Source of the DNA: Oceanibacterium hippocampi
GTDB taxonomy: Bacteria; Pseudomonadota; Alphaproteobacteria; Sneathiellales; Sneathiellaceae
Length of the DNA stretch: 64,000 nt
Direction of reading: 5' to 3'
Assembly: GCF_900172325.1 (NCBI RefSeq)
Contig: NZ_FWFR01000006.1
Span: 62,001-126,000 of the forward strand
Below, piece by piece: positions 1 through 64,000 of the stretch (within the stretch, counting starts at the first letter, position 1; every line of letters begins with the position of its first letter). Both the position numbers and the translations under genes were made by a program. The notes beneath the pieces are model-generated. The model was not told the DNA's origin. It saw only the letters and a program-made list of their open reading frames with translations, and searched no databases.

Positions 1-396
1 GCGGCGAAGATCAAGATCTCCATCGACGACAAGATCCGGATCCCGGAATTGATCTGCGACGGCGCGCTGGTCTCCACGCCGGCCGGCTCGACCGCCTACA
101 ACCTGTCGGCCCATGGTCCGATCCTGCCGCTGTCGGCAGGCGTCCTCGCACTGACACCGATCAGCGCCTTCCGGCCGCGACGCTGGCGCGGCGCGCTGGT
201 GCCCCGCTCCGTCAACATCGAGATGGAGATCCTCGAGGCCTACAAGCGGCCGGTCAGCGCCACCGCCGACGCGACCGAGGTTCGCGAGGTCGAGCGGGTC
301 ACGATCACGGAGGCCCGCGACATCACCCTCCGCCTGCTCTTCGATGCCGAGCACAATCTGGAAGAGCGTATCCTGAACGAGCAGTTCACGCCCTGA
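1..396 (+). CDS. nadK: NAD kinase, C-terminal part
   Basis: The gene begins before the window and about 131 C-terminal residues are visible, ending in TGA. NAD kinase phosphorylates NAD to NADP in the cytoplasm. The stretch [20 protein letters not shown] is the conserved substrate-binding loop of the family, followed by a GPILPL segment and the usual beta-rich C-terminus ending in a short acidic tail. The frame is open from base 1, so nothing suggests damage. It converges on the VOC gene, whose stop lies 14 bases away. The identification is secure; the start and the GGDG motif are outside the window. Confidence 0.92.
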
Positions 397-409
397 CCCG
401 GTAGCACCG

Positions 410-766
410 TCACGCGGGCAGGTGGCTCAGCACGTTGACGACGTTGCCGAACGGATCACGGACGTAGAAGCGCCGGACGCCCCAGGGTTCGTCGACCAGA
501 TCGTAGACGATCTCCCAGCCGCCCGACCGGGCGCGGGCATGGACCTCGTCGACATCGTCGACCTCGATCGAGAGTACCGGGACCGCCGTGCCCGAGCCGC
601 CTTCGCTGGCCACGCTCAGTTGCGGCGCCATGCGCTCCCCGCTGGAGAGCGTGACGATCCAGCCATGGTCCATGACGACCTTCAGGCCGAACAGGTCGCC
701 ATAGAAGGCATTCGCGCGCGCCGGGTCGGCGACGGCAAGATTGGCGACGATACGCTTCACGGCCAT
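410..766 (-). CDS. VOC (glyoxalase/bleomycin-resistance) family protein
   Basis: A 118-residue single-domain protein of the vicinal-oxygen-chelate fold. It begins MAVKRIVANLAVADPARANA and ends with the typical RRFYVRDPFGNVVNVLSH segment, in which the DPFGN turn is a family hallmark. The substrate cannot be told from sequence. I chose the ATG at 766 because AGGA lies 7-10 bases upstream; an ATG six bases earlier sits too close to that site. It lies 84 bases after the RACo-like gene on the same strand and could be read through from that operon, though no functional link is evident. Confidence 0.8.
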   Translation of the reverse strand: MAVKRIVANLAVADPARANAFYGDLFGLKVVMDHGWIVTLSSGERMAPQLSVASEGGSGTAVPVLSIEVDDVDEVHARARSGGWEIVYDLVDEPWGVRRFYVRDPFGNVVNVLSHLPA

Positions 767-850
767 TTTCATATCCTTGTCACGACACGGGAGACAACAG
801 CCCAACGTTTCCGGGCGTTCCCTGTCAAGCGACCGGGAGCAATCGCCCGC

Positions 851-2857
851 TCAGTCGCGGCCCCGGTTCCGCCGGCGATTGCGCCGGCCGCCCTCGGCCG
901 TCGAATCGTCCGGGTCGACCGCCTCCGGCACGACGATCGCGGCGCGAAGCTTCGGAAACGGGTCGCGGCGATGGGGCAGCGCGATCGCATCCACGAAATG
1001 TTCCTGGAAGCGCGGCTCGACGGCCGTCTCGATCTTCTCGACGCGCCGCACGACCTGCTCGATCTCGGTTCGCGACGCATTGTTGAGCAGGGCGATCCGC
1101 GCGCCGGTGCCGGCGGCATTGCCGGCCGAGGAGACATGCGGGATCTCGCAGTCCGGGATGAGCCCGAGGACCATCGCGTAAGTCGGATCGATGTAGGAGC
1201 CGAAGGCGCCGGCGAGGTTGATGCGCTCGACCGCCGTGACACCGAGCCGGTCCATCAGCAGCTTGACGCCGGCATAGAGCGCGGCCTTGCCGAGCTGAAT
1301 GGCGCGGACATCGTTCTGGGTCACCAGGATCTCCCGGCTGCCGGTGACCAGCCGGTAGGAGAAGGTGCGGCCGTCGGCGATCACCCGGTCCGGGTTGCGG
1401 GCCGCCGAGGCGCCGTCGATCACTCCGTCGCGGGTGATGACGCCGGACAGGAACAGCTCGGCGATCACCTCGATGATGCCCGACCCGCAGATCCCGGTCG
1501 CGTTGCCGGCGAAGCCCGCCTCGTCGGACCAGCGTTCGTCGCCGATCACCCGGTAGCGCGGCTCCAGCGTCTCCCGGTCGATCCGGACCCGCTCGATCGC
1601 GCCGGGCGCCGCGCGCTGGCCGGAGGAAATCTGCGCCCCCTCGAAGGCCGGGCCGGTCGGCGAGGAACAGGCGAGGATGCGTTCGCGGGTACCGAGGACG
1701 ATTTCCGCGTTCGTCCCGACATCGACCATGAGCGTCAGCGCGTCGGCGAGGTGGGGCGACTCCGAGAGCATCGCGGCGGCGCAATCGGCGCCCACATGGC
1801 CCGCGATGCAGGGCAGGAAATAGGCCCGCGCGCCGGGATGGAAGGCAAGATCCAGTTCGCCGGCCATCACCGTCACCGCATTGTCCACGGCCAGCGCGAA
1901 GGGCGCGCCGCCGAGCTCCTGCGGATCGATGCCGAGCACCAGGTGATGCATGATCGGGTTCCCGACGATCACCAGTTCGACGATGTGATCGCTCTCCACC
2001 CCGGCCGCCTCGGCCGCCCGGGTCGCGAGGTCGCGGATCGCCCGGCGCACGACCGCCGTCATCTCCGCCGCCCCTTCGGGATGCATCATGACGTAGGAAA
2101 CCCGGCTCATCAGGTCCTCGCCGAAACGGATCTGCGGGTTCATCGCCCCTTCCGCCGCCAGCACCTTGCCGTTCAGGAGTTCGCAAAGCTGCAGCGAGAT
2201 CGTTGTCGAGCCGACATCGACGGCGATCCCGTAGAGCCGGTCCTCGAAGCCCGGCCAGAGGGCGATCAGTTCGCGGCTGTTGCGAACGGCCGCCGTCACC
2301 GCCCATTTGCCGGTGCGGAGGGTCGTCTGAAGGCTGCGGATCACGGCGATGTCGGCCTCGAGCTCGACCAGGCCCCATTCCCGCTCCAGCGCCTCGAACA
2401 GGCGGCGGAGATCGCCGGACGGGTCGTGCATGTCGGGCTCGCGGACCTCGACGTAATAGAGCCGGGTGACCGGGTCGTTCTCGATCGCCCGCATCTCGAC
2501 GCGCTTGCGCACGATCTGGCGATGCACCTGGCTTTCCGGCGGGACGTCGATGACCGCGTCGCCGAGCAGCCGGGCCTGGCAGCTCAGCCGGTTGCCCTCG
2601 GCCAGCTTGCCGCGGGCGGCGCAGCGCGCCTCCCCCTCCTCCGCCGGCGTCAGGCTGGTCGCGGTCGCGCTGATCTGGAACTTGGAGAATTCGCCGGCCG
2701 GCTGCGCGACCTGGCAGCGGCCGCAGATGGCGCGCCCGCCACAGACGGAATCGATATCAACGCCGAGCGCCCGGGCGGCGTCGAGAACGGCCGTCCCGAC
2801 CGGAAAACTGCCACGCCTGCCCGAGGGCGTGAAAACGACTCGTACCGTCTCGTTCAT
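851..2857 (-). CDS. RACo/RamA-like corrinoid-protein reductive activator (2Fe-2S + ASKHA, DUF4445)
   Basis: A 668-residue protein. Residues about 1-100 are a ferredoxin-like domain with Cys39, Cys45, Cys48 and Cys93 placed as 2Fe-2S ligands. A linker follows, then from about residue 205 an ASKHA ATPase-like domain with GIAVDVGSTT, VVGNPIMHH, DVGTNAEIVLG and CGSGIIEVIAE. Characterised relatives reduce inactive Co(II) corrinoid proteins to Co(I) with ATP. It is the last gene of the C1 operon and starts 22 bases after the pterin methyltransferase stop. The C-terminus ends in an arginine-rich tail (last ~14 residues). The expected partner is the corrinoid protein at 6272-6976. In Phaeobacter a relative supports a split B12-dependent methionine synthase; whether that is its job here is inferred. 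Confidence 0.88.
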   Translation of the reverse strand: MNETVRVVFTPSGRRGSFPVGTAVLDAARALGVDIDSVCGGRAICGRCQVAQPAGEFSKFQISATATSLTPAEEGEARCAARGKLAEGNRLSCQARLLGDAVIDVPPESQVHRQIVRKRVEMRAIENDPVTRLYYVEVREPDMHDPSGDLRRLFEALEREWGLVELEADIAVIRSLQTTLRTGKWAVTAAVRNSRELIALWPGFEDRLYGIAVDVGSTTISLQLCELLNGKVLAAEGAMNPQIRFGEDLMSRVSYVMMHPEGAAEMTAVVRRAIRDLATRAAEAAGVESDHIVELVIVGNPIMHHLVLGIDPQELGGAPFALAVDNAVTVMAGELDLAFHPGARAYFLPCIAGHVGADCAAAMLSESPHLADALTLMVDVGTNAEIVLGTRERILACSSPTGPAFEGAQISSGQRAAPGAIERVRIDRETLEPRYRVIGDERWSDEAGFAGNATGICGSGIIEVIAELFLSGVITRDGVIDGASAARNPDRVIADGRTFSYRLVTGSREILVTQNDVRAIQLGKAALYAGVKLLMDRLGVTAVERINLAGAFGSYIDPTYAMVLGLIPDCEIPHVSSAGNAAGTGARIALLNNASRTEIEQVVRRVEKIETAVEPRFQEHFVDAIALPHRRDPFPKLRAAIVVPEAVDPDDSTAEGGRRNRRRNRGRD

Positions 2858-2879
2858 CGCTCTGCCTGACCGTTACGCC

Positions 2880-3788
2880 TTACCCCTCGCGACGCCGGCG
2901 CCGTTCCCGTCGCCGCCCGCCCGTATCCGCCTCCGGTTCCGCCCCGGGTTCGCGAAAGGCCCGGATCCAGGCCCGGCAGTCCTTGTCGTGGCCGAGCAGC
3001 ACGTTGCCGGCGCGAACCGCCGTGGTGATCTCGGGGTGCAGCGGATTGGTGATCGCCGAGGTCATCCCGGCGGCCATCGCCATCGGCAGGAAGGCACCGT
3101 CGAGGCCGCGCCGGTTCGGCAGGCCGAAACTGATGTTGGAGGCGCCGCAGGAGGTATTCACCTTCAGCTCCTCGCGCAGCCGGCGGATGATCGTGAAGGC
3201 GGTCCGCCCGGCGACGCCGATGGCGCCGATCGGCATGACCAGCGGATCGACGATCACGTCGGCCGGCTTGATGCCGTAATCCTGAGCCCGCTCGACGATC
3301 CGCTTTGCAACCGCGAAACGCTCGTCCGGATCCTCGGAAATCCCGGTCTCGTCGTTGGAAATCGCGATCACCGCCGCGCCGTGCCGGGCGACCAGCGGCA
3401 GCACCGATTCAAGGCGTTCCTCCTCGCCGGTGACCGAGTTGACCAGCGCCTTGCCCTGGTAGACGGCAAGGCCTGCCTCAAGCGCCGCGACGATCGAGGA
3501 ATCGATGCAGAGCGGCACGTCGGTAACGCTCTGCACGAGTTTCACGCAATCGGCGAGCAGCTTCGGCTCGTCGGTCATCGGCACGCCGGCATTGACGTCG
3601 AGCATCTGCGCGCCGGCGGCAACCTGGGCGAGCGCGTCCGACTCGACCCGGCTGTAGTCGCCGGCCGCCATCTCGGCGGCGAGCAGCTTGCGCCCGGTCG
3701 GGTTGATCCGCTCGCCGATGATCACGAACGGCCGGTCGAAGCCGATGACAACCTCGCGCGAGGCCGAGCTCAGTACGGTATCCGTCAT
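2880..3788 (-). CDS. Methyltetrahydrofolate:corrinoid methyltransferase (pterin-binding domain)
   Basis: 302 residues, a single pterin-binding TIM-barrel domain like the central part of MetH or AcsE/MtgA. Visible motifs are IIGERINPTGR near the N-terminus, AGAQMLDVNAG, CIDSS, ALVNSVTGEE and NTSCGASNISFGLP. It should move a methyl group between the cobalt of the corrinoid protein and tetrahydrofolate; direction depends on the missing partner enzyme. The start ATG overlaps the MTHFR stop by four bases (ATGA), which indicates translational coupling. The C-terminus is a short run rich in arginine and glutamate, unusual for the family and shared in style with two neighbours. Confidence 0.88.
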   Translation of the reverse strand: MTDTVLSSASREVVIGFDRPFVIIGERINPTGRKLLAAEMAAGDYSRVESDALAQVAAGAQMLDVNAGVPMTDEPKLLADCVKLVQSVTDVPLCIDSSIVAALEAGLAVYQGKALVNSVTGEEERLESVLPLVARHGAAVIAISNDETGISEDPDERFAVAKRIVERAQDYGIKPADVIVDPLVMPIGAIGVAGRTAFTIIRRLREELKVNTSCGASNISFGLPNRRGLDGAFLPMAMAAGMTSAITNPLHPEITTAVRAGNVLLGHDKDCRAWIRAFREPGAEPEADTGGRRRERRRRREG

Positions 3789-4804
3789 GGTTTCTCCCTC
3801 ATCGCCTCGCTGCGCCTGCCACGACGTCGCGCGACCGGCTGCCGCCCTGACAGGACCCCGGATTCGAGGATGATCTCGGAGACCAGTTCCTCCTGCCGGT
3901 AGGCCATCACGTGGACGCCCGATACCCCTGCAATCTGGCGGATCTGCTGTATCAGTTCGACACAGATCCGCCGCCCTTCCCGCTTCTGGTTCTCCGCCCC
4001 CTCGAGGCGCCGGATCACCGCGTCGGGTATGTGGATTCCGGGGACGTTGCCACGGATCCATTTCGCCGCCCGGGCCGAGGCCAGCGGCCCGACCCCGACC
4101 AGAATGAAACAGCGCTCGTGCAGGCCCATATCCCTCACCCGCGCCATGTAACGCTCCAGAAGCGGCAGGTCGTAGCAGTACTGGGTCTGCACGAACTCGG
4201 CCCCGGCGGCGATCTTCTTGGCGAGCCGGTCGGCCCGGGCGTCGTAGGGTGGGACGAACGGGTTGGCGGCGGCGCCGAGCAGGAAGCGCGGCGGCTTGGT
4301 GATCTGCCGGCCGGACAGGAAGCGGCCGTCGTCGCGCATCCCCCGCGCCGCTTCCAGCAGCGACATGCAGTCGAAATCGAAGACCGGGCGGGCGCCGGGC
4401 TGGTCGCCGACACCAACGCCGTCGCCGGTCAGGCAGAGCACGTTGCTCACCCCCATCGCCGCGGCGCCGAGCAGGTCGCCCTGGATCGCGATCCGGTTGC
4501 GGTCGCGGCAGGAGACCTGCAGCACCGCCGCGTAGCCGGCCCGGCTCAGCAGCGAGCAGATGCCGATCGAGGACATGTGGCAGTTGGCGCCGGAGGCATC
4601 GGTCGCGTTGATCGCGTCGCAAACCTCGGCGAGCGGCCGGGCACGCTCGAAGACATCCTCCGGGTCGGCGGAGTCGGGCGGGTTGAGTTCCGCCGTGACC
4701 GCGAAGCGGCCCGAGCGCAGCACCCGTTCCAGCCGGCCCGTGGAACTGTAGCCCGGCAACGGCGCGAGCGGGTCACCGGGATCGTAGAGGCCCTGCGGGG
4801 TCAC
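3785..4804 (-). CDS. Methylenetetrahydrofolate reductase (MetF family)
   Basis: 339 residues with a GTG start whose last bases overlap the stop of the zinc-protein gene (GTGA). It matches the MTHFR TIM barrel: FAVTAELNPPDSADPEDVF near the N-terminus, a VLCLTGDGVGVGDQ segment at the flavin/folate region, and GAEFVQTQYCYD. The enzyme interconverts methylene-THF and methyl-THF. Pairing with a separate MetV-like zinc protein, as here, is known from acetogens and from some alphaproteobacteria with corrinoid methyltransferase systems. Being in this operon, it links the methyl group on cobalamin to the folate pool. The C-terminal 15 residues are arginine-rich. Confidence 0.87.
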   Translation of the reverse strand: MTPQGLYDPGDPLAPLPGYSSTGRLERVLRSGRFAVTAELNPPDSADPEDVFERARPLAEVCDAINATDASGANCHMSSIGICSLLSRAGYAAVLQVSCRDRNRIAIQGDLLGAAAMGVSNVLCLTGDGVGVGDQPGARPVFDFDCMSLLEAARGMRDDGRFLSGRQITKPPRFLLGAAANPFVPPYDARADRLAKKIAAGAEFVQTQYCYDLPLLERYMARVRDMGLHERCFILVGVGPLASARAAKWIRGNVPGIHIPDAVIRRLEGAENQKREGRRICVELIQQIRQIAGVSGVHVMAYRQEELVSEIILESGVLSGRQPVARRRGRRSEAMREKP

Positions 4805-5310
4805 GATGCGGGCGACCGGCCGGGAACGGCGGCGGCATCATCGCCGGCCCGGCCGGCCGCGCGCGCGTCGGCAAGCTCACGGATACGGCGCAGCCAGGCC
4901 GAACTCCCCTGCAGGGAATGATCGACCGGGCCCTGCACGGTCATAATCGCCTCGCCCTTATTCATCAGTGCCGCGCCGCGCCAGGCCTCGACCCAGACGC
5001 AGCGCATCTCGGGCCGCACCTCGCAATGGCCGTTCGGCCGGACCCCGCCGCAGGGCCCGTTGCGAAGCGTCTTCGGGCAGTTCATCGGGCAGGACATGCC
5101 GGTCGATGACAACACGCACTGGCCGCACATCCGGCAATCGAACAGGAAACCCTTCACGCCGCGCTCCACCGTCGCGACCGGCCTTTCCAGGCGGGCGTAG
5201 CCGATCCGGCGAAGCAGCGGATCGAGCCGGAGCAGCGTCCCCTCGAAGGTATCGTAAAGCCGCTCCATCAGGCGGGCATGGCGGATCGACCAGAGACGCA
5301 CCCGATACAT
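4801..5310 (-). CDS. MetV-like zinc protein (MTHFR C-terminal domain family)
   Basis: 169 residues. The core holds a dense cysteine pattern: CRMCGQC, then CPMNCPKTLRNGPCGGV, then HCEVRPEMRC. This is characteristic of the MTHFR_C family and expected to bind a metal or cluster. The family partners MetF-type reductases; in acetogens MetV is required for MetF activity. The ATG at 5310 follows the previous stop by four bases and has GGTGAG upstream. It overlaps the reductase start by four bases, so the two proteins are probably made in matched amounts. The last 45 residues are low-complexity and alanine/arginine-rich. Confidence 0.85.
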   Translation of the reverse strand: MYRVRLWSIRHARLMERLYDTFEGTLLRLDPLLRRIGYARLERPVATVERGVKGFLFDCRMCGQCVLSSTGMSCPMNCPKTLRNGPCGGVRPNGHCEVRPEMRCVWVEAWRGAALMNKGEAIMTVQGPVDHSLQGSSAWLRRIRELADARAAGRAGDDAAAVPGRSPAS

Positions 5311-5314
5311 GGTC

Positions 5315-5632
5315 TCACCCCGTTCCGTCGTCGACCCCGGCATGACCGCCGGCGGCGACCAGTTCGTCCAGGCGGGCATCGTCGAACGCGGCCTCGATCT
5401 CGGCGACCCGCGCGGCCACCGCCTGCTCGAGGTCGTCGCCGCAGGGCTCGCCGTCGCTGCGCCGCCATTCGGCCAGATAGGCGTCGCTGTCGCGCGTCTT
5501 CGAGCGCATGGCGGCCCGGTCGATCGCCTTCTCGAATCGTTCGTCCAGTTGCCGGCCGACCTTGTTCCGGCCAGCCCTCGCGATCACCTGGGCCGGGATG
5601 TCGCGCCAGTAGAGGACGGTGAGCGTGCCCAT
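5315..5632 (-). CDS. PF13769-type 'virulence factor' small protein of unknown role
   Basis: 105 residues, soluble, beginning MGTLTVLYWRDIPAQVIAR, which matches the small family labelled Virulence_fact (PF13769). The label is historical and gives no function. No catalytic motif is visible. Its start overlaps the DUF1638 stop by one base (TGATG) and its own stop is four bases before the MetV-like start, so it is a built-in part of the C1 operon. The consistent neighbours suggest an accessory or assembly role in corrinoid/folate methyl transfer; this is inference from context only. Confidence 0.75.
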   Translation of the reverse strand: MGTLTVLYWRDIPAQVIARAGRNKVGRQLDERFEKAIDRAAMRSKTRDSDAYLAEWRRSDGEPCGDDLEQAVAARVAEIEAAFDDARLDELVAAGGHAGVDDGTG

Positions 5633-6240
5633 CAGGAGACCCTGTCGACGCTGGCTGCGGCCATGAAGTCGGCAAGCTCGCCATAGCCCGTGCGACGGAG
5701 CTCGAAGGCGAGGCCGAGCCGCGCCGCCGCCTCCTCCGCCTTGCGCACCAGGGTCGGATCGTCGCGCTGCGCCAGGTAGACGAGCCGGCTGTAATTGCCG
5801 AAATAATCCGGCAGCAGTTCCGGGTGGCGGTCGAGCCCGAGCCCGGTCCAGACCAGGCTGTCGAACTGCCGGGTCAGGTAGTCGGTCAGGAAGAAGGTGC
5901 CCGGCTCGGCCTCCATCAGGGCCGCGAAATCGGTGCTGCCGGTATAGAATTCATAGCAATGGTCGCCGCCGATGCGGCTCACGCCCTCTTCCTCGAGCAC
6001 CCGGTCGAGAAGGCCGCCGGTGCCGCAGTCGCCGTAGACGACCAGGATGCGCGCGAAACGGTCGCGATTGGCGCGGATCACGCCGCGCACGGCCTCGGGG
6101 ATCAGGGCCGGGCGGTTGTGCAGCTTGGCCGGCAGGCATTGCAGCTCGAAGCGGTCCCAGCCGCCGGCGGCGTCGATCGCCAGGATCTCGCGCGCCAGCG
6201 CGCCGCAGGCGATCAGGAGCGTCTTGTCGTTTCCCTGCAC
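5632..6240 (-). CDS. DUF1638 family protein of the corrinoid operon
   Basis: 202 residues with a GTG start and GGAAGGG upstream. It matches DUF1638: an N-terminal LLIACGALAREI segment, LHNRPALIPEAVR, and LVVYGDCGTGG. Conserved cysteines (C12, C35, C72, C95) could bind metal or cobalamin but this has not been tested here. The family is typically found beside corrinoid methyltransferase genes in bacteria and methanogens, yet has no assigned biochemical role that I know of. It sits between the corrinoid protein and the PF13769 gene with a one-base overlap, so it is cotranscribed with both. Confidence 0.82.
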   Translation of the reverse strand: MQGNDKTLLIACGALAREILAIDAAGGWDRFELQCLPAKLHNRPALIPEAVRGVIRANRDRFARILVVYGDCGTGGLLDRVLEEEGVSRIGGDHCYEFYTGSTDFAALMEAEPGTFFLTDYLTRQFDSLVWTGLGLDRHPELLPDYFGNYSRLVYLAQRDDPTLVRKAEEAAARLGLAFELRRTGYGELADFMAAASVDRVS

Positions 6241-6271
6241 GGCGGAACCCTTCCCAGGCTTCCGGGGGCCG

Positions 6272-6976
6272 TCAGGCGGACCTTCGCTGATTGTGCCGCC
6301 GGGCCACCATGTCCTTCGCCGTCTCGACCGCGACGGCGGCGTCCCGGCAATAGGCGTCGGCGCCGATCGCGCGGGCGAATTCCTCGTTCAGAGGGGCGCC
6401 GCCGACGAGCACGATATAGTCGTCGCGGAGGCCCTTCTCCTTCAGCGTCTCGATCACGACCTTCATGTAGGGCATGGTCGTCGTCAGCAGCGCCGACATC
6501 CCGAGGATGTCGGGCTTGTGTTCCTCGAGCGCCGCCAGGTAATCCTCGACCGGATTGTTGATGCCGATGTCGATGACCTCGAAGCCGGCGCCCTCCATCA
6601 TCATCGAGACGAGGTTCTTGCCGATGTCGTGGATGTCGCCCTTGACCGTCCCGATCACCATCTTACCGACCTGTGGCGCGCCGCTCTCGGCCAGCAGCGG
6701 ACGCAGGATCGCCATGCCGGCCTTCATCGAGTTGGCGGCGAGCAGGACCTCGGGCACGAAGAGGATGCCGTCGCGGAAGTCGATGCCGACGATCCGCATA
6801 CCCTCGACCAGCGCCTCGGTGAGAACCCGGTAAGGCTCCCAACCCCGTTCTAGCAGGATGTTCGTGCCCGCCTTGATCTCCTCGGCAAGGCCGTCATAGA
6901 GATCGTCATGCATCTGTTCGACGAGATCCTCGTCGCTCAGTTCATTGAGATCGAGTTCGTCCTCTTGATCGGCCAC
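6272..6976 (-). CDS. Corrinoid (B12-binding) methyl-carrier protein
   Basis: 234 residues. An N-terminal helical cap (about 10-95) precedes a Rossmann-like B12 domain carrying D114-I-H116-D-I-G119, the DxHxxG signature in which His replaces the lower cobalt ligand, plus MSALLTTTM and VGGAPLNEEFA. It resembles MtbC/MttC/MtgC-type carriers and the corrinoid piece of split methionine synthases. I chose the GTG at 6976 because GGGAG lies just upstream; the longer frame would add an unlikely proline/arginine-rich leader. It is the first gene of the operon. The methyltransferase that loads or unloads it is not in the window. Confidence 0.92.
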   Translation of the reverse strand: MADQEDELDLNELSDEDLVEQMHDDLYDGLAEEIKAGTNILLERGWEPYRVLTEALVEGMRIVGIDFRDGILFVPEVLLAANSMKAGMAILRPLLAESGAPQVGKMVIGTVKGDIHDIGKNLVSMMMEGAGFEVIDIGINNPVEDYLAALEEHKPDILGMSALLTTTMPYMKVVIETLKEKGLRDDYIVLVGGAPLNEEFARAIGADAYCRDAAVAVETAKDMVARRHNQRRSA

Positions 6977-7294
6977 GAGACAACTCCCAACCTGGCGCCA
7001 ACCGGCGGCGATGTCGACTGTTCCTCCAGTTAAGAACGGGGGGGAATCCGGGCTGATCCGCCGGCGACTCGTTTTATGTCGAATACGACAGATCGCGACG
7101 GGGCGACCGCTATCGGCGGGTCCGGCCTGCCGCGGGCGATCGCAGGGCGCAAAGATGTTGCGGCCGGCGGGGTCGCCCCGGCACAATGCGCGCGACAATC
7201 GTCACCGAGACATTCGCCGCCGGCGAGCGTCCCGCCACGCCGCCGGCCCGGCGGGAGGCGCCGCATGGCCCCGTATCGGCAAGGGGGAAATTCC
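6977..7294. other. Divergent intergenic region between the C1 operon and the decarboxylase gene
   Basis: 318 bases without a convincing gene. It must carry the promoters for both directions. I see a short inverted repeat GTCGAATACGAC (7078-7089) and a purine-rich AGGGGGAAA just before the TTG start of the decarboxylase. I looked for a cobalamin, SAM or SAH riboswitch ahead of the corrinoid gene and could not recognise one. Confidence 0.5.
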
Positions 7295-8731
7295 TTGGAC
7301 AACGAAGCATTCCGCGCGCACGCCCATCAACTGGTCGACTGGATGGCGGATTACCTGGAAACGATCGAGGAGCGGCCGGTCCGCTCCCGCGTCGCGCCGG
7401 GCGAGATCGCCGGTGCGCTGCCGCCAGCGGCGCCCGGGAAACCCGAGGATTTCGCGGCGATCTTCCGCGACTTCGAGCAACAGATCGTGCCCGGCCTGAC
7501 CCATTGGCAGCATCCCTCCTTCTTCGCCTATTTCCCGGCCAACTCCTCGCCACCGTCGGTGCTGGCCGAGATGCTGACCGCCACCGTCGCCCAGGTCGCG
7601 ATGATCTGGCAGACCTCGCCGGCGGCGACCGAGCTCGAACAGGTGGTGCTCGACTGGCTGCGCCAGATGATCGGCCTGCCGGATGGCTTCACCGGGGTGA
7701 TCCAGGACACCGCCTCGACAGCGACGCTGGCGGCGATGATCGCGGCGCGCGAACGGGCGAGCGATTCCCTGGTCAACGATCTCGGCTTCCGGGCCGCCCC
7801 CCGGCTCACGGTCTATTGCTCGGCCGAGGCCCATTCGTCGGTCGAGAAGGATGTCCGTATCGCCGGCTTCGGCCGCAGCAACCTTCGCCTGATCGACAGC
7901 GACGACGCCTTCGCGATGCGGCCCGACCTGCTCGCCAGCGCGATCGAGGCGGATATCGCGGCGGGCGCCCGGCCGGCGATCGTGGTCGCAACGCTCGGCA
8001 CGACCGCGGCCGGCGGCTTCGATTCGCTCCGTGCCGTCGGCGAGCTCTGCGCCCGCCACGGGATCTGGCTGCATGTCGACGCCGCCTGGGCCGGCAGCGC
8101 GCTGATCCTGCCGGAGCAGCGCTGGATGCTGGACGGCATCGAGTTCGTCGACAGCTTCGTCTTCAATCCGCACAAGTGGCTGCTGACCAATTTCGACTGC
8201 ACCGCGCTCTACGTCCGCGATACCGACCAGTTCGTCGATTGCTTCGCCATCGACGCCGCATATCTCCGGACCCGCGAGGGCGACCGGGTGACGAACTACC
8301 GGGACTGGGGAATCCAGCTGGGGCGCCGCTTCCGCGCGCTCAAGCTGTGGTTCGTGCTGCGCTCCTACGGGCTCGAGGGCCTGCAGGCGATCATCCGCCG
8401 CCATGTCGCGCTGGCCGGGAAGATTGCCGGAGAGATCGCGCGCGAACCCGGTTTCGAGATCCTGGCGCCGGCCCGGCTGGCGCTGTTCGTCTTCCGGCTG
8501 CACCCGCCCGGGCTCGATGACGAGGCAAGGCTCGACCGGCTGAACGAGCAGCTGCTGGAAGCGCTCAACGACAGCGGCCAGGCCTATTTCACCCAGGCCC
8601 GGGCAAAGGGGCGCTACGGCATCCGCTTCTCGGTCGGCCAGACAGCGACCGAGGACCGTCATGTGGAGGAGGCCTGGGCGCTGATCCGCGAGACTGCGGG
8701 GCCACTGATCGCGGAAGCGGAGGCGGCATGA
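7295..8731 (+). CDS. PLP-dependent group II amino-acid decarboxylase
   Basis: 478 residues, the usual length for aromatic-L-amino-acid/tyrosine decarboxylases. The motif SFVFNPHKWLLTNFDC holds the PLP lysine (K294), and LHVDAAWAG gives the cofactor-binding aspartate (D262). TLGTTAAGGFD is also typical. It should decarboxylate an aromatic or related amino acid to the amine in the cytoplasm; the substrate cannot be fixed from sequence. The TTG start at 7295 is supported by AGGGGGAAA seven bases upstream and by the family N-terminus, whereas longer starts add a non-homologous basic leader. Its stop overlaps the start of the carboxyltransferase gene (ATGA). Confidence 0.88.
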   Translation: MDNEAFRAHAHQLVDWMADYLETIEERPVRSRVAPGEIAGALPPAAPGKPEDFAAIFRDFEQQIVPGLTHWQHPSFFAYFPANSSPPSVLAEMLTATVAQVAMIWQTSPAATELEQVVLDWLRQMIGLPDGFTGVIQDTASTATLAAMIAARERASDSLVNDLGFRAAPRLTVYCSAEAHSSVEKDVRIAGFGRSNLRLIDSDDAFAMRPDLLASAIEADIAAGARPAIVVATLGTTAAGGFDSLRAVGELCARHGIWLHVDAAWAGSALILPEQRWMLDGIEFVDSFVFNPHKWLLTNFDCTALYVRDTDQFVDCFAIDAAYLRTREGDRVTNYRDWGIQLGRRFRALKLWFVLRSYGLEGLQAIIRRHVALAGKIAGEIAREPGFEILAPARLALFVFRLHPPGLDDEARLDRLNEQLLEALNDSGQAYFTQARAKGRYGIRFSVGQTATEDRHVEEAWALIRETAGPLIAEAEAA

Positions 8732-10281
8732 GCTGGGACGAGGAAGCCGGACGAATCGCGGCGCGGCGCCTTGCCGCGAAGGCCCAGGGCGGCGAGGACG
8801 CGGTCCGCCGCCAGCACGAAAAGGGCCGGCTGACGATCCGCGAACGGATCGCCGGGCTCGCCGACGCGGAAAGCTTTCGCGAGCATGGCCCCGGCGCCGG
8901 ATCGGCCGAGACCGCCCCGGACGGGACGGTCCGCTTCACCCCGGCCAACTATGTCACCGGGCTGGCCGAGATCGACGGCCGCCGGATCGCCGTCGCCGGC
9001 GAGGATTTCACCCTCAAGGGCGGCTCGCCGAACGCCGCCGGCCTGCGCAAAAGCATCTATGCCGAGCATCTGGCGATGCAGTACCGGGTTCCGCTGGTGC
9101 GCTTTCTCGAGGGCGGCGGCGGCAGCGTCGCCGGGGCCGGCAAGGGCCCGGCCGGGCCGGTCGGCGACCCGGTCTTCAACGCCCCCCGTTTCCGCTCGAT
9201 CGCCGACGTGCTGTCGGAGGTGCCGGTGGTCTCGGCCGCGCTCGGCCCGGTCGCGGGCTTTCCGGCGGCCCGGCTTGTCGCCTCGCATTTCTCGGTGATG
9301 ACGCGGAAGACGGCGCAGGTGCTGATCGCCGGCCCGGCCGTGGTCAAGCGCGCGCTCGGCCACGATCTCGACAAGGAGGCGCTCGGCGGCGCGGCCGTGC
9401 ATGGCCGGAACGGCGTGGTCGACAATGTCGTCGACGACGAGGCGGCGGCCTTCGACCAGATCCGCCGCTTCCTCGGCTACCTGCCATCCAATATCGACGA
9501 GCGGGCGCCGCGCATCGCCACCGACGACCCGTCCGGCCGGCGCGAGGAGAAGCTGCTGAACGCCGTGCCGCGCGAGCGCCGCAAGGCCTTTGACATGCGG
9601 ATCATCCTGCGCGCCGTGCTCGACCGCGACAATTTCTTCGAGATCGGCCCGGGATACGGCCGCGGCATCATCACCGGCCTCGGCCGGATCGCCGGCCAGC
9701 CGCTCGCCGTGCTCGGCAACGACTGCCGCTTCTATGCCGGGGCGATGACCGCGGATGGTGCGCGGAAACTGCGCAAGATGGTCGAGATCGCCGACCTCTT
9801 CCACCTGCCGATCGTCAGCTTCGTCGATGAGCCGGGCTTCATGATCGGCCCCGACGCGGAGGCCGCGGCAACGATCCGCGCCGGCACCGCCGCGGTCGCC
9901 GCGGTCGCCCAGTCGGTGGTGCCCTGGGCAACGGTGATCGTGCACAAGTCGTTCGGCGTCGCCGCTGCCGCCCACTATGGCCCGGACGGTCATGTTCTCG
10001 CCTGGCCCTCCGCCGCCGTCGGCGCCCTGCCGGTCGAGGGCGGTGTCGCCGTCGCCTTCCACCGGGAGATCGCCGCGGCCGAGGATCCGGACGCCCGGCG
10101 CAAGGAACTGGAGGACGCCCTCGCCGCCCGCCAGAGCGCCTTCCCGAGGGCCGAGAGCTTCGCCTTTCACGACCTGATCGATCCGCGCGAGACGCGCCCG
10201 GCGCTGGCCGACTGGGTCGAATGGATCCAGCCGCGCCTGAAGACCCTGACCGGACCGGTCCGCTTCGGCTATCGCCCCTGA
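8728..10281 (+). CDS. Acyl-CoA carboxylase beta (carboxyltransferase) subunit-like protein
   Basis: 517 residues with the tandem crotonase-like folds of PccB/MccB carboxyltransferases. Visible are RLTIRERIAGLAD near the N-terminus, SPNAAGLRKS, a glycine-rich FLEGGGGSV and, in the second half, VDEPGFMIG and WPSAAVGALPVEG. The enzyme would move a carboxyl group from carboxybiotin to an acyl-CoA. No biotin carboxylase or biotin carrier lies in the window, so it either pairs with a subunit elsewhere or has another substrate. The four-base overlap with the decarboxylase implies co-translation, but no obvious shared pathway. Confidence 0.83.
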   Translation: MSWDEEAGRIAARRLAAKAQGGEDAVRRQHEKGRLTIRERIAGLADAESFREHGPGAGSAETAPDGTVRFTPANYVTGLAEIDGRRIAVAGEDFTLKGGSPNAAGLRKSIYAEHLAMQYRVPLVRFLEGGGGSVAGAGKGPAGPVGDPVFNAPRFRSIADVLSEVPVVSAALGPVAGFPAARLVASHFSVMTRKTAQVLIAGPAVVKRALGHDLDKEALGGAAVHGRNGVVDNVVDDEAAAFDQIRRFLGYLPSNIDERAPRIATDDPSGRREEKLLNAVPRERRKAFDMRIILRAVLDRDNFFEIGPGYGRGIITGLGRIAGQPLAVLGNDCRFYAGAMTADGARKLRKMVEIADLFHLPIVSFVDEPGFMIGPDAEAAATIRAGTAAVAAVAQSVVPWATVIVHKSFGVAAAAHYGPDGHVLAWPSAAVGALPVEGGVAVAFHREIAAAEDPDARRKELEDALAARQSAFPRAESFAFHDLIDPRETRPALADWVEWIQPRLKTLTGPVRFGYRP

Positions 10282-10284
10282 GCC

Positions 10285-10806
10285 ATGAGTGCCGACATGC
10301 CGACCCGGAGTCCCGGGAAAACGCGGCGGATCATCCTGCTCTTCGCGGGCGCGATGGTGCTCACCACCGCGCTCGCCCTGTTCGGCCGGGCCGATCTGGA
10401 GAACCGCCAGCTTGCCGCCTGGCGGACGATCGTCGCGGAAGCCGATACGGCGGCGGATGGCAGCCGCCTGGTCGATGCCCTGCAGGCGCTGCACGGGGCC
10501 GGCCAGTCGCTCGGCGGATCGCACCTCGCCGGCCGTCGCCTGATCTTCGCGCGGCTCGCCGGCGCCGATCTCCGCGATGCCGATCTGTCGGGCGCCCGGC
10601 TCGATTTCGCCAACCTGGCGCGGACGCGGCTTGACGGCGCGACGCTGAGGGGGGCGACCCTGACCGGCACCAATCTCGCCGGTGCCCGCCTCGCCGGCGC
10701 CGACCTGAGCGAGGTGACCGGCCTGGAAGACGCCGTTCTCGCCGGCGCCTGTGGCGACGAGGCGACCCGGCTGCCGCCGGGACTTCGCCTGCCCGACTGC
10801 CGCTAG
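10285..10806 (+). CDS. Membrane-anchored pentapeptide-repeat protein
   Basis: 173 residues. A basic N-terminus and one hydrophobic segment (about 15-33) suggest a signal anchor with the rest in the periplasm. From about residue 75 to 140 there is a run of A(D/N/R)L-type pentapeptide repeats (AGADLRDADLSGARLDFANL and on), which should form a right-handed beta helix. Two cysteines near the C-terminus (in GACGDE and PDC) could form a disulfide. It starts three bases after the carboxyltransferase stop. The function is unknown; such repeats often serve as protein-binding scaffolds. Confidence 0.78.
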   Translation: MSADMPTRSPGKTRRIILLFAGAMVLTTALALFGRADLENRQLAAWRTIVAEADTAADGSRLVDALQALHGAGQSLGGSHLAGRRLIFARLAGADLRDADLSGARLDFANLARTRLDGATLRGATLTGTNLAGARLAGADLSEVTGLEDAVLAGACGDEATRLPPGLRLPDCR

Positions 10807-10878
10807 GACCGCCGCGCTCGCACGGGAACGATCACCCGGGGCTAACGGGCGGACAATTCCGGTTGTTGGGAAGTGGCT

Positions 10879-12201
10879 TCAGCTCGACCGGTCGAGGATC
10901 GCGGCCGGATCGACGGCGGTGACGCCCTTGCGGACCTCGAAATGCAGTTGCGGGCGGGAAACCGAGCCGGTCGCGCCGACGCGGCCGATCACCTGGCCCC
11001 GGGTCACCCGGTCGCCGCGATTGACCAGCAATTCGCCGGCATGGGCATAGGCGGTCGTGTAACCGTCCGCATGGCGGATCAGCAGCATGTTGCCGAACCC
11101 ACGGATCTCGTTGCCGCTGTAGGCGACGACGCCGTTCTCGGCGGCCAGAATGGGGGTGCCGGCATCGGCCGAGATATTGATCCCGTCGTTATGGAGGCCG
11201 TTCTTCTTGGCGCCGTAGCGCGAGATCACCTTGCCCTGGACCGGCCAGGCGAAACGCCGCGCCGAGAGCGGCGGCGGCGAGCGGAGCGCCGCTTCGATCA
11301 CGGCGGGATCGGCGGGCGCGCGGAGAGCCTTCGCCGGTGCCTGGGCGACCGGCTTCACGACCGGCAAGGGCACCGGATCGGTGGTCGACGACATCCCGGC
11401 GGCCGTCGGCAAGGCCGCGAGCGCCGGACCCGGCACCGGTTCACGGCTGACGGCGCCGCCATCCGGGGCCGGCAGTTCGGCAACGTCGGTCCCGCCCGGC
11501 ATGCCGGACAGCGAGGCGACCTGGACTTCACGGGCCGGCGCGGCCGGTGCGATCGGCTGGATCTGCCCCGCCGGCGCCGGCACGGAGAGCCGGTTTCCGG
11601 CGGCCAGCCGATAGGGTTCGGCGAGGCCGTTCAGCGCCGCGAGTTCGCGAAGCTCGACCCCGTAGACCCGGCTGATCGCATAGAGCGTCTCGCCGGGACG
11701 GACGACATGCCGACGGAGAACCGGAATCGTCAGTTCCTGTCCGACCCTCAGAATATAGGGCGGCCGGAGATTGTTGCCGCTCGCGATCACGGCGACCGGA
11801 ACGCCCGCATCGGCGGCGATCGCGCCCAGCGTGTCGCCGGCGCGCACGCGCACCACGCGGCTGTTCGGGGCGGCGGCCGGTGCCGTCATCATCGCCCCGG
11901 CGGTCCCGCTCGGCAGGGCCGAAGCGGTCTGGAATACGCCGCTCGTGCCCGAGCCGGCGTCGAGTTCGCGCACTTCAACGGCAGGCGGCAGGTTGCGACG
12001 GGCCGGCTCCGGGGCACTGTAGGCGCCGCTCTCGGCATTCACGCTGGCGGTGCGGACGGCGAGCGTGGTGCCGCCACGGGCGACCGGTGCCGGCGCATCC
12101 CGGAAGATGACCGGCGCGGCAAAATTCGACGCACAGCCGCTGACGAGGAGAGCGAGCCCCGCGATTATCGTCAGCCGGAAAGGTCGGATCGCCTGAATCA
12201 T
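10879..12201 (-). CDS. NlpD/DipM-like LysM-LytM lipoprotein with degenerate peptidase site
   Basis: 440 residues. The N-terminus is a lipoprotein signal with lipobox LVSGC. Two LysM peptidoglycan-binding domains follow (VRAGDTLGAIAADAG... and VRPGETLYAISRVYG...), then a proline/alanine-rich linker and a C-terminal M23/LytM domain. In active M23 enzymes the zinc ligands are HxxxD and HxH; here the sites read HNDGINI and QLHFEV, so the Asp and the first His of HxH are missing. This resembles NlpD/EnvC-type amidase activators rather than an endopeptidase. It follows surE-pcm, the usual order in this group. The ATG at 12201 gives a clean lipoprotein signal. Confidence 0.85.
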   Translation of the reverse strand: MIQAIRPFRLTIIAGLALLVSGCASNFAAPVIFRDAPAPVARGGTTLAVRTASVNAESGAYSAPEPARRNLPPAVEVRELDAGSGTSGVFQTASALPSGTAGAMMTAPAAAPNSRVVRVRAGDTLGAIAADAGVPVAVIASGNNLRPPYILRVGQELTIPVLRRHVVRPGETLYAISRVYGVELRELAALNGLAEPYRLAAGNRLSVPAPAGQIQPIAPAAPAREVQVASLSGMPGGTDVAELPAPDGGAVSREPVPGPALAALPTAAGMSSTTDPVPLPVVKPVAQAPAKALRAPADPAVIEAALRSPPPLSARRFAWPVQGKVISRYGAKKNGLHNDGINISADAGTPILAAENGVVAYSGNEIRGFGNMLLIRHADGYTTAYAHAGELLVNRGDRVTRGQVIGRVGATGSVSRPQLHFEVRKGVTAVDPAAILDRSS

Positions 12202-12253
12202 GCCAGAACGATAGGCGATTCTCACATACGATTCAACAGCTTCTGAGGCGATC

Positions 12254-12892
12254 TTATTGTGCTACTCCGCCTACGAGCGGAACAAAGCGGACCGGCAGCA
12301 GGAATTCCTCCGAGAAACGGCCGTCGTCATCGCGGGAAATCCGGACGATTTCCTGCTGTTTCTGGCTCTGGCCGACCGGGGCGAGCAGGATTCCGCCCTC
12401 GCCGAGCTGGTCGAGCAGCGCATCCGGAATGGTTTCCGTCGCCGCGGTCAGGATGATGCGGTCGAGCGGCGCCTGTTCCGGCCAGCCCTTCGAGCCGTCG
12501 CCGACCTTGGCGACGATATTGGTGATGCGGAGCGCCTGGAAGCGCTCGACCGCCTCGCGATGCAGCGAGCGATAGCGCTCGATCGTGTAGACGCGGCGGC
12601 ACAGGCGGGCCAGGATCGCCGCCTGGTAGCCGGAACCGGTGCCGATCTCCAGCACCTTCATCCGCTTGTCGAGTTTCAGCGCCTGGGTCATGAAGGCGAC
12701 CACGTAGGGCTGGCTGATGGTCTGTCCCTGGGAAATCGGCAGCGCGATATTCTCGTAGGCCTGATCGCGGAAGGCCGGGGCGACGAACTGTTCGCGCGGC
12801 ACCCGCTCGATCGCCGAGAGGACATCGGTATCGTTGATGCCCTGGCGCCGGAGATCCATGATCAGGCGGATCTTCTGGGCATTCTCGCTCAC
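12254..12892 (-). CDS. pcm: Protein-L-isoaspartate O-methyltransferase
   Basis: 212 residues, the normal Pcm length. It carries the substrate-loop motif QGQTISQPYVVA and SAM motif I VLEIGTGSGYQAAI, with LLAPVGQ and RFVPLVGG at the C-terminal end. The enzyme methylates isoaspartyl residues in aged proteins to start their repair. A GTG start overlaps the surE stop (GTGA), the classic surE-pcm coupling seen across proteobacteria. Intact and canonical, in contrast to the second PCMT-like gene at 33485-34138. Confidence 0.94.
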   Translation of the reverse strand: MSENAQKIRLIMDLRRQGINDTDVLSAIERVPREQFVAPAFRDQAYENIALPISQGQTISQPYVVAFMTQALKLDKRMKVLEIGTGSGYQAAILARLCRRVYTIERYRSLHREAVERFQALRITNIVAKVGDGSKGWPEQAPLDRIILTAATETIPDALLDQLGEGGILLAPVGQSQKQQEIVRISRDDDGRFSEEFLLPVRFVPLVGGVAQ

Positions 12893-13647
12893 GACAGCGC
12901 CTTCTCGAGACGCTTCATGGTTTCCCGATGTGTCATGTCGATCTGCAGCGGCGTCACCGCGATCGCGCCCGCGCGGATCGCGCCGAGATCGCAGTCGCGC
13001 GCCGGCGGCGCCGCCTCGGGCCGGTAGCCGAGCCAGAAATACGGCAGCTCGCGGGCATCGATGCGGCGGTCGATGATCAGCGCCGTCGCCTCGCGCCGGC
13101 CCTGCGGCACCACCTCGACGCCGGTCACCCGGTCGTGCAGGACATCCGGGAAGTTGATGTTGACCAGCACGTTGCGGTGGTCCCAGCCGGTCTCGATCAG
13201 CGACCGGATGATGCCCGGCGCATGATGCTCGGCGGTCGACCACTTGACCGGCGAGCCGCGCAGCATGCACTGGCTGAGCGCGATCGAGGGCACGCCGAGC
13301 ATGGTCCCCTCGAGCGCCGCCGAGACGGTGCCCGAATAGGTCACGTCCTCGCCCAGGTTGCCGCCCCGGTTGACCCCGGACAGGATGAGATCGGGCTGCT
13401 TGTCGGTGATGATGTAGTTCAGCGCCATCATCACGCAGTCGGTGGGCGTGCCGCGCACCGCGAACTTGCGGTCGGAATATTCGTGAATGCGCAGCGGGTC
13501 GTGTAGGGTCAGCGAATGGCCGGCGCCGCTCTGTTCGTTCTGCGGCGCGACGATCCAGATGTCGTCGCTCAGTTCGCGGGCGATCTTCTGCAGCACCTGC
13601 AAGCCCGGCGCGTCGATGCCATCGTCGTTGGAGAGAAGAATACGCAC
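12889..13647 (-). CDS. surE: 5'/3'-nucleotidase SurE
   Basis: 252 residues. The N-terminus RILLSNDDGIDAPGL is the metal-binding DD site of SurE; SGVNRGGNLGEDVTYSGTVS and GTPTDCVM are also family signatures. It dephosphorylates nucleoside monophosphates and helps stationary-phase survival. I chose GTG at 13647 because it begins directly at the conserved RILLSNDDG and has GGAGA upstream. It lies 14 bases after serS and overlaps pcm, so serS-surE-pcm is one unit. Confidence 0.95.
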   Translation of the reverse strand: MRILLSNDDGIDAPGLQVLQKIARELSDDIWIVAPQNEQSGAGHSLTLHDPLRIHEYSDRKFAVRGTPTDCVMMALNYIITDKQPDLILSGVNRGGNLGEDVTYSGTVSAALEGTMLGVPSIALSQCMLRGSPVKWSTAEHHAPGIIRSLIETGWDHRNVLVNINFPDVLHDRVTGVEVVPQGRREATALIIDRRIDARELPYFWLGYRPEAAPPARDCDLGAIRAGAIAVTPLQIDMTHRETMKRLEKALS

Positions 13648-13661
13648 GCGAAGGGTCTCCG

Positions 13662-14936
13662 TCAGGGGGCGGGAATGTGGGTCATGCCGCCGGTATAGGA
13701 ATGCAGCGCCTCGGGGATCCTGATGCTCCCGTCGGCCTGCTGGTAATTCTCGAGCACGGCGATCAGCGTTCGCCCGACGGCGAGCCCCGAGCCGTTCAGG
13801 CTGTGCAGGTAGCGCGTCCCCTTGCCCGTCGCCGGGCGGTAGCGCGCGTTCATGCGCCGGGCCTGGAAATCGCCGCAGTTCGAGCAGGAGGAGATTTCCC
13901 GGTAGGCGTTCTGACCCGGCAACCAAGCCTCGATATCATAGGTCTTCGTGGCGCCGAAACCCATGTCGCCGGTCGACAGCACGACCACCCGATAGGGGAT
14001 GCCGAGGCGCTTCAGCACCGCCTCGGCGCAGCCCAGCATGCGCTCATGCTCGGCGGCCGACTGCTCCGGCGCGGTGATCGAGACCAGTTCGACCTTGTAG
14101 AACTGGTGCTGGCGCAGCATGCCGCGGGTATCGCGGCCGGCAGCACCCGCCTCGGAGCGGTAGCAGGGGGTGAGCGCGGTATAGCGGCGCGGCAGGTCGT
14201 CCTCGGCCAGGATCTGCTCGCGCACCATGTTGGTCAGCGGTACCTCGGCGGTCGGGATCAGGGTCAGGCCGTCGCCGGTCACGAACTGCTGGTCGGCGAA
14301 TTTCGGCAGTTGCCCGGTGCCGAACAGCGCGTGGTCGCGGACCAGGGTCGGCGGCTGCGTCTCCTGGTAGCCGAATTCCCCCGTATGCAGGTCGAGCATG
14401 AAATTGGCGAGCGCGCGCTCGAGCCGGGCCAGGGCGCCGCGCAGCACCACGAAACGGGCGCCCGACATCCGCGACGCCGCCTCGAAGTCCATCAGGCCGA
14501 GCGCCTCGCCAAGCTCGTAATGCTCCTTCGGCGCGAAATCGAAGGCCGGCTTCTCGCCGACCGTCCGGAGTTCGACATTGGCGCTTTCGTCGGGGCCGAC
14601 CGGCACGTCGTCCGCCGGCAGGTTGGGGATCCCGGCGAGCAGTTCCTGCAGTTCGGCGGCAAGGGCGCGCTCGCCCTCCTCCGCCGCCTGGATGCGCTGC
14701 TTCAGGTCGCCCATCGCGGCGATCCGGTCGTCGGCATTCTCGCCGCGCGCCTTGGCCTGGCCGATCGCCTTGGCGGTCTCGTTGCGCGCCGCCTGGTCGG
14801 TCTGGAGCGCCTGCGTCAGTTCCCGGTGCCGGCGATCGAGGTCGAGGATTTCCGCGGACAGCGGCGGCGCACCCCGTTTCGCGAGCGCTGAATCCAGCGC
14901 GTCGGGATGTTCCCGTATCCACTTCAGGTCAAGCAT
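13662..14936 (-). CDS. serS: Seryl-tRNA synthetase
   Basis: 424 residues, class II synthetase that charges tRNA-Ser and tRNA-Sec. The first ~100 residues form the long helical arm (charged heptads around [15 protein letters not shown] to the [10 protein letters not shown] region). The core has motif 2 [20 protein letters not shown] and motif 3 [18 protein letters not shown]. Start [14 protein letters not shown] is the family N-terminus. It follows tatC by about 85 bases on the same strand, a common alphaproteobacterial arrangement. Confidence 0.96.
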
Positions 14937-15021
14937 CGGTGCGCTCCGTCGGGTAGGCGTAGGGGGCCGGGCCGGATGTATACGCCGCCGCCGAAATCAG
15001 GTCCAGTGCCCGGAAGGCGGC

Positions 15022-15858
15022 TCAGCCGCCCCCGGATGTGCCATCCCCGTCGGTCTTCTCGCCCGACAGTTCGGCCTCTTCGGCGGCTTCGCGTTCCGCC
15101 CGCTTCTTCTCGACCGCGCGGACGCACCAGATCGAGATTTCGTAGAGGAGCAGGATCGGCAGGGCCAGGCTGATCTGGCTGATCGGGTCCGGCGGCGTCA
15201 GCACCGCCGCGACAACGAAGACGCAGACGATGGCGTATTTGCGTTTCTGCGCGAGCCCGGTCGAGGTGACGATCCCGGCGCGCCCGAGCAGGGTGAGAAA
15301 GACCGGCAGCTCGAAACACAGGCCGAAGGCGAAGATGAGCTTCATGATGAGGCTCAGGTATTCGCTGACCTTGGTTTCCAGCTCGATCGGCAGCGTGGTC
15401 GCCGTGCCCCTGCTCTCGAACAGGGTGAAGAAATGCAGCGCCAGCGGCATGACAAGGAAATAGACCATCGCGCCGCCGAGGAAGAACAGGATCGGGGTCA
15501 CAACCAGGAACGGCATGAAGGCCCGCCGCTCGTTCTTGTAGAGGCCGGGCGCGACAAACATCCAGATCTGCGCGGCGATGATCGGGAAGGAGATGAAGGC
15601 GGCCGCCCAGAAGGAGACCTTCAGATAGGTGAAGAACGCCTCCTGCGGCGCGGTGAAGATCATCCGCCGGCCGGTCAGGTCGCCGTCGAAGGCAAGCACC
15701 AGCGGCCGCATCAGGATCGCGTAGATCTGCTCGGAAACCAGGTAGCAGGCGATGAAGGCGATGAACAGCGCCGCCGAGGCCCACATCAGTCGGTTGCGCA
15801 GTTCGATGATATGGTCGAGCAACGGCGCCTTGGAGGCGTCTACATCCTGTTCGTGCAC
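15022..15858 (-). CDS. tatC: Twin-arginine translocase subunit TatC
   Basis: 278 residues with six predicted membrane helices. The N-terminal HIIELRNRLMWA is the twin-arginine signal-binding segment; FTAPQEAFFTYLKVSFWAA and PGLYKNERR are further hallmarks. TatC recognises folded precursor proteins with RR signals and assembles with TatA/B. It has a GTG start four bases after tatB, and a C-terminal glutamate-rich cytoplasmic tail. Confidence 0.96.
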   Translation of the reverse strand: MHEQDVDASKAPLLDHIIELRNRLMWASAALFIAFIACYLVSEQIYAILMRPLVLAFDGDLTGRRMIFTAPQEAFFTYLKVSFWAAAFISFPIIAAQIWMFVAPGLYKNERRAFMPFLVVTPILFFLGGAMVYFLVMPLALHFFTLFESRGTATTLPIELETKVSEYLSLIMKLIFAFGLCFELPVFLTLLGRAGIVTSTGLAQKRKYAIVCVFVVAAVLTPPDPISQISLALPILLLYEISIWCVRAVEKKRAEREAAEEAELSGEKTDGDGTSGGG

Positions 15859-15862
15859 GCCA

Positions 15863-16333
15863 TCAGACTCCCGACGCGGTCTTCTTCTCCGGATCGCTGG
15901 CGACCGGCGTCGGTTCGGCCGCGGCCGTTTCCTTCGTCTCGGCCGGCGACGACGGCGCGGCGATGCCCGCCGTTCCTTCTTTCCTTGGTTCCGTCGGTTT
16001 CGCCACGCTTTCCGCGTCCTTTTCCTGGGTCGCCGGCGACGTCGACGCCGGTGTCTCGAACAGCTTGTCGGCGGTGCCCGACGGATCGATCATGTTCTCG
16101 ATCTGCTTCTTCGGATTGAAGGCGCCGGCCTTGTCGACGGTTTTCTTGATCTCGTCGAGCTCGGCCTCGCGCGCGATATCCTCAAGCCCGGACTGGAACT
16201 CGCGCGCCATGGCACGCGCCTTGCCGACCAGCTTGCCCACCGTACTCAACGCCTTCGGCAGGTCTTTGGGGCCGATGACGATGATGGCCACGACCGCGAC
16301 CACCATCATTTCCGCCCAGCCGATATCAAGCAT
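15863..16333 (-). CDS. tatB: Sec-independent translocase subunit TatB
   Basis: 156 residues: one N-terminal membrane helix (MLDIGWAEMMVVAVVAIIVI) followed by the GPKDLPKAL hinge and an amphipathic helix, then a long charged, alanine/proline-rich cytoplasmic tail ending in ASGV. TatB bridges TatC and the substrate. It sits between tatA and tatC in the canonical order. Confidence 0.94.
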   Translation of the reverse strand: MLDIGWAEMMVVAVVAIIVIGPKDLPKALSTVGKLVGKARAMAREFQSGLEDIAREAELDEIKKTVDKAGAFNPKKQIENMIDPSGTADKLFETPASTSPATQEKDAESVAKPTEPRKEGTAGIAAPSSPAETKETAAAEPTPVASDPEKKTASGV

Positions 16334-16393
16334 GGCGCCTTTTCCCGATCACGACGAAATGGTTGCGCAGGCCGGTTCCCCGGCCCGCTGCCT

Positions 16394-16639
16394 TCAGCTC
16401 TGCGCGGCCTTGTCCTTCTCGGACAGGCTGGCATCGGCGCTCTCGCTGGCGCTGATCGTCTTGCCGTTCTGGTCGGCGGCCGGAGCTGCCGGCTTGTCGG
16501 ACGAGTCGTCCGCCATCCCGCTCTTGAAATTCTTGATGCCCTTGGCCAGGTCACCGGCCACGCGCGGCAGCTTGCCGGCCCCGAAGATGATCAGGATGAT
16601 CACCAGGACCAGAACGATCTGCCAAATACCAATGCTCAT
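16394..16639 (-). CDS. tatA: Sec-independent translocase subunit TatA
   Basis: 81 residues: a short N-terminal membrane helix (SIGIWQIVLVLVIILIIFG), the GAGKLPRVAGDLAKGIKNFK amphipathic helix and an acidic tail. TatA oligomerises to form the transport path. I prefer the ATG at 16639 because it gives the usual MSIGIW start; a GTG nine bases upstream is possible. First gene of tatABC; the stretch up to 16766 should carry its promoter, but I see no clear consensus. Confidence 0.94.
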   Translation of the reverse strand: MSIGIWQIVLVLVIILIIFGAGKLPRVAGDLAKGIKNFKSGMADDSSDKPAAPAADQNGKTISASESADASLSEKDKAAQS

Positions 16640-16766
16640 TCCCTGCACTCCCGAAATGTAGCGGACCTCCGTCTATTCGGATGGAGCCGCAAAAGTTGCC
16701 GCATCATGGCAGAAAGCCTGTAGCGGCGCAATGAAACCGGGCTGTCTCGTACCCCCGGATATGGGG

Positions 16767-17804
16767 TCAGGGGGCGGGAAAAACAAAGGCCTCGTCGCTG
16801 GCGACCGTCAGCTGCACACGGCTGCCGCGGGCCAGCGGACGCTCGCGCATGCGGGCGGTCAGCACCGTCCCGTCGGCGAGCGAGAGCCGGGTCACGGTTT
16901 CCGCCCCCATCGAACGGGACGACAATACCGTCGCCTCGACCCCGCCGTCCGGAGGTTGCCAGCCGATCGCCTCGGGACGCAGCAGGATCTGCGCCTGCTC
17001 GCCATCGGCCAGGCTGTCGTCGCTGACACAGAAGCGGCCGATCCGCGTTTCCACGTGGCCGGCCACGACGGCGCCCCGAATCTCGTTCACCTGGCTGAAG
17101 AAGCGGGCGACGAAATCCGAGTTCGGATGGCGGTAAAGCTCGTCGGGCGTGCCGACTTGGACGACCCGCCCGGCCCGCATCAGGGCGATCCGGTCGGCGG
17201 TCAGCATCGCCTCCTCGGGATCGTGGGTCACGATCAGGGTGGTCGCATGCTCGGCCCGAAGCAATTCCAGCGTCGCGTCGCGGACGGTGTCGCGCAAGCC
17301 GGCGTCGAGGCCCGAGAAGGGCTCGTCCATGAGCATCAGGTGCGGCTTCGGCGCCAGCGCCCGGGCAAGCGCCACGCGCTGCTGCTCGCCGCCCGAAAGC
17401 GCATGCGGATAGCGGTCGGCGTAATCGGCGAGCCCGACCCGGCCGAGGATGTCGCGGGCCCGCGCCCGGCGTTCCTGCCGCCCCATGTCCTTCAGCCCGA
17501 AGGCGATGTTGTCGAGCACCGTGAGATGGGGGAAGAGCGCGTAATCCTGGAAGACCAGCCCGACGTTGCGCTCCTCCGGCGGCAGCGAACGGCCGTCCTC
17601 GGCGACGGTGCGGCCGTCGATCAGGACCCGCCCCTCGCTCGGCACCTCGAGGCCCGCGGCGACCCGGAGCAACGTCGACTTGCCGCTCCCCGAGGGCCCG
17701 AGCAGGCAGAGGATCTCGCCGTCGCGAACCGCGAGGTCGATGCCGAGCAGCGACGGGCCGGTATCGTAAGCGTGCGAGACCCCCTCGAAACGTAACGCAT
17801 CCAT
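16767..17804 (-). CDS. Fe(III)-type ABC transporter ATP-binding protein
   Basis: 345 residues. The nucleotide-binding domain has Walker A GPSGSGKST, signature LSGGEQQR and Walker B HLMLMDEPF, followed by a TOBE-like C-terminal domain. It matches the FbpC/AfuC group that energises periplasmic ferric-iron uptake; related polyamine or sulfate transporters are less likely given the permease next door. The ATG at 17804 comes two bases after the permease stop; a TTG six bases upstream is the alternative. Confidence 0.88.
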   Translation of the reverse strand: MDALRFEGVSHAYDTGPSLLGIDLAVRDGEILCLLGPSGSGKSTLLRVAAGLEVPSEGRVLIDGRTVAEDGRSLPPEERNVGLVFQDYALFPHLTVLDNIAFGLKDMGRQERRARARDILGRVGLADYADRYPHALSGGEQQRVALARALAPKPHLMLMDEPFSGLDAGLRDTVRDATLELLRAEHATTLIVTHDPEEAMLTADRIALMRAGRVVQVGTPDELYRHPNSDFVARFFSQVNEIRGAVVAGHVETRIGRFCVSDDSLADGEQAQILLRPEAIGWQPPDGGVEATVLSSRSMGAETVTRLSLADGTVLTARMRERPLARGSRVQLTVASDEAFVFPAP

Positions 17805-17806
17805 GT

Positions 17807-19507
17807 TCAACGGGCCTCGTGGTGGCCGGGTCGGGATCGTGCGATCGCCCGGCTCAGGATGATGACCGGGACGATGCCGGCGACGACAATGGCAAGCGCC
17901 GGTGCGGCGGCTTCCGCGAGACGCTCGTCGGAGGCCATCTCGAAGGCCTTCACGGCGAGCGTGTTGAAGCCGAACGGGCGCAGGATCAGGGTTGCCGGAA
18001 GTTCCTTCATCACGTCGACGAAGACCAGCATGGCCGCGGTCAGGAGGCCGCCCGAGATCATCGGCAGATGGATGCGGAACAGCATGCCGCGCGGCCGTTC
18101 ACCGAGGCTGCGCGCCGCCCGGTCCATGTTCGGCGTGACCTTGCCGAGGCTCGATTCGACGGTGTTGAAGGAAATCGCGAGGAAACGCGCGACATAGGCA
18201 AACAGCAGGGCGATCACGGTGCCGCTCAGGATCAGCCCGGTCGAGACCCCGAAGGTCGAGCGCATCAGTTCGTCGAGCCGGTTGTCGAACCAGGCGAAGG
18301 GCAGCATCACGCCGACCGCCATGACCGCGCCGGGGACCGCGTAGCCGATCGAGGCGACGCGGATCGCGACGCCGGTCGCCCGCCCCGGGCTGAGCCGCTG
18401 GGCATAGGCCAGCAGGACGCCGACCGCGACGGCGATCAGGGCGGCGGCGACGGCGACCGAGAGGGTCGAGCCGACCAACCGGAAATAATCGCCGACCAGC
18501 GGTGTACCCAGCGCCCAGTAAAGAAGCTGACCCGCCGGAACGACGAAGCCGAGCAGCACCGGCATGAGGCAGGCGACGAAGGCAAGCGCGGCCAGACCCG
18601 GCCGCAGGCGGGCCCGGCGAAGCGCCCGGTAGCGGCCGGACGTATGGTGGAAACGGGCCCGTCCCCTGCTCCAGCGCTCGACCAGCAGCAGCGCCATGAC
18701 AGCGAGCGTGAGCACGGCCGCGAGCTGGGTCGCGGCGGCGGTCTCGCCGAGCCCGATCCAGGTCCGGTAGATCCCGGTGGTGAAGGTATCGACGGCGAAA
18801 TACTGCACGGTGCCGAAATCGCCGACCGTTTCCATGAGCGCCAGCGCCAGCCCGGTGACGATCGCCGGGCGGGCGAGCGGCAGCGCCACCCGCCAGAAGC
18901 TGGCCACCGGGCCGAGACCCAGCGTGCGGCTGGTTTCCAGGGCGCAAACCGACTGTTCCATGAAGGCGGCGCGGCTCAGGATGTAGACATAGGGATAGAG
19001 CACGAGCCCGAGCATGACGGCGGCGCCCGGCAGGCTGCGGACCACCGGGAACCAGTAGTCGTTGCGGTCCCAGCCGAATGCCTCGCGCAGCCCCGACTGC
19101 ACCGGGCCGGCGAAATCCAGCAGGCCGGTGTAGGTATAGGCGATGATATAGGCCGGCATGGCGAGCGGCAGCAGCATCGCCCACTCGAAGACCCGCCGCC
19201 CCGGGAAGGCGCACATGGTCACCAGCCAGGCGGTGGTCACGCCCATCGTGAAGGTGAGCAGCGCGACGATCAGCGCCAGCATCGCCGTGTTGGCGACATA
19301 GCGCGGCAGCACGGTCGAGGCGAGATGGGCCCAGATCTCGCCGGCCGGCACGAACAGCGCGCCGAGCACGACGACGACCGGCACCGCGGCCAGCGCGGCG
19401 ACCAGGAAGGCGCCCACGGCAAGCATGCCCGTCCGGCCCCTGACCGGCTTCGGCCGGGCCGCGACGAGCCCGCCGGCCGGCACTGCCCCGGGGCCGCCGT
19501 TCAGCAT
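17807..19507 (-). CDS. Iron(III) ABC transporter permease (FbpB type, two MetI domains)
   Basis: 566 residues with about twelve membrane helices, made of two fused inner-membrane permease domains, as in FbpB/HitB. EAA-loop-like segments are seen in each half (ETSRTLGLGPVASFWRVALP and RAARSLGERPRGMLFRIHLP). It forms the channel for Fe(III) taken from a periplasmic binding protein. That binding protein is not encoded beside it, which is unusual. A Fur-like box lies 53 bases upstream. The pair interrupts the common scpB-tatA neighbourhood. Confidence 0.86.
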   Translation of the reverse strand: MLNGGPGAVPAGGLVAARPKPVRGRTGMLAVGAFLVAALAAVPVVVVLGALFVPAGEIWAHLASTVLPRYVANTAMLALIVALLTFTMGVTTAWLVTMCAFPGRRVFEWAMLLPLAMPAYIIAYTYTGLLDFAGPVQSGLREAFGWDRNDYWFPVVRSLPGAAVMLGLVLYPYVYILSRAAFMEQSVCALETSRTLGLGPVASFWRVALPLARPAIVTGLALALMETVGDFGTVQYFAVDTFTTGIYRTWIGLGETAAATQLAAVLTLAVMALLLVERWSRGRARFHHTSGRYRALRRARLRPGLAALAFVACLMPVLLGFVVPAGQLLYWALGTPLVGDYFRLVGSTLSVAVAAALIAVAVGVLLAYAQRLSPGRATGVAIRVASIGYAVPGAVMAVGVMLPFAWFDNRLDELMRSTFGVSTGLILSGTVIALLFAYVARFLAISFNTVESSLGKVTPNMDRAARSLGERPRGMLFRIHLPMISGGLLTAAMLVFVDVMKELPATLILRPFGFNTLAVKAFEMASDERLAEAAAPALAIVVAGIVPVIILSRAIARSRPGHHEAR

Positions 19508-19559
19508 CGCCGGGCCCCCGGGCGCCGCACGCTCACCGTGGCCGGCACCGACCTGTTAT

Positions 19560-19574
19560 TGATAATCGTTCGCA
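19560..19574. promoter_or_regulatory. Putative Fur/Irr-type iron box upstream of the ABC permease
   Basis: TGATAATCGTTCGCA agrees with 12 of 15 positions of the core Fur-box palindrome TGATAATCATTATCA. It lies 53 bases upstream of the start of an Fe(III)-type permease, a sensible position for iron repression. Whether Fur, Irr or another regulator binds cannot be decided from sequence. Confidence 0.5.
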
Positions 19575-19636
19575 TGAACTTCACACTAGGGTGCTACCGG
19601 CAAAACGGCAATCCTGCAATCCCGCTCAGGCTCCCT

Positions 19637-20296
19637 TCAGCGCATTTCATCGGGATCGTCCGCCTCGCCGAGCGGCGGGGCGAAGCCGTCATCATCGTCG
19701 CGCTCGTCGTCGTCACCGTCGGCCACCTCGTCCCGGTCGGGCGACGGCGGGGCATAGGCCGGCGGCGGATCGAGGTTGAGGAAGCCCGCCTGTTTCAGCT
19801 CCTCGACGCCCGGCAGGTCCTGCAGGCTTTCGAGGCCGAAATGCAGCAGGAAATCCTCGGTCGTGCCGTAGGTCAGCGGCCGGCCGGGGGTCTTGCGGCG
19901 GCCGCGCGGCTTGATCCAGCCGGCCTCGAACAGCACGTCCATCGTGCCCTTGCTCAGCCCGACGCCGCGGATATCCTCGATTTCCGAGCGTGTCACCGGC
20001 TGGTGATAGGCAATGATGGCGAGCGTCTCGACCGCCGCGCGGGAGAGCCGCCGGGTCTCCTGCCGATGTTCCTGCAGGAGGTGCCGCAGGTCCGGGGCGG
20101 TCAGGAAGGTCCAGCGCTCGCCGACCCGCACCAGGTTGACGCCGCGCCCGGCATATTGTGCGGTCAGCGCTTCGATCAGGGCCGGGAGGTCGGCCTCCTC
20201 CGGCAGGCGACGGGCCAGCGAGGCGGAGTCGAGCGGCACGACGGCAGCGAACAGCAGGGCTTCGAGGATCCGGAGATGTTCGGCATCGACGCTCAT
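19637..20296 (-). CDS. scpB: Segregation and condensation protein B
   Basis: 219 residues with two winged-helix domains: HLRILEALLFAAVVPLDSAS at the N-terminus and ALETLAIIAYHQP-type motif (VETLAIIAYHQPVTRSEIED), then GRPLTYGTTEDFLLHFGL. ScpB binds ScpA and the SMC complex in chromosome organisation. The ATG overlaps the scpA stop by four bases. The C-terminal 40 residues are acidic (run of Asp) and probably disordered. Confidence 0.94.
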   Translation of the reverse strand: MSVDAEHLRILEALLFAAVVPLDSASLARRLPEEADLPALIEALTAQYAGRGVNLVRVGERWTFLTAPDLRHLLQEHRQETRRLSRAAVETLAIIAYHQPVTRSEIEDIRGVGLSKGTMDVLFEAGWIKPRGRRKTPGRPLTYGTTEDFLLHFGLESLQDLPGVEELKQAGFLNLDPPPAYAPPSPDRDEVADGDDDERDDDDGFAPPLGEADDPDEMR

Positions 20297-21087
20297 TGCC
20301 GGGGTTCCGCCTTCTTCACGTGAATCGGACCGAAAGCCGTCCCCTGGCGCAGCTCCAGGCGGCCGTCCTTGACCATCTGCAGGCCGGCCAGCAGCGTCGA
20401 GGCGATCGCCGAGCGGCGGCTGAACGGATCGTCGGCAAGACCGGCCGGCAGGTAGGCCTGCAGCGTCGCCCAGTCGGGCAGCGAGCCGAGCAGCCGTTCG
20501 AGCCGGGCCAGCGCATCCTCGATCGAGTAGACGCGCTGACGGCGCAGCCGCACCGGATCGTCGATACCCTTCATCGCCTTGTTCTGGGCATAGGCGTGCA
20601 GCAGTTCGTAGAGCGAACATTCGTAGGCGCTTTCCCGGATCACCGTGATGCCCTCGGGGCGGCCACGGGCGAAGCGATCCTCGCCGAAACGCGGTTGCGC
20701 CATCAGCCGCGCGGCGACCGCCCGCATCGCCTCCAGGCGCTGCAGCTGGAAGGCCAGCCGGGCCGCCATCTCCTCGCCGCTCGGCCCCTCCTCCTGCGGC
20801 TCGGGCAGCAGCAGGCGCGACTTCAGGAAGGCGAGCCAGGCGGCCATGACCAGGTAATCGGCCGCGACCTCGATACGAATCCGGTGGGCCTGTTCGATGA
20901 AGGCCAGATACTGCTCGGCCAGGGCCAGGATCGAGATCCGCCGGAGATCGACCTTCTGGTCGCGGGCCAGCGCCAGCAGCAGATCGAGCGGCCCCTCGTA
21001 GCCTTCAAGGTCGAGGATCAGGCTCTCGCCGCCGGCCGGAAGGCCGTCGCGGGTCGCGCTCTCGAATTCGCTCTCGGTCGTCGTCAT
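20293..21087 (-). CDS. scpA: Segregation and condensation protein A
   Basis: 264 residues. LDLEGYEGPLDLLLALARDQ is the conserved ScpA N-terminus; ADYLVMAAWLAFLKSRLLLP follows. It is the kleisin that closes the SMC ring, with its N- and C-terminal helices contacting the two SMC heads. It overlaps scpB and lies 75 bases downstream of the M50 protease gene. Confidence 0.95.
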   Translation of the reverse strand: MTTTESEFESATRDGLPAGGESLILDLEGYEGPLDLLLALARDQKVDLRRISILALAEQYLAFIEQAHRIRIEVAADYLVMAAWLAFLKSRLLLPEPQEEGPSGEEMAARLAFQLQRLEAMRAVAARLMAQPRFGEDRFARGRPEGITVIRESAYECSLYELLHAYAQNKAMKGIDDPVRLRRQRVYSIEDALARLERLLGSLPDWATLQAYLPAGLADDPFSRRSAIASTLLAGLQMVKDGRLELRQGTAFGPIHVKKAEPRQ

Positions 21088-21161
21088 CGCTCGCCGTGAC
21101 GGGTTGTGGTGGCGCGGCCCCTGCCGGTGCGCCTCGTCATCAGTCTACTATGCCCCGCGCG

Positions 21162-21854
21162 TCAGCCAAATCCCGCTCCCCGCATCAGGAGGCCGGTAAC
21201 GCCGTCGACCAGTGGATGCAGGACCTGGCGGAAGATATCCAGGTCGAGGCCGACCGCGCCGCCGAGCAGCGGCAGCAGGATCAGCAGCCCGAGCAGGATC
21301 AGGATGCCGTAACGCTCGAGCCGGGCGAGCGGAAAGGCCAGCCGGTCCGGCAGCAGCCCGACCGCGACCCGGCCGCCATCGAGCGGCGGCAGCGGGATCA
21401 TGTTGAAGACCGCGAGCAGGACGTTGATCAGGATCGAGTTCCGCAGGTTGTAGAACACCCACTCCTGGGCCTCGCCCGGGAACAGCGGCAGCAGATGGAG
21501 CGCCAGCGCCGAGACGAAGGCGATCGCGAGATTGATCCCCGGCCCGGCCAGCGCCACCCAGACCATGTCGCGTCGCGGTTCATGCAGGCGCGCGAAATTG
21601 ACTGGCACGGGCTTCGCGTAGCCGAACAGGAAGGGCGACTTCAGCAACAGCAGAAGCGCCGGCAGCAGGATCGTCCCGAAGCGGTCGATATGGGCGAACG
21701 GGTTGAAGGTGACCCGGCCGAGCCGTTTCGCGGTGTCGTCGCCGAGCCGCCAGGCGACCCAGCCATGCGCCGCTTCGTGCAACGTGATCGCGATCAGCAG
21801 GGGCGCCACCCAGACGGAGACGGTGTAAAGGATCCGCGTCAGGTCGCCGTCCAT
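21162..21854 (-). CDS. Site-2-protease-like M50 membrane metallopeptidase
   Basis: 230 residues with five or six membrane helices. ITLHEAAHGWVA supplies the HExxH zinc site and NMIPLPPLDGGRV the third ligand, as in the small FtsH-independent M50B peptidases. The family cleaves membrane-bound substrates within the bilayer; the substrate here is unknown. The ATG at 21854 lies inside the end of nagZ (16-base overlap), so the two are co-expressed. The gene lies between nagZ and scpA, as often seen in alphaproteobacteria. Confidence 0.9.
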   Translation of the reverse strand: MDGDLTRILYTVSVWVAPLLIAITLHEAAHGWVAWRLGDDTAKRLGRVTFNPFAHIDRFGTILLPALLLLLKSPFLFGYAKPVPVNFARLHEPRRDMVWVALAGPGINLAIAFVSALALHLLPLFPGEAQEWVFYNLRNSILINVLLAVFNMIPLPPLDGGRVAVGLLPDRLAFPLARLERYGILILLGLLILLPLLGGAVGLDLDIFRQVLHPLVDGVTGLLMRGAGFG

Positions 21855-22891
21855 GAAATTCCTTCCAGTAGGGCGGCGAGTTCGGTCTGCACCGCCGCGA
21901 TGTCGAATTCGGTCGAGCGCCGGGTCAGGCGATAATCCTCGGCCGCCCGCACCCGCGCCGCCGCGGCCGCGTCGAGCGGCCGGATCGCGGCCGCGATGCC
22001 CTTCATCTCGCCAAGCTCGCCATTGCAGTGGAGCGCCAAGTCGCAGCCGGCATCGAGCGCCCGGGCGGCGCGTTCGGCAACCGTCCCCTCGAGCGCCTTC
22101 ATCGACAGGTCGTCGGTCAGAAGCAACCCGGAAAAGCCGATCCGCCCGCGGATCACGTCGGCGATCACGGTCGGCGACAGCGTTGCCGGCCGGTCGGGGT
22201 CGAGCGCCTCGAACAGGATGTGGCCGGTCATCCCGATCGGCAGGTGGGCCAGCCGCGCGAAAGGCAGGAAGTCGCTGTCCGCCAGTTCCGCGAGGCCGGC
22301 GTCGACTGCCGGCAGGGCATGATGGCTGTCGACCCGGGCCCGGCCATGGCCCGGCATGTGCTTGATCACCGGCAACACGCCCGCCGCGGCCAGCCCGCCG
22401 GCAACCGCCCGGCCAAGCGCCGCGACCGCCTCCGGATCGTCGGACAGCGCCCGGTCGCCGATCGCCGCCGTGGTTTCCGGGCGCGACAGGTCGAGCGCCG
22501 GCAGGCAATCGACGGTGATGCCGAGCCGCGCCAACTCGTCGCCGATCAGCCGGGCATTCAGGCCGGCGGCGCGCACCGCATCGATCCGGTCGCGTTGCCA
22601 GAGCCGCCCGAACACCGCCTGCGGCGGGGCGCTCCGCCAGTGCGGCGGGTGCAACCGGGCGACCCGGCCGCCTTCCTGGTCGATCAGGACCGGGGCGTCG
22701 TCACGGCCGACGCAATCGCGCAGATCGTCGACCAGCCGGCGCACCTGGTCCGGCGACTGGCAGTTGCGCTGGAACAGGATGAAGCCGACCGGGTCGGCCT
22801 CGGCGAAGAACGCGCGTTGAGCCGCGCCGAGCTCCGGACCGGCAACACCGAAGATCGCGGCGAGCTGCCGGCCCGCCTCAATCGCGGACAA
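21839..22891 (-). CDS. nagZ: Beta-N-acetylhexosaminidase (GH3, peptidoglycan recycling)
   Basis: About 350 residues. Motifs are LIDQEGGRVARL, VIKHMPGHGRARVDSHHALP (catalytic Asp/His loop) and LLTDDLSMKALEG with the nucleophile Asp. NagZ removes GlcNAc from anhydromuropeptides in the cytoplasm. I place the start at a TTG (22891) that overlaps the end of the SPOR gene; the exact start is uncertain because no ATG is near. It lies in the conserved SPOR-nagZ-scpAB order. Confidence 0.92.
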   Translation of the reverse strand: MSAIEAGRQLAAIFGVAGPELGAAQRAFFAEADPVGFILFQRNCQSPDQVRRLVDDLRDCVGRDDAPVLIDQEGGRVARLHPPHWRSAPPQAVFGRLWQRDRIDAVRAAGLNARLIGDELARLGITVDCLPALDLSRPETTAAIGDRALSDDPEAVAALGRAVAGGLAAAGVLPVIKHMPGHGRARVDSHHALPAVDAGLAELADSDFLPFARLAHLPIGMTGHILFEALDPDRPATLSPTVIADVIRGRIGFSGLLLTDDLSMKALEGTVAERAARALDAGCDLALHCNGELGEMKGIAAAIRPLDAAAAARVRAAEDYRLTRRSTEFDIAAVQTELAALLEGISWTAT

Positions 22892-23813
22892 CGAAACAGT
22901 CCAGCTTGCCGGCCTTGAAGCGGGCGCACAGCGCGTCGGCGCCATCCTTGTCGGCAAAGCCGCCGATCTGGATGCGGTAGCGCACGCCGCTGCCGCCGAC
23001 ATCGGCCCGGCGGATGCGGTGGCTTTCGCCCTTCAGCAATGCGCCATGGCGGGCGAGAAGCCGGTCCCAGCCATCCTTCGCAGCGGCCTCGCTCTGCAGG
23101 GAGGCGACCTGGACCCGGTAAAGCGGCGCGCCGTCCGCCGCCGGCGCGGTTTCCGCCACCGGCGCCTTGACCACGGGTGCGGGCGGGGCAACAGGCGCCG
23201 CAGCCGCTTGCGGCGCCTCGGGCTGGCTGGCCTCGTCCGCCGTCGTCCCGTGATCGGGCACGCTCTTGGCGATCAGTTCGGCGACCTTGTCGGCATTCTC
23301 CGGCGTCACTTCCTCGACCACGACTTTCGACGGCAGCCCGCCCTCGGCGCTTTCTGCCGCCTCACTGGCGGCCTCGGTACCCTCGGACGGCGGCGCGACC
23401 TGCCCGTCCGTCGTCGCGTCGTCCGCCCCGACCTCTGCCCCGGCTTCGGCGGTGCGGGCCTCCGGCTCGACCGGCGCCTCGGGCAGCGGCTCCTCGGGCG
23501 GCGGCAACAGCCGCTCGATCCGCGGCGGCTGCGCCCCGCCCTCGAGGCTCTCGAAGACCAGCTTGTCCCGGTTCGGCACGTCCATGCCGCCCGGGTCCTC
23601 CGGCGGAACCTTGATCGGGCCGGGCTCGGCCTTGACCAGCGGCGGCGTGATCCGCACGCCCTCGTCCGGCGCCTGCCTGAGGCTGAGCCACGCGCCGCCG
23701 CCGATGATCAGCGCCGCGGAAACGAGCGAGAGGGCAGCCGCGAGCTTGAGCCGGCCCTTGAGGCCCGGGTCCTCGACGTGCCTGCCGTCGTCATAATCGC
23801 TCTCGTCATGCAT
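22878..23813 (-). CDS. SPOR-domain inner-membrane protein
   Basis: 311 residues: a cytoplasmic N-terminus, one membrane helix (about 24-46), a long proline/alanine/glutamate-rich periplasmic linker, and a C-terminal SPOR domain (about 228-311, LYRVQVASLQSEAAAKDGW to CFVVRD). SPOR domains bind glycan strands lacking stem peptides at the septum. In alphaproteobacteria this gene normally follows argS directly; here it follows the shortened ArgS-like gene with a one-base overlap (TGATG). Confidence 0.9.
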   Translation of the reverse strand: MHDESDYDDGRHVEDPGLKGRLKLAAALSLVSAALIIGGGAWLSLRQAPDEGVRITPPLVKAEPGPIKVPPEDPGGMDVPNRDKLVFESLEGGAQPPRIERLLPPPEEPLPEAPVEPEARTAEAGAEVGADDATTDGQVAPPSEGTEAASEAAESAEGGLPSKVVVEEVTPENADKVAELIAKSVPDHGTTADEASQPEAPQAAAAPVAPPAPVVKAPVAETAPAADGAPLYRVQVASLQSEAAAKDGWDRLLARHGALLKGESHRIRRADVGGSGVRYRIQIGGFADKDGADALCARFKAGKLDCFVVRD

Positions 23814-24802
23814 CAGAACGCACTTTCCGTGGCCGTCATATCCAGCATCATCATGGCATCCGCGACAACATATCGAAATGCGCGCAAAAGGCCATGTCGC
23901 GTCGTCGTCAGCGCCGCCGGGTCGCGCACCGGACCGCCCTCGCCGATCATCGCGAGAAGCGTCCGGGCGAGCGCCAGGAGCGCCACCGGCAGGCGCTCCG
24001 GCTCGCCGGCAACGAGCGCCCCGGCGAGCACCCGGGGCCAGCCCGCAAGTTGCTTCATCAGGGCAAGCTCGTTGGCCGAGAAGACTGCCGCTCCGTCGCC
24101 GGACGGCATCGCCGCGCCGCCGAGCAGGCTTGCCGCGCGGGCATCGGCATAGGGCACGAGAAAGGCCGGATTATGGCGGCCGCGATCCGCGACGGCGGCA
24201 CGCAACTCATCGACGCCCGCCTCCGGCGGCTGGCCGAGCAGGTCGAGCGGCGTCAGGCCCGGCGGCAGGACCGGGACCGCGACCGGGCGGCCTGCCCCGC
24301 CGTGCAGACGGGCGAGATTGTCGAGCACCCGGCGCCGCACATCGCGGCGCAGAAGCGCCAGGGGGTGCGCCGGTCCGTCGGTCTCAGGCGGCATCGTAAC
24401 CGGCGCGGTGATCCGGGCACGCGGCATGCCGTCGAGCAGCCGCATGGTCTCGCGCAACCAGCAGGCGGCAGGAAGATGCAAGTTGAGATAGCCGGGCGCC
24501 ACGGCCTCCGGCCGGCCCGGGCCGCCGTCGGCGGTGAACCGATCGGCGATCGCGTCGGCGAGATCCATCGCCGCCATTCCGGCCTCTCCCGCGAGGCGGA
24601 GCGCCACCCGGCTGCTCAGGTCGCCGGCCCGGCCTGGACGCGACGGGCGGAAGCGCGCCTCGACCGAAACCGCCTCGCCGAGTCCGGGCAGCACGGCGGC
24701 CGTCGCCGCGCCCAGGCGGTCGTTCAGCGCGTCCAGATAGTCGCCCGCGACCACGCCCGCGCCACTCGCTCGAATTGACAACGGCGACCTTGCTCCATAC
24801 AT
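23813..24802 (-). CDS. ArgS-like protein lacking the catalytic domain (Add-1-like + DALR anticodon-binding domains)
   Basis: 329 residues against about 560-600 for arginyl-tRNA synthetase. Residues 20-115 resemble the ArgS N-terminal tRNA-binding domain (GDLSSRVALRLAGEAGM, VAPGYLNLHLPAACW). Residues 196-329 resemble the anticodon domain (HNPAFLVPYADARAASLL, ELALMKQLAGWPRVL, EPERLPVALLALARTL, LLRAFRYVVADAMMMLD). Between them only an ~80-residue proline-rich linker remains: the Rossmann core with HIGH- and KMSK-type motifs is absent. The frame is open throughout, so it is not a fresh pseudogene. It sits in the slot normally held by argS, upstream of the SPOR gene. It could bind tRNA-Arg or be an evolving remnant; a true argS must exist elsewhere. 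The ATG at 24802 avoids overlap with erpA. Confidence 0.75.
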   Translation of the reverse strand: MYGARSPLSIRASGAGVVAGDYLDALNDRLGAATAAVLPGLGEAVSVEARFRPSRPGRAGDLSSRVALRLAGEAGMAAMDLADAIADRFTADGGPGRPEAVAPGYLNLHLPAACWLRETMRLLDGMPRARITAPVTMPPETDGPAHPLALLRRDVRRRVLDNLARLHGGAGRPVAVPVLPPGLTPLDLLGQPPEAGVDELRAAVADRGRHNPAFLVPYADARAASLLGGAAMPSGDGAAVFSANELALMKQLAGWPRVLAGALVAGEPERLPVALLALARTLLAMIGEGGPVRDPAALTTTRHGLLRAFRYVVADAMMMLDMTATESAF

Positions 24803-24844
24803 CAGGGATGGTTGAAGAAATACCTTTTGGGAAAGTCTAGCCAG

Positions 24845-25201
24845 ATGAGTGACAACGGGCCAACGGGGATCGACATCCCGGTCAGCGTCTCGGCGCGCGC
24901 CGCCCGGCGTATCGCGGCCATTCTCGCCGCCGACGAGACGACGGACGCGAAACTGCGGGTCGCCGTGCAGGGCGGCGGCTGTTCCGGCTTCCAGTATGAC
25001 TTCAGCATCGAGGCTACCCAGAACGCCGACGACCTGGCGATCGAGCGCGACGGCGTGACCGTCCTGGTCGACCCGATCTCGCTGATGTACCTGGCCGGAT
25101 CGGAGATCGATTTCACCGAGGACCTGATCGGCGCCGCCTTCCGTATCCACAATCCGAACGCGACCGCGTCCTGCGGCTGCGGCTCCTCCTTCTCTATCTG
25201 A
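24845..25201 (+). CDS. erpA: Iron-sulfur cluster carrier of the IscA/ErpA family
   Basis: 118 residues from the ATG at 24845 (a TTG at 24812 would add 11). The A-type carrier cysteines are present: VQGGGCSGFQYDF and the C-terminal SCGCGSSF. It takes Fe-S clusters from the scaffold to apo-enzymes. It is divergent from the ArgS-like gene with only 42 bases between starts. In most relatives dgt stands between erpA and argS; here it does not. Confidence 0.9.
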   Translation: MSDNGPTGIDIPVSVSARAARRIAAILAADETTDAKLRVAVQGGGCSGFQYDFSIEATQNADDLAIERDGVTVLVDPISLMYLAGSEIDFTEDLIGAAFRIHNPNATASCGCGSSFSI

Positions 25202-25312
25202 TCCGCCGCTTCCGACGGCGCTACGCCGTGTAATCGACGGGCCGCCTGTGCTATCAGGATGGACGGTGCGCCGGCACCGATCGTCCGTTCTCCAGCAGAT
25301 ACAGCCTCAGCC

Positions 25313-26080
25313 ATGAAAATCGCCACCTGGAACGTCAATTCGGTCAAGGCGCGGCTGGAGTTGCTGCTCGACTATCTCCGCGAGGAAGCCCCCGACGTCG
25401 TCTGCCTGCAGGAACTCAAGTGCCAGGACGCGGGTTTCCCGGCGCTGGAGATCGAGGATCAGGGCTACAACATCGCCGTGCATGGCCAGAAGAGCTACAA
25501 CGGCGTCGCGATCCTGTCCAAGAGGCCGATCGAGGATGTCACGCGCGGCCTGCCCGGCGACGACAACGACGAACAGGCCCGCTACATCGAGGCGGTCATC
25601 GACGGAGTCCGTGTCGCCTCGATCTACCTGCCGAACGGCAACCCGGTGGACAGCCCGAAATTTCCCTACAAGCTTGCCTGGCTGGGTCGTCTGGAGGCCC
25701 ATGTCCAAACGCTTCTCGCCTACGAGGAGCCGTTCGTCCTGGCCGGTGACTACAATGTCATCCCGCAGGATATCGATTGCTACGATCCCGAGCTCTGGGC
25801 CAAGGACGCGCTCGGCCGGCCGGAGACCCGCGCCGCCTTCCGGCGCATCCTCAATCTCGGCCTGACGGAAGCCTTCCGGACGCTGCACAAGCGGCACGAC
25901 TATACCTTCTGGGACTACCAGCGGGGCGCCTGGGAACGCGACAACGGGCTCCGCATCGACCATCTGCTGCTGTCGCCGCAAGCGACCGACCGGCTGCTTG
26001 CCTGCGAGATCGACAAGCGGCCCCGGGCCAAGCCCCGGCCGTCCGACCACACGCCGATCTGGTGCGAACTTTCGGAATGA
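25313..26080 (+). CDS. xthA: Exodeoxyribonuclease III (AP endonuclease)
   Basis: 255 residues, EEP superfamily. It begins MKIATWNVNSVKARL, then LQELKCQD (metal-binding Glu), SIYLPNGNP, LAGDYNVIP and SDHTPIW (catalytic Asp/His). It cleaves at abasic sites in base excision repair. The ATG at 25313 coincides with the family start. It follows erpA by 111 bases. Confidence 0.94.
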   Translation: MKIATWNVNSVKARLELLLDYLREEAPDVVCLQELKCQDAGFPALEIEDQGYNIAVHGQKSYNGVAILSKRPIEDVTRGLPGDDNDEQARYIEAVIDGVRVASIYLPNGNPVDSPKFPYKLAWLGRLEAHVQTLLAYEEPFVLAGDYNVIPQDIDCYDPELWAKDALGRPETRAAFRRILNLGLTEAFRTLHKRHDYTFWDYQRGAWERDNGLRIDHLLLSPQATDRLLACEIDKRPRAKPRPSDHTPIWCELSE

Positions 26081-26090
26081 GCGGAACCGA

Positions 26091-26510
26091 ATGAACAAAG
26101 CCGGGAAAATCGAGGGCGGCTGCCTTTGCGGAGCGATCCGCCTCGAGGCGTCGGCAGACGCGCTCGGCTCGAATGTCTGCCACTGCAGTCTATGTCGCCG
26201 GGCCCATTCGGCGCCGGCAGTGCCATGGGTGACCGTGCGGCGGGAAGGCTTCCGATTCACCCAGGGCGAAGCGAAGAGCTACCGCTCGACGCCCGGGGCG
26301 GTGCGGCGTTTCTGCGGCGATTGCGGACAGCAGCTCACCTTCGAACTCGCGCGCAATCCCGGCTGGATCGATGTCGCCGCCCTGGCGCTCGACGATCCGG
26401 AGGCCTTTCCGCCGGATCACCAGATCTATCTCGCCAACAAGCTCGGCTGGATGGAGCCGTTGCCCGGCATGACCGGCTACAAGGGACCGCGAACCGGCGA
26501 GGAAGACTAG
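26091..26510 (+). CDS. GFA/CENP-V family zinc protein
   Basis: 139 residues with the cysteine pattern of glutathione-dependent formaldehyde-activating (Gfa-like) proteins: GGCLCGAIRLEA, CHCSLCRRAHSA and FCGDCGQQL, expected to bind two zinc ions. The family name comes from one member; the activity of this protein is not known. It starts ten bases after xthA and is probably cotranscribed. It converges on ilvD. Confidence 0.87.
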   Translation: MNKAGKIEGGCLCGAIRLEASADALGSNVCHCSLCRRAHSAPAVPWVTVRREGFRFTQGEAKSYRSTPGAVRRFCGDCGQQLTFELARNPGWIDVAALALDDPEAFPPDHQIYLANKLGWMEPLPGMTGYKGPRTGEED

Positions 26511-26540
26511 CCTCCGCGCCGGCGCGTCAGTCCTGTCGGC

Positions 26541-28265
26541 TCAGATGTCCGCGTAGCAGCGGACCTCCGCCTTGCCGCCCGGATGGGTGACCGCGCCCTT
26601 GTGGGCCGGGCCGACGGTCTGGGCATATTTCCACAGCACGCCGGACTGGAAGTCGTTCTTGCGCGGCGTCCAGGCCTTGCGGCGATCGGCCAGTTCCGCG
26701 TCGGACAACTCGACCTCGAGCGTCCCCTTGACGGCGTCGATATGGATCATGTCGCCATCCTTGAGCAGGCCGATCGGGCCGCCCTCGGCGGCTTCCGGGC
26801 CGACATGGCCGATGCAGAAACCGCGGGTGCCGCCGGAGAACCGGCCATCGGTGATCAGCGCCACCTTCTCGCCCATGCCCTGGCCGTAGATGGCCGCCGT
26901 GGTCGACAGCATCTCGCGCATGCCCGGGCCGCCCTTCGGACCCTCGTAGCGGATGACGATGACGTCGCCTTCCTTGTAGTCACGGCGCTGCACCGCGTCG
27001 AAGGCGTCTTCCTCGCAATCGAAGACCCGGGCCGGGCCGGAATGCTGCTGGCGCGCCATGCCGGCTACCTTCACGATCGCGCCGTCCGGGGCAAGGTTGC
27101 CCTTCAGGCCGACGACGCCGCCGGTCGGCGTGATCGGATCGGTGATCGGGCGGATGACGTCCTGGTTGGTCGGGAAGACGACGTCGGCGAGATTCTCCGC
27201 GATCGTCTTGCCGGTCACGGTGATGCAGTCGCCGTGCAGGTAGCCGCCGTCGAGCAGCGTCTTCATCAGCACCTGCACGCCGCCGATCTCGAACATGTCC
27301 TTGGCGACGTAGCGGCCACCGGGCTTCAGGTCGGCGATATAGGGGGTGCGGCGGAAGATCTCGACCACGTCGTCGAGATCGAAATCGATGCCGGCCTCGT
27401 GGGCGATCGCCGGCAGATGCAGCCCGCCGTTGGTCGAACCGCCCGAGGCGGCGATGATGACGGCGGCATTCTCCAGCGCCTTGCGGGTCACGATATCGCG
27501 CGGCCGCAGGTTGCTGGCGATCAGGTTCATCACCTGCTGGCCGGAGGCGCGGGCATATTCGTCGCGGCTCTCGTAGGGCGCCGGCGCGCCGGCGGAACCC
27601 GGCAGCGCGAGGCCGATCGCCTCGGAGACGCAGGCCATCGTGTTGGCGGTGAACTGGCCGCCGCAGGACCCGGCCGACGGGCAGGCGACGCATTCCAGTT
27701 CGTGCAGGTCCTCGTCCGACATGTTGCCGGCGGCATGCTGGCCGACGCCCTCGAAGACATCGACGACGGTCACGTCCTTGCCGTGGAAGCGGCCGGGCAG
27801 GATCGAGCCGCCATACATGAAGATCGACGGCACGTTCAGGCGGACCATGGCCATCATCAGCCCGGGCAGCGACTTGTCGCAGCCGGCGAGGCCGACCATG
27901 GCGTCGTAGCAGTGGCCGCGCATCGTCAGTTCGACCGAATCGGCGATCACGTCACGGCTGACGAGGCTCGACTTCATCCCCTCGTGGCCCATGGCGATGC
28001 CGTCGGTCACGGTGATCGTGGTGAATTCGCGCGGCGTGCCGCTCGCCTCCTGCACCCCGACCTTGACCGACTGGGCCTGGCGGGCAAGCGAGATGTTGCA
28101 GGGCGCGGCCTCGTTCCAGGTGGTGACGACGCCGACGAAGGGCTGGGCGATCTCTTCCTCGGTCAGCCCCATCGCGTAATAGTAGGAACGATGCGGCGCG
28201 CGCGATGCGCCCACGGTCGTGTGCCGGCTCGGCAGCTTGGATTTGTCGAAAGTCTTGGCGTCCAT
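26541..28265 (-). CDS. ilvD: Dihydroxy-acid dehydratase
   Basis: 574 residues. The iron-sulfur cysteines are in [12 protein letters not shown] and [16 protein letters not shown], and the C-terminal GRFSGGTRG.. motif ([20 protein letters not shown]) is canonical. It dehydrates dihydroxy acids in valine, leucine and isoleucine synthesis. The ATG at 28265 is preceded by a strong GGAGGAGAGG site; longer starts lack homology. It follows valS by 73 bases, pairing valine synthesis with valyl-tRNA charging. Confidence 0.96.
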
Positions 28266-28338
28266 CGTTCCCTCTCCTCCAGCGGCGCCCCGGGCGCCGG
28301 CTTCCATTCCCATTCCCTCGGTCTTCGCGGCCGGCCTG

Positions 28339-30990
28339 TCAGCCGCTGCCGGTGAGCCGGCCCAGTGCCTCGGCGAGCTTCGCGCGGGTCTGCTCGGCAT
28401 CGCTCTTGCGCGCCCGTTCCGCCTCGACGATCTCGGCCGGCGCCCGGGACACGAACTTCTCGTTGCCGAGCTTCTTCTCCAGACCGGCGATCAGCCCGTC
28501 GCACTTGTCGATCTCGCGGGCAAGTCGGTCCCGCTCCTGCCCGATATCGATGACGTCGGCGAGCGGCAGAACCAGCGTCGCCTCGTCGACCACGGTCTGG
28601 ATCGCACCCTTCGGCAGGGCCTCGTCGAAGCTCACGCCGGCGACCCGCGCGAGCCGGGCCAGCAACTCGCCAGTCCGCTCGAGCCTGGCCTTCGTCGCCG
28701 CCTCGGCGCCGTTCAGGATCAGCGGCACGCGGGCCCCCGGCGGCACGTTCATCTCGGTACGCACGGCGCGGATCCCGGTGATCATGCGGATCAGCCAGTC
28801 GATCTCGGCATCGGCCTCGGCATCGACCAGGTCGTCGCCCAGCACCGGCCAGTCGGCGAGCATCAGCAGGCCGTCACGCGACTGCCCCGGGCGCGCCCAG
28901 AGGGTCTCGGTGATGAACGGCATGAAGGGATGCATCAGCTTCAGCAGCTGGTCCAGCACCCAGCCCGCGGTCGCCCGCGTCTCGGCCTGGCCCGGGCCGC
29001 CGTCGCCCTGCAGCAGCGGCTTGGCGAGTTCCAGGTACCAGTCGCAGAAGGTACCCCAGGTGAAGCCGTAGATCGCCGCCGCGGCATCGTTGTAGCGATA
29101 GGCGGCAAGCGCCTCCTCGACCGACTTGCAGGCGGCGGCGAGCTGGCCGACGATCCAGCGGTTCAGGGTTTCGTTCAGGCCCGTGGGCACGAAGCCGGCC
29201 GGCGCGGCGCATTCGTTCATCTCGCAGAAGCGCGCGGCGTTCCAGAGCTTGGTGCCGAAATTCCGGTAGCCTTCGACGCGCTGCTCGGCGAGCTTGATGT
29301 CGCGGCCCTGGGCCTCCATGGCGATCAGGGTGAAACGGAGCGCGTCGGCGCCGTATTTCTCGATCAGTTCCAGCGGATCGATGACGTTGCCCTTCGACTT
29401 CGACATCTTCTGGCCCTGCTCGTCGCGAACCAGAGCGTGGATATAGACCGTGTCGAACGGGATCTCCTTCATGAAATGGAGACCCATCATCATCATCCGG
29501 GCGACCCAGAAGAAGATGATGTCGAAGCCGGTGACCAGCAGGCCGGTCGGGTAATAGCGCGCGACTTCCGGCGTCTCGTCCGGCCAGCCGAGGGTCGAGA
29601 ACGGCCAGAGGGCGGAAGAGAACCAGGTGTCGAGAACGTCCTCCTCGCGCGTCAGTTCAACCGTCTTGCCGTAATGGGCCTCCGCGGCGGCCGTGGCCTC
29701 CTCCTCGCTCTCCTCGACGAAGATCGTGCCGTCCGGGCCGAACCAGGCCGGGATCTGGTGGCCCCACCAGAGCTGGCGCGACACGCACCAGGGCTGGATG
29801 TTGCGCATCCACTCGTAATAGGTGTTTTCCCACTGCTTCGGCACGAAACGGGTCCTGCCGCTCTCGACCGCCTCGATCGCCGGCCTGGCGAGCGTCTTGG
29901 CATCGACGAACCACTGGTCGGTCAGCCAGGGTTCGATGACGACGCCGGAACGGTCGCCGAACGGCACCATGTGGGTATGCGGCTCGATCCGGTCGAGGAA
30001 GCCTTCGGCCTCCATCGCCGCGACCACACGCTTGCGGGCCTCGAAACGGTCGAGGCCGCGATAGGCCTCGGGCACGTTCTCGTTCAGCGCCGCGTTCTCG
30101 TCGAAGATGTTGATGACCTCGAGATCCTGCCGGCGGCCGACCTCGAAATCGTTGAAGTCATGCGCCGGGGTGATCTTGACCGCGCCCGACCCCTGCTCCG
30201 GATCGGCATAGTCGTCGGCGACGATCGGAATCCGGCGACCGACCAGCGGCAGGATGCAGTGCTTGCCGATCAGCCCGGCATAGCGTTCGTCGTCCGGATG
30301 CACGGCGACGCCGGAATCGCCCAGCATGGTTTCCGGCCGGGTCGTCGCCACGGTGATGAAGCGGCCCGCCTCGCCCTCGACCGGGTAGCGGAAATACCAC
30401 ATGTTCCCGGCCGTCTCGCGCGATTCGACCTCGAGATCGGATATCGCCGTGTGCAGCTTCGGGTCCCAGTTGACCAGCCGCTTGTCGCGATAGACCAGGC
30501 CGTCCTTGTAGAGCTGGACGAAGACCTTGCGGACGGCGCGCGACAGCCCCTCGTCCATGGTGAAGCGTTCGCGCGACCAGTCGCAGGAGGCGCCGAGCCG
30601 GCGCAGCTGGCCGATGATCGTGCCGCCGGATTCGGCCTTCCAGTCCCAGACCTTCTCGACGAAGGCATCGCGGCCGAGATCCCGGCGCTTCTGGCCGGCC
30701 GCCTCGAGCTGGCGCTCGACCACCATCTGGGTCGCGATGCCGGCATGGTCGGTGCCGGGCTGCCAGAGCACGTCGTAGCCCTGCATGCGCCGGTAGCGGA
30801 CGATCACATCCTGGAGCGTGTTGTTGAGCGCGTGCCCCATATGCAGGCTGCCGGTGACATTCGGCGGCGGAATGACGATCGCGTAGGGTTTCGCGTCCGG
30901 CCGCCGGCCGCAGGCGAAGGCGTTGGCGTCTTCCCAACGCTGATAGATGTCGCGCTCGACCTCGGACGGTCGATAAGTCTTGTCCAGCAT
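28339..30990 (-). CDS. valS: Valyl-tRNA synthetase
   Basis: 883 residues, class I. HIGH-type motif [15 protein letters not shown] near residue 40, an editing (CP1) domain in the first half, KMSKS motif [10 protein letters not shown], anticodon domain, and a C-terminal coiled-coil arm ([20 protein letters not shown] and on). It charges tRNA-Val. The ATG at 30990 ([12 protein letters not shown]) is the family start; a longer frame adds ten unlikely residues. Confidence 0.97.
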
Positions 30991-31077
30991 TGCTGAACCT
31001 TCCTGATTATCACTTTTCAAGGAGCGGCCCGGGCATCGCTGCCGGTCCGCGTCTGGGCTCGCCCGCGCTGGCGGGAC

Positions 31078-31788
31078 TTAGTCGCCGAGGGACTGATCGT
31101 TGTCCTCGGCGCGGCCTACGAGCTTCGCGACCTCGCGCTCGACGATGCGATTGACGATGCCCGGCAAATTCTCGTCGAGCCATTCCTTCAGCATCGGGCG
31201 CAGCAGGCCCTTGACCAGATCCTCGAGCGTCCGGTGCCCGGCACCGATCCCGACCCCGCGGGAAGCCGATACCACGCCGGAAAGCTCGGAAAACGCGCGT
31301 GCCGTCGTCTGCTGGGTCATCTGCGACAGCAATCCTTCGTCGATGGCCGTCTGCGGCCGTTGCAGCGGCTCGGGTTCCGGTTCCGGTTCCGGCTCGGGCG
31401 CCGCCGCGAACGGTTCCGGCTCCGGCTCGGGCTCGGGTTCCGGCTCGGGTTCGGGTTCGGGTTCCGGCTCGGGTTCCGGTTCGCTCTCGAACGCCAGATC
31501 GGTTTCGGGGAGGTCGGGTTCGGCCTCCGCCTCGGGTTCCGGCTCCGGTGTTTCGGCCAGCGACACGACCTCACCCTCGTCGGTGACCATGTCGGTCAGC
31601 TCGAGCACCTCATCGGCCGCCTCGGGTTCGGCTTCCTCGGCCGGCGCCTCGGGCTCGGCAGCTTCCGCCTCGGCCTTCTTCGGCGTCTCGCCCTCGCCTT
31701 CGCCCTCGCCGTCTTCGGAAATGATCCGGCGGATGGAAGCGAGGATCTCTTCCATGGTCGGTTCTTGCTGGGATTTCGCGTCGCTCAT
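31078..31788 (-). CDS. popZ: PopZ-like polar organising protein (DUF2497)
   Basis: 236 residues. The N-terminal helix [18 protein letters not shown] (about 12-29) and the C-terminal three-helix region (about 150-236, [20 protein letters not shown] to [11 protein letters not shown]) are the PopZ hallmarks. The middle is an acidic Pro-Glu-Ala linker with a near-perfect run of PE dipeptides around residues 95-135. PopZ forms a polar condensate that anchors the centromere. The gene lies between tolC and valS, its usual place. Confidence 0.9.
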
Positions 31789-31918
31789 ATTCGATATCCT
31801 GCCGTTATCAGGGCCGGATGCGCCTTGGCATCGTCACCCTAATGCAGCCAATAACCAATTACCAGAACGTAACCCGCCGGCAAAATCGGCGAGCGACCGC
31901 GTGTCGGAACGGCGAAGA

Positions 31919-33304
31919 CTATTCCAGCCCGCCGTCGGTGCCGACCCACTTGTCACGGACTCGCTGGTAATTCGCCGTGGGATCGTAGCCTTCGACCGGC
32001 AGCCCGAGACGGGTCGCGGTCAGCCGGCCGATCGAGGACAGGACCTCGAAGGCGGCGACGTAGCGGTCCCGTTCGGCGCGCACCAGGGCAACCTGGGAAT
32101 CGAGCAGTTCCTGCTCGGCGTCGAGCACGTCGAGGGTGGTCCGCGAGCCGACCTGGGCTTCCTGCTGGACGCCTTCGCGGGCGATCTCGTTGGCCTTCAC
32201 CTGCTCGCTGTTGGCCTCGATCTGGGCAAGCGCGGTCTGCAGGCGCTGCCAGGCCTGGATGACGCCCTCGGTCACCTGGCGTTCGGCCTCGCTGATTTGC
32301 ACCTTGCGCTGGCTGTTGACCTGGCGGCGCTGGCGAACCCGGCTGTACACCGAGCCGGACTGATAGAGCGGCACCGAGAGGCGGGCCAGAAGCTGCGCGG
32401 AATCGCTCTGCTCGGTCGACGAGGAGGCATCCAACAGATGACTGGCCTGGGCCTGCAGCGACAGCGTCGGCAGCAATTCGCCCGAGACCGTCCGGATATC
32501 GTGGCGCGAGGCTTCCTCGCTGAAGCGCGCGAAGACGACAGTCGGATTCTCGACCCGAGCGGCCTCGATCGCCTCGGCCTCGCTCGCCGGCAGCGGCGGC
32601 AAGGGCGGCGGCGGCTGCAGCTCGCCCGGCAGCTGGCCGACGATACGCTGGTAATTGGCCCGGCTGGCGATCAGGTTGCCCTCGGCCTGGACGCGATCGG
32701 ACACCGCGCGCGAAAGCCGCGCCTCGGCCTGGACCACGTCGGTGCGGGTGATCTCGCCGACATCGAAGCGGTCGCGCGAGGCATCGAGCTGCTTGCTGAT
32801 CACCGACTCGTTGTTGCGGGTCAGCTGCAGCACGGCCTGGTCGCGCAGCACGTTCATGTAGGCGGTCACGCCGAACAGCAGCACGTCCTGTTCGGTGCTG
32901 GTCAGCCGGGCGCGCCCGGCTTCCACCTGCGCCTCGGCCGCGCTGGTCGCGGAGACGGTCCGCCCGCCGCGGTAGAGCGGCTGGGAGACGGTCAGGTCGG
33001 CGGAGCGGGGAAACCGGGTATCCTCGCTGTAGCGACCGCTGAATGTGGAGCTGGATTCGACGCCTTCGGTACGAACGCCGGCGTCGGCCGAGACCACCAC
33101 GGTCGGCCGCCAGCCGGACAGCGCCTGCGGGACGGTCTCGTCCGTGGCGCGCAGATTCGCCCGTTCGGCGGCGAGCGTGGGATTGTTCTGGTAGGTCAAC
33201 ACGAGGGCATCGGTAAGCGTCTCGGACTGTGCCGAGGCCCCGAATACCGTCATTGCCGCAATCGCCAGTCCGGGCAGCGCGACTGACCGTATCGCATTCC
33301 GCAT
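31919..33304 (-). CDS. tolC: TolC family outer-membrane channel protein
   Basis: 461 residues with a signal peptide (cleavage near AQSE, residue ~28) and the two TolC repeats, each with long coiled-coil helices and NPTL-type segments (LTYQNNPTLAAERANLRA; RVENPTVVFARFSEEA). It forms the trimeric exit duct for type I secretion and efflux. The gene lies next to a PCMT-like gene and popZ, a conserved alphaproteobacterial group. Confidence 0.92.
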   Translation of the reverse strand: MRNAIRSVALPGLAIAAMTVFGASAQSETLTDALVLTYQNNPTLAAERANLRATDETVPQALSGWRPTVVVSADAGVRTEGVESSSTFSGRYSEDTRFPRSADLTVSQPLYRGGRTVSATSAAEAQVEAGRARLTSTEQDVLLFGVTAYMNVLRDQAVLQLTRNNESVISKQLDASRDRFDVGEITRTDVVQAEARLSRAVSDRVQAEGNLIASRANYQRIVGQLPGELQPPPPLPPLPASEAEAIEAARVENPTVVFARFSEEASRHDIRTVSGELLPTLSLQAQASHLLDASSSTEQSDSAQLLARLSVPLYQSGSVYSRVRQRRQVNSQRKVQISEAERQVTEGVIQAWQRLQTALAQIEANSEQVKANEIAREGVQQEAQVGSRTTLDVLDAEQELLDSQVALVRAERDRYVAAFEVLSSIGRLTATRLGLPVEGYDPTANYQRVRDKWVGTDGGLE

Positions 33305-33484
33305 GCCGAGTTCCTTGCCGCTATGGGAAACCCCAAGTAAGACGCGACATTCTTGGACGAAAACGCTGTCGGACTCAAGGTTTAGTATTGTGAAATCGCT
33401 CGACGCATGAACACCGGCACGGACGCGAACCGCTTTCGCCGACGCGCTCCCGCATGACGGGCCGGTCCGCGATGCCGGGCCCGG

Positions 33485-34138
33485 TCAGAAGGTGAAGGCC
33501 GGCTCGCGGCGGAATTCCGGCAGGACCGGCACCGAGGCGTCGAACAGCACCCGGCGGTCGATCTGATCGCCGTGACGGAGATAGACCACCGCAGCGCCGG
33601 CATGGGCGCCCTCCACCGTGACCAGGCGACCGCCATCGGCGAGCTGGTCGAACAGCGCGTCGGGAAGGGTCTCGACCGAGCCGTTGATGAAGATCACGTT
33701 GTAGGGCGCGTCGGCGGCATAGCCCTCGGCGAGCGGCGCAACGACGACGGTGGCGTTGCTGACCTCGAGTTCGGAAAGCCGCTCGGTCGCCTTCTCGGCC
33801 AGCCCCGCGTCGCTTTCGATCGCAACCACGGCGCCGGCCAGCGCGCCGAGTACGGCGGCCGGATAGCCGGTGCCGACACCGAGCGCGAGGACGAGATCGT
33901 CGTCGGTGACGCCGGCCTCCTGCAGCAGGCGGGCGAACACCATCGGCTCCATCAGGATGCGGCCGGGCGCGATCTCCAGATCCTCGTCGACATAGGCGAC
34001 GCTCTGCCGCGCCTTCGGCACGAAGCGCTCGCGCGGCATCCGCCCGAGAACGTCCAGAATGCGCTCGTCGGTCACCTTGTTGGGCTGCACCTGGCTCACG
34101 ATCATGGCGCGGCGCGCGGCGGCGAATTCGTCGCTCAT
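33485..34138 (-). CDS. PCMT-like methyltransferase, divergent
   Basis: 217 residues with the overall protein-L-isoaspartate methyltransferase layout (AAARRAMIVSQVQPNKVTD, PRERFVP, then a Rossmann fold). Compared with the canonical Pcm at 12254-12892, the substrate loop reads GRILMEPMVFAR in place of QTISQPYVVA, and SAM motif I reads LALGVGTGYPAAV in place of LEIGTGSGYQAA. It may bind SAM but probably has a different substrate or is inactive. It stands upstream of tolC, a conserved position, so it may serve envelope or export functions. Confidence 0.8.
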   Translation of the reverse strand: MSDEFAAARRAMIVSQVQPNKVTDERILDVLGRMPRERFVPKARQSVAYVDEDLEIAPGRILMEPMVFARLLQEAGVTDDDLVLALGVGTGYPAAVLGALAGAVVAIESDAGLAEKATERLSELEVSNATVVVAPLAEGYAADAPYNVIFINGSVETLPDALFDQLADGGRLVTVEGAHAGAAVVYLRHGDQIDRRVLFDASVPVLPEFRREPAFTF

Positions 34139-34275
34139 GCGAATGCTCTCTCATCCGGTTGGCTAACGTTCGCCGGGTTATAGCCCGCGCCCCCCGCGCT
34201 TGCAATCCGGCTCTGGGCGGTGACGTGCGACGCGGGCCGGCTTGCGGCGTGCCCGGGCGGCCGCCGGCTGCTCTA

Positions 34276-34304
34276 TTGACGCCCGCCGGCAAGGGCCATA
34301 TACA
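34276..34304 (+). promoter_or_regulatory. Sigma-70-type promoter of tRNA-Cys
   Basis: TTGACG at 34276-34281 and TATACA at 34299-34304 with a 17-base spacer, 29 bases before the tRNA. This is the best promoter match in the host part of the window. Confidence 0.65.
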
Positions 34305-34333
34305 GCCTACCTGCTCACCGCAGACGGTCCGGT

Positions 34334-34407
34334 GGCCTGGTGGCGGAGTGGTGACGCAGCGGACTGCAAATCCGTGTACACCGGTTCGATTCCGGTCCAG
34401 GCCTCCA
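34334..34407 (+). tRNA. tRNA-Cys (anticodon GCA)
   Basis: 74 bases that fold as a cloverleaf: acceptor stem GGCCTGG/CCAGGCC, anticodon loop with GCA (within GGACTGCAAATCCG), T-arm CCGGTTCGATTCCGG, discriminator T and an encoded CCA. It matches the tRNA-Cys consensus of alphaproteobacteria. An integrase gene begins 35 bases downstream, so its 3' part is the likely phage attachment site; the copy here is a complete functional tRNA. Confidence 0.96.
34370..34407. other. Likely prophage attL core within the tRNA-Cys 3' half
   Basis: The tRNA gene is immediately followed by phage DNA with a tyrosine integrase reading toward it, the standard arrangement for integration into a tRNA 3' end. The phage should carry the same 3' segment so the tRNA is restored. 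The exact core cannot be set because the other copy (attR) lies beyond base 64000. Confidence 0.55.
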
Positions 34408-34442
34408 CCACCTTCGCAACTTATTGATTTTATTGCGCGAAT

Positions 34443-35552
34443 TCAGAAATGGTCCCACTCGTCGCCGGAAGTGGGACCTTTGCTGTTCCGATTCCGTTCG
34501 TCCTCGAGGCGGACGACGGCGGCGGAGGCGAGCTTCTTCTGACGGGCGCCGCGGGTGTATCGCGTGACCTCCTTCGAGGTCCGGTGGCCGGTCCAGGCCT
34601 TGATTTCCTCCTCCGAGCAGCCGGCCTCGGCCAGCCTCGCGGCGGCCGCCTTGCGGAGCCCGTGAGCCGAGCAGTGCGGCAGGCCGGCCTCGTCGCAGCG
34701 CCGGCGAAACCAATTGCCGAAGCCGTTGGCGGTGAAGGGCTTGCCGAACCCGGTCACGAGGAAGGCAAGATCGCCGGTCGGCGAGGCGTCAATGACGGCC
34801 TGCAGCTCCGGCAGGACCGGCAACGAGAGGGTCACCGGGGCGCGGTTCCGGCCCTTGAACTGGGTCAACGTCAGCCAGCCGGCACGAACATGCTGACGGC
34901 CCATGCGGACCACGTCGCTCTTGCGCTGCGCGGTGTAGAGGAACAGCGCGAGGGCCAGCCGCGCCTTCGTCCCGACCGGGTGCGCCCGTTCGAAGCGCTC
35001 GACCTCCTCGATCGACCATGAATGGTAACCCTGGCTGCCGCTTCGCAGCAGCGGCACGTCGGCAGCGGGGTTCCGTTCGATCCTGTCCGGCTCGGCCTCG
35101 ACCGCCCAGGCGAAGACGACGCGCAGCGCCTTGACGATGGCATTGGCCGCCTCGACCTTGTCCGCGCGTTCGTCGCGGAGCTTGCGGACGTGACGCGGCG
35201 CCATGGCCGCCAGGGGCTTGTGACCGTGCTTCTCGCAAAGCCGATCGAGGATCCGCCGTCGGGCGGCCTGGGTCGACGGCGCCAGCGCCCGGAATTCCGG
35301 CGAGGACTGGTAGCCGACGACGAACCAGCGGAGCGAGCCCGTGGCGCCGCGCCGGTGATCGATCGCCTCAGCCGATGCGCTGGGCGCGCCGTCGCGGGCC
35401 GCATGATAGGCGGCCATGAAGGCGTCGGAACCGAAGACATCGGGCAATCGAACCTTCGGCCATGGCCGCCGCCGGAAGTAATAGCGGACCTGGCCGGTCC
35501 TGCTGACGTCACGGACGACGAAGGGAAGATGAAGGCGGACCACGTCGCTCAT
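34443..35552 (-). CDS. int: Prophage tyrosine recombinase (integrase)
   Basis: 369 residues. The C-terminal catalytic domain has R210 (in TAQRKSDVV), K233, H297 and R300 (in SAHGLRKAAAARL), H323 (TGHRTSKEV) and nucleophile Y332 (RYT), the full set for the family. Residues about 75-160 form the core-binding SAM-like domain. It catalyses integration and excision at the adjacent tRNA-Cys. It reads toward the tRNA, and its start overlaps the stop of the excisionase-like gene (ATGA). Confidence 0.94.
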   Translation of the reverse strand: MSDVVRLHLPFVVRDVSRTGQVRYYFRRRPWPKVRLPDVFGSDAFMAAYHAARDGAPSASAEAIDHRRGATGSLRWFVVGYQSSPEFRALAPSTQAARRRILDRLCEKHGHKPLAAMAPRHVRKLRDERADKVEAANAIVKALRVVFAWAVEAEPDRIERNPAADVPLLRSGSQGYHSWSIEEVERFERAHPVGTKARLALALFLYTAQRKSDVVRMGRQHVRAGWLTLTQFKGRNRAPVTLSLPVLPELQAVIDASPTGDLAFLVTGFGKPFTANGFGNWFRRRCDEAGLPHCSAHGLRKAAAARLAEAGCSEEEIKAWTGHRTSKEVTRYTRGARQKKLASAAVVRLEDERNRNSKGPTSGDEWDHF

Positions 35553-35788
35553 TCCGGATCGTCCCAGGGATTGCGCTCATCGTCGCCTGGCAGCGCGGAG
35601 AAGGCAAGGTCGACCGCCTGGCGGTCCCACACGACGCGGCCGCCGACGCGCTTCGGCTTCGGCATCAAGCCGCTCTCGACCCATTTCGAGTAGGTGTTGG
35701 GCGAGACCCCGACATAGGCGGCGGCGAGCTCGCGCGACAGGCCGCGCGGAACGAGCGACAGGGCCGGGATCTCGCGCCGGGCGGTCAT
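35549..35788 (-). CDS. AlpA/MerR-like excisionase or regulator
   Basis: 79 residues with a winged helix-turn-helix: LSRELAAAYVGVSPNTYSKW is the recognition helix region and GGRVVWDRQAVDLA the wing. Such proteins act as recombination directionality factors or activators of int. The four-base overlap with int fits an excisionase that controls the direction of recombination. A leader of about 110 bases separates it from a promoter candidate. Confidence 0.8.
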   Translation of the reverse strand: MTARREIPALSLVPRGLSRELAAAYVGVSPNTYSKWVESGLMPKPKRVGGRVVWDRQAVDLAFSALPGDDERNPWDDPE

Positions 35789-35897
35789 GACCAGACCGCC
35801 GTGTCAGCCCATCCGGCCGCCGTCGAGGTGGCGACCCGCCTTTCGCCCGTCATGTCGATGTCTCCGTGCAGGTTGCCGGGTTTTGCCATCAATTGGG

Positions 35898-35927
35898 AAT
35901 GTACTGGTAGATTTTTTACTCAGTCAA
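35898..35927 (-). promoter_or_regulatory. Putative promoter of the xis-int unit
   Basis: Read on the minus strand: TTGACT (35927-35922), an 18-base spacer and TACATT (35903-35898). It lies in the most AT-rich part of the window and points toward the excisionase-like gene about 110 bases away. Confidence 0.45.
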
Positions 35928-36053
35928 TAGGATTTGTACTTTTTTTCATCCACTAAGGGAGAACACGCAAAACCAGCCTCCGTCAACATGATCGACGTCA
36001 GAGGATGTGCTCACTAGGCTATGTGGAACGCTATGCGCGAAGGGGGCACAACG

Positions 36054-36689
36054 ATGGCTGATAAAGGCAGTGCTGATGGCGGATTGATCGCGCGGCGGGC
36101 GACCGTCGGCGACGAGTACGAAATCGTCTATCGCGGCTCCAAGGGCGCGATGTCGAGGCGCGGCATCACCGTGCAGCGGTTCGAGGGCAAGAAGGGCGAC
36201 ATCGAGCTCAAGGCGATATGCCACATGCGCCACGCGACCCGGACGTTCCTGGTTTCGGGAATCGTCGAATTGACCGACCTGAAAACCGGCGAGGTCACCG
36301 ACAACCCGGCGCTGATCCAGGCATTGTTCACCGGCGACCTGACCGGCGACGCGCTGCGTGACCACGGCGACATGCTGACGCTGCTCGCGGCCCTGGCCCG
36401 GTGCGAAAGCCCGCCGGACGCGCCGACCCTGACGGTGATCGGCGACTGCCTGGCGGAGTGGGTCGGGGAACTCGAGCTCGACCGGGGCCGGGTCGAGCGT
36501 CACATCAAGGGGCTCGAACCGGATGGTGCGGGCGTGCAGGCGCTGGTCAGCGGGCTCGGCGACTGGCCTGTCCGGCGGCTCGCCGCCCTGCTGCGGGCGG
36601 CGGAACGGGTCATCCGGGCAAGCGGCGCGGACGGACCCGACAAGCGGACCTTCTTCCTGGAGGCGATGCGCCGTTCGGCCGGGCTCTGA
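36054..36689 (+). CDS. WYL-domain-like prophage protein
   Basis: 211 residues. Residues about 15-80 resemble a WYL domain: YEIVYRGSKGAMSRRGITVQ, then LKAICHMRHATRTFLVSGIV and LTDLKTGEVTD; the positions of the arginines fit a ligand-binding Sm-like fold. The rest is helical and unassigned. WYL proteins sense nucleic acid or nucleotides and often regulate defence or phage genes. The ATG at 36054 has AAGGGGG upstream. The gene converges on the CI repressor with six bases between stops, in the region where lysogen-expressed accessory genes usually sit. Confidence 0.62.
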   Translation: MADKGSADGGLIARRATVGDEYEIVYRGSKGAMSRRGITVQRFEGKKGDIELKAICHMRHATRTFLVSGIVELTDLKTGEVTDNPALIQALFTGDLTGDALRDHGDMLTLLAALARCESPPDAPTLTVIGDCLAEWVGELELDRGRVERHIKGLEPDGAGVQALVSGLGDWPVRRLAALLRAAERVIRASGADGPDKRTFFLEAMRRSAGL

Positions 36690-36695
36690 GCGGCC

Positions 36696-37388
36696 TCAAA
36701 AACGGCGGATCATCCCGACGACGCGCCCGATCACGCGAACGTCGCCGGCGACCCGGTCGTATGGCGGGTGGTTCCGGTTGTCCGACAGAACGCGCATCGT
36801 CGGCGGATCGGAGTGCGGCACGAATTCGAGGCGCTTGCAGACGACGCCGAAACCGTCCCACAAGGCGAAAATGCCGGGCGGCGCGGGCCAGCGATCGGCC
36901 AGGTTCAGTATGACCCGGTCGCCGGGGCTGAGCGTCGGCGCCATCGAATCGCCGACGATCTGGATGATGCGTCCGGCCCGCTGCGCCATGCGGAGTTCGG
37001 ACCGCAGGAAGTCATCGGGCATAGACCAGCGCCCGGTAACCGAATCGGCGATCATGTCATCGTCCTGATCGGTTATTTCATACGGGAGTAAACCGCCACC
37101 GCCTTCCATGCCGCCCCGAACATCCACTTCGGGGATCGAAGCGCTCGGGATGCCGTCGCCGCCTCGGGGCGTTGGCGGGAGGTCGCTGATGAGCTCCTGC
37201 ATATCCCAACCGACCGCCTTTGCCAGGGCCTGCAAGGTGTCGTGCCGGGGGTGCTGGGACCGCCCGGCGAGGATGCTCTTGACGGCGCCCTCATTGAGGC
37301 CAGCCAAACGCGCCAGGCCGCGCTGCGAGAGCTTTCGCTGCCGCATGACTCGCTGAAGATTTCGCTTCAAAGGGGTTTCGTCTGTCAT
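36696..37388 (-). CDS. CI-like phage repressor (HTH + S24 peptidase)
   Basis: 230 residues. An N-terminal helix-turn-helix (LSQRGLARLAGLNEGAVKSILAG, about 20-45) is joined to a LexA/CI-type self-cleavage domain with IVGDSMAPTLSPGD (Ser nucleophile) and VCKRLEF (Lys). It should keep the prophage silent and be inactivated by RecA-stimulated cleavage in the SOS response. It is divergent from the Cro-like gene across an 87-base control region. A GTG 18 bases upstream is an alternative start. Confidence 0.9.
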   Translation of the reverse strand: MTDETPLKRNLQRVMRQRKLSQRGLARLAGLNEGAVKSILAGRSQHPRHDTLQALAKAVGWDMQELISDLPPTPRGGDGIPSASIPEVDVRGGMEGGGGLLPYEITDQDDDMIADSVTGRWSMPDDFLRSELRMAQRAGRIIQIVGDSMAPTLSPGDRVILNLADRWPAPPGIFALWDGFGVVCKRLEFVPHSDPPTMRVLSDNRNHPPYDRVAGDVRVIGRVVGMIRRF

Positions 37389-37417
37389 GGGGTCGAAAAA
37401 TCCCACAACAGCAGAAT

Positions 37418-37455
37418 AATTGCCTGATTGAAAAATCTACTTGCGTTGGGCAATT
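37418..37455. promoter_or_regulatory. Operator-like inverted repeat between repressor and cro genes
   Basis: AATTGCC (37418-37424) is repeated inverted as GGCAATT (37449-37455), 24 bases apart, in an AT-rich 87-base divergent region. The position is where the CI/Cro operators and the two opposing promoters are expected. I cannot assign the promoters with confidence; TTGAAA at 37428 is one plausible -35 for the rightward one. Confidence 0.5.
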
Positions 37456-37475
37456 TTTTTTGCGGTGATTGACCC

Positions 37476-37691
37476 ATGAGCACCCGGAAATTCATCCTTC
37501 AGGCCGTGGACGGCTATCTCCGACAAACGGGAATGTCCGAGCGGCAATTCTCGATGGCCGCTGTCCGCGACCCCAAGTTCGTCCGACGCCTGCGCGGCGA
37601 TTACGGCGTAACGCTCACCACGATCGAGCGGGCCGAGGCCTTCATCCGGCAGCATCCGGACGGCTGCGCCGAAAAGGGGCCGTCAGCATGA
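37476..37691 (+). CDS. Cro-like small DNA-binding protein
   Basis: 71 residues, first gene of the rightward early unit. A possible helix-turn-helix covers ERQFSMAAVRDPKFVRRLRG and the following TLTTIERAEAFI helix. The position opposite the CI gene and the size fit a Cro-type antirepressor. Homology cannot be proved by eye. Its stop overlaps the start of a 29-residue frame (ATGA). Confidence 0.7.
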   Translation: MSTRKFILQAVDGYLRQTGMSERQFSMAAVRDPKFVRRLRGDYGVTLTTIERAEAFIRQHPDGCAEKGPSA

Positions 37692-37777
37692 CCCGCCCTG
37701 CCCTTATCGCCCGCGCGCCGCGCCCGGTCACCGGAACGGTTGTGCCGTTTTTCCCGTCATGCGGGTGCCGGCCATGA
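37688..37777 (+). CDS. Possible 29-residue early phage microprotein
   Basis: A short frame MTRPALIARAPRPVTGTVVP... whose start overlaps the cro-like stop and whose stop overlaps the next gene's start, both as ATGA. Such perfect coupling at both ends is hard to explain unless it is translated, at least to carry ribosomes to the next gene. No function is suggested. Confidence 0.45.
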   Translation: MTRPALIARAPRPVTGTVVPFFPSCGCRP

Positions 37778-38286
37778 GCGCCGAGATCGGGCGGCCGTTC
37801 GGGCGAGCGTCCTATCTTGGCCTCAAGGCGGCGATGCGCCGGCTGGTCCGCCTCTGCGGCGGGCTTGAATCGGCGGCTATGGTCACGCGGGTCGGAAAGA
37901 CCGAGCTGGGCCGCTACCAGAACCCGAACGAGGCGCTGTTCGCGCCGGCGGACGTGATCGCCGACCTGGAGGCCGATGCCGGCGAGGCGCCGGTGACACG
38001 GGCGCTGGCGCGAATGGCCGGGCTCTGCGTCTTCCAGCTGCCGCCGGCCGATTCCGACCCGACCTTCGTGGCCCACCTGGGCGCCACCGCCAAGGAATGC
38101 GGGGAAGCGATCTCGCGCACTGCCGAAGCGATCGGCGAATGCGGGACGATCACGGCGGCGCGGATCCGGGACATGGAGCTGCACCGGGAGATCGCCGAGG
38201 CGCACGAGGCGCTGGCCGCGCTCGACGCGGCGCTGACCGCCGTCGAGACGGCCGCCGCAGACGCAGAAGACGGGAGGACCGAATGA
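37774..38286 (+). CDS. CII-like phage regulatory protein (tentative)
   Basis: 170 residues. An N-terminal helical segment with possible HTH (RRLVRLCGGLESAAMVTRVG followed by KTELGRYQNPNE) resembles CII-type regulators that bind early promoters. The C-terminal half is a predicted coiled coil rich in Ala/Glu (REIAEAHEALAALDAALTAV). The ATG at 37774 is coupled to the preceding small frame. The call rests on position after cro and a weak motif. Confidence 0.5.
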   Translation: MSAEIGRPFGRASYLGLKAAMRRLVRLCGGLESAAMVTRVGKTELGRYQNPNEALFAPADVIADLEADAGEAPVTRALARMAGLCVFQLPPADSDPTFVAHLGATAKECGEAISRTAEAIGECGTITAARIRDMELHREIAEAHEALAALDAALTAVETAAADAEDGRTE

Positions 38287-38621
38287 CCACGACAAAGACG
38301 CTGATCCCCGAATGGCTCGACGGCCTGTTCCTGATCGGTCAGGAGCGCCGGCGACAGGTCGAGGGCGGAGCGGTCGCCAACGGTACGGTCGAACGACATC
38401 ACGGCGTCATTTCGATCGCTCTGGACGACAGCGCCTGGGAGGGCCGCTCACGGCTCCGGACGCTGCAGGTCGCGGCGGCGCTGATCGCAGGCGAGCTGGA
38501 TCGCGTCATCGGTATGGCGCGCAACGCCGGCGAAAGCCTGCCGGCCGACGTGCTGGTCAACCCGCCGGTGAAGCCGCACCGCCGGCACCGGCCGGGCGAC
38601 GGCGCGGAGGCGGGGCAATGA
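38283..38621 (+). CDS. Prophage protein of unknown function
   Basis: 112 residues, start overlapping the previous stop (ATGA). The part LFLIGQERRRQVEGGAVANG and LRTLQVAAALIAGELDRVIG resembles small phage proteins found in early regions of alphaproteobacterial prophages. No catalytic motif is visible, and the C-terminus is basic with several histidines. I do not recognise a named family. Confidence 0.65.
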   Translation: MTTTKTLIPEWLDGLFLIGQERRRQVEGGAVANGTVERHHGVISIALDDSAWEGRSRLRTLQVAAALIAGELDRVIGMARNAGESLPADVLVNPPVKPHRRHRPGDGAEAGQ

Positions 38622-39202
38622 GCGCCGGGGCCCACTGCGCCGCGCTCGGTGACGACGTCTCCTACGACTTCGTCCGGATCACCTATCCGCGCGCGCGGAA
38701 AGCCTACGACTGTCGCGAGTGCGCGACGGGTGTCCTGCCGGGCGCGGTATACGAGAAGACCGTCTACCGCTGCCCGGATTATCACCTGCCCGGCGAGATC
38801 GAGACGGTCCGGGTCTGCGGATCCTGCTGCGCCCGTCGCCGCGCCGCGACGGAGCTCGTCGACGACGAGGATTGCTGGCCGATCGAGGGCGAGCTCGACG
38901 ACTACATCGTCCATCACATCACCGACCGGGTCGCCTTCGAGGCGCTGGCGAAGCGATACCTCGCCCAGATCGAGGCGGGCGACTGGAACAGGCCGGGGGT
39001 GGCACAAAACCGGGTGATCGCCGAGCGCGAACGGTCGGATGCCGGGGAGATAATGGCCCTGGCACTCGAGTCGATTGCCAAGGGATTGGCCCGGCACCCG
39101 GAACTCCTTGCCGACGGGGAACTGGCCGGGGTGGTCACGCGGGACCGCGACGCCGCCAACACCTGGCGCGCCTTCGCCGTCGCGGGAGGCGCCGATGCCT
39201 GA
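38618..39202 (+). CDS. Prophage zinc-finger-like protein of unknown function
   Basis: 194 residues. Two cysteine pairs near the N-terminus (YDCREC and, 40 residues on, RVCGSCC) with an intervening Cys/His region (YRCPDYHLPG) look like a treble-clef or zinc-ribbon fold. The remainder is helical. Coupled to both neighbours by overlap. It may bind DNA or RNA; nothing more can be said. Confidence 0.65.
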   Translation: MSAGAHCAALGDDVSYDFVRITYPRARKAYDCRECATGVLPGAVYEKTVYRCPDYHLPGEIETVRVCGSCCARRRAATELVDDEDCWPIEGELDDYIVHHITDRVAFEALAKRYLAQIEAGDWNRPGVAQNRVIAERERSDAGEIMALALESIAKGLARHPELLADGELAGVVTRDRDAANTWRAFAVAGGADA

Positions 39203-39548
39203 TCTCGACCCGCCGGAATTCGCGGCGCCGCCGGACGACATCCTGCGGATCGGCGCGCAGGTCGCCCGGATCGCCCTCGGCCTGCTTCTCGCATGGGTGG
39301 CGGCGATCGGGCTCGCCTGGTACGTGCTCGACCGGATCGCCGCCGCACCGCTTCCCGGCGCCGCATACGACAACCCGATCGCCGCTGACCGGCCGGCGAT
39401 CGGCCCTCCCCTTGCGCCAGCCGGTCAAGCCTCCCTGTATCACTGCGCGGGCGGAGGTCTCGGCCTTTCCACGGCTGATGACGACGCAACTCCGCCCGCG
39501 GCTTCTTCGTGCAGGGGGGCCCTGCCCGGCTCCGAGGCCGTTCGATGA
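39195..39548 (+). CDS. Small prophage membrane protein
   Basis: 117 residues with one clear membrane helix (about 24-48, QVARIALGLLLAWVAAIGLA). The N-terminus is acidic and the C-terminal half is low-complexity. It sits in the early region, not beside a lysin, so it is not an obvious holin. Function unknown. Confidence 0.6.
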   Translation: MPDLDPPEFAAPPDDILRIGAQVARIALGLLLAWVAAIGLAWYVLDRIAAAPLPGAAYDNPIAADRPAIGPPLAPAGQASLYHCAGGGLGLSTADDDATPPAASSCRGALPGSEAVR

Positions 39549-40042
39549 GGGCCCGCCGGACCTGGACGGCGGAGGAGGACGCGCAACTCCGCGCGCTGTC
39601 CGAAGCGGGGCACCGCTCCGATTTCATCGCGCGGCGGCTCGATCGCACCGCGCGGGCGGTCAACCAGCGACGCATCGCGATCGGCCTCGCCGAAAGCCAT
39701 GCCCGCTGGACCCGCGAGGACATCGCGACACTCCGCGACGGGCTGTCCCGCGGATCCTCACTCGCCGCGCTCTCGCGGGCGCTCGGCCGGCCGGAATCGG
39801 TGATCGTGCGGCGCTGCCGTCTGCTCGCGCTGCGCCTGCCGGCGCGATCCGTGCCGGCCACCGCCGCGCCGGTCCCGCCGGCGCCGGTGCCGGCGCCGAG
39901 AACGGTCGCGGCCGATCCCTGGCCGCCGCATGCCCGGTTCGACATCGAATCGAAGTACCACCCGCGGATCGCCGAACTGATCGCCCGCGGGCTCTCCTCG
40001 GCCGACGCGGCGCGCGCCGCCTGGGCGGAGGATCACCCATGA
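39545..40042 (+). CDS. GcrA/Myb-like helix-turn-helix prophage protein
   Basis: 165 residues. Two tandem trihelical units: RRTWTAEEDAQLRALSEAGH with FIARRLDRTARAVNQR, then HARWTREDIATLRDGLSRGS with ALSRALGRPESVIVRR. The W-T-x-E start and the final basic helix resemble the N-terminal DNA-binding part of the cell-cycle regulator GcrA. A Pro/Ala linker and a C-terminal helix follow. The Cys-rich GcrA-like tail is found in a separate gene at 41132-41353. Confidence 0.65.
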   Translation: MRARRTWTAEEDAQLRALSEAGHRSDFIARRLDRTARAVNQRRIAIGLAESHARWTREDIATLRDGLSRGSSLAALSRALGRPESVIVRRCRLLALRLPARSVPATAAPVPPAPVPAPRTVAADPWPPHARFDIESKYHPRIAELIARGLSSADAARAAWAEDHP

Positions 40043-40872
40043 CCGCGCCGGTCGCCAGTTCGGCCGATCCGGGGCCCGAGCCGGTGCTGGACTGGCTGCC
40101 GCTCGACCGGCTGGTGGTCGACGACCGTTACCAGCGCGACGCGAGCCGGACGGGAAGCCGCGGGATCATCAACAAGATCTGCCGGGAGTTCCGCTGGCGG
40201 GCCTTCCAGCCGCCGACCGTGGCGCCGCTCGGCGACGGGACCTTCGCCATCATCGACGGCCAGCACCGGGTCGAGGCGGCGCGCAAGCATCCGCTGATCG
40301 ACCGGGTGCCCTGCTACGTCGTCGAGGCGGACGACCTCGCCGACCAGGCCGACGGCTTCGTGCGCATCAATGCCGACCGCCGGCAGGTGCCGGGCACGGT
40401 GCTGCACCAGGCGCGCGCGCGGGCCGGCGACGGCGACGCGCTGCAGCTGGAGAAGGTCTGCCACGCCGCCGGGGTGCGGATCGCCCGCTATCGCCCGGCG
40501 CACGGCTGCGAGCCGGCCGAGACGGTCGCCGTCGGTTCGATCCGCAAGCTGATCTTCAATTACGGCGAGGCGCCGGTGCGCGAGGCGCTGGAAACCATCC
40601 GCGCGGCGCACCCGGAGACCCGCGACGCGCTGCGCGCGCCGCTGATCAAGGCGCTGGCCGTTTTCCACGCGAGCTACCGCCGCGCCGACGGCTTCGACCG
40701 GGAACGGCTGATCCGCGTCGTCGGCGAACAGTCGCCGCTCGACCTGGTCGAGACCGGCCGGACCTCCAAGAAGATGTTCGGCGGATCCGCCTCGGCGGCG
40801 ATCGTCGCGGCGCTCCGCCATGCCTACAACCGCAATCTCGGCGCCGCGAAGCGCCTGCCGGAAGCGCCATGA
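40039..40872 (+). CDS. ParB-like nuclease-fold prophage protein (DUF6551-like)
   Basis: 277 residues. The N-terminal half has the ParB/Srx motif set: LPLDRLVVDDRYQR, PTVAPLGDGTFAIIDGQHRV (GxxR-type box reads DGQHRVEAARK). The C-terminal half is helical. The family is common in phages and mobile elements and may regulate transcription or cleave DNA; there is no ParA partner, so plasmid-type partition is unlikely. Both ends overlap neighbouring genes. Confidence 0.78.
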   Translation: MTAPVASSADPGPEPVLDWLPLDRLVVDDRYQRDASRTGSRGIINKICREFRWRAFQPPTVAPLGDGTFAIIDGQHRVEAARKHPLIDRVPCYVVEADDLADQADGFVRINADRRQVPGTVLHQARARAGDGDALQLEKVCHAAGVRIARYRPAHGCEPAETVAVGSIRKLIFNYGEAPVREALETIRAAHPETRDALRAPLIKALAVFHASYRRADGFDRERLIRVVGEQSPLDLVETGRTSKKMFGGSASAAIVAALRHAYNRNLGAAKRLPEAP

Positions 40873-41141
40873 ACGCGATCACGAACGGGCAGATGTTCGA
40901 GCTGATGCGGCTCTGGCGCGATCTCGGCGGCGCCGGGTCGATGGCCGAGCGCGGGCTGGCGGACGCGGCGCTGTCGGCGCTGGTCCAGCACGGGCTGGTC
41001 GAACGCCACGCCGGCAAGGCGCCCGGGCGCGTCGTCTTCATCATCACGCGGGCCGGACAATGGGCGGCGAGCCACTGGTACAGCACCACCGCGGCCGGGC
41101 TGATGAACCGGACGGTCGCGGAGGTCGACGGATGCGCGTGA
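40869..41141 (+). CDS. Small winged-helix-like prophage protein
   Basis: 90 residues. Helices and a turn (DAALSALVQHGLVERHAGKA followed by GRVVFIITRAGQWAA) look like a winged helix as in MarR-type or phage regulators. The family is not identified. Its start overlaps the ParB-like stop (ATGA) and its end overlaps the next gene by ten bases. Confidence 0.55.
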   Translation: MNAITNGQMFELMRLWRDLGGAGSMAERGLADAALSALVQHGLVERHAGKAPGRVVFIITRAGQWAASHWYSTTAAGLMNRTVAEVDGCA

Positions 41142-41353
41142 CGCCGCACCGGGGCGGGCTCGGCCGGGGCGTCAGCGTCCCGCCGCGGCGGCTGGCGGCC
41201 GGACGGCCGGCACCGGCCGCGACCTGCCAGTTCATCGCCGGCGACCCGCGCCACGACCCGACACGGTGCGGCGCGCCGGTCAAGCCGGGCTCGTCCTGGT
41301 GCCCGGACCATCACGCGCGCTGCCACCGGCCACCGGAGGAGGACGAAGAATGA
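41132..41353 (+). CDS. GcrA C-terminal-domain-like Cys/His protein
   Basis: 73 residues. CQFIAGDPRHDPTRCGAPVK followed by PGSSWCPDHHARCH matches the C-terminal Cys/His cluster of GcrA, the sigma-70-interacting part of that cell-cycle regulator, but no N-terminal DNA-binding domain is present in this gene. It might interfere with host GcrA at RNA polymerase; this is inference. It is coupled to a very small frame by ATGA. Confidence 0.65.
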   Translation: MRVTPHRGGLGRGVSVPPRRLAAGRPAPAATCQFIAGDPRHDPTRCGAPVKPGSSWCPDHHARCHRPPEEDEE

Positions 41354-41409
41354 TGCGTCGGCCCGATTTCATCATCGGCGGCGAGACTGTCGGCCGGGGT
41401 TGCGACTGA
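41350..41409 (+). CDS. Possible 19-residue microprotein
   Basis: A frame of 20 codons (MMRRPDFIIGGETVGRGCD) whose start overlaps the previous stop as ATGA and which ends before the GapR-like gene. Only the coupling supports it; it may simply be chance. Confidence 0.25.
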   Translation: MMRRPDFIIGGETVGRGCD

Positions 41410-41435
41410 GGCCGTTTCACAACGGGGGACTAGCG

Positions 41436-41792
41436 ATGCCGAGAAAGAAGGTAGCGCCGGCCATGCCGGCGAGTGACGCGCCGGCGGCCGGGCACAACGC
41501 CGCGGCCGACGACATCCGGAGCTATGTCGAGCGGGTCGAGCGGCTGGAGGAGGAGAAGAAGGAGCTCGCCGGGGACATCAAGGAGGTGTTCGCGGAGGCC
41601 AAGGGTCGCGGCTACTCGGCGAAGATCCTGCGCCAGGTGATCCGGCTGCGCAAGCTCGACCGGCACGACCGCGAGGCGCAGATCGCCGAGCTGCAGATCT
41701 ACTGGGAGGCGGTGCACGACCTGCCGCTGTTCGCGGCGGCCGATGCCCGTCCGCGACCGGCCGCCGTGCCGCCCGGCGCGACCGTCAACTGA
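41436..41792 (+). CDS. GapR-like DNA-binding protein (DUF2312)
   Basis: 118 residues. The core matches GapR: AADDIRSYVERVERLEEEKK, then DIKEVFAEAKGRGYSAKILR and QVIRLRKLDRHDREAQ. GapR is a small coiled-coil alphaproteobacterial protein that clamps overtwisted DNA ahead of replication and transcription. Phage copies could manage supercoiling of replicating phage DNA or mimic the host protein. Start ATG at 41436 with CGGGGGA upstream. Confidence 0.87.
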   Translation: MPRKKVAPAMPASDAPAAGHNAAADDIRSYVERVERLEEEKKELAGDIKEVFAEAKGRGYSAKILRQVIRLRKLDRHDREAQIAELQIYWEAVHDLPLFAAADARPRPAAVPPGATVN

Positions 41793-41803
41793 GGGGCCGG
41801 GCC

Positions 41804-42922
41804 ATGGGCGACCATAGCAAGATCGAGTGGACCGACGCGACCTGGAACCCGATCCGGGGCTGCAGCCGCGTCAGCCAGGGTTGCGTCAACTGCTACGCGG
41901 AACGGGTCGCGGCGCGGTTCTCCAAGCCCGGGCAAGCCTATGCGGGGGTGATCGATCGCCACGGCCGCTGGAACGGCCGGATCCGGCTGGTCGAGCACAA
42001 GCTCGACGAACCGCTGCGGTGGAAGAAGCCACGCCGGATCTTCGTGAACTCCATGTCGGACCTGTTCCACGAGGCGGTGCCGGTCGAGGTCGTCGATCAC
42101 GTTTTTGCCGTCATGCGCCTGGCGGCGCAGCACCGGTTCCAGATCCTGACCAAACGACCGGCCCGGATGCGAGCCTATCTGGCCGACAGATCGACGGCCA
42201 GGGCGACCAGTCGCGGCGAGATATTCGCCAAGCTCGCGCCCGGCCATCTGATGGAGGGCTGCAGCTGGCCGCTCCGGAACGTCTGGCTCGGTGTCTCGAT
42301 CGAGGACCAGGCGACGGCCGACGCGCGCATTCCGGACCTGCTGGCGACGCCGGCGGCGGTGCGCTTTGTCAGCTACGAGCCGGCAATCGGGCCGGTGGAT
42401 CTGTCCCGGGCCATCGCCATCGACTGGCAGTGCACGACATGTCGCAGCTATTTCAGTGGCCCCCATCGGCCGACCTGCCCTGGTTGCGGCGCGGTTGGCG
42501 GCTGGTGCGGGTCTCACGCCTTCAACGGGCGAGGTTATCCAGACGGGCCGATTGCGCCGTCGCAGCGTGGGGCCGGCATCGACTGGATCATATGTGGCGG
42601 CGAGAGCGGCCCGGGCGCGCGGCCGATGCATCCTGATTGGGCGCGTTCCGTTCGCGACCAGTGCAGGGCGGCGGGAGTGCCGTTCTTCTTCAAGCAGTGG
42701 GGCGAGTGGGCGCCGACAGGTCAATCGACGGCGGCGGACGAGAAAGCGGCTGAAGGTGACTTCTTCCTCTTGCACTCCGACGGCGGGATCGACGTTCCCG
42801 ACGACAGATGGCCGGACGACGAGAGCGGCGAGATTGCCATCACGAGAATCGGGAAGAAGGCCGGCGGCGCGCTGCTGGACGGCGTTGCGCACAGGGAATT
42901 CCCGGACGATCCGGGCGCATGA
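41804..42922 (+). CDS. Phage Gp37/Gp68-type protein (DUF5131)
   Basis: 372 residues. The N-terminus KIEWTDATWNPIRGCSRVSQ with GCVNCYAERVAARF is the DUF5131 signature; the three cysteines (C-x6-C-x2-C) recall the cluster-binding motif of radical-SAM enzymes but the function is not established. FVNSMSDLFHEAVP and ICGGESGPGARPM are also typical. About 200 residues in there is a four-cysteine zinc ribbon (CTTC...CPGC). It lies just before an HTH gene and the DNA methyltransferase. Confidence 0.82.
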   Translation: MGDHSKIEWTDATWNPIRGCSRVSQGCVNCYAERVAARFSKPGQAYAGVIDRHGRWNGRIRLVEHKLDEPLRWKKPRRIFVNSMSDLFHEAVPVEVVDHVFAVMRLAAQHRFQILTKRPARMRAYLADRSTARATSRGEIFAKLAPGHLMEGCSWPLRNVWLGVSIEDQATADARIPDLLATPAAVRFVSYEPAIGPVDLSRAIAIDWQCTTCRSYFSGPHRPTCPGCGAVGGWCGSHAFNGRGYPDGPIAPSQRGAGIDWIICGGESGPGARPMHPDWARSVRDQCRAAGVPFFFKQWGEWAPTGQSTAADEKAAEGDFFLLHSDGGIDVPDDRWPDDESGEIAITRIGKKAGGALLDGVAHREFPDDPGA

Positions 42923-42934
42923 GGGGAGGCTGCA

Positions 42935-43342
42935 TTGGCTGGACGAAAACCGAGATTCACAGCGGAAGAGATCGACCGGGCGGTCGCCTGGCGCGAGGCC
43001 GGCCGATCGTGCGCGTTCATCGCCCGACGATTGGGCAAGTCGGAAAGCGCCGTCTATTGGAACTTGCTGCGCGAGGGCGTCGACCCGGTCGCCTATCGCG
43101 ACCGGCCCCTGCCCGCCGTGCCTGTCGAGCCGATCGTCCAGCGTCGGGGTGACCATGTCATCCGCCGCTTCACGCGCGACGAGGACGACCAATTGCTGGC
43201 GCTCGAGGCCGAGGGGCACAGCTACCAGGAGATCGCCCGGCGGCTCGGCCGCCAGCGCAACAGCGTCTACGGCCGCGCGCTGACCCTGACACGCCACCAG
43301 GCGCGCGGCACTGTCGACGCGGATCCGGCGGTGACGCCGTGA
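42935..43342 (+). CDS. Double helix-turn-helix prophage protein
   Basis: 135 residues from a TTG with GAGGGGAGG upstream. Two homeodomain-like units: FTAEEIDRAVAWREAGRSCA with FIARRLGKSESAVYWNL, and FTRDEDDQLLALEAEGHSYQ with IARRLGRQRNSVYGRA. It resembles the protein at 39545-40042 and is probably a paralogous DNA-binding protein. Targets unknown. Confidence 0.68.
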   Translation: MAGRKPRFTAEEIDRAVAWREAGRSCAFIARRLGKSESAVYWNLLREGVDPVAYRDRPLPAVPVEPIVQRRGDHVIRRFTRDEDDQLLALEAEGHSYQEIARRLGRQRNSVYGRALTLTRHQARGTVDADPAVTP

Positions 43343-43363
43343 TGTCGAGCGAGGGGCGCGACC

Positions 43364-43417
43364 ATGTCTGAAAGGAATTGCTTCCGGTGGCGCTCGGCTG
43401 TCGGTGCGCGGCCGTGA
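43364..43417 (+). CDS. Possible 17-residue coupling frame ahead of the methyltransferase
   Basis: ATG at 43364 opens a frame of 18 codons whose TGA overlaps the GTG proposed as methyltransferase start (GTGA). It may only serve translational coupling. Weak evidence. Confidence 0.2.
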   Translation: MSERNCFRWRSAVGARP

Positions 43418-44970
43418 GCGACGGCCTCGTCATCGACAATTTCGCCGGCGGCGGCGGCGCCTCGACCGGCCTCGAGCAGGCGCTCGGCCGGGTCGACGTG
43501 GCGATCAACCACGACCCGCGCGCGGTCGCCATGCACGAGGCGAACCATCCCGAGACGCGGCACCATTGCCAGTCGGTCTGGCGCGCCGACCCGCTCGACG
43601 TGACGGGCGGCCGTCCGGTGCGCTGCGCCTGGTTCTCGCCGGATTGCACCTATTTCTCGAAGGCGAAGGGCGCGGCGCCGATCCGCGACGGCCAGCGGCA
43701 CCGCCGCGACCTCGCCTGGGTCGTCGTGCTCTGGGCCGAGCGGGTCCGCCCGGCGGTGATCCTGCTCGAGAATGTCGAGGAGTTCCGGGACTGGGGGCCG
43801 CTGCTGGAAAACGGCCGGCCCTGCCCGGTCTCGAAGGGCATGACCTTCCGGCGCTGGAAGCGCCAGCTGCAGCGCCTCGGCTACCGGGTCGAGCATCGCG
43901 AGCTCCGCGCCTGCGATTATGGCGTGCCGACCAGCCGGAAGCGCCTGTTCGTCGTCGCCCGGTGCGACGGCCTGCCGATCGTCTGGCCCGATCCGACCCA
44001 TGGCGATCCGGCCAGCGAGGCGGTCGCCGCCGGCGCGCTCAGGCCCTGGGCGACGGCGGCAAGCGTGCTCGACTGGTCTCAGCCGATCTACTCGATCTTC
44101 CTGACGCGGGAAGAGGTCAAGGCCCGGCGGCTGCCCTGCCGCCGGCCGCTCGCCGACAACACCATGGCGCGGATCGCCCGCGGCGTGCAGCGCTATGTCC
44201 TCGACGCGGCGGAGCCCTTCATCGTGCCGATCACCCATACGGCCAACAAGTCGGTGCATGGGATCCATGATCCGCTCCGCACCATCACGACGGCGCATGG
44301 CGGCGAGTTCTCGCTGGTCTCGCCCTTCTTCGTGCCGCGCTACGGCGAAAGGGCCGGCCAGGCGCCCCGATCTAGCGGCCCGGCCGAGCCGATGCCGACA
44401 ATCGTGCCGACCGCCAACGGCGCCTCGCTCGTCGCCGCCTTCATGGCGCAGCACAACCTCGGCATGGTCGGCCATCCGCTGACCGACCCGCTCTCGACGA
44501 TCACGACGCGCGGGACCCAGCAGCAGCTCGTCGCCTCGCACCTGATGAAGTTCCGCGGCACCTGCCGGGACGGCCAGCCGCTCGCCCGGCCGGTGCCGAC
44601 GGTCACCTCGGGCAGCGAGCATCTGGCCGAGGTCCGGGCCTTCCTGATCAAGTATTACGGCGCCGGAATCGGCCAGGCGGCCGCCGATCCGCTGCACACG
44701 ATCACGACGCAGGACCGCTTCGGCCTCGTGACCGTCGCCGGCGAGGATTACGCGATCGCCGACATCGGCATGCGAATGCTGACGCCGCGCGAGCTCTTCT
44801 CCGCCCAGGGCTTCCCGTCCGACTACCGGATCGACTTTGAATATCGGGGCAAGCCGCTCTCGAAGGTCGCCCAGATCGAGCTTTGCGGCAATTCGGTCCC
44901 GCCGGGCCTCGCCCGCGCGCTCGCCGCCGCGAACGTGCCCGGCGCACTCTCGATCGAGGCCGCGGCATGA
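43414..44970 (+). CDS. Phage DNA (cytosine-5) methyltransferase
   Basis: 518 residues from a GTG at 43414 (upstream TTG/GTG starts possible). Motif I is IDNFAGGGGASTGLEQAL, the catalytic cysteine is C78 in WFSPDCTYFSKAKG (SPDC instead of the usual PPCQ) and motif VI is LLENVEEF (119-121). GYRVEHRELRACDYGVPTSR is motif VIII. Between about residues 285 and 440 lie five degenerate repeats around a (D/R)PLxTITT core, spread where the target-recognition region should be, and the protein ends with LCGNSVPPGLARAL. It may protect phage DNA from restriction or regulate transcription. No cognate endonuclease gene is adjacent. Confidence 0.9.
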   Translation: MSDGLVIDNFAGGGGASTGLEQALGRVDVAINHDPRAVAMHEANHPETRHHCQSVWRADPLDVTGGRPVRCAWFSPDCTYFSKAKGAAPIRDGQRHRRDLAWVVVLWAERVRPAVILLENVEEFRDWGPLLENGRPCPVSKGMTFRRWKRQLQRLGYRVEHRELRACDYGVPTSRKRLFVVARCDGLPIVWPDPTHGDPASEAVAAGALRPWATAASVLDWSQPIYSIFLTREEVKARRLPCRRPLADNTMARIARGVQRYVLDAAEPFIVPITHTANKSVHGIHDPLRTITTAHGGEFSLVSPFFVPRYGERAGQAPRSSGPAEPMPTIVPTANGASLVAAFMAQHNLGMVGHPLTDPLSTITTRGTQQQLVASHLMKFRGTCRDGQPLARPVPTVTSGSEHLAEVRAFLIKYYGAGIGQAAADPLHTITTQDRFGLVTVAGEDYAIADIGMRMLTPRELFSAQGFPSDYRIDFEYRGKPLSKVAQIELCGNSVPPGLARALAAANVPGALSIEAAA

Positions 44971-45713
44971 GCCTGCGCGCGATCTCCTACGTCTTCGACC
45001 ACTCGCTGGCCGAGGGAAAGGCGCGCCTGGTGCTGCTGGCGCTGGCCGACTATGCGGACGAGAACTGGATCGCCTATCCCTCGGTGAAGCGGCTGGCGGC
45101 GAAGACGCGGATCTCGGAGCGCGGGATCTTCCGGTTCCTGGGCGATCTGCAGAAGGCCGGCGAGCTGGAAAAGGCCGGCGTCGGCCGCCGCGGCGTCGTC
45201 CGCTATCGCATCATCAAGCGCGACGGGACCGAGGAAGAGGACGCGCCGCCGTCCTATCGCGAGCGCCTGCGCCGCGCCCGGACCCCTGCCAGTAGTGGCA
45301 GGGGTGAAACCGCCGCGACCCCTGCCACAAGTGGCAGGGGTGAGGACGCGACCCCTGCCAGTAGTGGCACCCCACCCCTGCCAGTAGTGGCAGACAAACC
45401 TTCAAAGAACCTAAAAACAAAAAAACGCGCGCGAGGCGGCGAGCGGCGGTCAGCCGACCAGATCATGCAGGACTGGTGGCGCGACAAGCTCGAGGACTTC
45501 CGGGACGACGGCGTCTGGCCGGAGCGCGAGCGGATCGGACCATCGCCGGCGGAAAGCGGTTGCCGCGCACCGCCGCAGCTCATCGAGGAGATCCTGGGAC
45601 CCGGTCGGGACGACGGTGGGCCCGGGACGGAAGGTGAAGCGGCGATGCCGGCGAGCGAGCCGGTGCCGGCGGTGAACGTGGCCAGCGGCGAGGCGGAGGA
45701 GATCGGGCAATGA
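44967..45713 (+). CDS. Phage replication initiator-like protein (winged helix, lambda-O position)
   Basis: 248 residues. The first 80 residues form a winged-helix domain (LVLLALADYADENWIAYPSV, KRLAAKTRISERGIFRFLGD, LEKAGVGRRGVVRYRI) as in phage initiators of the helix-turn-helix_36 type. The centre is low-complexity Thr/Pro/Ser (repeated TPASSGRGE-like units) encoded by DNA iterons; a basic segment and an acidic C-terminus follow. Position before the Q-like gene and the internal iterons strongly suggest an O-type initiator. No lambda P or helicase gene follows, so a host helicase loader may be recruited directly. Confidence 0.72.
   Translation: MSLRAISYVFDHSLAEGKARLVLLALADYADENWIAYPSVKRLAAKTRISERGIFRFLGDLQKAGELEKAGVGRRGVVRYRIIKRDGTEEEDAPPSYRERLRRARTPASSGRGETAATPATSGRGEDATPASSGTPPLPVVADKPSKNLKTKKRARGGERRSADQIMQDWWRDKLEDFRDDGVWPERERIGPSPAESGCRAPPQLIEEILGPGRDDGGPGTEGEAAMPASEPVPAVNVASGEAEEIGQ
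45282..45426. repeat. Iteron array and A-rich tract: likely phage replication origin
   Basis: Four direct copies of the 19-base unit ACCCCTGCCAGTAGTGGCA (copy 2 has CAAG in the centre) start at 45282, 45318, 45351 and 45374. Each unit is itself palindromic; copies 1 and 2 extend to perfect 10-base arms. They are followed at 45393-45426 by an A-rich tract (GACAAACC to a run of A). Four palindromic iterons plus an AT-rich element inside the initiator gene is the lambda ori design. Confidence 0.75.
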
Positions 45714-46618
45714 CGGCAGTGGCAGCGGCGGAGAGCGGGCAGGTGATCGACTATTCCGGGTTGATGCAGCGCTGGCCGGATGCCGGCGATCTGCGCGCCG
45801 AACCGCTGCCGGCGGCGGCGCTGCTGCGCCACCGTGGCAAGCCGGTCTCGCCGCTGACCTGGCCGGAGGAACGGCTCGGCACACTGCGCCACGTCACGAC
45901 GCCGGACGGGCGGGAACTGCTGGTCGCGATGGACCTCGAACCGTGCGAGCCGGGGAACGTGCGGACCCGGTTCCGGCGCGCCCGGCCGGGCCGGGCGACG
46001 GTGTCGGTGGCGATGTTCGCCCTCGCCGCGCGGCCCGCCCGACCGGAGGCGGCGGCCGCCGCGCCGGTGCCGCACCTGACGCTGCCGCCCCGCATGGCGG
46101 CGACGACCGAGACCTGGCGGCGGCTGCGCCCGGACAATCTCGCCGTGATGCTGCGGCGCCGGGTGCTGACCGCCGACCAGGTGGTCGCGGCCTACGAGAT
46201 CCGCGACCTGTTCGAGGCGATCGCCTGCGGGCTCGACGCGCGGGCCACCGACTACGCGATGCGGGTCGATGGCGGCGGCCGGTCGCCGCGCCACCCGGTC
46301 GACGGGCTGTCGCCCCGGCTCTGCCGGCGCTGGAAGGACGTCTGGTGCCCGTGGGCCAACTGGGCGCGCGCCCCCTTCCACGTCTGGGACGGGCCGCGCG
46401 GGACCGGCTGCGCCGACCGCTTCGCCGTGACGCTGGCGGTCGCGGTGGACGGGCTCGGTATCGAGGAGATTATCGAGCGTCACCATGTCCACGGCCGGCG
46501 CAAGGATGCCCGCGCTCGTTTCCGGGCTGCTATCCGGGAGTCCCTCGACCATTGGCAGGACCTGCGTTCGGGGCTTCGGACGAGCTGGTCGACAGTCTTG
46601 GCAGATCTGGAGGCTTGA
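45710..46618 (+). CDS. Prophage protein in the position of late antiterminator Q
   Basis: 302 residues, start overlapping the initiator stop (ATGA). The N-terminal half is Ala/Arg/Pro-rich. The C-terminal half has WCPWANWARAPFHVWDGPRG and a basic helical end (GLGIEEIIERHHVHGRRKDA, then RARFRAAIRESLDHW) that could be DNA-binding. No family recognised. It is followed directly by a promoter-like site and terminator and then the late genes, exactly where lambda has Q. Antiterminator function is a positional inference. Confidence 0.55.
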   Translation: MTAVAAAESGQVIDYSGLMQRWPDAGDLRAEPLPAAALLRHRGKPVSPLTWPEERLGTLRHVTTPDGRELLVAMDLEPCEPGNVRTRFRRARPGRATVSVAMFALAARPARPEAAAAAPVPHLTLPPRMAATTETWRRLRPDNLAVMLRRRVLTADQVVAAYEIRDLFEAIACGLDARATDYAMRVDGGGRSPRHPVDGLSPRLCRRWKDVWCPWANWARAPFHVWDGPRGTGCADRFAVTLAVAVDGLGIEEIIERHHVHGRRKDARARFRAAIRESLDHWQDLRSGLRTSWSTVLADLEA

Positions 46619-46644
46619 CAGCGGGACGCGGCAACAGGTAGTTT
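46615..46644 (+). promoter_or_regulatory. Putative late promoter (pR'-like)
   Basis: Perfect -35 TTGACA at 46615-46620, overlapping the stop of the Q-position gene, and a weak -10 TAGTTT at 46639-46644 after 18 bases. A terminator begins only about 30 bases downstream. The weak -10 lowers confidence. Confidence 0.45.
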
Positions 46645-46671
46645 TCGCGACAGTCGCGAGCGGTGCGACAG

Positions 46672-46707
46672 AAAGGCCCGAGGGTGAAAGCCCGGCGGGC
46701 CTTTTTT
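46672..46707 (+). terminator. Rho-independent terminator ahead of the late genes
   Basis: Stem AAAGGCCCG / CGGGCCTTT (46672-46680 with 46696-46704), inner GGG...CCC pairing in the loop, and six T residues at 46702-46707. It lies shortly after a promoter candidate and before the terminase genes, so it may act as an antitermination-controlled late leader terminator. Confidence 0.8.
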
Positions 46708-47016
46708 GTGCCCCCCCGTCACTGTCCCGCGACCTGGTGGTCTGTGCGTCGCGTGCCCGCCCCGCCGTCTGCCTCCCCCCTCGAGGCGGCCGGCGGGGCG
46801 GATCCGCCTGCCGGTCCAGCCGACCCCGATATCTGGTGCCGTCCTGCCCGACCCACGAAATCTGGGGGTCGAGCGCCGATCGAAACCCAACATCTGGGGA
46901 TCGCGGGTCCTTCCCGCCGACCTCAAAGCCATGCGGGCGGCGAGCGCAAAAGTTTTTCTGCCCGGCCTCTCTGACTAACCCTCTGTTTTCATTCTTGTTT
47001 TTGACGTCACACAGCC
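46708..47016. other. cos-like region upstream of terminase small subunit
   Basis: No convincing gene in about 310 bases. It contains a perfect 12-base palindrome GGCGGATCCGCC (46797-46808) and three repeats with core ATCTGG preceded by ACCC (cores at 46831, 46860 and 46892; spacing 29-32 bases). An AT-richer stretch leads into the terminase start. In lambda the cosN and cosB (R sites) elements stand exactly here; the palindrome and repeats are candidates for these. Confidence 0.5.
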
Positions 47017-47634
47017 ATGACCGATGACCTGACGACACAGGCGCCGGCCGAGGATGCACAGCAATTCGTCCGCGGCCTGGCCGAGACCGCGGCCTTCTTC
47101 GAGGTCACAGCCCCGACCGTTCGCGCCTGGATCGACCGCGGCTGCCCGGTCGAGCGAAAGGGCGGCCACGGGGTTTCCTACGCGCTCGACCTGCGCAAGG
47201 TGGCGGCCTGGCGCCGCGACCAGGCGGAAGCGGAGGCAGAGGCCGACGCCCGCCGCGCCGAGGTCGAGGAGCAGCTGCGGCTGGAACTGCTCGGCCCCGA
47301 CGCCATGCCGTCCGAGACCGCCGACCGGCTGACGCCAAAGCAGGAGGCGGACTGGCTGCGCGGCGAACGCGAACGGATCCAGATCGCGGCGCTCCGCCGC
47401 AAGCTGGTCGAGGCGGCCGCGCTGGAGCGCGACCTGGCGCGGGTGATGGCGCAGCTGTCCGAGCGGTTGCTCCTGGTGCCGGACGAACTCGGCCGGATCC
47501 GCGGCTGGAGCGACGAGGAAGTCGAAGCGGTGCGGGAGAAGATGGGCGACCTGGTGAACGATGCGATCGACGCCGCCCGCGACGTGCTGACCGCCGGCGA
47601 GACCGCGGTGACGGCGGACGACCAGGCGGCGTGA
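47017..47634 (+). CDS. Terminase small subunit (Nu1-like)
   Basis: 205 residues. The N-terminal winged HTH (LAETAAFFEVTAPTVRAWID, then GCPVERKGGHGVSYALDLRK) matches the Nu1 DNA-binding domain that recognises cosB; a helical coil (about 65-150) should mediate oligomerisation and contact the large subunit. It selects phage DNA for packaging. The TGA overlaps the next ATG. Confidence 0.87.
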   Translation: MTDDLTTQAPAEDAQQFVRGLAETAAFFEVTAPTVRAWIDRGCPVERKGGHGVSYALDLRKVAAWRRDQAEAEAEADARRAEVEEQLRLELLGPDAMPSETADRLTPKQEADWLRGERERIQIAALRRKLVEAAALERDLARVMAQLSERLLLVPDELGRIRGWSDEEVEAVREKMGDLVNDAIDAARDVLTAGETAVTADDQAA

Positions 47635-49724
47635 TGGCGAGCCGGCACCTGACCCGCGACCAGCTGCCGGCCTTCGTCGATCATCGGCAGGTCATCCGGC
47701 GGGCGCTCGAGGCGGCGCGGCCGCCCCGGCGCGTCACGGTGAGCGAATGCGCCGAGCGTCACCGGCACCTGAACAAGCCGGGATCCTACGTCGGGCCCTG
47801 GCGGAACGAAATGTCACCCTACCTCGCCGAGATCATGGACCGCACGGAGAGCCGGCGGATCACGATCCTGGTGGTGGTCGGACCCTCCCAGTTCGGCAAG
47901 ACGGAGATCCACATCAACTTGGTCGGCCACGCGATCAAGTATCGCCGCCGCGACATGCTGCTGATACGGCCATCGAAGAAACTCGCCGACGACTTCGCCG
48001 AGCGGCGCCTGGAGCAGGACCTGTTCCGCCACTCGCCGGACTTCGCGGCCGAGCTCGGCGAGAGCGACAAGGCGCTGACGAAGGTGTTCCGCAACGGTGC
48101 GATGCTGACGATCGGCTGGCCGACCGCCGGCGAGCTCGCCGACCGGCCGGTGCCGATCGTGATGCTCGACGAACGCGATCGCATCAAGGACGACATCGGC
48201 GGCGAGGGCGACCCGATCGCGCTGGCGCGCAACCGGATCCGGAGCTTCGACCGCGACGGGCTGATCCTGGCGACGTCGTCGCCGTCCAGGACCGACCATT
48301 CGGGCATCATGCCGTTGTTCGAGGACGGTGACCGCAATCTCTGGTTCTGGCCCTGCGCGCATTGCGGCGAATTCTGGTCGCCGGGCTTCGACCTCGATCG
48401 CCAGCCGACGACCGACCAGCTCCGCTGGCCGGAAGGCGCAGACCCGGAGGAAGCGCGCGAGAATGCCTGGCTGGTCTGCCCGCATTGCGGCGGCATCGTG
48501 CTGGAGCACGAGAAGCGGGCGATGAACCTGCGCGGGGTCTGGATCCCGGACGGCATGGCGGTGACACCAGACGGCGCGCTGACCGGAACCGCGCCGGGCG
48601 GGCGGATCGCGAGCTACTGGTTTTCCGGCCTGGCGTCGAATTTCAACCGGCTGGGCGACCTGGCCGCCGACCTGATCACGGCGCGGCGGTATCATCGGCA
48701 GACCGGCGACGATTCGAAGCTGAAGACGGTGCTGAATACCGGCTTCGGGATCCCCTACGTGCCGAAGGCCGGATCCCGCCAGGTCGATTCCCACGCGGTG
48801 CGCTCGCGCGTCGAAGGCTACCGGATGGGCGAGCTGCCGGAAGGCGTGCTCTACCTGACGGCCGCGATCGATTGCCAGGCGTGGGGCTGGCCGGTGCTGG
48901 TGAAGGGCTGGGGTCGCGATGGTGAAAGCTGGAATATCGATCGCTTCCAGGTGCGCCAGCTCGCCGACGGCCGTACCGACTGCGATCCGGCGGCGCATCC
49001 TGAGCATTGGGACGAGCTGCTCGGCCGGGTGATCCGGCGGCGATACCCGTTCGCGGCCGACAATGCTCGCGGACTGGCGATCGCCAACACAGCGCTCGAC
49101 ACCGGCGGCCTCGACGGGGTGACGGTGAACGCGCGGCGGTTCTGGATCCGGTGTCGCCGCGCGGGCGTGGCCGACGGGGCGCTTACGCTGGTCAAGGGCG
49201 CGAATACCCGGTCGGCGCCGCTCCTGGCGCGGCCGACCGTCGAGGCGAACGACCGCGGCCGCCGGATCCAGGGCGGATCGAAGATCTACCTGGTCGGCGT
49301 CCATGCGTTGAAGAAAACGGTCGTCGACCGGCTGCGCCGCAAGGCGCCCGGCCCCGGCTACATCCACCAGCCGGAGGACATGCCGGCCTACTATTTCGAG
49401 GAGGTCGCGGGCGAGCGACTCGGCGACAAGGGTGCCTGGGAAAAGGTCGGGGTGAACGACAGCCTCGATCTCGAGGTCTACAACCTCGCGGCCGCGCTCA
49501 GGATCCGGCCGGAGCGGATCGACTGGCGCCTGCCGCCCCGGTTCGCGATGCCGGTGCCGATCGCCGACGCCGACGGCTCGCCGGCGCCAGCGGGTCCGCC
49601 CGCCACCGACGACACATTCGAGGAACCGGCCGCCGACGACGTCGAGATCCTCGACCTGTCCGGCCAGGCACCGGCGCCGCGCCCGCGGCGGCCCCGTCCC
49701 GCCCCGTTCGTCAAGAGGTTCTGA
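47634..49724 (+). CDS. Terminase large subunit (GpA family)
   Basis: 696 residues. ATPase: Walker A VVVGPSQFGKTE (about 81-91) and Walker B PIVMLDERDRI. A zinc-ribbon-like insert has CAHCGEFW and CPHCGG. The C-terminal half holds the nuclease domain that cuts cos (acidic residues around AIDCQAWGWPV and VYNLAAALR). It packages DNA into proheads from cohesive ends, as in lambda A. Start ATG at 47634 with TGATG overlap; a GTG one codon before is also possible. Confidence 0.93.
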   Translation: MASRHLTRDQLPAFVDHRQVIRRALEAARPPRRVTVSECAERHRHLNKPGSYVGPWRNEMSPYLAEIMDRTESRRITILVVVGPSQFGKTEIHINLVGHAIKYRRRDMLLIRPSKKLADDFAERRLEQDLFRHSPDFAAELGESDKALTKVFRNGAMLTIGWPTAGELADRPVPIVMLDERDRIKDDIGGEGDPIALARNRIRSFDRDGLILATSSPSRTDHSGIMPLFEDGDRNLWFWPCAHCGEFWSPGFDLDRQPTTDQLRWPEGADPEEARENAWLVCPHCGGIVLEHEKRAMNLRGVWIPDGMAVTPDGALTGTAPGGRIASYWFSGLASNFNRLGDLAADLITARRYHRQTGDDSKLKTVLNTGFGIPYVPKAGSRQVDSHAVRSRVEGYRMGELPEGVLYLTAAIDCQAWGWPVLVKGWGRDGESWNIDRFQVRQLADGRTDCDPAAHPEHWDELLGRVIRRRYPFAADNARGLAIANTALDTGGLDGVTVNARRFWIRCRRAGVADGALTLVKGANTRSAPLLARPTVEANDRGRRIQGGSKIYLVGVHALKKTVVDRLRRKAPGPGYIHQPEDMPAYYFEEVAGERLGDKGAWEKVGVNDSLDLEVYNLAAALRIRPERIDWRLPPRFAMPVPIADADGSPAPAGPPATDDTFEEPAADDVEILDLSGQAPAPRPRRPRPAPFVKRF

Positions 49725-50284
49725 TGGTCACCATTCCGACGACGATGCCGAGCCGACTGGTCGCCGGCGACCGCTGGCAGTGGCGGCGCGAGGACCTGGT
49801 CAGCGACTATCCCGCCGGGGCCGGCTGGGCGCTGGCCTACGTGCTGCGCCCGCCGGAAGACGGCGTGCCGGTGGAGATCGATGCGAGCGCCGACGGTGAC
49901 GCCTTCGCGATCGACGTGCCGTCGGCCACTACGGAAGGCTATACGCCGGGGACCTATCGCTGGTCGGCCCATGTCACCCTCGGCGGCGAGCGAACCAGCG
50001 TCGATACGGGATCGGTCAGGATCGACCCGGACCTGGCGAATGCCGCGCATTCGACGGTATCGCATGCCGCGGCGGCGCTGGCGGCGATCCAGACGGCGAT
50101 CGAGAACGCGGCGGCCGACAACCAGCAGGCCATCACCATGCCGGACGGCACGAGGATCGAGCGGCTCGACATGGCGCAGCTGCTGATGATGCGCGACCGC
50201 TATCGCCGGGAGGTCGCCCGCGAGAACGCCGCCACGAGCGTGCGCCCGCCGCGCGGCCGGCTGATCAAGACAAGGTTCCGCTGA
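49724..50284 (+). CDS. gpW-like head-tail joining protein with extra N-terminal domain
   Basis: 186 residues. The last ~70 residues (AAALAAIQTAIENAAADNQQ, then LDMAQLLMMRDRYRREVARE) resemble lambda gpW; the N-terminal ~110 residues are beta-rich and unassigned. Position between terminase and portal equals lambda W. It would plug the portal after packaging. One-base TGATG overlaps at both ends. Confidence 0.68.
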   Translation: MVTIPTTMPSRLVAGDRWQWRREDLVSDYPAGAGWALAYVLRPPEDGVPVEIDASADGDAFAIDVPSATTEGYTPGTYRWSAHVTLGGERTSVDTGSVRIDPDLANAAHSTVSHAAAALAAIQTAIENAAADNQQAITMPDGTRIERLDMAQLLMMRDRYRREVARENAATSVRPPRGRLIKTRFR

Positions 50285-51816
50285 TGGCCCTGCTCGACAT
50301 CTTCCGCCCGCGCGCGGCCGCGCCGAACCCGGCCACCGCGCCGTCGACCGAGCGCGTCGAGCCGACCCTCGTCAAGCGCCGGAGCTTCAAGATGGCGAAG
50401 ACCGGCCGCCTCAATGCCGGCTGGTCGACCCAGTCGCGGCCGATGGCGCAGATCCTGAAGGCGGACCTGTCGGCGATGCGCGCGCGGAGCAACGACCTGG
50501 CGCAGAACGACCCCTACATGCGGCGATTCCTGTCGCTGTGCAAATCCAACATCGTCGGCCCGGACGGCGTGCAGCTCCTGCCGCAAGCCCGCCGCCCGAA
50601 TGGCGACCTGGACGAAGCGGACAACCGGACGATCGCGGCCGCCTGGAAGAAATGGCAGCGGGTCGCGATGGTGACCGGCCAGACCTTCCGCACGGCCGAG
50701 CTGACGATCGCGGCCAGCGTGCCGCGTGACGGCGAAATCCTGATCCGCATGGTGACGGGCTGGCGGCGCAACGAATTTGGCTTCGCGCTGCAGCTCATCG
50801 GCGCGCGGCACCTCGACCATCGCCTGAACTTCGACCGGCCGAACGGCAACCGGGTCCGGCTCGGCATCGAGTACGACGCCTGGCAGGCGCCGGCGGCCTA
50901 CTGGATCACCACCGAGGACCCGACCGTCGAGACGATCGCGCTGACCGGCAAGCGACACCGGCGGATCCCGGCATCGGAGATCATTCACCTGTTCGTCGGT
51001 GACTGGGATTCCCAGGGCCGGGGCATCCCCTGGGTGCATGCCGCCGGCGACCGGCTGGAAAAGCTCGGGGCCTACGAGGAGGCCGCGCTGGTGGCGGCGC
51101 GGATCGGCGCGTCGAAGATGGGTTTCTTCGAGGAGGCCGAGCCCGACGCCTACACCAATCCCGGCGAGGACGGCGAGAGCGATCTCGAATTCGACGACCG
51201 CGGCGACATCATCCAGGACGCGGAACCGGGCCATTTCGAGCGCCTGCCGGCCGGCGTCCAGTTCAAGGACTGGAACCCGGACTATCCCTCCGGCGAATTC
51301 GAGCCGTTCCGCCGCGCGATGCTGCACGGCGTCTCCGGCGGCGTCGATCTCTCCTATGCCTCGCTGACCGGCGACCTGTCCCAGGTCAATTTCTCCTCGA
51401 CCCGCTACGGCGACCTGCAGGAACGCGCCTCCTGGCGCCTGCTGCAATCGATCTGGATCGACATCTTCTACGAGCGCCTGAAGGACGCCTGGCTGGAAGC
51501 GGCTCTGCTGACCGGCGCGCTCGACCTGCCGCCCTCGAAGATCGGCAAGTTCCGCGAGGCCGCCTGGCAGCCGCGCGGCTGGGAGGAGGTCGACCGCGCG
51601 AAGGCGGCGAACGCCGACAAGACGGAGCTGCGGCTCGGCCTCTCAAGCCGCACGGAGATCTGCGCCCGCCGGGGCCGCAGCTTCGAGACGATCGTCGATC
51701 AACTCGCCGCCGAACAGGCCTACGCGGCACGCAAGGGCGTGGACGTCTCGCGCTTCAGCCTCGAGGACCCGGCCGCGACCGCCGGAAACGATGAGAAGGA
51801 AACGGACAATGCCTGA
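50284..51816 (+). CDS. Phage portal protein (lambda B family)
   Basis: 510 residues, typical length. Characteristic parts include ARSNDLAQNDPYMRRFLSLC, IVGPDGVQLL, LIGARHLDHR, WDSQGRGIPWVHAAGDRLEK and the C-terminal SYASLTGDLSQVNFSSTRYG. Twelve copies form the vertex channel for DNA. It ends eight bases inside the protease-capsid gene. Confidence 0.93.
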   Translation: MALLDIFRPRAAAPNPATAPSTERVEPTLVKRRSFKMAKTGRLNAGWSTQSRPMAQILKADLSAMRARSNDLAQNDPYMRRFLSLCKSNIVGPDGVQLLPQARRPNGDLDEADNRTIAAAWKKWQRVAMVTGQTFRTAELTIAASVPRDGEILIRMVTGWRRNEFGFALQLIGARHLDHRLNFDRPNGNRVRLGIEYDAWQAPAAYWITTEDPTVETIALTGKRHRRIPASEIIHLFVGDWDSQGRGIPWVHAAGDRLEKLGAYEEAALVAARIGASKMGFFEEAEPDAYTNPGEDGESDLEFDDRGDIIQDAEPGHFERLPAGVQFKDWNPDYPSGEFEPFRRAMLHGVSGGVDLSYASLTGDLSQVNFSSTRYGDLQERASWRLLQSIWIDIFYERLKDAWLEAALLTGALDLPPSKIGKFREAAWQPRGWEEVDRAKAANADKTELRLGLSSRTEICARRGRSFETIVDQLAAEQAYAARKGVDVSRFSLEDPAATAGNDEKETDNA

Positions 51817-53740
51817 ACCCGCCGCGCTCGAACTGCAACGCCACGGCTTCCGCCTCGGCCAGATCCACCTGCGCGAGGCCGGCGACGGCAAGCCCGACGA
51901 TGTCGAGGTCGCCTTCTCGTCCGATACCCGGGTCGACCGGGGCTACTACATCGAGGTGCTGGATCATTCGGCGGGCGCCGTCGACCTGGAATGGCTCGGC
52001 TCCGGCCGCGCCAGCTTCCTGATGGATCACGATTCCCGCAACCAGATCGGCATTGTCGTCAATGCCCGTATCGACGACGACGGCGTGGGCCGTGCGTCGG
52101 TGCGCTTCGGCAAGAGCGCGCGCGCGAAAGAGGCTGAGGACGACATCCGCGGGGGCACCCGCCCCAATGTCAGCGTCGGATACGAGATCCGCGACGCGAT
52201 CGTCGTCGGCGAGGAAAACGACATCCCGATCGTCATGGTCACGCGCTGGCGACCCTTCGAGATCAGCTCGGTATCCACACCGGCGGACGAGGCGACCGGC
52301 ATCGGTCGTTCGGCGGCTGCGGACGCGGGCTCCTTCACCATCCCCCTTCAACAGACGAGGTCCCAGATGGAACCCACCCCCACCCCCACGCCGGCGACCC
52401 CTGCCCCGGCCGCAACCCCGGCGTCGCCGCCGCAGCCCAGCGCCGACGAAATCGCCCGCGCCCGGCGCGAGGCGCAGGACAGCGAGCGCGCGCGGATCCG
52501 CGAGATCGTCACGCTCGGCCAGCGCCACAACTGCAGCGACCTCGCCGAGAAGGCGGTCACCGAGGGCCGGAGCCTCGCGGAGTTCCGCGGCATCGTGCTC
52601 GACAAGATCGGCGAATCGAAGCCGCTGGAGACGCCGCGCGGCGAGCTCGGCATGGAGGACGGCGAGGTGCGCCAGTTCTCGCTCTACCGGGCGATCCGCG
52701 CGCACCGCGCCGGCAACTGGGCGCAGGCCGGCTTCGAGGCCGAATGCAACCGGGCGGTCGCCGAGCGCGTCGGCCAGGATCCGCGCGGCTTCTACGTGCC
52801 GTACGACATCCTGAAGGCGCCGATCCGCGCCGACATGCAGCAGCGCGACATCAACAAGGGCACGGCGGCGCAGGGCGGTTACCTGGTCGGTACCGATCAC
52901 CGGGCGGACTCGTTCATCGAGTTGCTGCGCAACCGCATGGTGATCCGCCAGCTCGGCGCGCGGGTGCTGTCCGGGCTGGTCGGCGACGTGGCGATCCCGA
53001 AGCGGGCGTCCGGTGCCACGGCCTACTGGATCGCGACCGAGGGCGGCAACACGACCGAGAGCACGCCGACCTTCGGCACGGCGGCGCTGACCCCGAAGAC
53101 GGTCAGCGCCCGGGTCGACATCACCCGCCAGATGCTGCTCCAGTCCGACCCGTCGGTCGAGGGCCTGACCCGCGACGACCTCGCGCTCTCGCTCGCGATC
53201 GCGATGGACGCGGCGGCGATCTCGGGCTCGGGCGCCGACGGGCAGCCGCGCGGCATCCTGAACATGACGGGCCCCGGCCTGGTGCCGGGCGATACCGACG
53301 GCGCGGCGCTCACCTGGGCCGACGTCGTGCAGCTCGAAACCGAGGTCGCGATCGACAACGCGGACATGGGCTCGCTCGCGTACCTGACGAACGTCCGCGT
53401 GCGCGGTGACGCCAAGGTGACGACGAAGGTCGCATCGGACGCGGCGGCCGGCTTCATCTGGGAAAACAGCGCCAACCCGCTGAACGGCTACGCCGCCGCC
53501 GTCTCGAATCAGGTGCCGTCGAACCTGACGAAGGGCGGCGGCAGCAACCTCTCGGCGATGATCTTCGGCGACTGGTCGCAGCTGCTGATCGGCGAATGGG
53601 GCGTGCTCGACCTCAAGCCCGACGAGACCACGCTCGGCGATTCCGGCGGGCTGGTGCTGCGCGCCTTCCAGTCGGCCGACCTCGTCGCCCGTCACCCGGA
53701 GAGCTTCGCGACCCGCGAGGACATCATCACCGTCGCCTGA
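51809..53740 (+). CDS. Fused prohead protease and HK97-type major capsid protein
   Basis: 643 residues. Residues about 30-180 are an HK97-type serine protease domain (LEWLGSGRASFLMDHDSRNQ with the His, SVGYEIRDA, FEISSVSTPADEATGIGR with the Ser). After a Thr/Pro/Ala linker (188-212) comes a helical scaffold-like region and the HK97 capsid fold (from about 345: GTAAQGGYLVGTDHRADSFI, GSGADGQPRGILN, FGDWSQLLIGEWG). Protease and capsid are usually separate genes; the fusion implies self-processing during assembly. RBS GAAGGAA precedes the ATG, which overlaps the portal end. Confidence 0.92.
   Translation: MPEPAALELQRHGFRLGQIHLREAGDGKPDDVEVAFSSDTRVDRGYYIEVLDHSAGAVDLEWLGSGRASFLMDHDSRNQIGIVVNARIDDDGVGRASVRFGKSARAKEAEDDIRGGTRPNVSVGYEIRDAIVVGEENDIPIVMVTRWRPFEISSVSTPADEATGIGRSAAADAGSFTIPLQQTRSQMEPTPTPTPATPAPAATPASPPQPSADEIARARREAQDSERARIREIVTLGQRHNCSDLAEKAVTEGRSLAEFRGIVLDKIGESKPLETPRGELGMEDGEVRQFSLYRAIRAHRAGNWAQAGFEAECNRAVAERVGQDPRGFYVPYDILKAPIRADMQQRDINKGTAAQGGYLVGTDHRADSFIELLRNRMVIRQLGARVLSGLVGDVAIPKRASGATAYWIATEGGNTTESTPTFGTAALTPKTVSARVDITRQMLLQSDPSVEGLTRDDLALSLAIAMDAAAISGSGADGQPRGILNMTGPGLVPGDTDGAALTWADVVQLETEVAIDNADMGSLAYLTNVRVRGDAKVTTKVASDAAAGFIWENSANPLNGYAAAVSNQVPSNLTKGGGSNLSAMIFGDWSQLLIGEWGVLDLKPDETTLGDSGGLVLRAFQSADLVARHPESFATREDIITVA
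52354..52369 (+). promoter_or_regulatory. Internal in-frame start site for a separate capsid product
   Basis: GACGAGG at 52354-52360 stands six bases before an in-frame ATG (52367-52369, Met187) that falls exactly at the protease-capsid boundary. Initiation here would give a 457-residue scaffold-capsid protein without the protease. Confidence 0.5.
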
Positions 53741-53761
53741 GCGCGGTGATCTCGACCGAGG

Positions 53762-53794
53762 ACGGCCCGGCGCTGGTGCCGGGCCGTTCCCTTT
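53762..53794 (+). terminator. Perfect hairpin after the capsid gene
   Basis: ACGGCCCGGC / GCCGGGCCGT, ten perfect pairs with a six-base loop, followed by a C/T-rich stretch (TCCCTTTC). It lies 22 bases after the capsid stop. Without a clean T run it may be a partial terminator or mRNA-stabilising element. Confidence 0.6.
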
Positions 53795-53811
53795 CAACAG
53801 GAGACCAGACC

Positions 53812-54057
53812 ATGGCCCAACAGCCGAAACCCCCGTTCGACGTCGTCATCGCCCGCGCCACCAAGATCAACGGCCAGGCCGTCATGGTCGGCCAGACGGT
53901 GAAGGCCTCGCACGCCGACGGCAGCTATCTCTGCGGCATCGGCAAGGCCGTCCGCGCCGACAGCGACGCGGCAAAGGCGATCCTTGCCCGCATCCCCGCG
54001 AGGAAGACGGACAAGGCGGCGGCCGACAAGGCGGCGGCCGGCAACCCCGCCGCCTGA
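53812..54057 (+). CDS. Small head-region prophage protein
   Basis: 81 residues with a good AGGAG site. Residues 1-60 (FDVVIARATKINGQAVMVGQ, LCGIGKAVRADSDAAKAILA) are compact; the C-terminus is a lysine/alanine tail. The position just after the capsid gene suggests a head completion or decoration role, but no family is recognised. Confidence 0.68.
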   Translation: MAQQPKPPFDVVIARATKINGQAVMVGQTVKASHADGSYLCGIGKAVRADSDAAKAILARIPARKTDKAAADKAAAGNPAA

Positions 54058-54070
54058 CCGGCCCGATCCG

Positions 54071-54382
54071 ATGGCCCTCGCTCGCGCGGCGGATTTCGCC
54101 GGCATCTTCCGGGATGCCGGCGTCGCCGCCCTCTACACGCCGGCCGGCGGTGATCCGGCCGCGGTGACGCTGATCCCATCCGGGGAGCAGGCGTCGGCCG
54201 GGGCATTCGGCCAGGAATTCGTCCAGGCGCAGGATCTCTACCTGGCGCGCGTTTCGGAAATGCCGAGCCCGGCCGAAGGCGATGCCGTGACGATCGGCGC
54301 GACGGTCTACCGGATCCAGTCGCCGCCGCGGGCCGCCGCACGCGGCTTCCTCTGGTGGCTGAACCTCGCGGAGACGTCATGA
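54071..54382 (+). CDS. Head-tail joining protein
   Basis: 103 residues, mostly beta-strand, with SEMPSPAEGDAVTIGATVYR and a C-terminal WWLNLAE segment. It resembles small FII-type head-tail connectors by size, position after the capsid and the 'D/E-x-V-T-I-G-x-T-x-Y-x-I' pattern. It would form the head-tail interface ring. The start ATG at 54071 follows the previous stop by 13 bases. Confidence 0.65.
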   Translation: MALARAADFAGIFRDAGVAALYTPAGGDPAAVTLIPSGEQASAGAFGQEFVQAQDLYLARVSEMPSPAEGDAVTIGATVYRIQSPPRAAARGFLWWLNLAETS

Positions 54383-55038
54383 TCGGCGCAAAATTCGAAG
54401 GCGACCTGCCACGCTACATGAAGCAGGTCGGCGAGACCTATGCCTTCGCGACCGAACGCGGGACGCGGACGGCGACGACCCGGGCAAAGCAGCTCATCCG
54501 GGCGCAGATAGCCGGTGCCGGCCTGTCGCGCCGGCTCGGCAACACCTGGCGCGACAAGTTCTACAAGAACGACAGGGTCAATGCCCGCGGCTTCGTCTTC
54601 ACGCGGGCGCCGGACATCATCAAGGGGCTCGCCGCCTCGACCGTCATCCGCGCGGCCGGCGGTCGCTATCTCGCCCTGCCGACGGCCGCCGCGCCGAAGG
54701 TCTTCGCCGGCAAGAAGGTAACGCCGACGAACTGGCCGGAGGGTCGCTTCGGCAAGCTGGAATTCGTGCCGCGCCCCGGCAAGCCGCCGCTGCTGGTCGT
54801 GAAGGACCTGAAGGCGAGCTACAGCCGCGCCGACGGCCGGGTCCGGGGCTTCCGTCCCCTGACCGCCCGCCAGCGGGCCAGCGGCCGGACGCCGACCGCG
54901 ACGGTGATCATGTTCGTGCTGGTCCCGAACGTGAGGACCCGCAAGCGGATCGATCCGCGCGCGATCGAGCGGGCCGCGCGGAAGGCGCTCCCGGATCTCA
55001 TCGCCGCCGAGTTCGCGGTCCGGCGGCGGCGGACGTGA
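54379..55038 (+). CDS. Minor tail / tail-completion protein (DUF6441-like)
   Basis: 219 residues, strongly basic. Pattern MKQVGETYAFATERGTRTAT, LSRRLGNTWRDKFYKN and a C-terminal FVLVPNVRTRKRIDPRAIER are typical of tail-completion proteins of this neighbourhood, a counterpart of lambda Z. Start overlaps the preceding stop (ATGA). Confidence 0.65.
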   Translation: MIGAKFEGDLPRYMKQVGETYAFATERGTRTATTRAKQLIRAQIAGAGLSRRLGNTWRDKFYKNDRVNARGFVFTRAPDIIKGLAASTVIRAAGGRYLALPTAAAPKVFAGKKVTPTNWPEGRFGKLEFVPRPGKPPLLVVKDLKASYSRADGRVRGFRPLTARQRASGRTPTATVIMFVLVPNVRTRKRIDPRAIERAARKALPDLIAAEFAVRRRRT

Positions 55039-55460
55039 GCGCGCTCGAGCTCGCCCTCGACGCGGTCAAGACCGCGCTCGCCTCGATCGAGGGGCTGGAC
55101 ATCCATCGCAACCGGGACCTGCCGGTGAAGATCGCCGCCGGCGGCTTCGCCTCGCTGCATGACGGCGAGTCCGGCGAGCCGGAGGCGCTGCTGTCGCCGG
55201 CACGCTGGATCTACAGCCACACGGCCGACCTGGTGATCGCGGTCGAGCGCGCCTCGCCGGCGGCGCGCGATGCGGCCTTCGACGCGCTCCGCGCGGCGAT
55301 CGGCGCCGCGCTGGTCGCCGACCGCACGCTTTCCGGCACGGTGGACTGGGTCGAGGTCCAGCCCGGCGTGATCGACACAGAAACGCCGGATGGCGGCAAC
55401 GGCATCAAGGCGGGATCGATCCCGATCCTGCTCGAATTCACCGCCGACAACCCGTTCTGA
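55035..55460 (+). CDS. Tail terminator-like protein
   Basis: 141 residues from a GTG overlapping the previous stop. ALDAVKTALASIEGLDIHRN and WIYSHTADLVIAVERASPAA, with GTVDWVEVQPGV near the end, fit the lambda-U / HK97 gp10 size and fold of tail terminators that cap the tail tube. Family assignment by position and pattern. Confidence 0.62.
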   Translation: MSALELALDAVKTALASIEGLDIHRNRDLPVKIAAGGFASLHDGESGEPEALLSPARWIYSHTADLVIAVERASPAARDAAFDALRAAIGAALVADRTLSGTVDWVEVQPGVIDTETPDGGNGIKAGSIPILLEFTADNPF

Positions 55461-55476
55461 ACAGGAGGATACCCGA

Positions 55477-56418
55477 ATGGCCCGAGCCCGTGGCGCGAAC
55501 GCGCAACTGCTCCTCGACTACGAATCGGTCTACGGCACGCCGGAGGCCTCCGGCGGCTACCTGAAGCTGCCGTTCATCTCCTCGACCCTCGGCTCGCAGC
55601 AGCCGCTCGAGGCCTCGGCCGTGCTCGGCCAGGGCCGCGACCCGATCGACCCGTTCCTCGGCCCGATCGCGCTCGACGGCGATATCGTCGTGCCGATGGA
55701 CATGGTCTCGATCGGCTACTGGCTGAAGCTGCTGTTCGGTGCCCCGACGACAAGCGGGGCCGGTGCCTTCGATCATGAATTCGTCTCCGGCGCCGCGGCG
55801 CTGCCGAGCGCGGCGATCGAGGTCGGCATGCCGGATGTCCCGGCCTTCGCCCTGAACGCGGGCGTCAAGGCCAACACGCTCGGCCTCAACCTGCAGCGTT
55901 CGGGCGAGGCGCAGGCGACGATCGGCCTGATCGGCCAGACCGAGACGATCGACAGCACCTCGGTGGACGGCGCCCCGACCGAGCCTGCCTTCCTGCGCGC
56001 CTCCCAGTTCCAGGGCACGATCAAGGCCGATGGTACGGCGATCGCGGACGTCGTCTCCGCGACGATGAACTATTCGAACGGCCTGGACCCGGTCGGGGTG
56101 ATCCGCGGCGACGGGGCCATCGCCGGCGTCGACGAAGGCCAGGCGGCCTGCACGGGCACGATCGTGACGCGCTTCTCGGACACCGACTTCTTCGACGCCG
56201 CGGCCGCCGAGACGCCGATCGAGCTCGAACTGGCTTACACCCGTTCGGCAAGCGCGAAACTGGTCATCACCCTGCACGAGGTCCGGCTGCCGAAGCCGAA
56301 ACTCGCCGTCCAGGGCCCCGGCGGGATCGAGGCGAACTTCGATTACATCGCCCGCCTGGACGGCGTCGCCGGCCAGATGCTGACGGCGGTCCTGACCAAC
56401 AGCATCGCCGCCTACTGA
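55477..56418 (+). CDS. Major tail tube protein
   Basis: 313 residues, beta-rich, with GAGAFDHEFVSGAAALPSAA, GVKANTLGLNLQRSGEAQAT and a C-terminal immunoglobulin-like part. It matches the phage tail tube family of lambda-like siphoviruses. AGGAGG precedes the ATG at 55477. A perfect hairpin follows the stop. Confidence 0.83.
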   Translation: MARARGANAQLLLDYESVYGTPEASGGYLKLPFISSTLGSQQPLEASAVLGQGRDPIDPFLGPIALDGDIVVPMDMVSIGYWLKLLFGAPTTSGAGAFDHEFVSGAAALPSAAIEVGMPDVPAFALNAGVKANTLGLNLQRSGEAQATIGLIGQTETIDSTSVDGAPTEPAFLRASQFQGTIKADGTAIADVVSATMNYSNGLDPVGVIRGDGAIAGVDEGQAACTGTIVTRFSDTDFFDAAAAETPIELELAYTRSASAKLVITLHEVRLPKPKLAVQGPGGIEANFDYIARLDGVAGQMLTAVLTNSIAAY

Positions 56419-56440
56419 CCGGCGCATTTGCGCCGGTCAG
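56415..56440 (+). terminator. Perfect hairpin at the end of the tail tube gene
   Basis: CTGACCGGCGC / GCGCCGGTCAG, eleven perfect pairs with an ATTT loop; the stop codon lies in the stem. No T run follows, so it is more likely to attenuate or stabilise mRNA than to terminate fully. Confidence 0.55.
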
Positions 56441-56467
56441 CGTCCCGACCACAACCGGAAGATCGAC

Positions 56468-57013
56468 ATGGCCATCAGACTGAACCTGCCGACCGAGGAT
56501 TACTGGCTCGACCTCGGCCAGGGCGTCCGCGTCCAGGTCCGACCGCTGACCGCGGCCGAGTACCAGGTCGCGCAGCAGCGGAGCGTCGTCAAGGCGCGCG
56601 AACTGGGCGAACAGCGCCGCGATATCGAGGCGGCCGGCGGCAAGGTGACCGGGCTGGTCGACAGCGCCGACCGGGTCGACGCCGTCGGCATCGGCGCGTT
56701 CCTGTTCGGCCAGGCGCTGGCGCGGGCCGGGATCGTCGCCTGGGAAGGGGTGCTCGGCCCGGACGGCGATTCGGCGCTGCCGGTCACGGTCGAGAATGTC
56801 GAGAACTTCATGCGGATCCCGTCGATGCATACCGCGTTCGTCCGCGAGTACCTGGCGCCGCTCAACCTGGTGAGTGCGGAGGGAAACGGCTCCGCGCCCT
56901 CGCCCAGTGGCACTGGAGCGGCGGGCGCGACTATTGCCGGCGGTGCCACGAAGCGGAAACCCCGTGCTCGCAAGGCCGCGCCGGCGCGACCGGCGAAAAA
57001 TGCCCGTACGTAG
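56468..57013 (+). CDS. Tail assembly chaperone (gpG-like)
   Basis: 181 residues, starting MAIRLNLPTEDYWLDLGQGV. The position between tail tube and tape measure and the N-terminal LPTEDYWLDLGQGVRVQVRP are typical of tail chaperones. The C-terminus (KRKPRARKAAPARPAKNART) is basic. It can be extended by a -1 frameshift at the last few codons (see next entry). Confidence 0.75.
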   Translation: MAIRLNLPTEDYWLDLGQGVRVQVRPLTAAEYQVAQQRSVVKARELGEQRRDIEAAGGKVTGLVDSADRVDAVGIGAFLFGQALARAGIVAWEGVLGPDGDSALPVTVENVENFMRIPSMHTAFVREYLAPLNLVSAEGNGSAPSPSGTGAAGATIAGGATKRKPRARKAAPARPAKNART

Positions 57014-57237
57014 CGAACCGGCCGGAGACCGTCGAGGGCGCCCAGGCCCTCGATATCGTCTACCGGGCGGGCAACTTCCTGCGCTTCGGCATGGCCGGCG
57101 GCTTCGCCGGGCTGGACGTGACCGGGCTGATCGATCTCGCGGCCGCGCTCGGCTATCGCGGCCGCGCGGTCGCGGCGCTGATCGCCTCGGCCGGCGCGGG
57201 GATCTCGGAGGGCATGCAGGATGGCGGTAACACCTGA
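56468..57237 (+). CDS. Frameshifted tail assembly chaperone (gpGT-like, -1 frame)
   Basis: A 78-codon extension in the -1 frame runs from 57001 to the TGA at 57237 (PYVANRPETVEGAQALDIVY... to GISEGMQDGGNT). It has no ATG, GTG or TTG at its beginning, so it can only be made by shifting from the upstream gene. The product would be about 256 residues. Lambda, HK97 and many siphoviruses make G and GT this way. It overlaps the tape measure start by 17 bases. Confidence 0.62.
56995..57001 (+). promoter_or_regulatory. Candidate -1 ribosomal slippery site GAAAAAT
   Basis: G AAA AAT in zero frame, three codons before the chaperone stop. A -1 slip lets both tRNAs re-pair largely with A residues. It is near-canonical (A AAA AAT would be ideal). 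It is placed exactly where the -1 extension begins. Confidence 0.5.
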
Positions 57238-60200
57238 AGCGCCGATCCGGGTCGGCGTCATCAAGGGCCGCGAAGCACTCAGCGAGCTCGCCGAGATCGG
57301 CCGCCAGGGCCAGGCGCACCTGAAATCGATCGACGCCGGCGTCGGCCGGCTCGAGCAGTCGATGAAGCGGACGATCGGCCAGACGGTCGGGCTGCGCACC
57401 GCGGTCACCTCGCTCGGCGCCGCGTTCGGCGGCTTCTCGCTGGTCCGGATCGGTCGCGAGATCCGCGATGCCTCCGACACCTATTCGGGCTTCATCGCGA
57501 CGCTGACAGCCGGTACCGGCAGCGCCGAGGCCGCGAACGAGGAATACAACTACCTGCGCGAGACCGTCGCCCGTCTCGGCCTCGAGATCCAGTCGGCGGC
57601 GCCCGGCTTCACGAAACTGACCTCGGCGACGCGCGGCACGGCGCTCGCAGGCCAGGCAACGCGCGACATCTTCGAGAGCGTGGCAATCGCCGCGCGGGTG
57701 TTGAAGCTCGACACCCAGCAGACCGACGGCGCGCTCCGCGCGCTGGAGCAGATCGCCTCTAAGGGCGTGGTCTCCATGGAAGAGCTGAAACTGCAGCTCG
57801 GCGACCGGATCCCGGGCGCGATGCGAATCGCCTCCGAGGCGATGGGCGTCTCGACGGCCCAGCTCATCAAGATGATCGAGTCCGGCGAGCTGCTGTCCGA
57901 GGACTTCCTGCCGAAATTCGCGGCGCGCCTGAAACAGGAATTCGCCGGCGCGCTGCCGCAGGCGATGGAGGCCGCCCAGGCCTCGACGGCCGCGCTGAAC
58001 AACGCGCTCTTCGACCTCGGCACCAATATCGCCGCCTCCGGCTTCATCGACGCCTATATCGGCAGCGTCGAGGCGCTGACCGATGTCGTCGGCTTCGCGG
58101 CCGCCCATACGGACGAACTGACGAACGGCGTGATCGCGCTCTCCACCGCGCTCACGGCGAGCGCGGTGCCGGCCCTGCTCTCCGGCGCCGGCGCGGCGGC
58201 GGCCTTCACCGCCGCGCTGCTCGCAAACCCGATTGTGCTGGCCGGCCTGGCGATCGGCGGCGTGACGTTCGCGCTGCTCGAACTCGCCGATGCGCACCGC
58301 ACGGCGGCGGAAGAGATCGAGCGGGCTGACGCCGTCCAAAAGCAGATGATCGCGCTGCGCGAGCAGGCCGCCAAGGCAACCGGCGATGAGGCGGAGGCGA
58401 TCGACAGGAAGATCGCGGCGCTGGAGCGGGAAGAGAAGAAACAGGCCGATGTCCTGCGCGGGCACCTGGTGAGCGTCGAGGCGAAAATCGCCCAGTTGCG
58501 GCACCTCGCCGGCGGCGAGGATCCGGGCACCTTCGTCTTCAGCGATTTGATCCGCCAGCGGACTGACTTGCAAAACGCGCTCAACCGGATCACCGGCCAG
58601 ATCAGCGAGGAAGAGCAGTTCTGGCGGGAGCTGACCGCCGGCGGCAGCCTGCTCGGCGAGGGTGCGGCCCGAGCCGCCGACGGCGTTCGCAACATGACGG
58701 ACGCGGAGAAGGAACTGAATGCCGCGATCAAGGAAGGCGCTGACGAGATCCTGGTCTGGACCGACGCCTTCGAGGCCGCGCTCGACCTGGAGAACCGCCG
58801 GCTGGTCAAGCAGAACGAGGTGATCGACGGCCTGAAGACCGAGCGCGAGGAACTGACCCTGAGCGCCCAGGAGATCCGGATCCGGCATGCCCTGCTGAAG
58901 GCCGGTGTCGAGCGCGACAGCGAGGCCGGAAAATCGATCGTGGCACTCGTCAAGAGCATCGATGCCGCCAAGAAATCGAGCGCGGACCTGGACGGCATCG
59001 TCGAGGATGCGAACGACGAACTGGCCCGAATGGCGGCGGAGGCCGAAGTCGCCGGCACGGCGATTCTCAAGATGCAGGGTGACCAAGCGGCGTTTCGCGG
59101 CGCGCGTGCCGAACTGGAATTCCAGAACCAGCTGCTGCGCAACCGGATCGAAGGGCACGGCGAGTTGAATGCCGCGCTCGAACTCGAACGCGAGATCCGC
59201 GAGCGTTTCCCGGCCGCGTCGGAAGAGCAGATCCAGGCATTACTGGCCCAGAAGCGCGTGCAGGGCGAATTGACCGACGCCGTGGCGGAGCAGGAACGGG
59301 CGGCGCAAGATCTCGCCCGTGCCTACGACCAGCTTGCGCGGAACATCCAGGACTCGCTGGCCGACGCCTTTTACAACGTGCTCGACGACGCCGATGAGGG
59401 CTTCGACGAATTCTTCGACAATCTGGTCGATCTCGCGAAGAAGGCCGCTGCCCAGATCGCGGCGGCGATGGTCATTCAGCCGGTACTCGGCGGGATCGGG
59501 AGCGCACTCGGGATCGGTGGCCAGATCGCCGGCGGTGGCGGCTTGCTCGGCAGCCTGTTCGGCGGCGGGACCACGGGCAACGCGGGGGCGCTCGACATCG
59601 CCAAAACCATCGGCGGGATACTGCCGAAGCCCTTCGACATCAGCGGCGCAATCGGTGCAGGCGGGTTGTTCGCGCCCGCGACCGCGACTTCGCTCGGTGG
59701 CGGCTTTGCCTCGTCTGCGGCCGGCGGGCTGGGCGTGGCGGCTGTGCCCGGTGGCGTGTCCAATGTTGGCTATGTGACCGGAGCGGCCGGTCCTCTGGCC
59801 GGTGCCGCCCCCTTCCTGGCCGGTGCCGGAGCCTTGGCCGGTATCGCCTCGCTCGCCTTCCTCGGCTATTCCTCGGTTGCCGGCAACAAGCCCATTCCCC
59901 GCGCCGCCGCCTCGGTCGGTGTCGGCCCGGACGGACGGCTACTGGTCACCGACGCGCAGACCCGCGACAAGGCCCCGCAGGAGGTCGCCGACCAGTTCGG
60001 CCAGCAGCTGATCGCGGTGCTGCAAGGCTTCGCCGACGCGACCGGCGGGACGTTCGCCCCGGACTTCGACGCGCGGATCGGCTTCAACGCGGTCAAGAAG
60101 GCGTTCGACACCCAGATCAGGGGCGTCGATCCGGCCGACGGCTTCCTCGTTTCCGAGAACGGCGACGCGATCCAGAAGACCCCGATGTTCCGGGAACTGG

Positions 60201-61792
60201 ACGACGCGCTGAAGCGGATCATCGTGGACTCGGTCGAGAACGGGCTGATCTCCGGCGTCGATGACGCGGACATCGCAGTCCTGCTGCGCGAGGGGATCGA
60301 GGAGGGCCTGCGGCTTCTCCAGATCAAGTCGCTGTTCCGGGACGAGGTGACGGATCCGGTCGAGACGACCCTGATGGACATGATCGAGGCGCTGGAGCCC
60401 GCCTTCGAGCAGCTTGTCGCGGACGCCAAGAAGGCCGGGATCGACCTCGTCAAGGTCGAGGCGGCGCTGACCCGCGACCGCCTGAACATTCTCCGCCAGG
60501 CCACGAAGGAGCAGCTGGAGGAACTGGCCGCCTCGCCGATCCGCTTCGTCGCCGATGCCCCGGCCCGTGATCGTCTGGCCCCGCTGGAGGCGGAGGTCGA
60601 GCTGGCCCGCCGCGAGGCCATCGACCTGATCAACGAGGAAATCCTCGCCAACCAGGCACTGGCGCAGGAGGCGGAGCGCGCCCGGAACTCGCTCGACGGG
60701 ATCCGCGAGGGGCTGGCGGAATTCGCCGACTCGCTCAAGCTCTCCGATCTCTCGCCGTTCACCCCTGCCGAGAAGCTGGCGGAGGCGCGCAGCCAGTTCG
60801 ACACGCAACTGGCGCTCGCACGCGGCGGCGACGTGGACGCGCTGGCGGGCTTCACCGATATCGCCCAGGGCTTCCTTGAAGCCAGCCGGGCCTTCAATGC
60901 TTCCTCGGCCCCGTTCCAGTCGGACTTCGACCTCGTGCAGGCGGTGCTGGAGGAATTGCAGACCTCGTCGGTCACCTCGAAGGACAGCCAGCAGGCGTTC
61001 CTCGACGAGATCGCCGCGCAGAACCAGTTGCTCGTCGACATGGCGGCGGCGCTCAGCGAACCGGAGGGGCCGAACGCCGGCCTGCTCCGCGACCAGCTGG
61101 CCGAACTTGCCGGCATGGGTGTCGGCATCGACGGGCTCTCCGCCGGGATCGAGGCGACGCTGAAGGTGCAGGAGCAGGTCGCGGCGCTGCTCGGCCAGAT
61201 CAACGCACGGAACCAGACGGCGACCGAGAAGGCGGCGGAGGCAGCCGCCAAGCGGGACGCCAAGGCCCGCGAGGACATCATCCCCGACGACATCCCGACG
61301 ACCGACGAACTGGTGCAGAGCCACCGCGACCTTCAGGCGATCATCCGCGACGGCAGCTTCGGCGGCACGACCCTGTTCAACAGGAATGGCGGGGCCTTCT
61401 CGAATTCCGGCACCGACGATCCGAACAGCCTGCGCGGCTTCGCCACGGGTGGGCTCGTGCCGGGCTTCGGCGGGACCGACAGCGTGATCGCGCGGGTCAC
61501 GCCGGGCGAGTTCGTGATGACGCCGGGCGCGGTCAACGACATCGGCCTGCCGGCGCTCACCGCGATGAACCGGGGCGGCGCCTTCGACGGGCTGGCGGCC
61601 GAGTTGCGCGCCATGCGGGCGGAGATCGCGGCCCTCCGCGCCGACAATGTCCGGCTCACCGAGACCGTCGCCCGGGTCGGCGCGAGCCAGATCGACGAAA
61701 TGCGGCGCGGCACGGCGGTGGTCGATGACGGCCTCGGCCGGATCGCCGATTCCGCCGAACGCAAGGCCCCGAGGCAGAGGAGTGCCGGCTGA
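57221..61792 (+). CDS. Tape measure protein
   Basis: 1523 residues. The N-terminal part (about 45-240: ASDTYSGFIATLTAGTGSAE, EELKLQLGDRIPGAMRIASE) is the conserved tape-measure domain. A hydrophobic stretch (about 300-355, GAAAAFTAALLANPIVLAGL) may insert into the host membrane. Long helical segments follow, then GFATGGLVPGFGGTDSVIAR and VTPGEFVMTPGAV near the end, a widespread tape-measure motif. Its length sets tail length. It starts inside the chaperone extension and ends with a TGATG overlap. Confidence 0.93.
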   Translation: MAVTPEAPIRVGVIKGREALSELAEIGRQGQAHLKSIDAGVGRLEQSMKRTIGQTVGLRTAVTSLGAAFGGFSLVRIGREIRDASDTYSGFIATLTAGTGSAEAANEEYNYLRETVARLGLEIQSAAPGFTKLTSATRGTALAGQATRDIFESVAIAARVLKLDTQQTDGALRALEQIASKGVVSMEELKLQLGDRIPGAMRIASEAMGVSTAQLIKMIESGELLSEDFLPKFAARLKQEFAGALPQAMEAAQASTAALNNALFDLGTNIAASGFIDAYIGSVEALTDVVGFAAAHTDELTNGVIALSTALTASAVPALLSGAGAAAAFTAALLANPIVLAGLAIGGVTFALLELADAHRTAAEEIERADAVQKQMIALREQAAKATGDEAEAIDRKIAALEREEKKQADVLRGHLVSVEAKIAQLRHLAGGEDPGTFVFSDLIRQRTDLQNALNRITGQISEEEQFWRELTAGGSLLGEGAARAADGVRNMTDAEKELNAAIKEGADEILVWTDAFEAALDLENRRLVKQNEVIDGLKTEREELTLSAQEIRIRHALLKAGVERDSEAGKSIVALVKSIDAAKKSSADLDGIVEDANDELARMAAEAEVAGTAILKMQGDQAAFRGARAELEFQNQLLRNRIEGHGELNAALELEREIRERFPAASEEQIQALLAQKRVQGELTDAVAEQERAAQDLARAYDQLARNIQDSLADAFYNVLDDADEGFDEFFDNLVDLAKKAAAQIAAAMVIQPVLGGIGSALGIGGQIAGGGGLLGSLFGGGTTGNAGALDIAKTIGGILPKPFDISGAIGAGGLFAPATATSLGGGFASSAAGGLGVAAVPGGVSNVGYVTGAAGPLAGAAPFLAGAGALAGIASLAFLGYSSVAGNKPIPRAAASVGVGPDGRLLVTDAQTRDKAPQEVADQFGQQLIAVLQGFADATGGTFAPDFDARIGFNAVKKAFDTQIRGVDPADGFLVSENGDAIQKTPMFRELDDALKRIIVDSVENGLISGVDDADIAVLLREGIEEGLRLLQIKSLFRDEVTDPVETTLMDMIEALEPAFEQLVADAKKAGIDLVKVEAALTRDRLNILRQATKEQLEELAASPIRFVADAPARDRLAPLEAEVELARREAIDLINEEILANQALAQEAERARNSLDGIREGLAEFADSLKLSDLSPFTPAEKLAEARSQFDTQLALARGGDVDALAGFTDIAQGFLEASRAFNASSAPFQSDFDLVQAVLEELQTSSVTSKDSQQAFLDEIAAQNQLLVDMAAALSEPEGPNAGLLRDQLAELAGMGVGIDGLSAGIEATLKVQEQVAALLGQINARNQTATEKAAEAAAKRDAKAREDIIPDDIPTTDELVQSHRDLQAIIRDGSFGGTTLFNRNGGAFSNSGTDDPNSLRGFATGGLVPGFGGTDSVIARVTPGEFVMTPGAVNDIGLPALTAMNRGGAFDGLAAELRAMRAEIAALRADNVRLTETVARVGASQIDEMRRGTAVVDDGLGRIADSAERKAPRQRSAG

Positions 61793-62829
61793 TGGCTACC
61801 CGCTTCTACAACCGGGTCCGGGAGACCTCGACGACGACCGGGACCGGGGCGCTGACCTTGGGCGGCGCGCCGACCGACTACCTGACCTTCGCGGCCGCGG
61901 TGCCCGACGGCGCGGCGGTCGCCTACATGATCATCGCCTGGCCGGACTACGAGATCGGCGTCGGCACCTTCACCGCGCCGGACCAGCTCGGCCGCGACAC
62001 CGTGCTGGAAAGTTCCAACGGCGGCTCGAAGGTCGACTGGCCGGCCGGCACCCGCGACGTGATCGCGACCGCGCCCGGGCAGCTCCTGTTCGACCTGGGC
62101 GGCGCCAACGCGCTGACCGGCAGCCTCGATATCTCCGGCGGCACGCTGACCGGCGAGATCGGCACCGGCAACCTTGCCGCGGGCGCGGTCACCAACGCCA
62201 AGATCGCCGACGGCACCATCGGCTTCTCGAAGATCGTCCAGACCAGCGCGGCGATCGCCGACCAGGCGACGATGGAGGCGGGCGCCAGTTCGTCGCGCTG
62301 GGTGACGCCGCTCGGCACGAAGCAGGCGCTCGACTACCACGTGCCTCGCACCCCGATGGCGGGCGGCACGACCAACGTGATCTCGGGCAGCCCCTCCACG
62401 ATCCAGTTCACCAGTATCCCCTCCTGGGCCCGGCGGATCACCATCGGCCTCCATGACGTCTCCTATACCGGGGGCGGGCTGATCGTGCAGATCGGCCCGT
62501 CCGCCGGCGTCGACACGACCGGCTATGTCTCGGCGGCGGCGAAGATGCGCCACGACGGCTCGGGCCCGGAGATCTTCTCCAACACCGCGACCGACGGCTT
62601 CCTGATCGGCGGCACGGCGGAGACCCTGAACGGCGTCGTCACCCTGCTCGCCCCGGTCGCCGGCGAGGCGCGCTGGATCTGCGCGGCGCACGGCATGGCG
62701 GGCACGGCGCATGCGTTCTCGGCCGGCGGGCGGAAGGCGATCGCCTCGGGGATCCTCGAACGCATCACCTTGCGCGGCTCCGGCATCACCTTCACCGGCG
62801 GCCGCGTCAGCATCACCTGGGAGGCATAG
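61792..62829 (+). CDS. Tail-tip or fibre-like prophage protein
   Basis: 345 residues. It begins MATRFYNRVRETSTTTGTGA, a motif seen in siphovirus tail-fibre-like proteins; the centre has Gly/Thr-rich repeats (SLDISGGTLTGEIGTGNLAA) and the C-terminus is beta-rich. It probably forms part of the distal tail. No enzyme motif is visible. Confidence 0.6.
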   Translation: MATRFYNRVRETSTTTGTGALTLGGAPTDYLTFAAAVPDGAAVAYMIIAWPDYEIGVGTFTAPDQLGRDTVLESSNGGSKVDWPAGTRDVIATAPGQLLFDLGGANALTGSLDISGGTLTGEIGTGNLAAGAVTNAKIADGTIGFSKIVQTSAAIADQATMEAGASSSRWVTPLGTKQALDYHVPRTPMAGGTTNVISGSPSTIQFTSIPSWARRITIGLHDVSYTGGGLIVQIGPSAGVDTTGYVSAAAKMRHDGSGPEIFSNTATDGFLIGGTAETLNGVVTLLAPVAGEARWICAAHGMAGTAHAFSAGGRKAIASGILERITLRGSGITFTGGRVSITWEA

Positions 62830-63546
62830 ATGGACTTCCCGAAGGACGAGGACCTGCAGGCGAGCTTCGGCCCGTTCAACGAGACCTTCAAGTTCCGGAC
62901 GACGAAGCGGCCGGAGCTGGTCGGGGCGATCCCGGTAACGGTCGGCCCCGGGCAATGGGTCGGCGTCGTCTCGGTCAAGATCACCGGGGCGCAGCCCGGC
63001 GACCATTACGACATCGAGGGCCAGATCGGCGTGACCAACGAGCTCGGCCACCCGGTCAACGTCTCGGCGAAGTTCGTGCTGGCGCGGAACCGCGACATCG
63101 GCGACGGCGCCTTCGTCGATATCTCGGAAGGCGGCGGGCCGAATGTCAGCGGCTCGGCCAACGCCGCGACCGACCCGCTGTTCCTCGGCAACCGCCATCA
63201 CGAGGTGCTGACCGAGATCGGCTCCTTCGTCTACCCGGCAGGCGGCACGTACAAGCGGATCGTGCTGGCGCTTCGCGCCGTCTCCAGCGTCGCGCAGACC
63301 GGCGAGACGCTGAAGATCGACCCGGACAGCAGCGACATCAGGGTGACGCGCTCGCGCCGGGTCGAGCCCTCCGCGCCGCCCGCGACCGACCTCGCGGCGC
63401 TCGAGGCCCGCGTCGCGGCGCTGGAGGCGGCGAGCGGCGGCGAGACCCTGCCCCCGCCGCCGGCGGCGATCACGGGCGATATCGAGAACCGCGTCGCGGC
63501 GCTCGAGGCGAAGCTCGCGGCGGCCGGCCGGGCGCTCGGGGCCTGA
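62830..63546 (+). CDS. Tail-tip protein with C-terminal coiled coil
   Basis: 238 residues starting directly after the previous stop. The N-terminal ~170 residues are beta-rich and include ITGAQPGDHYDIEGQIGVTN. The C-terminal ~55 residues hold two coiled-coil stretches (LAALEARVAALEAA, IENRVAALEAKLAAAGRAL) likely to trimerise. A tail-associated structural role is inferred from position. Confidence 0.58.
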   Translation: MDFPKDEDLQASFGPFNETFKFRTTKRPELVGAIPVTVGPGQWVGVVSVKITGAQPGDHYDIEGQIGVTNELGHPVNVSAKFVLARNRDIGDGAFVDISEGGGPNVSGSANAATDPLFLGNRHHEVLTEIGSFVYPAGGTYKRIVLALRAVSSVAQTGETLKIDPDSSDIRVTRSRRVEPSAPPATDLAALEARVAALEAASGGETLPPPPAAITGDIENRVAALEAKLAAAGRALGA

Positions 63547-63550
63547 GCCG

Positions 63551-64000
63551 ATGCTGGGCCTTCATCCGACCGGCTCCCAGCCGCTCGCCTCGGGCGGCTA
63601 CGCGGACTTCGCCTATCTCTACGTGCCGGGGCTGTTCGAGCAGCTGATCGCCGACCCGGCCCCGGCGCTCGAATTCCTCGTCGAGATCGTCGCCTGGGAC
63701 CGCGCGGCCGGGGCGACGACGACACTCCGCTATTCCATGCGGGGCTTCACCTCCGGGCCTTCGGACTCGGTCGCGAACACCCATTACGAGGGCCGGCTCG
63801 CCTCGCCGTTCCGCTTCTCGCAGTCGATGTTCCAGGCGGGCGCGCTCGGCGGGCGCTCGGAGCCCTCCTTCGGCACGATCCGGCTGATCAACCTCGACGG
63901 CGGCCTCGACGGCCTCGCCGACATGGCGATCGACGGCCGGGAAGTTACCGTGCGGGCCGGCGGCATCGGCTTCGGCTACGACGACTTCCTGACCATCCTG
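63551..64000 (+). CDS. Tail protein, N-terminal part (runs off the window)
   Basis: 150 residues visible, frame open to the right edge. Segments DFAYLYVPGLFEQLIADPAP and SPFRFSQSMFQAGALGGRSE with GTIRLINLDGGLDGLADMAI look like the beginning of a tail-tip hub or baseplate-type protein of siphoviruses. It starts five bases after the previous stop. The family cannot be named from this fragment. Confidence 0.6.
   Translation, partial: MLGLHPTGSQPLASGGYADFAYLYVPGLFEQLIADPAPALEFLVEIVAWDRAAGATTTLRYSMRGFTSGPSDSVANTHYEGRLASPFRFSQSMFQAGALGGRSEPSFGTIRLINLDGGLDGLADMAIDGREVTVRAGGIGFGYDDFLTIL

What the first reader, a model, noticed from the sequence alone, without database searches (positions are those of the whole stretch)
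23813..24802. ArgS paralogue without a catalytic core occupying the argS locus
The protein keeps ArgS-like N-terminal tRNA-binding and C-terminal DALR anticodon-binding segments but the whole Rossmann catalytic domain, with its HIGH and KMSK motifs, is replaced by an ~80-residue linker. The frame is intact, coupled by TGATG to the SPOR gene, and sits where alphaproteobacteria normally carry argS. It could be a tRNA-Arg-binding regulator, chaperone or processing factor born from a synthetase, or a decaying remnant retained for operon expression.
Basis: partly seen in the sequence, partly recalled or inferred. Interest (0 to 1): 0.78.

Follow-up and report, generated by a model that had tools for sequence, protein, structure and literature searches.

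The report
Core-less arginyl-tRNA synthetase kept at home
In one order of marine bacteria the original arginyl-tRNA synthetase gene was replaced by a foreign copy elsewhere in the genome, lost the middle that does the chemistry, and yet has been kept for a long time as a probable tRNA-binding protein whose job is unknown.

Summary
Window 23813-24802 (minus) encodes 329 residues with the ArgS N-terminal (Add) and DALR domains and no HIGH/KMSK core; its AlphaFold model aligns end to end with E. coli ArgRS (Z 19.4, 297 residues). The "linker" is not new sequence. It is the collapsed catalytic domain: an in-frame deletion joins the first beta-alpha unit to the segment after KMSKS.

The gene is not a duplicate. 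It is the resident alphaproteobacterial argS, displaced by a full-length gamma-type ArgS elsewhere in the genome. Every genome at least 90% complete in the order Sneathiellales (19 of 19) has it; no other lineage among 385 sampled Alphaproteobacteria does. In 16 of 24 other alphaproteobacteria with the same replacement ArgS, argS is cleanly missing; one unrelated genome holds a DALR-only remnant.

In Sneathiella the protein is under purifying selection (omega 0.23-0.36) in all domains. The Asn that reads A20 of tRNA-Arg is invariant, also in the window. Best reading: a non-catalytic tRNA-Arg-binding adaptor or regulator. Binding is inferred, the partner unknown. The window copy is the most diverged member and could be weakening.

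The parts
23813..24802 (-). core-less ArgS ORF (329 aa as annotated; probable true start GTG at 24754, 313 aa)
   Evidence: translation; Pfam; structure; relatives start at the equivalent of residue ~17-20
24473..24676 (-). Add domain (Arg_tRNA_synt_N, residues 43-110)
   Evidence: E 1.3e-8; model aligns with Klebsiella ArgRS N-domain 3gdz, Z 11.5
24482..24490 (-). Y105-L-N107 of the GYxN motif; the Asn is the residue that reads A20 in bacterial ArgRS
   Evidence: invariant Y and N in A2; N 19/19 in the other core-less proteins; role of the Asn from PMC8318970
24173..24412 (-). collapsed catalytic domain (residues ~131-210): one beta-alpha unit without HIGH joined to the post-KMSKS segment; deletion junction near residues 168-175
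   Evidence: alignment; conserved R152, G168; model
24137..24172 (-). NPxFxxPYAxAR segment (residues 211-222), equivalent of NPVFYVQYAHAR in ArgRS; carries the clade-specific Q-to-P change
23825..24151 (-). DALR anticodon-binding domain (residues 218-326)
   Evidence: E 1.8e-5
22878..23813 (-). SPOR-domain ORF, translationally overlapping (TGATG)
21839..23002 (-). nagZ-type glycoside hydrolase family 3 ORF (annotated start overlaps SPOR, true start probably lower)
   Evidence: 3.8e-50
24846..25201 (+). erpA-type Fe-S carrier, divergent neighbour
   Evidence: Fe-S_biosyn 2e-18
25313..26080 (+). xth, conserved neighbour used as yardstick

Best explanation
An ancestor of the Sneathiellales carried a gammaproteobacterial-type argS elsewhere in its genome, which made the resident alphaproteobacterial argS redundant. 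The resident gene then lost the centre of its catalytic domain by an in-frame deletion: the stretch from the end of the first beta-alpha-beta unit to KMSKS, plus the HIGH loop. It kept the Add domain, which grips the D-loop (A20), and the DALR domain, which grips the anticodon stem-loop. The shortened protein still folds as an ArgRS clamp and was retained, with new conserved residues, as a non-catalytic protein that binds tRNA-Arg. It most likely acts as an adaptor or regulator, for example by presenting tRNA-Arg to another enzyme as DALRD3 does, or by holding it. Shown: origin, architecture, fold prediction, lineage restriction, purifying selection in Sneathiella. Inferred: tRNA-Arg binding. 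Unknown: the partner or process.
For: Domain hits and absence of the core. End-to-end structural match to E. coli ArgRS solved with tRNA-Arg, Z 19.4 for the window protein and 21.1 for a Sneathiella relative. Tree: 20 core-less proteins form one clade (100/99) attached on the alphaproteobacterial ArgS side, while Sneathiellales full-length ArgS forms one clade (100/100) inside gamma-type ArgS. Resident synteny argS-SPOR-nagZ (20 of 27 sampled argS loci). Present in all 19 genomes at least 90% complete in the order, absent from all other sampled Alphaproteobacteria. omega 0.23-0.36 (NG86) with bootstrap upper bounds 0.36-0.48, constraint in Add, middle, post-KMSKS and DALR alike. A20-reading Asn 20/20, and the four tRNA-Arg genes found in this genome have A20 and C35. 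Clade-specific fixed changes such as D450S 19/19, H541F 19/19, Q467P 17/19; Q467P and F93Y are shared by the window protein.
Against: No direct evidence of tRNA binding. The anticodon-side motif is only partly kept (R of YAHAR in 9/19; Y465 in 0/19). omega is several-fold higher than for neighbouring xth (0.03-0.08) and about three times nagZ (about 0.1), so constraint is relaxed. The window protein lacks many positions fixed in Sneathiella (25 of 55).
Confidence: 0.6

Rival explanations
1. Decaying remnant: the protein has no function, and the frame persists only because it carries the Shine-Dalgarno and translational coupling for the downstream SPOR gene.
For: Stop/start overlap in the window, and AAGGAG/GAGGAG-like sequence at the end of the gene in many Sneathiella loci directly before the SPOR start; relaxed omega and a very long branch for the window protein; clean loss of argS in most other displaced lineages.
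Against: Coupling needs only the 3' end, but Add, middle and DALR regions all have omega 0.16-0.31; an A20-contact Asn and newly fixed residues are invariant; dgt-SPOR genomes keep SPOR without any ArgS remnant; neutral frames would close.
Confidence: 0.2
2. Trans-acting tRNA-binding helper of the foreign ArgS (Arc1p-like): the displaced synthetase kept its tRNA-binding arms to improve charging by the newcomer.
For: Both proteins co-occur in the order.
Against: At least 20 other sampled alphaproteobacteria run the same ArgS type without any core-less protein; the newcomer has its own strong Add (2e-18) and DALR (4.4e-26) domains.
Confidence: 0.08
3. It binds a different RNA, for example a tRNA-like structure in an mRNA, and is a translational regulator rather than a tRNA-Arg protein.
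For: The anticodon-side motif YVQYAHAR is rewritten in most members while the fold is kept; precedent for synthetase domains as mRNA regulators (general knowledge).
Against: A20-reading motif GYxN is kept in 17-19 of 19, the Asn in all.
Confidence: 0.12

Closest known systems
NCBIfam NF045898, 'ArgS-related anticodon-binding protein NrtL'
   Same: 327-position ArgS-derived model without catalytic core; the window protein aligns over 23-324 (E 1.1e-17) and all 17 scanned members match it.
   Different: 64.5 bits against a curated cut-off of 340. The Sneathiellales proteins derive from alphaproteobacterial ArgS, so the likeness may be parallel evolution. No paper on NrtL was found in the library; from memory only, NrtL is annotated in Streptomyces, which was not checked here.
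DALRD3 (vertebrates; PMC7237682)
   Same: DALR-bearing relative of ArgRS without a catalytic motif that binds specific tRNA-Arg and brings METTL2 to it for m3C.
   Different: DALRD3 has a private N-terminus and no recognisable ArgS Add domain; eukaryotic; partner known. Here the Add domain is kept and no partner is known.
Bacterial ArgRS (TIGR00456; E. coli 5b63, T. thermophilus 1iq0)
   Same: Add and DALR domains, fold end to end.
   Different: No HIGH, no KMSKS, about 240 residues of the core missing; 34 bits against a cut-off of 261.65.
HisZ, YadB/Glu-Q-RS, YbaK/ProXp, AlaX
   Same: Single-purpose proteins derived from synthetases or their pieces (reviewed in PMC7373986, PMC9437257).
   Different: Those keep a catalytic or editing domain; this keeps only the tRNA-binding arms.

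Membership tests
Arginine--tRNA ligase (TIGR00456 equivalog) | score above curated cut-off 261.65 bits | tested here: not met
   34.2 bits
Arginine--tRNA ligase (TIGR00456 equivalog) | class I catalytic core with HIGH and KMSKS | tested here: not met
   no tRNA-synt_1d hit; positions absent or substituted
Arginine--tRNA ligase (TIGR00456 equivalog) | Add and DALR domains in ArgRS arrangement | tested here: met
NrtL (NF045898 equivalog) | score above curated cut-off 340 bits | tested here: not met
   64.5 bits window, 72.5 bits Sneathiella member
NrtL (NF045898 equivalog) | ArgS-related protein of ~330 aa without core, aligning along the whole model | tested here: met
   23-324 of 327
NrtL (NF045898 equivalog) | common descent with NrtL proteins | not tested
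   no NrtL sequence could be fetched; tree places these proteins with alphaproteobacterial ArgS
DALRD3-like tRNA-Arg adaptor | DALR domain without synthetase core | tested here: met
DALRD3-like tRNA-Arg adaptor | binds tRNA-Arg and recruits a modification enzyme | not testable with these tools
   needs biochemistry; only the A20-reading Asn is shown to be kept

The most novel reading that the evidence does not exclude
Core-less ArgS is a recurrent end state of synthetase displacement: a resident synthetase made redundant by a foreign copy is pared down to its tRNA-binding arms and becomes a tRNA-specific adaptor. This happened once in the ancestor of Sneathiellales, probably again in the lineage of G203, and perhaps independently in NrtL and DALRD3. 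The Sneathiellales protein would be a new kind of bacterial tRNA-Arg adaptor or sensor.
Probability: 0.35. Interest if true: 0.8.

Novelty: new variant of a known kind. Interest (0 to 1): 0.6.

Why it matters
It gives a natural experiment on what becomes of an essential synthetase once a foreign copy takes over. The same locus shows three outcomes in related bacteria: the resident gene kept, the gene cleanly lost, or only its tRNA-binding arms kept. If the arms do bind tRNA-Arg, Sneathiella offers a simple bacterial system to ask what a synthetase-derived tRNA adaptor without catalysis is good for, a question so far tied to vertebrate DALRD3.

Tried and rejected
Pseudogene or sequencing-error reading: rejected (no stops in any of 23 genomes; omega well below 1). 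Recent duplication of the genome's own argS: rejected by the tree and by synteny. Plasmid-borne or mobile origin: tblastn of the window protein against plasmids found nothing. Core-less proteins elsewhere in the class: none at E <= 1e-30 in 385 genomes; at a lax threshold in 25 genomes, nearly all with the replacement ArgS, only full-length genes or weak fragments appeared. Literature on NrtL or core-less bacterial ArgS: nothing found; a term search of the review PMC9437257 found no such ArgS forms. YN00 failed on one distant pair. Promoter and terminator scan at the start of the gene found nothing.

Full report
WHAT IS THERE. Pfam finds Arg_tRNA_synt_N (1.3e-8) and DALR_1 (1.8e-5), nothing for the catalytic domain. 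NCBIfam's best match is NF045898, 'ArgS-related anticodon-binding protein NrtL', 1.1e-17 over nearly the whole 327-position model but far below its cut-off. AlphaFold with 16 Sneathiellales relatives gives pLDDT 79 and pTM 0.79 for the window protein, 90 and 0.89 for a Sneathiella relative. Both align end to end with ArgRS structures, best with E. coli ArgRS bound to tRNA-Arg (Z 19.4 over 297 residues, Z 21.1 over 315). Other class I synthetases score clearly lower (Z about 11 or less).

THE 'LINKER'. In alignment with alphaproteobacterial ArgS, the middle of the core-less proteins matches the first beta-alpha unit of the Rossmann fold (R152 and G168 of the window protein correspond to fully conserved R147 and G163 of ArgS), but the HIGH loop is shortened and its histidines are gone. 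The alignment then jumps to the segment starting around KMSKRAG and runs on through NPVFYVQYAHAR into the DALR domain. The simplest account is an in-frame deletion of about 240 residues, not replacement by foreign sequence.

ORIGIN. The genome has one full-length argS on another contig, with its own Add, catalytic and DALR domains. In a 68-protein tree on the columns shared with the core-less proteins, the 20 core-less proteins form one clade (100/99) on the alphaproteobacterial side, and all Sneathiellales full-length ArgS form one clade (100/100) within the gamma-type group. The window protein has a very long branch (3.5), so its exact position is less sure than the numbers suggest. Two shared derived residues (F93Y, Q467P) and identical synteny support it. 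So the core-less gene is the old resident and the working enzyme is the newcomer.

LOCUS HISTORY. In most sampled Alphaproteobacteria with the resident enzyme, argS precedes SPOR and nagZ (20 of 27 loci). Twenty-five of the genomes with no or only a weak match to the core-less profile carry the same ArgS type as Sneathiellales. At 16 of 24 inspected nagZ loci in such genomes, dgt (identified in four by NCBIfam, in the rest by reading the sequence) lies directly before SPOR, with xth on the other side in many: argS has been removed cleanly. In Sneathiellales dgt is missing from this spot and the shortened argS remains. One unrelated genome, G203, has a 322-residue ORF directly before SPOR with a DALR domain (1.9e-10) and no recognisable Add or catalytic domain; it is absent from the five other genomes of its order. 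This looks like a second, independent and more degraded remnant, known from one genome only.

DISTRIBUTION. 23 of 26 Sneathiellales genomes have the gene; the three without are 56-66% complete. The named records are Sneathiella species and related metagenome bins. No other lineage among 385 alphaproteobacterial genomes in 277 genera has a comparable match.

SELECTION. Among Sneathiella species 60-74% identical in this protein, NG86 omega is 0.23-0.36, with bootstrap upper limits of 0.36-0.48 for three pairs; xth gives 0.03-0.08 and nagZ about 0.1. Constraint covers the Add domain (0.26), middle (0.26), post-KMSKS segment (0.16) and DALR domain (0.31). Neutral evolution would close the frame: 15 of 500 simulated window frames stay open at 0.25 substitutions per site and none at 0.5, ignoring indels. 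New clade-specific residues are fixed where ArgS has others (D450S, H541F, F555Y in 19 of 19). That is what a protein with a changed job looks like. The window copy has no close relative for such a test; its codon-position pattern (G+C 0.79, 0.57, 0.82) is that of a coding sequence, but it keeps only 30 of 55 near-invariant positions.

LIKELY FUNCTION. What remains are the two arms with which ArgRS holds tRNA-Arg. In bacteria A20, C35 and G/U36 are the main identity elements (PMC4742068), and the Asn of the Add domain is the residue tied to A20 (PMC8318970). That Asn is invariant in all 20 core-less proteins, and the four tRNA-Arg genes found here have A20 and C35. The anticodon-side motif is kept less well. 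The best reading is a tRNA-Arg-binding adaptor or regulator, comparable in principle to DALRD3, which lacks a synthetase catalytic motif and directs METTL2 to tRNA-Arg (PMC7237682). A helper role for the new ArgS is unlikely, because many bacteria run the same enzyme type without the core-less protein. Retention only for SPOR translation is unlikely for the clade, because the whole protein is constrained.

VERDICT. Real, old in its lineage, and under selection in Sneathiella; origin well supported, function inferred. NCBIfam already names an ArgS-related family of the same architecture, so this is a new variant of a known kind rather than a new category.

Noticed in passing
window 34334-34404 (+) and 34443-35552 (-): A tRNA gene (tRNA-Cys by ARAGORN on the fetched locus L144) is followed at once by a tyrosine-recombinase-type integrase ORF; downstream ORFs (e.g. 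41804-42922, weak match to a radical SAM mobile-pair protein) look like an integrated element.
   Followed up: partly
L248:3126-4091 (+), genome G203: Second, apparently independent DALR-only ArgS remnant directly upstream of SPOR-nagZ in an unrelated alphaproteobacterium.
   Followed up: partly
Sneathiellales loci L077-L092 and the window: dgt, which precedes SPOR in displaced alphaproteobacteria, is absent from the xth-erpA to SPOR interval in Sneathiellales; not checked whether it survives elsewhere.
   Followed up: no
G004:C12:832019-833751: The full-length argS of one Sneathiellales genome shows an in-frame TAG near its N-terminal match; sequencing error or a real break.
   Followed up: no
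L158-L183 (25 genomes): A gamma-type ArgS is widespread across many alphaproteobacterial families, pointing to old or repeated displacement of the resident enzyme.
   Followed up: partly
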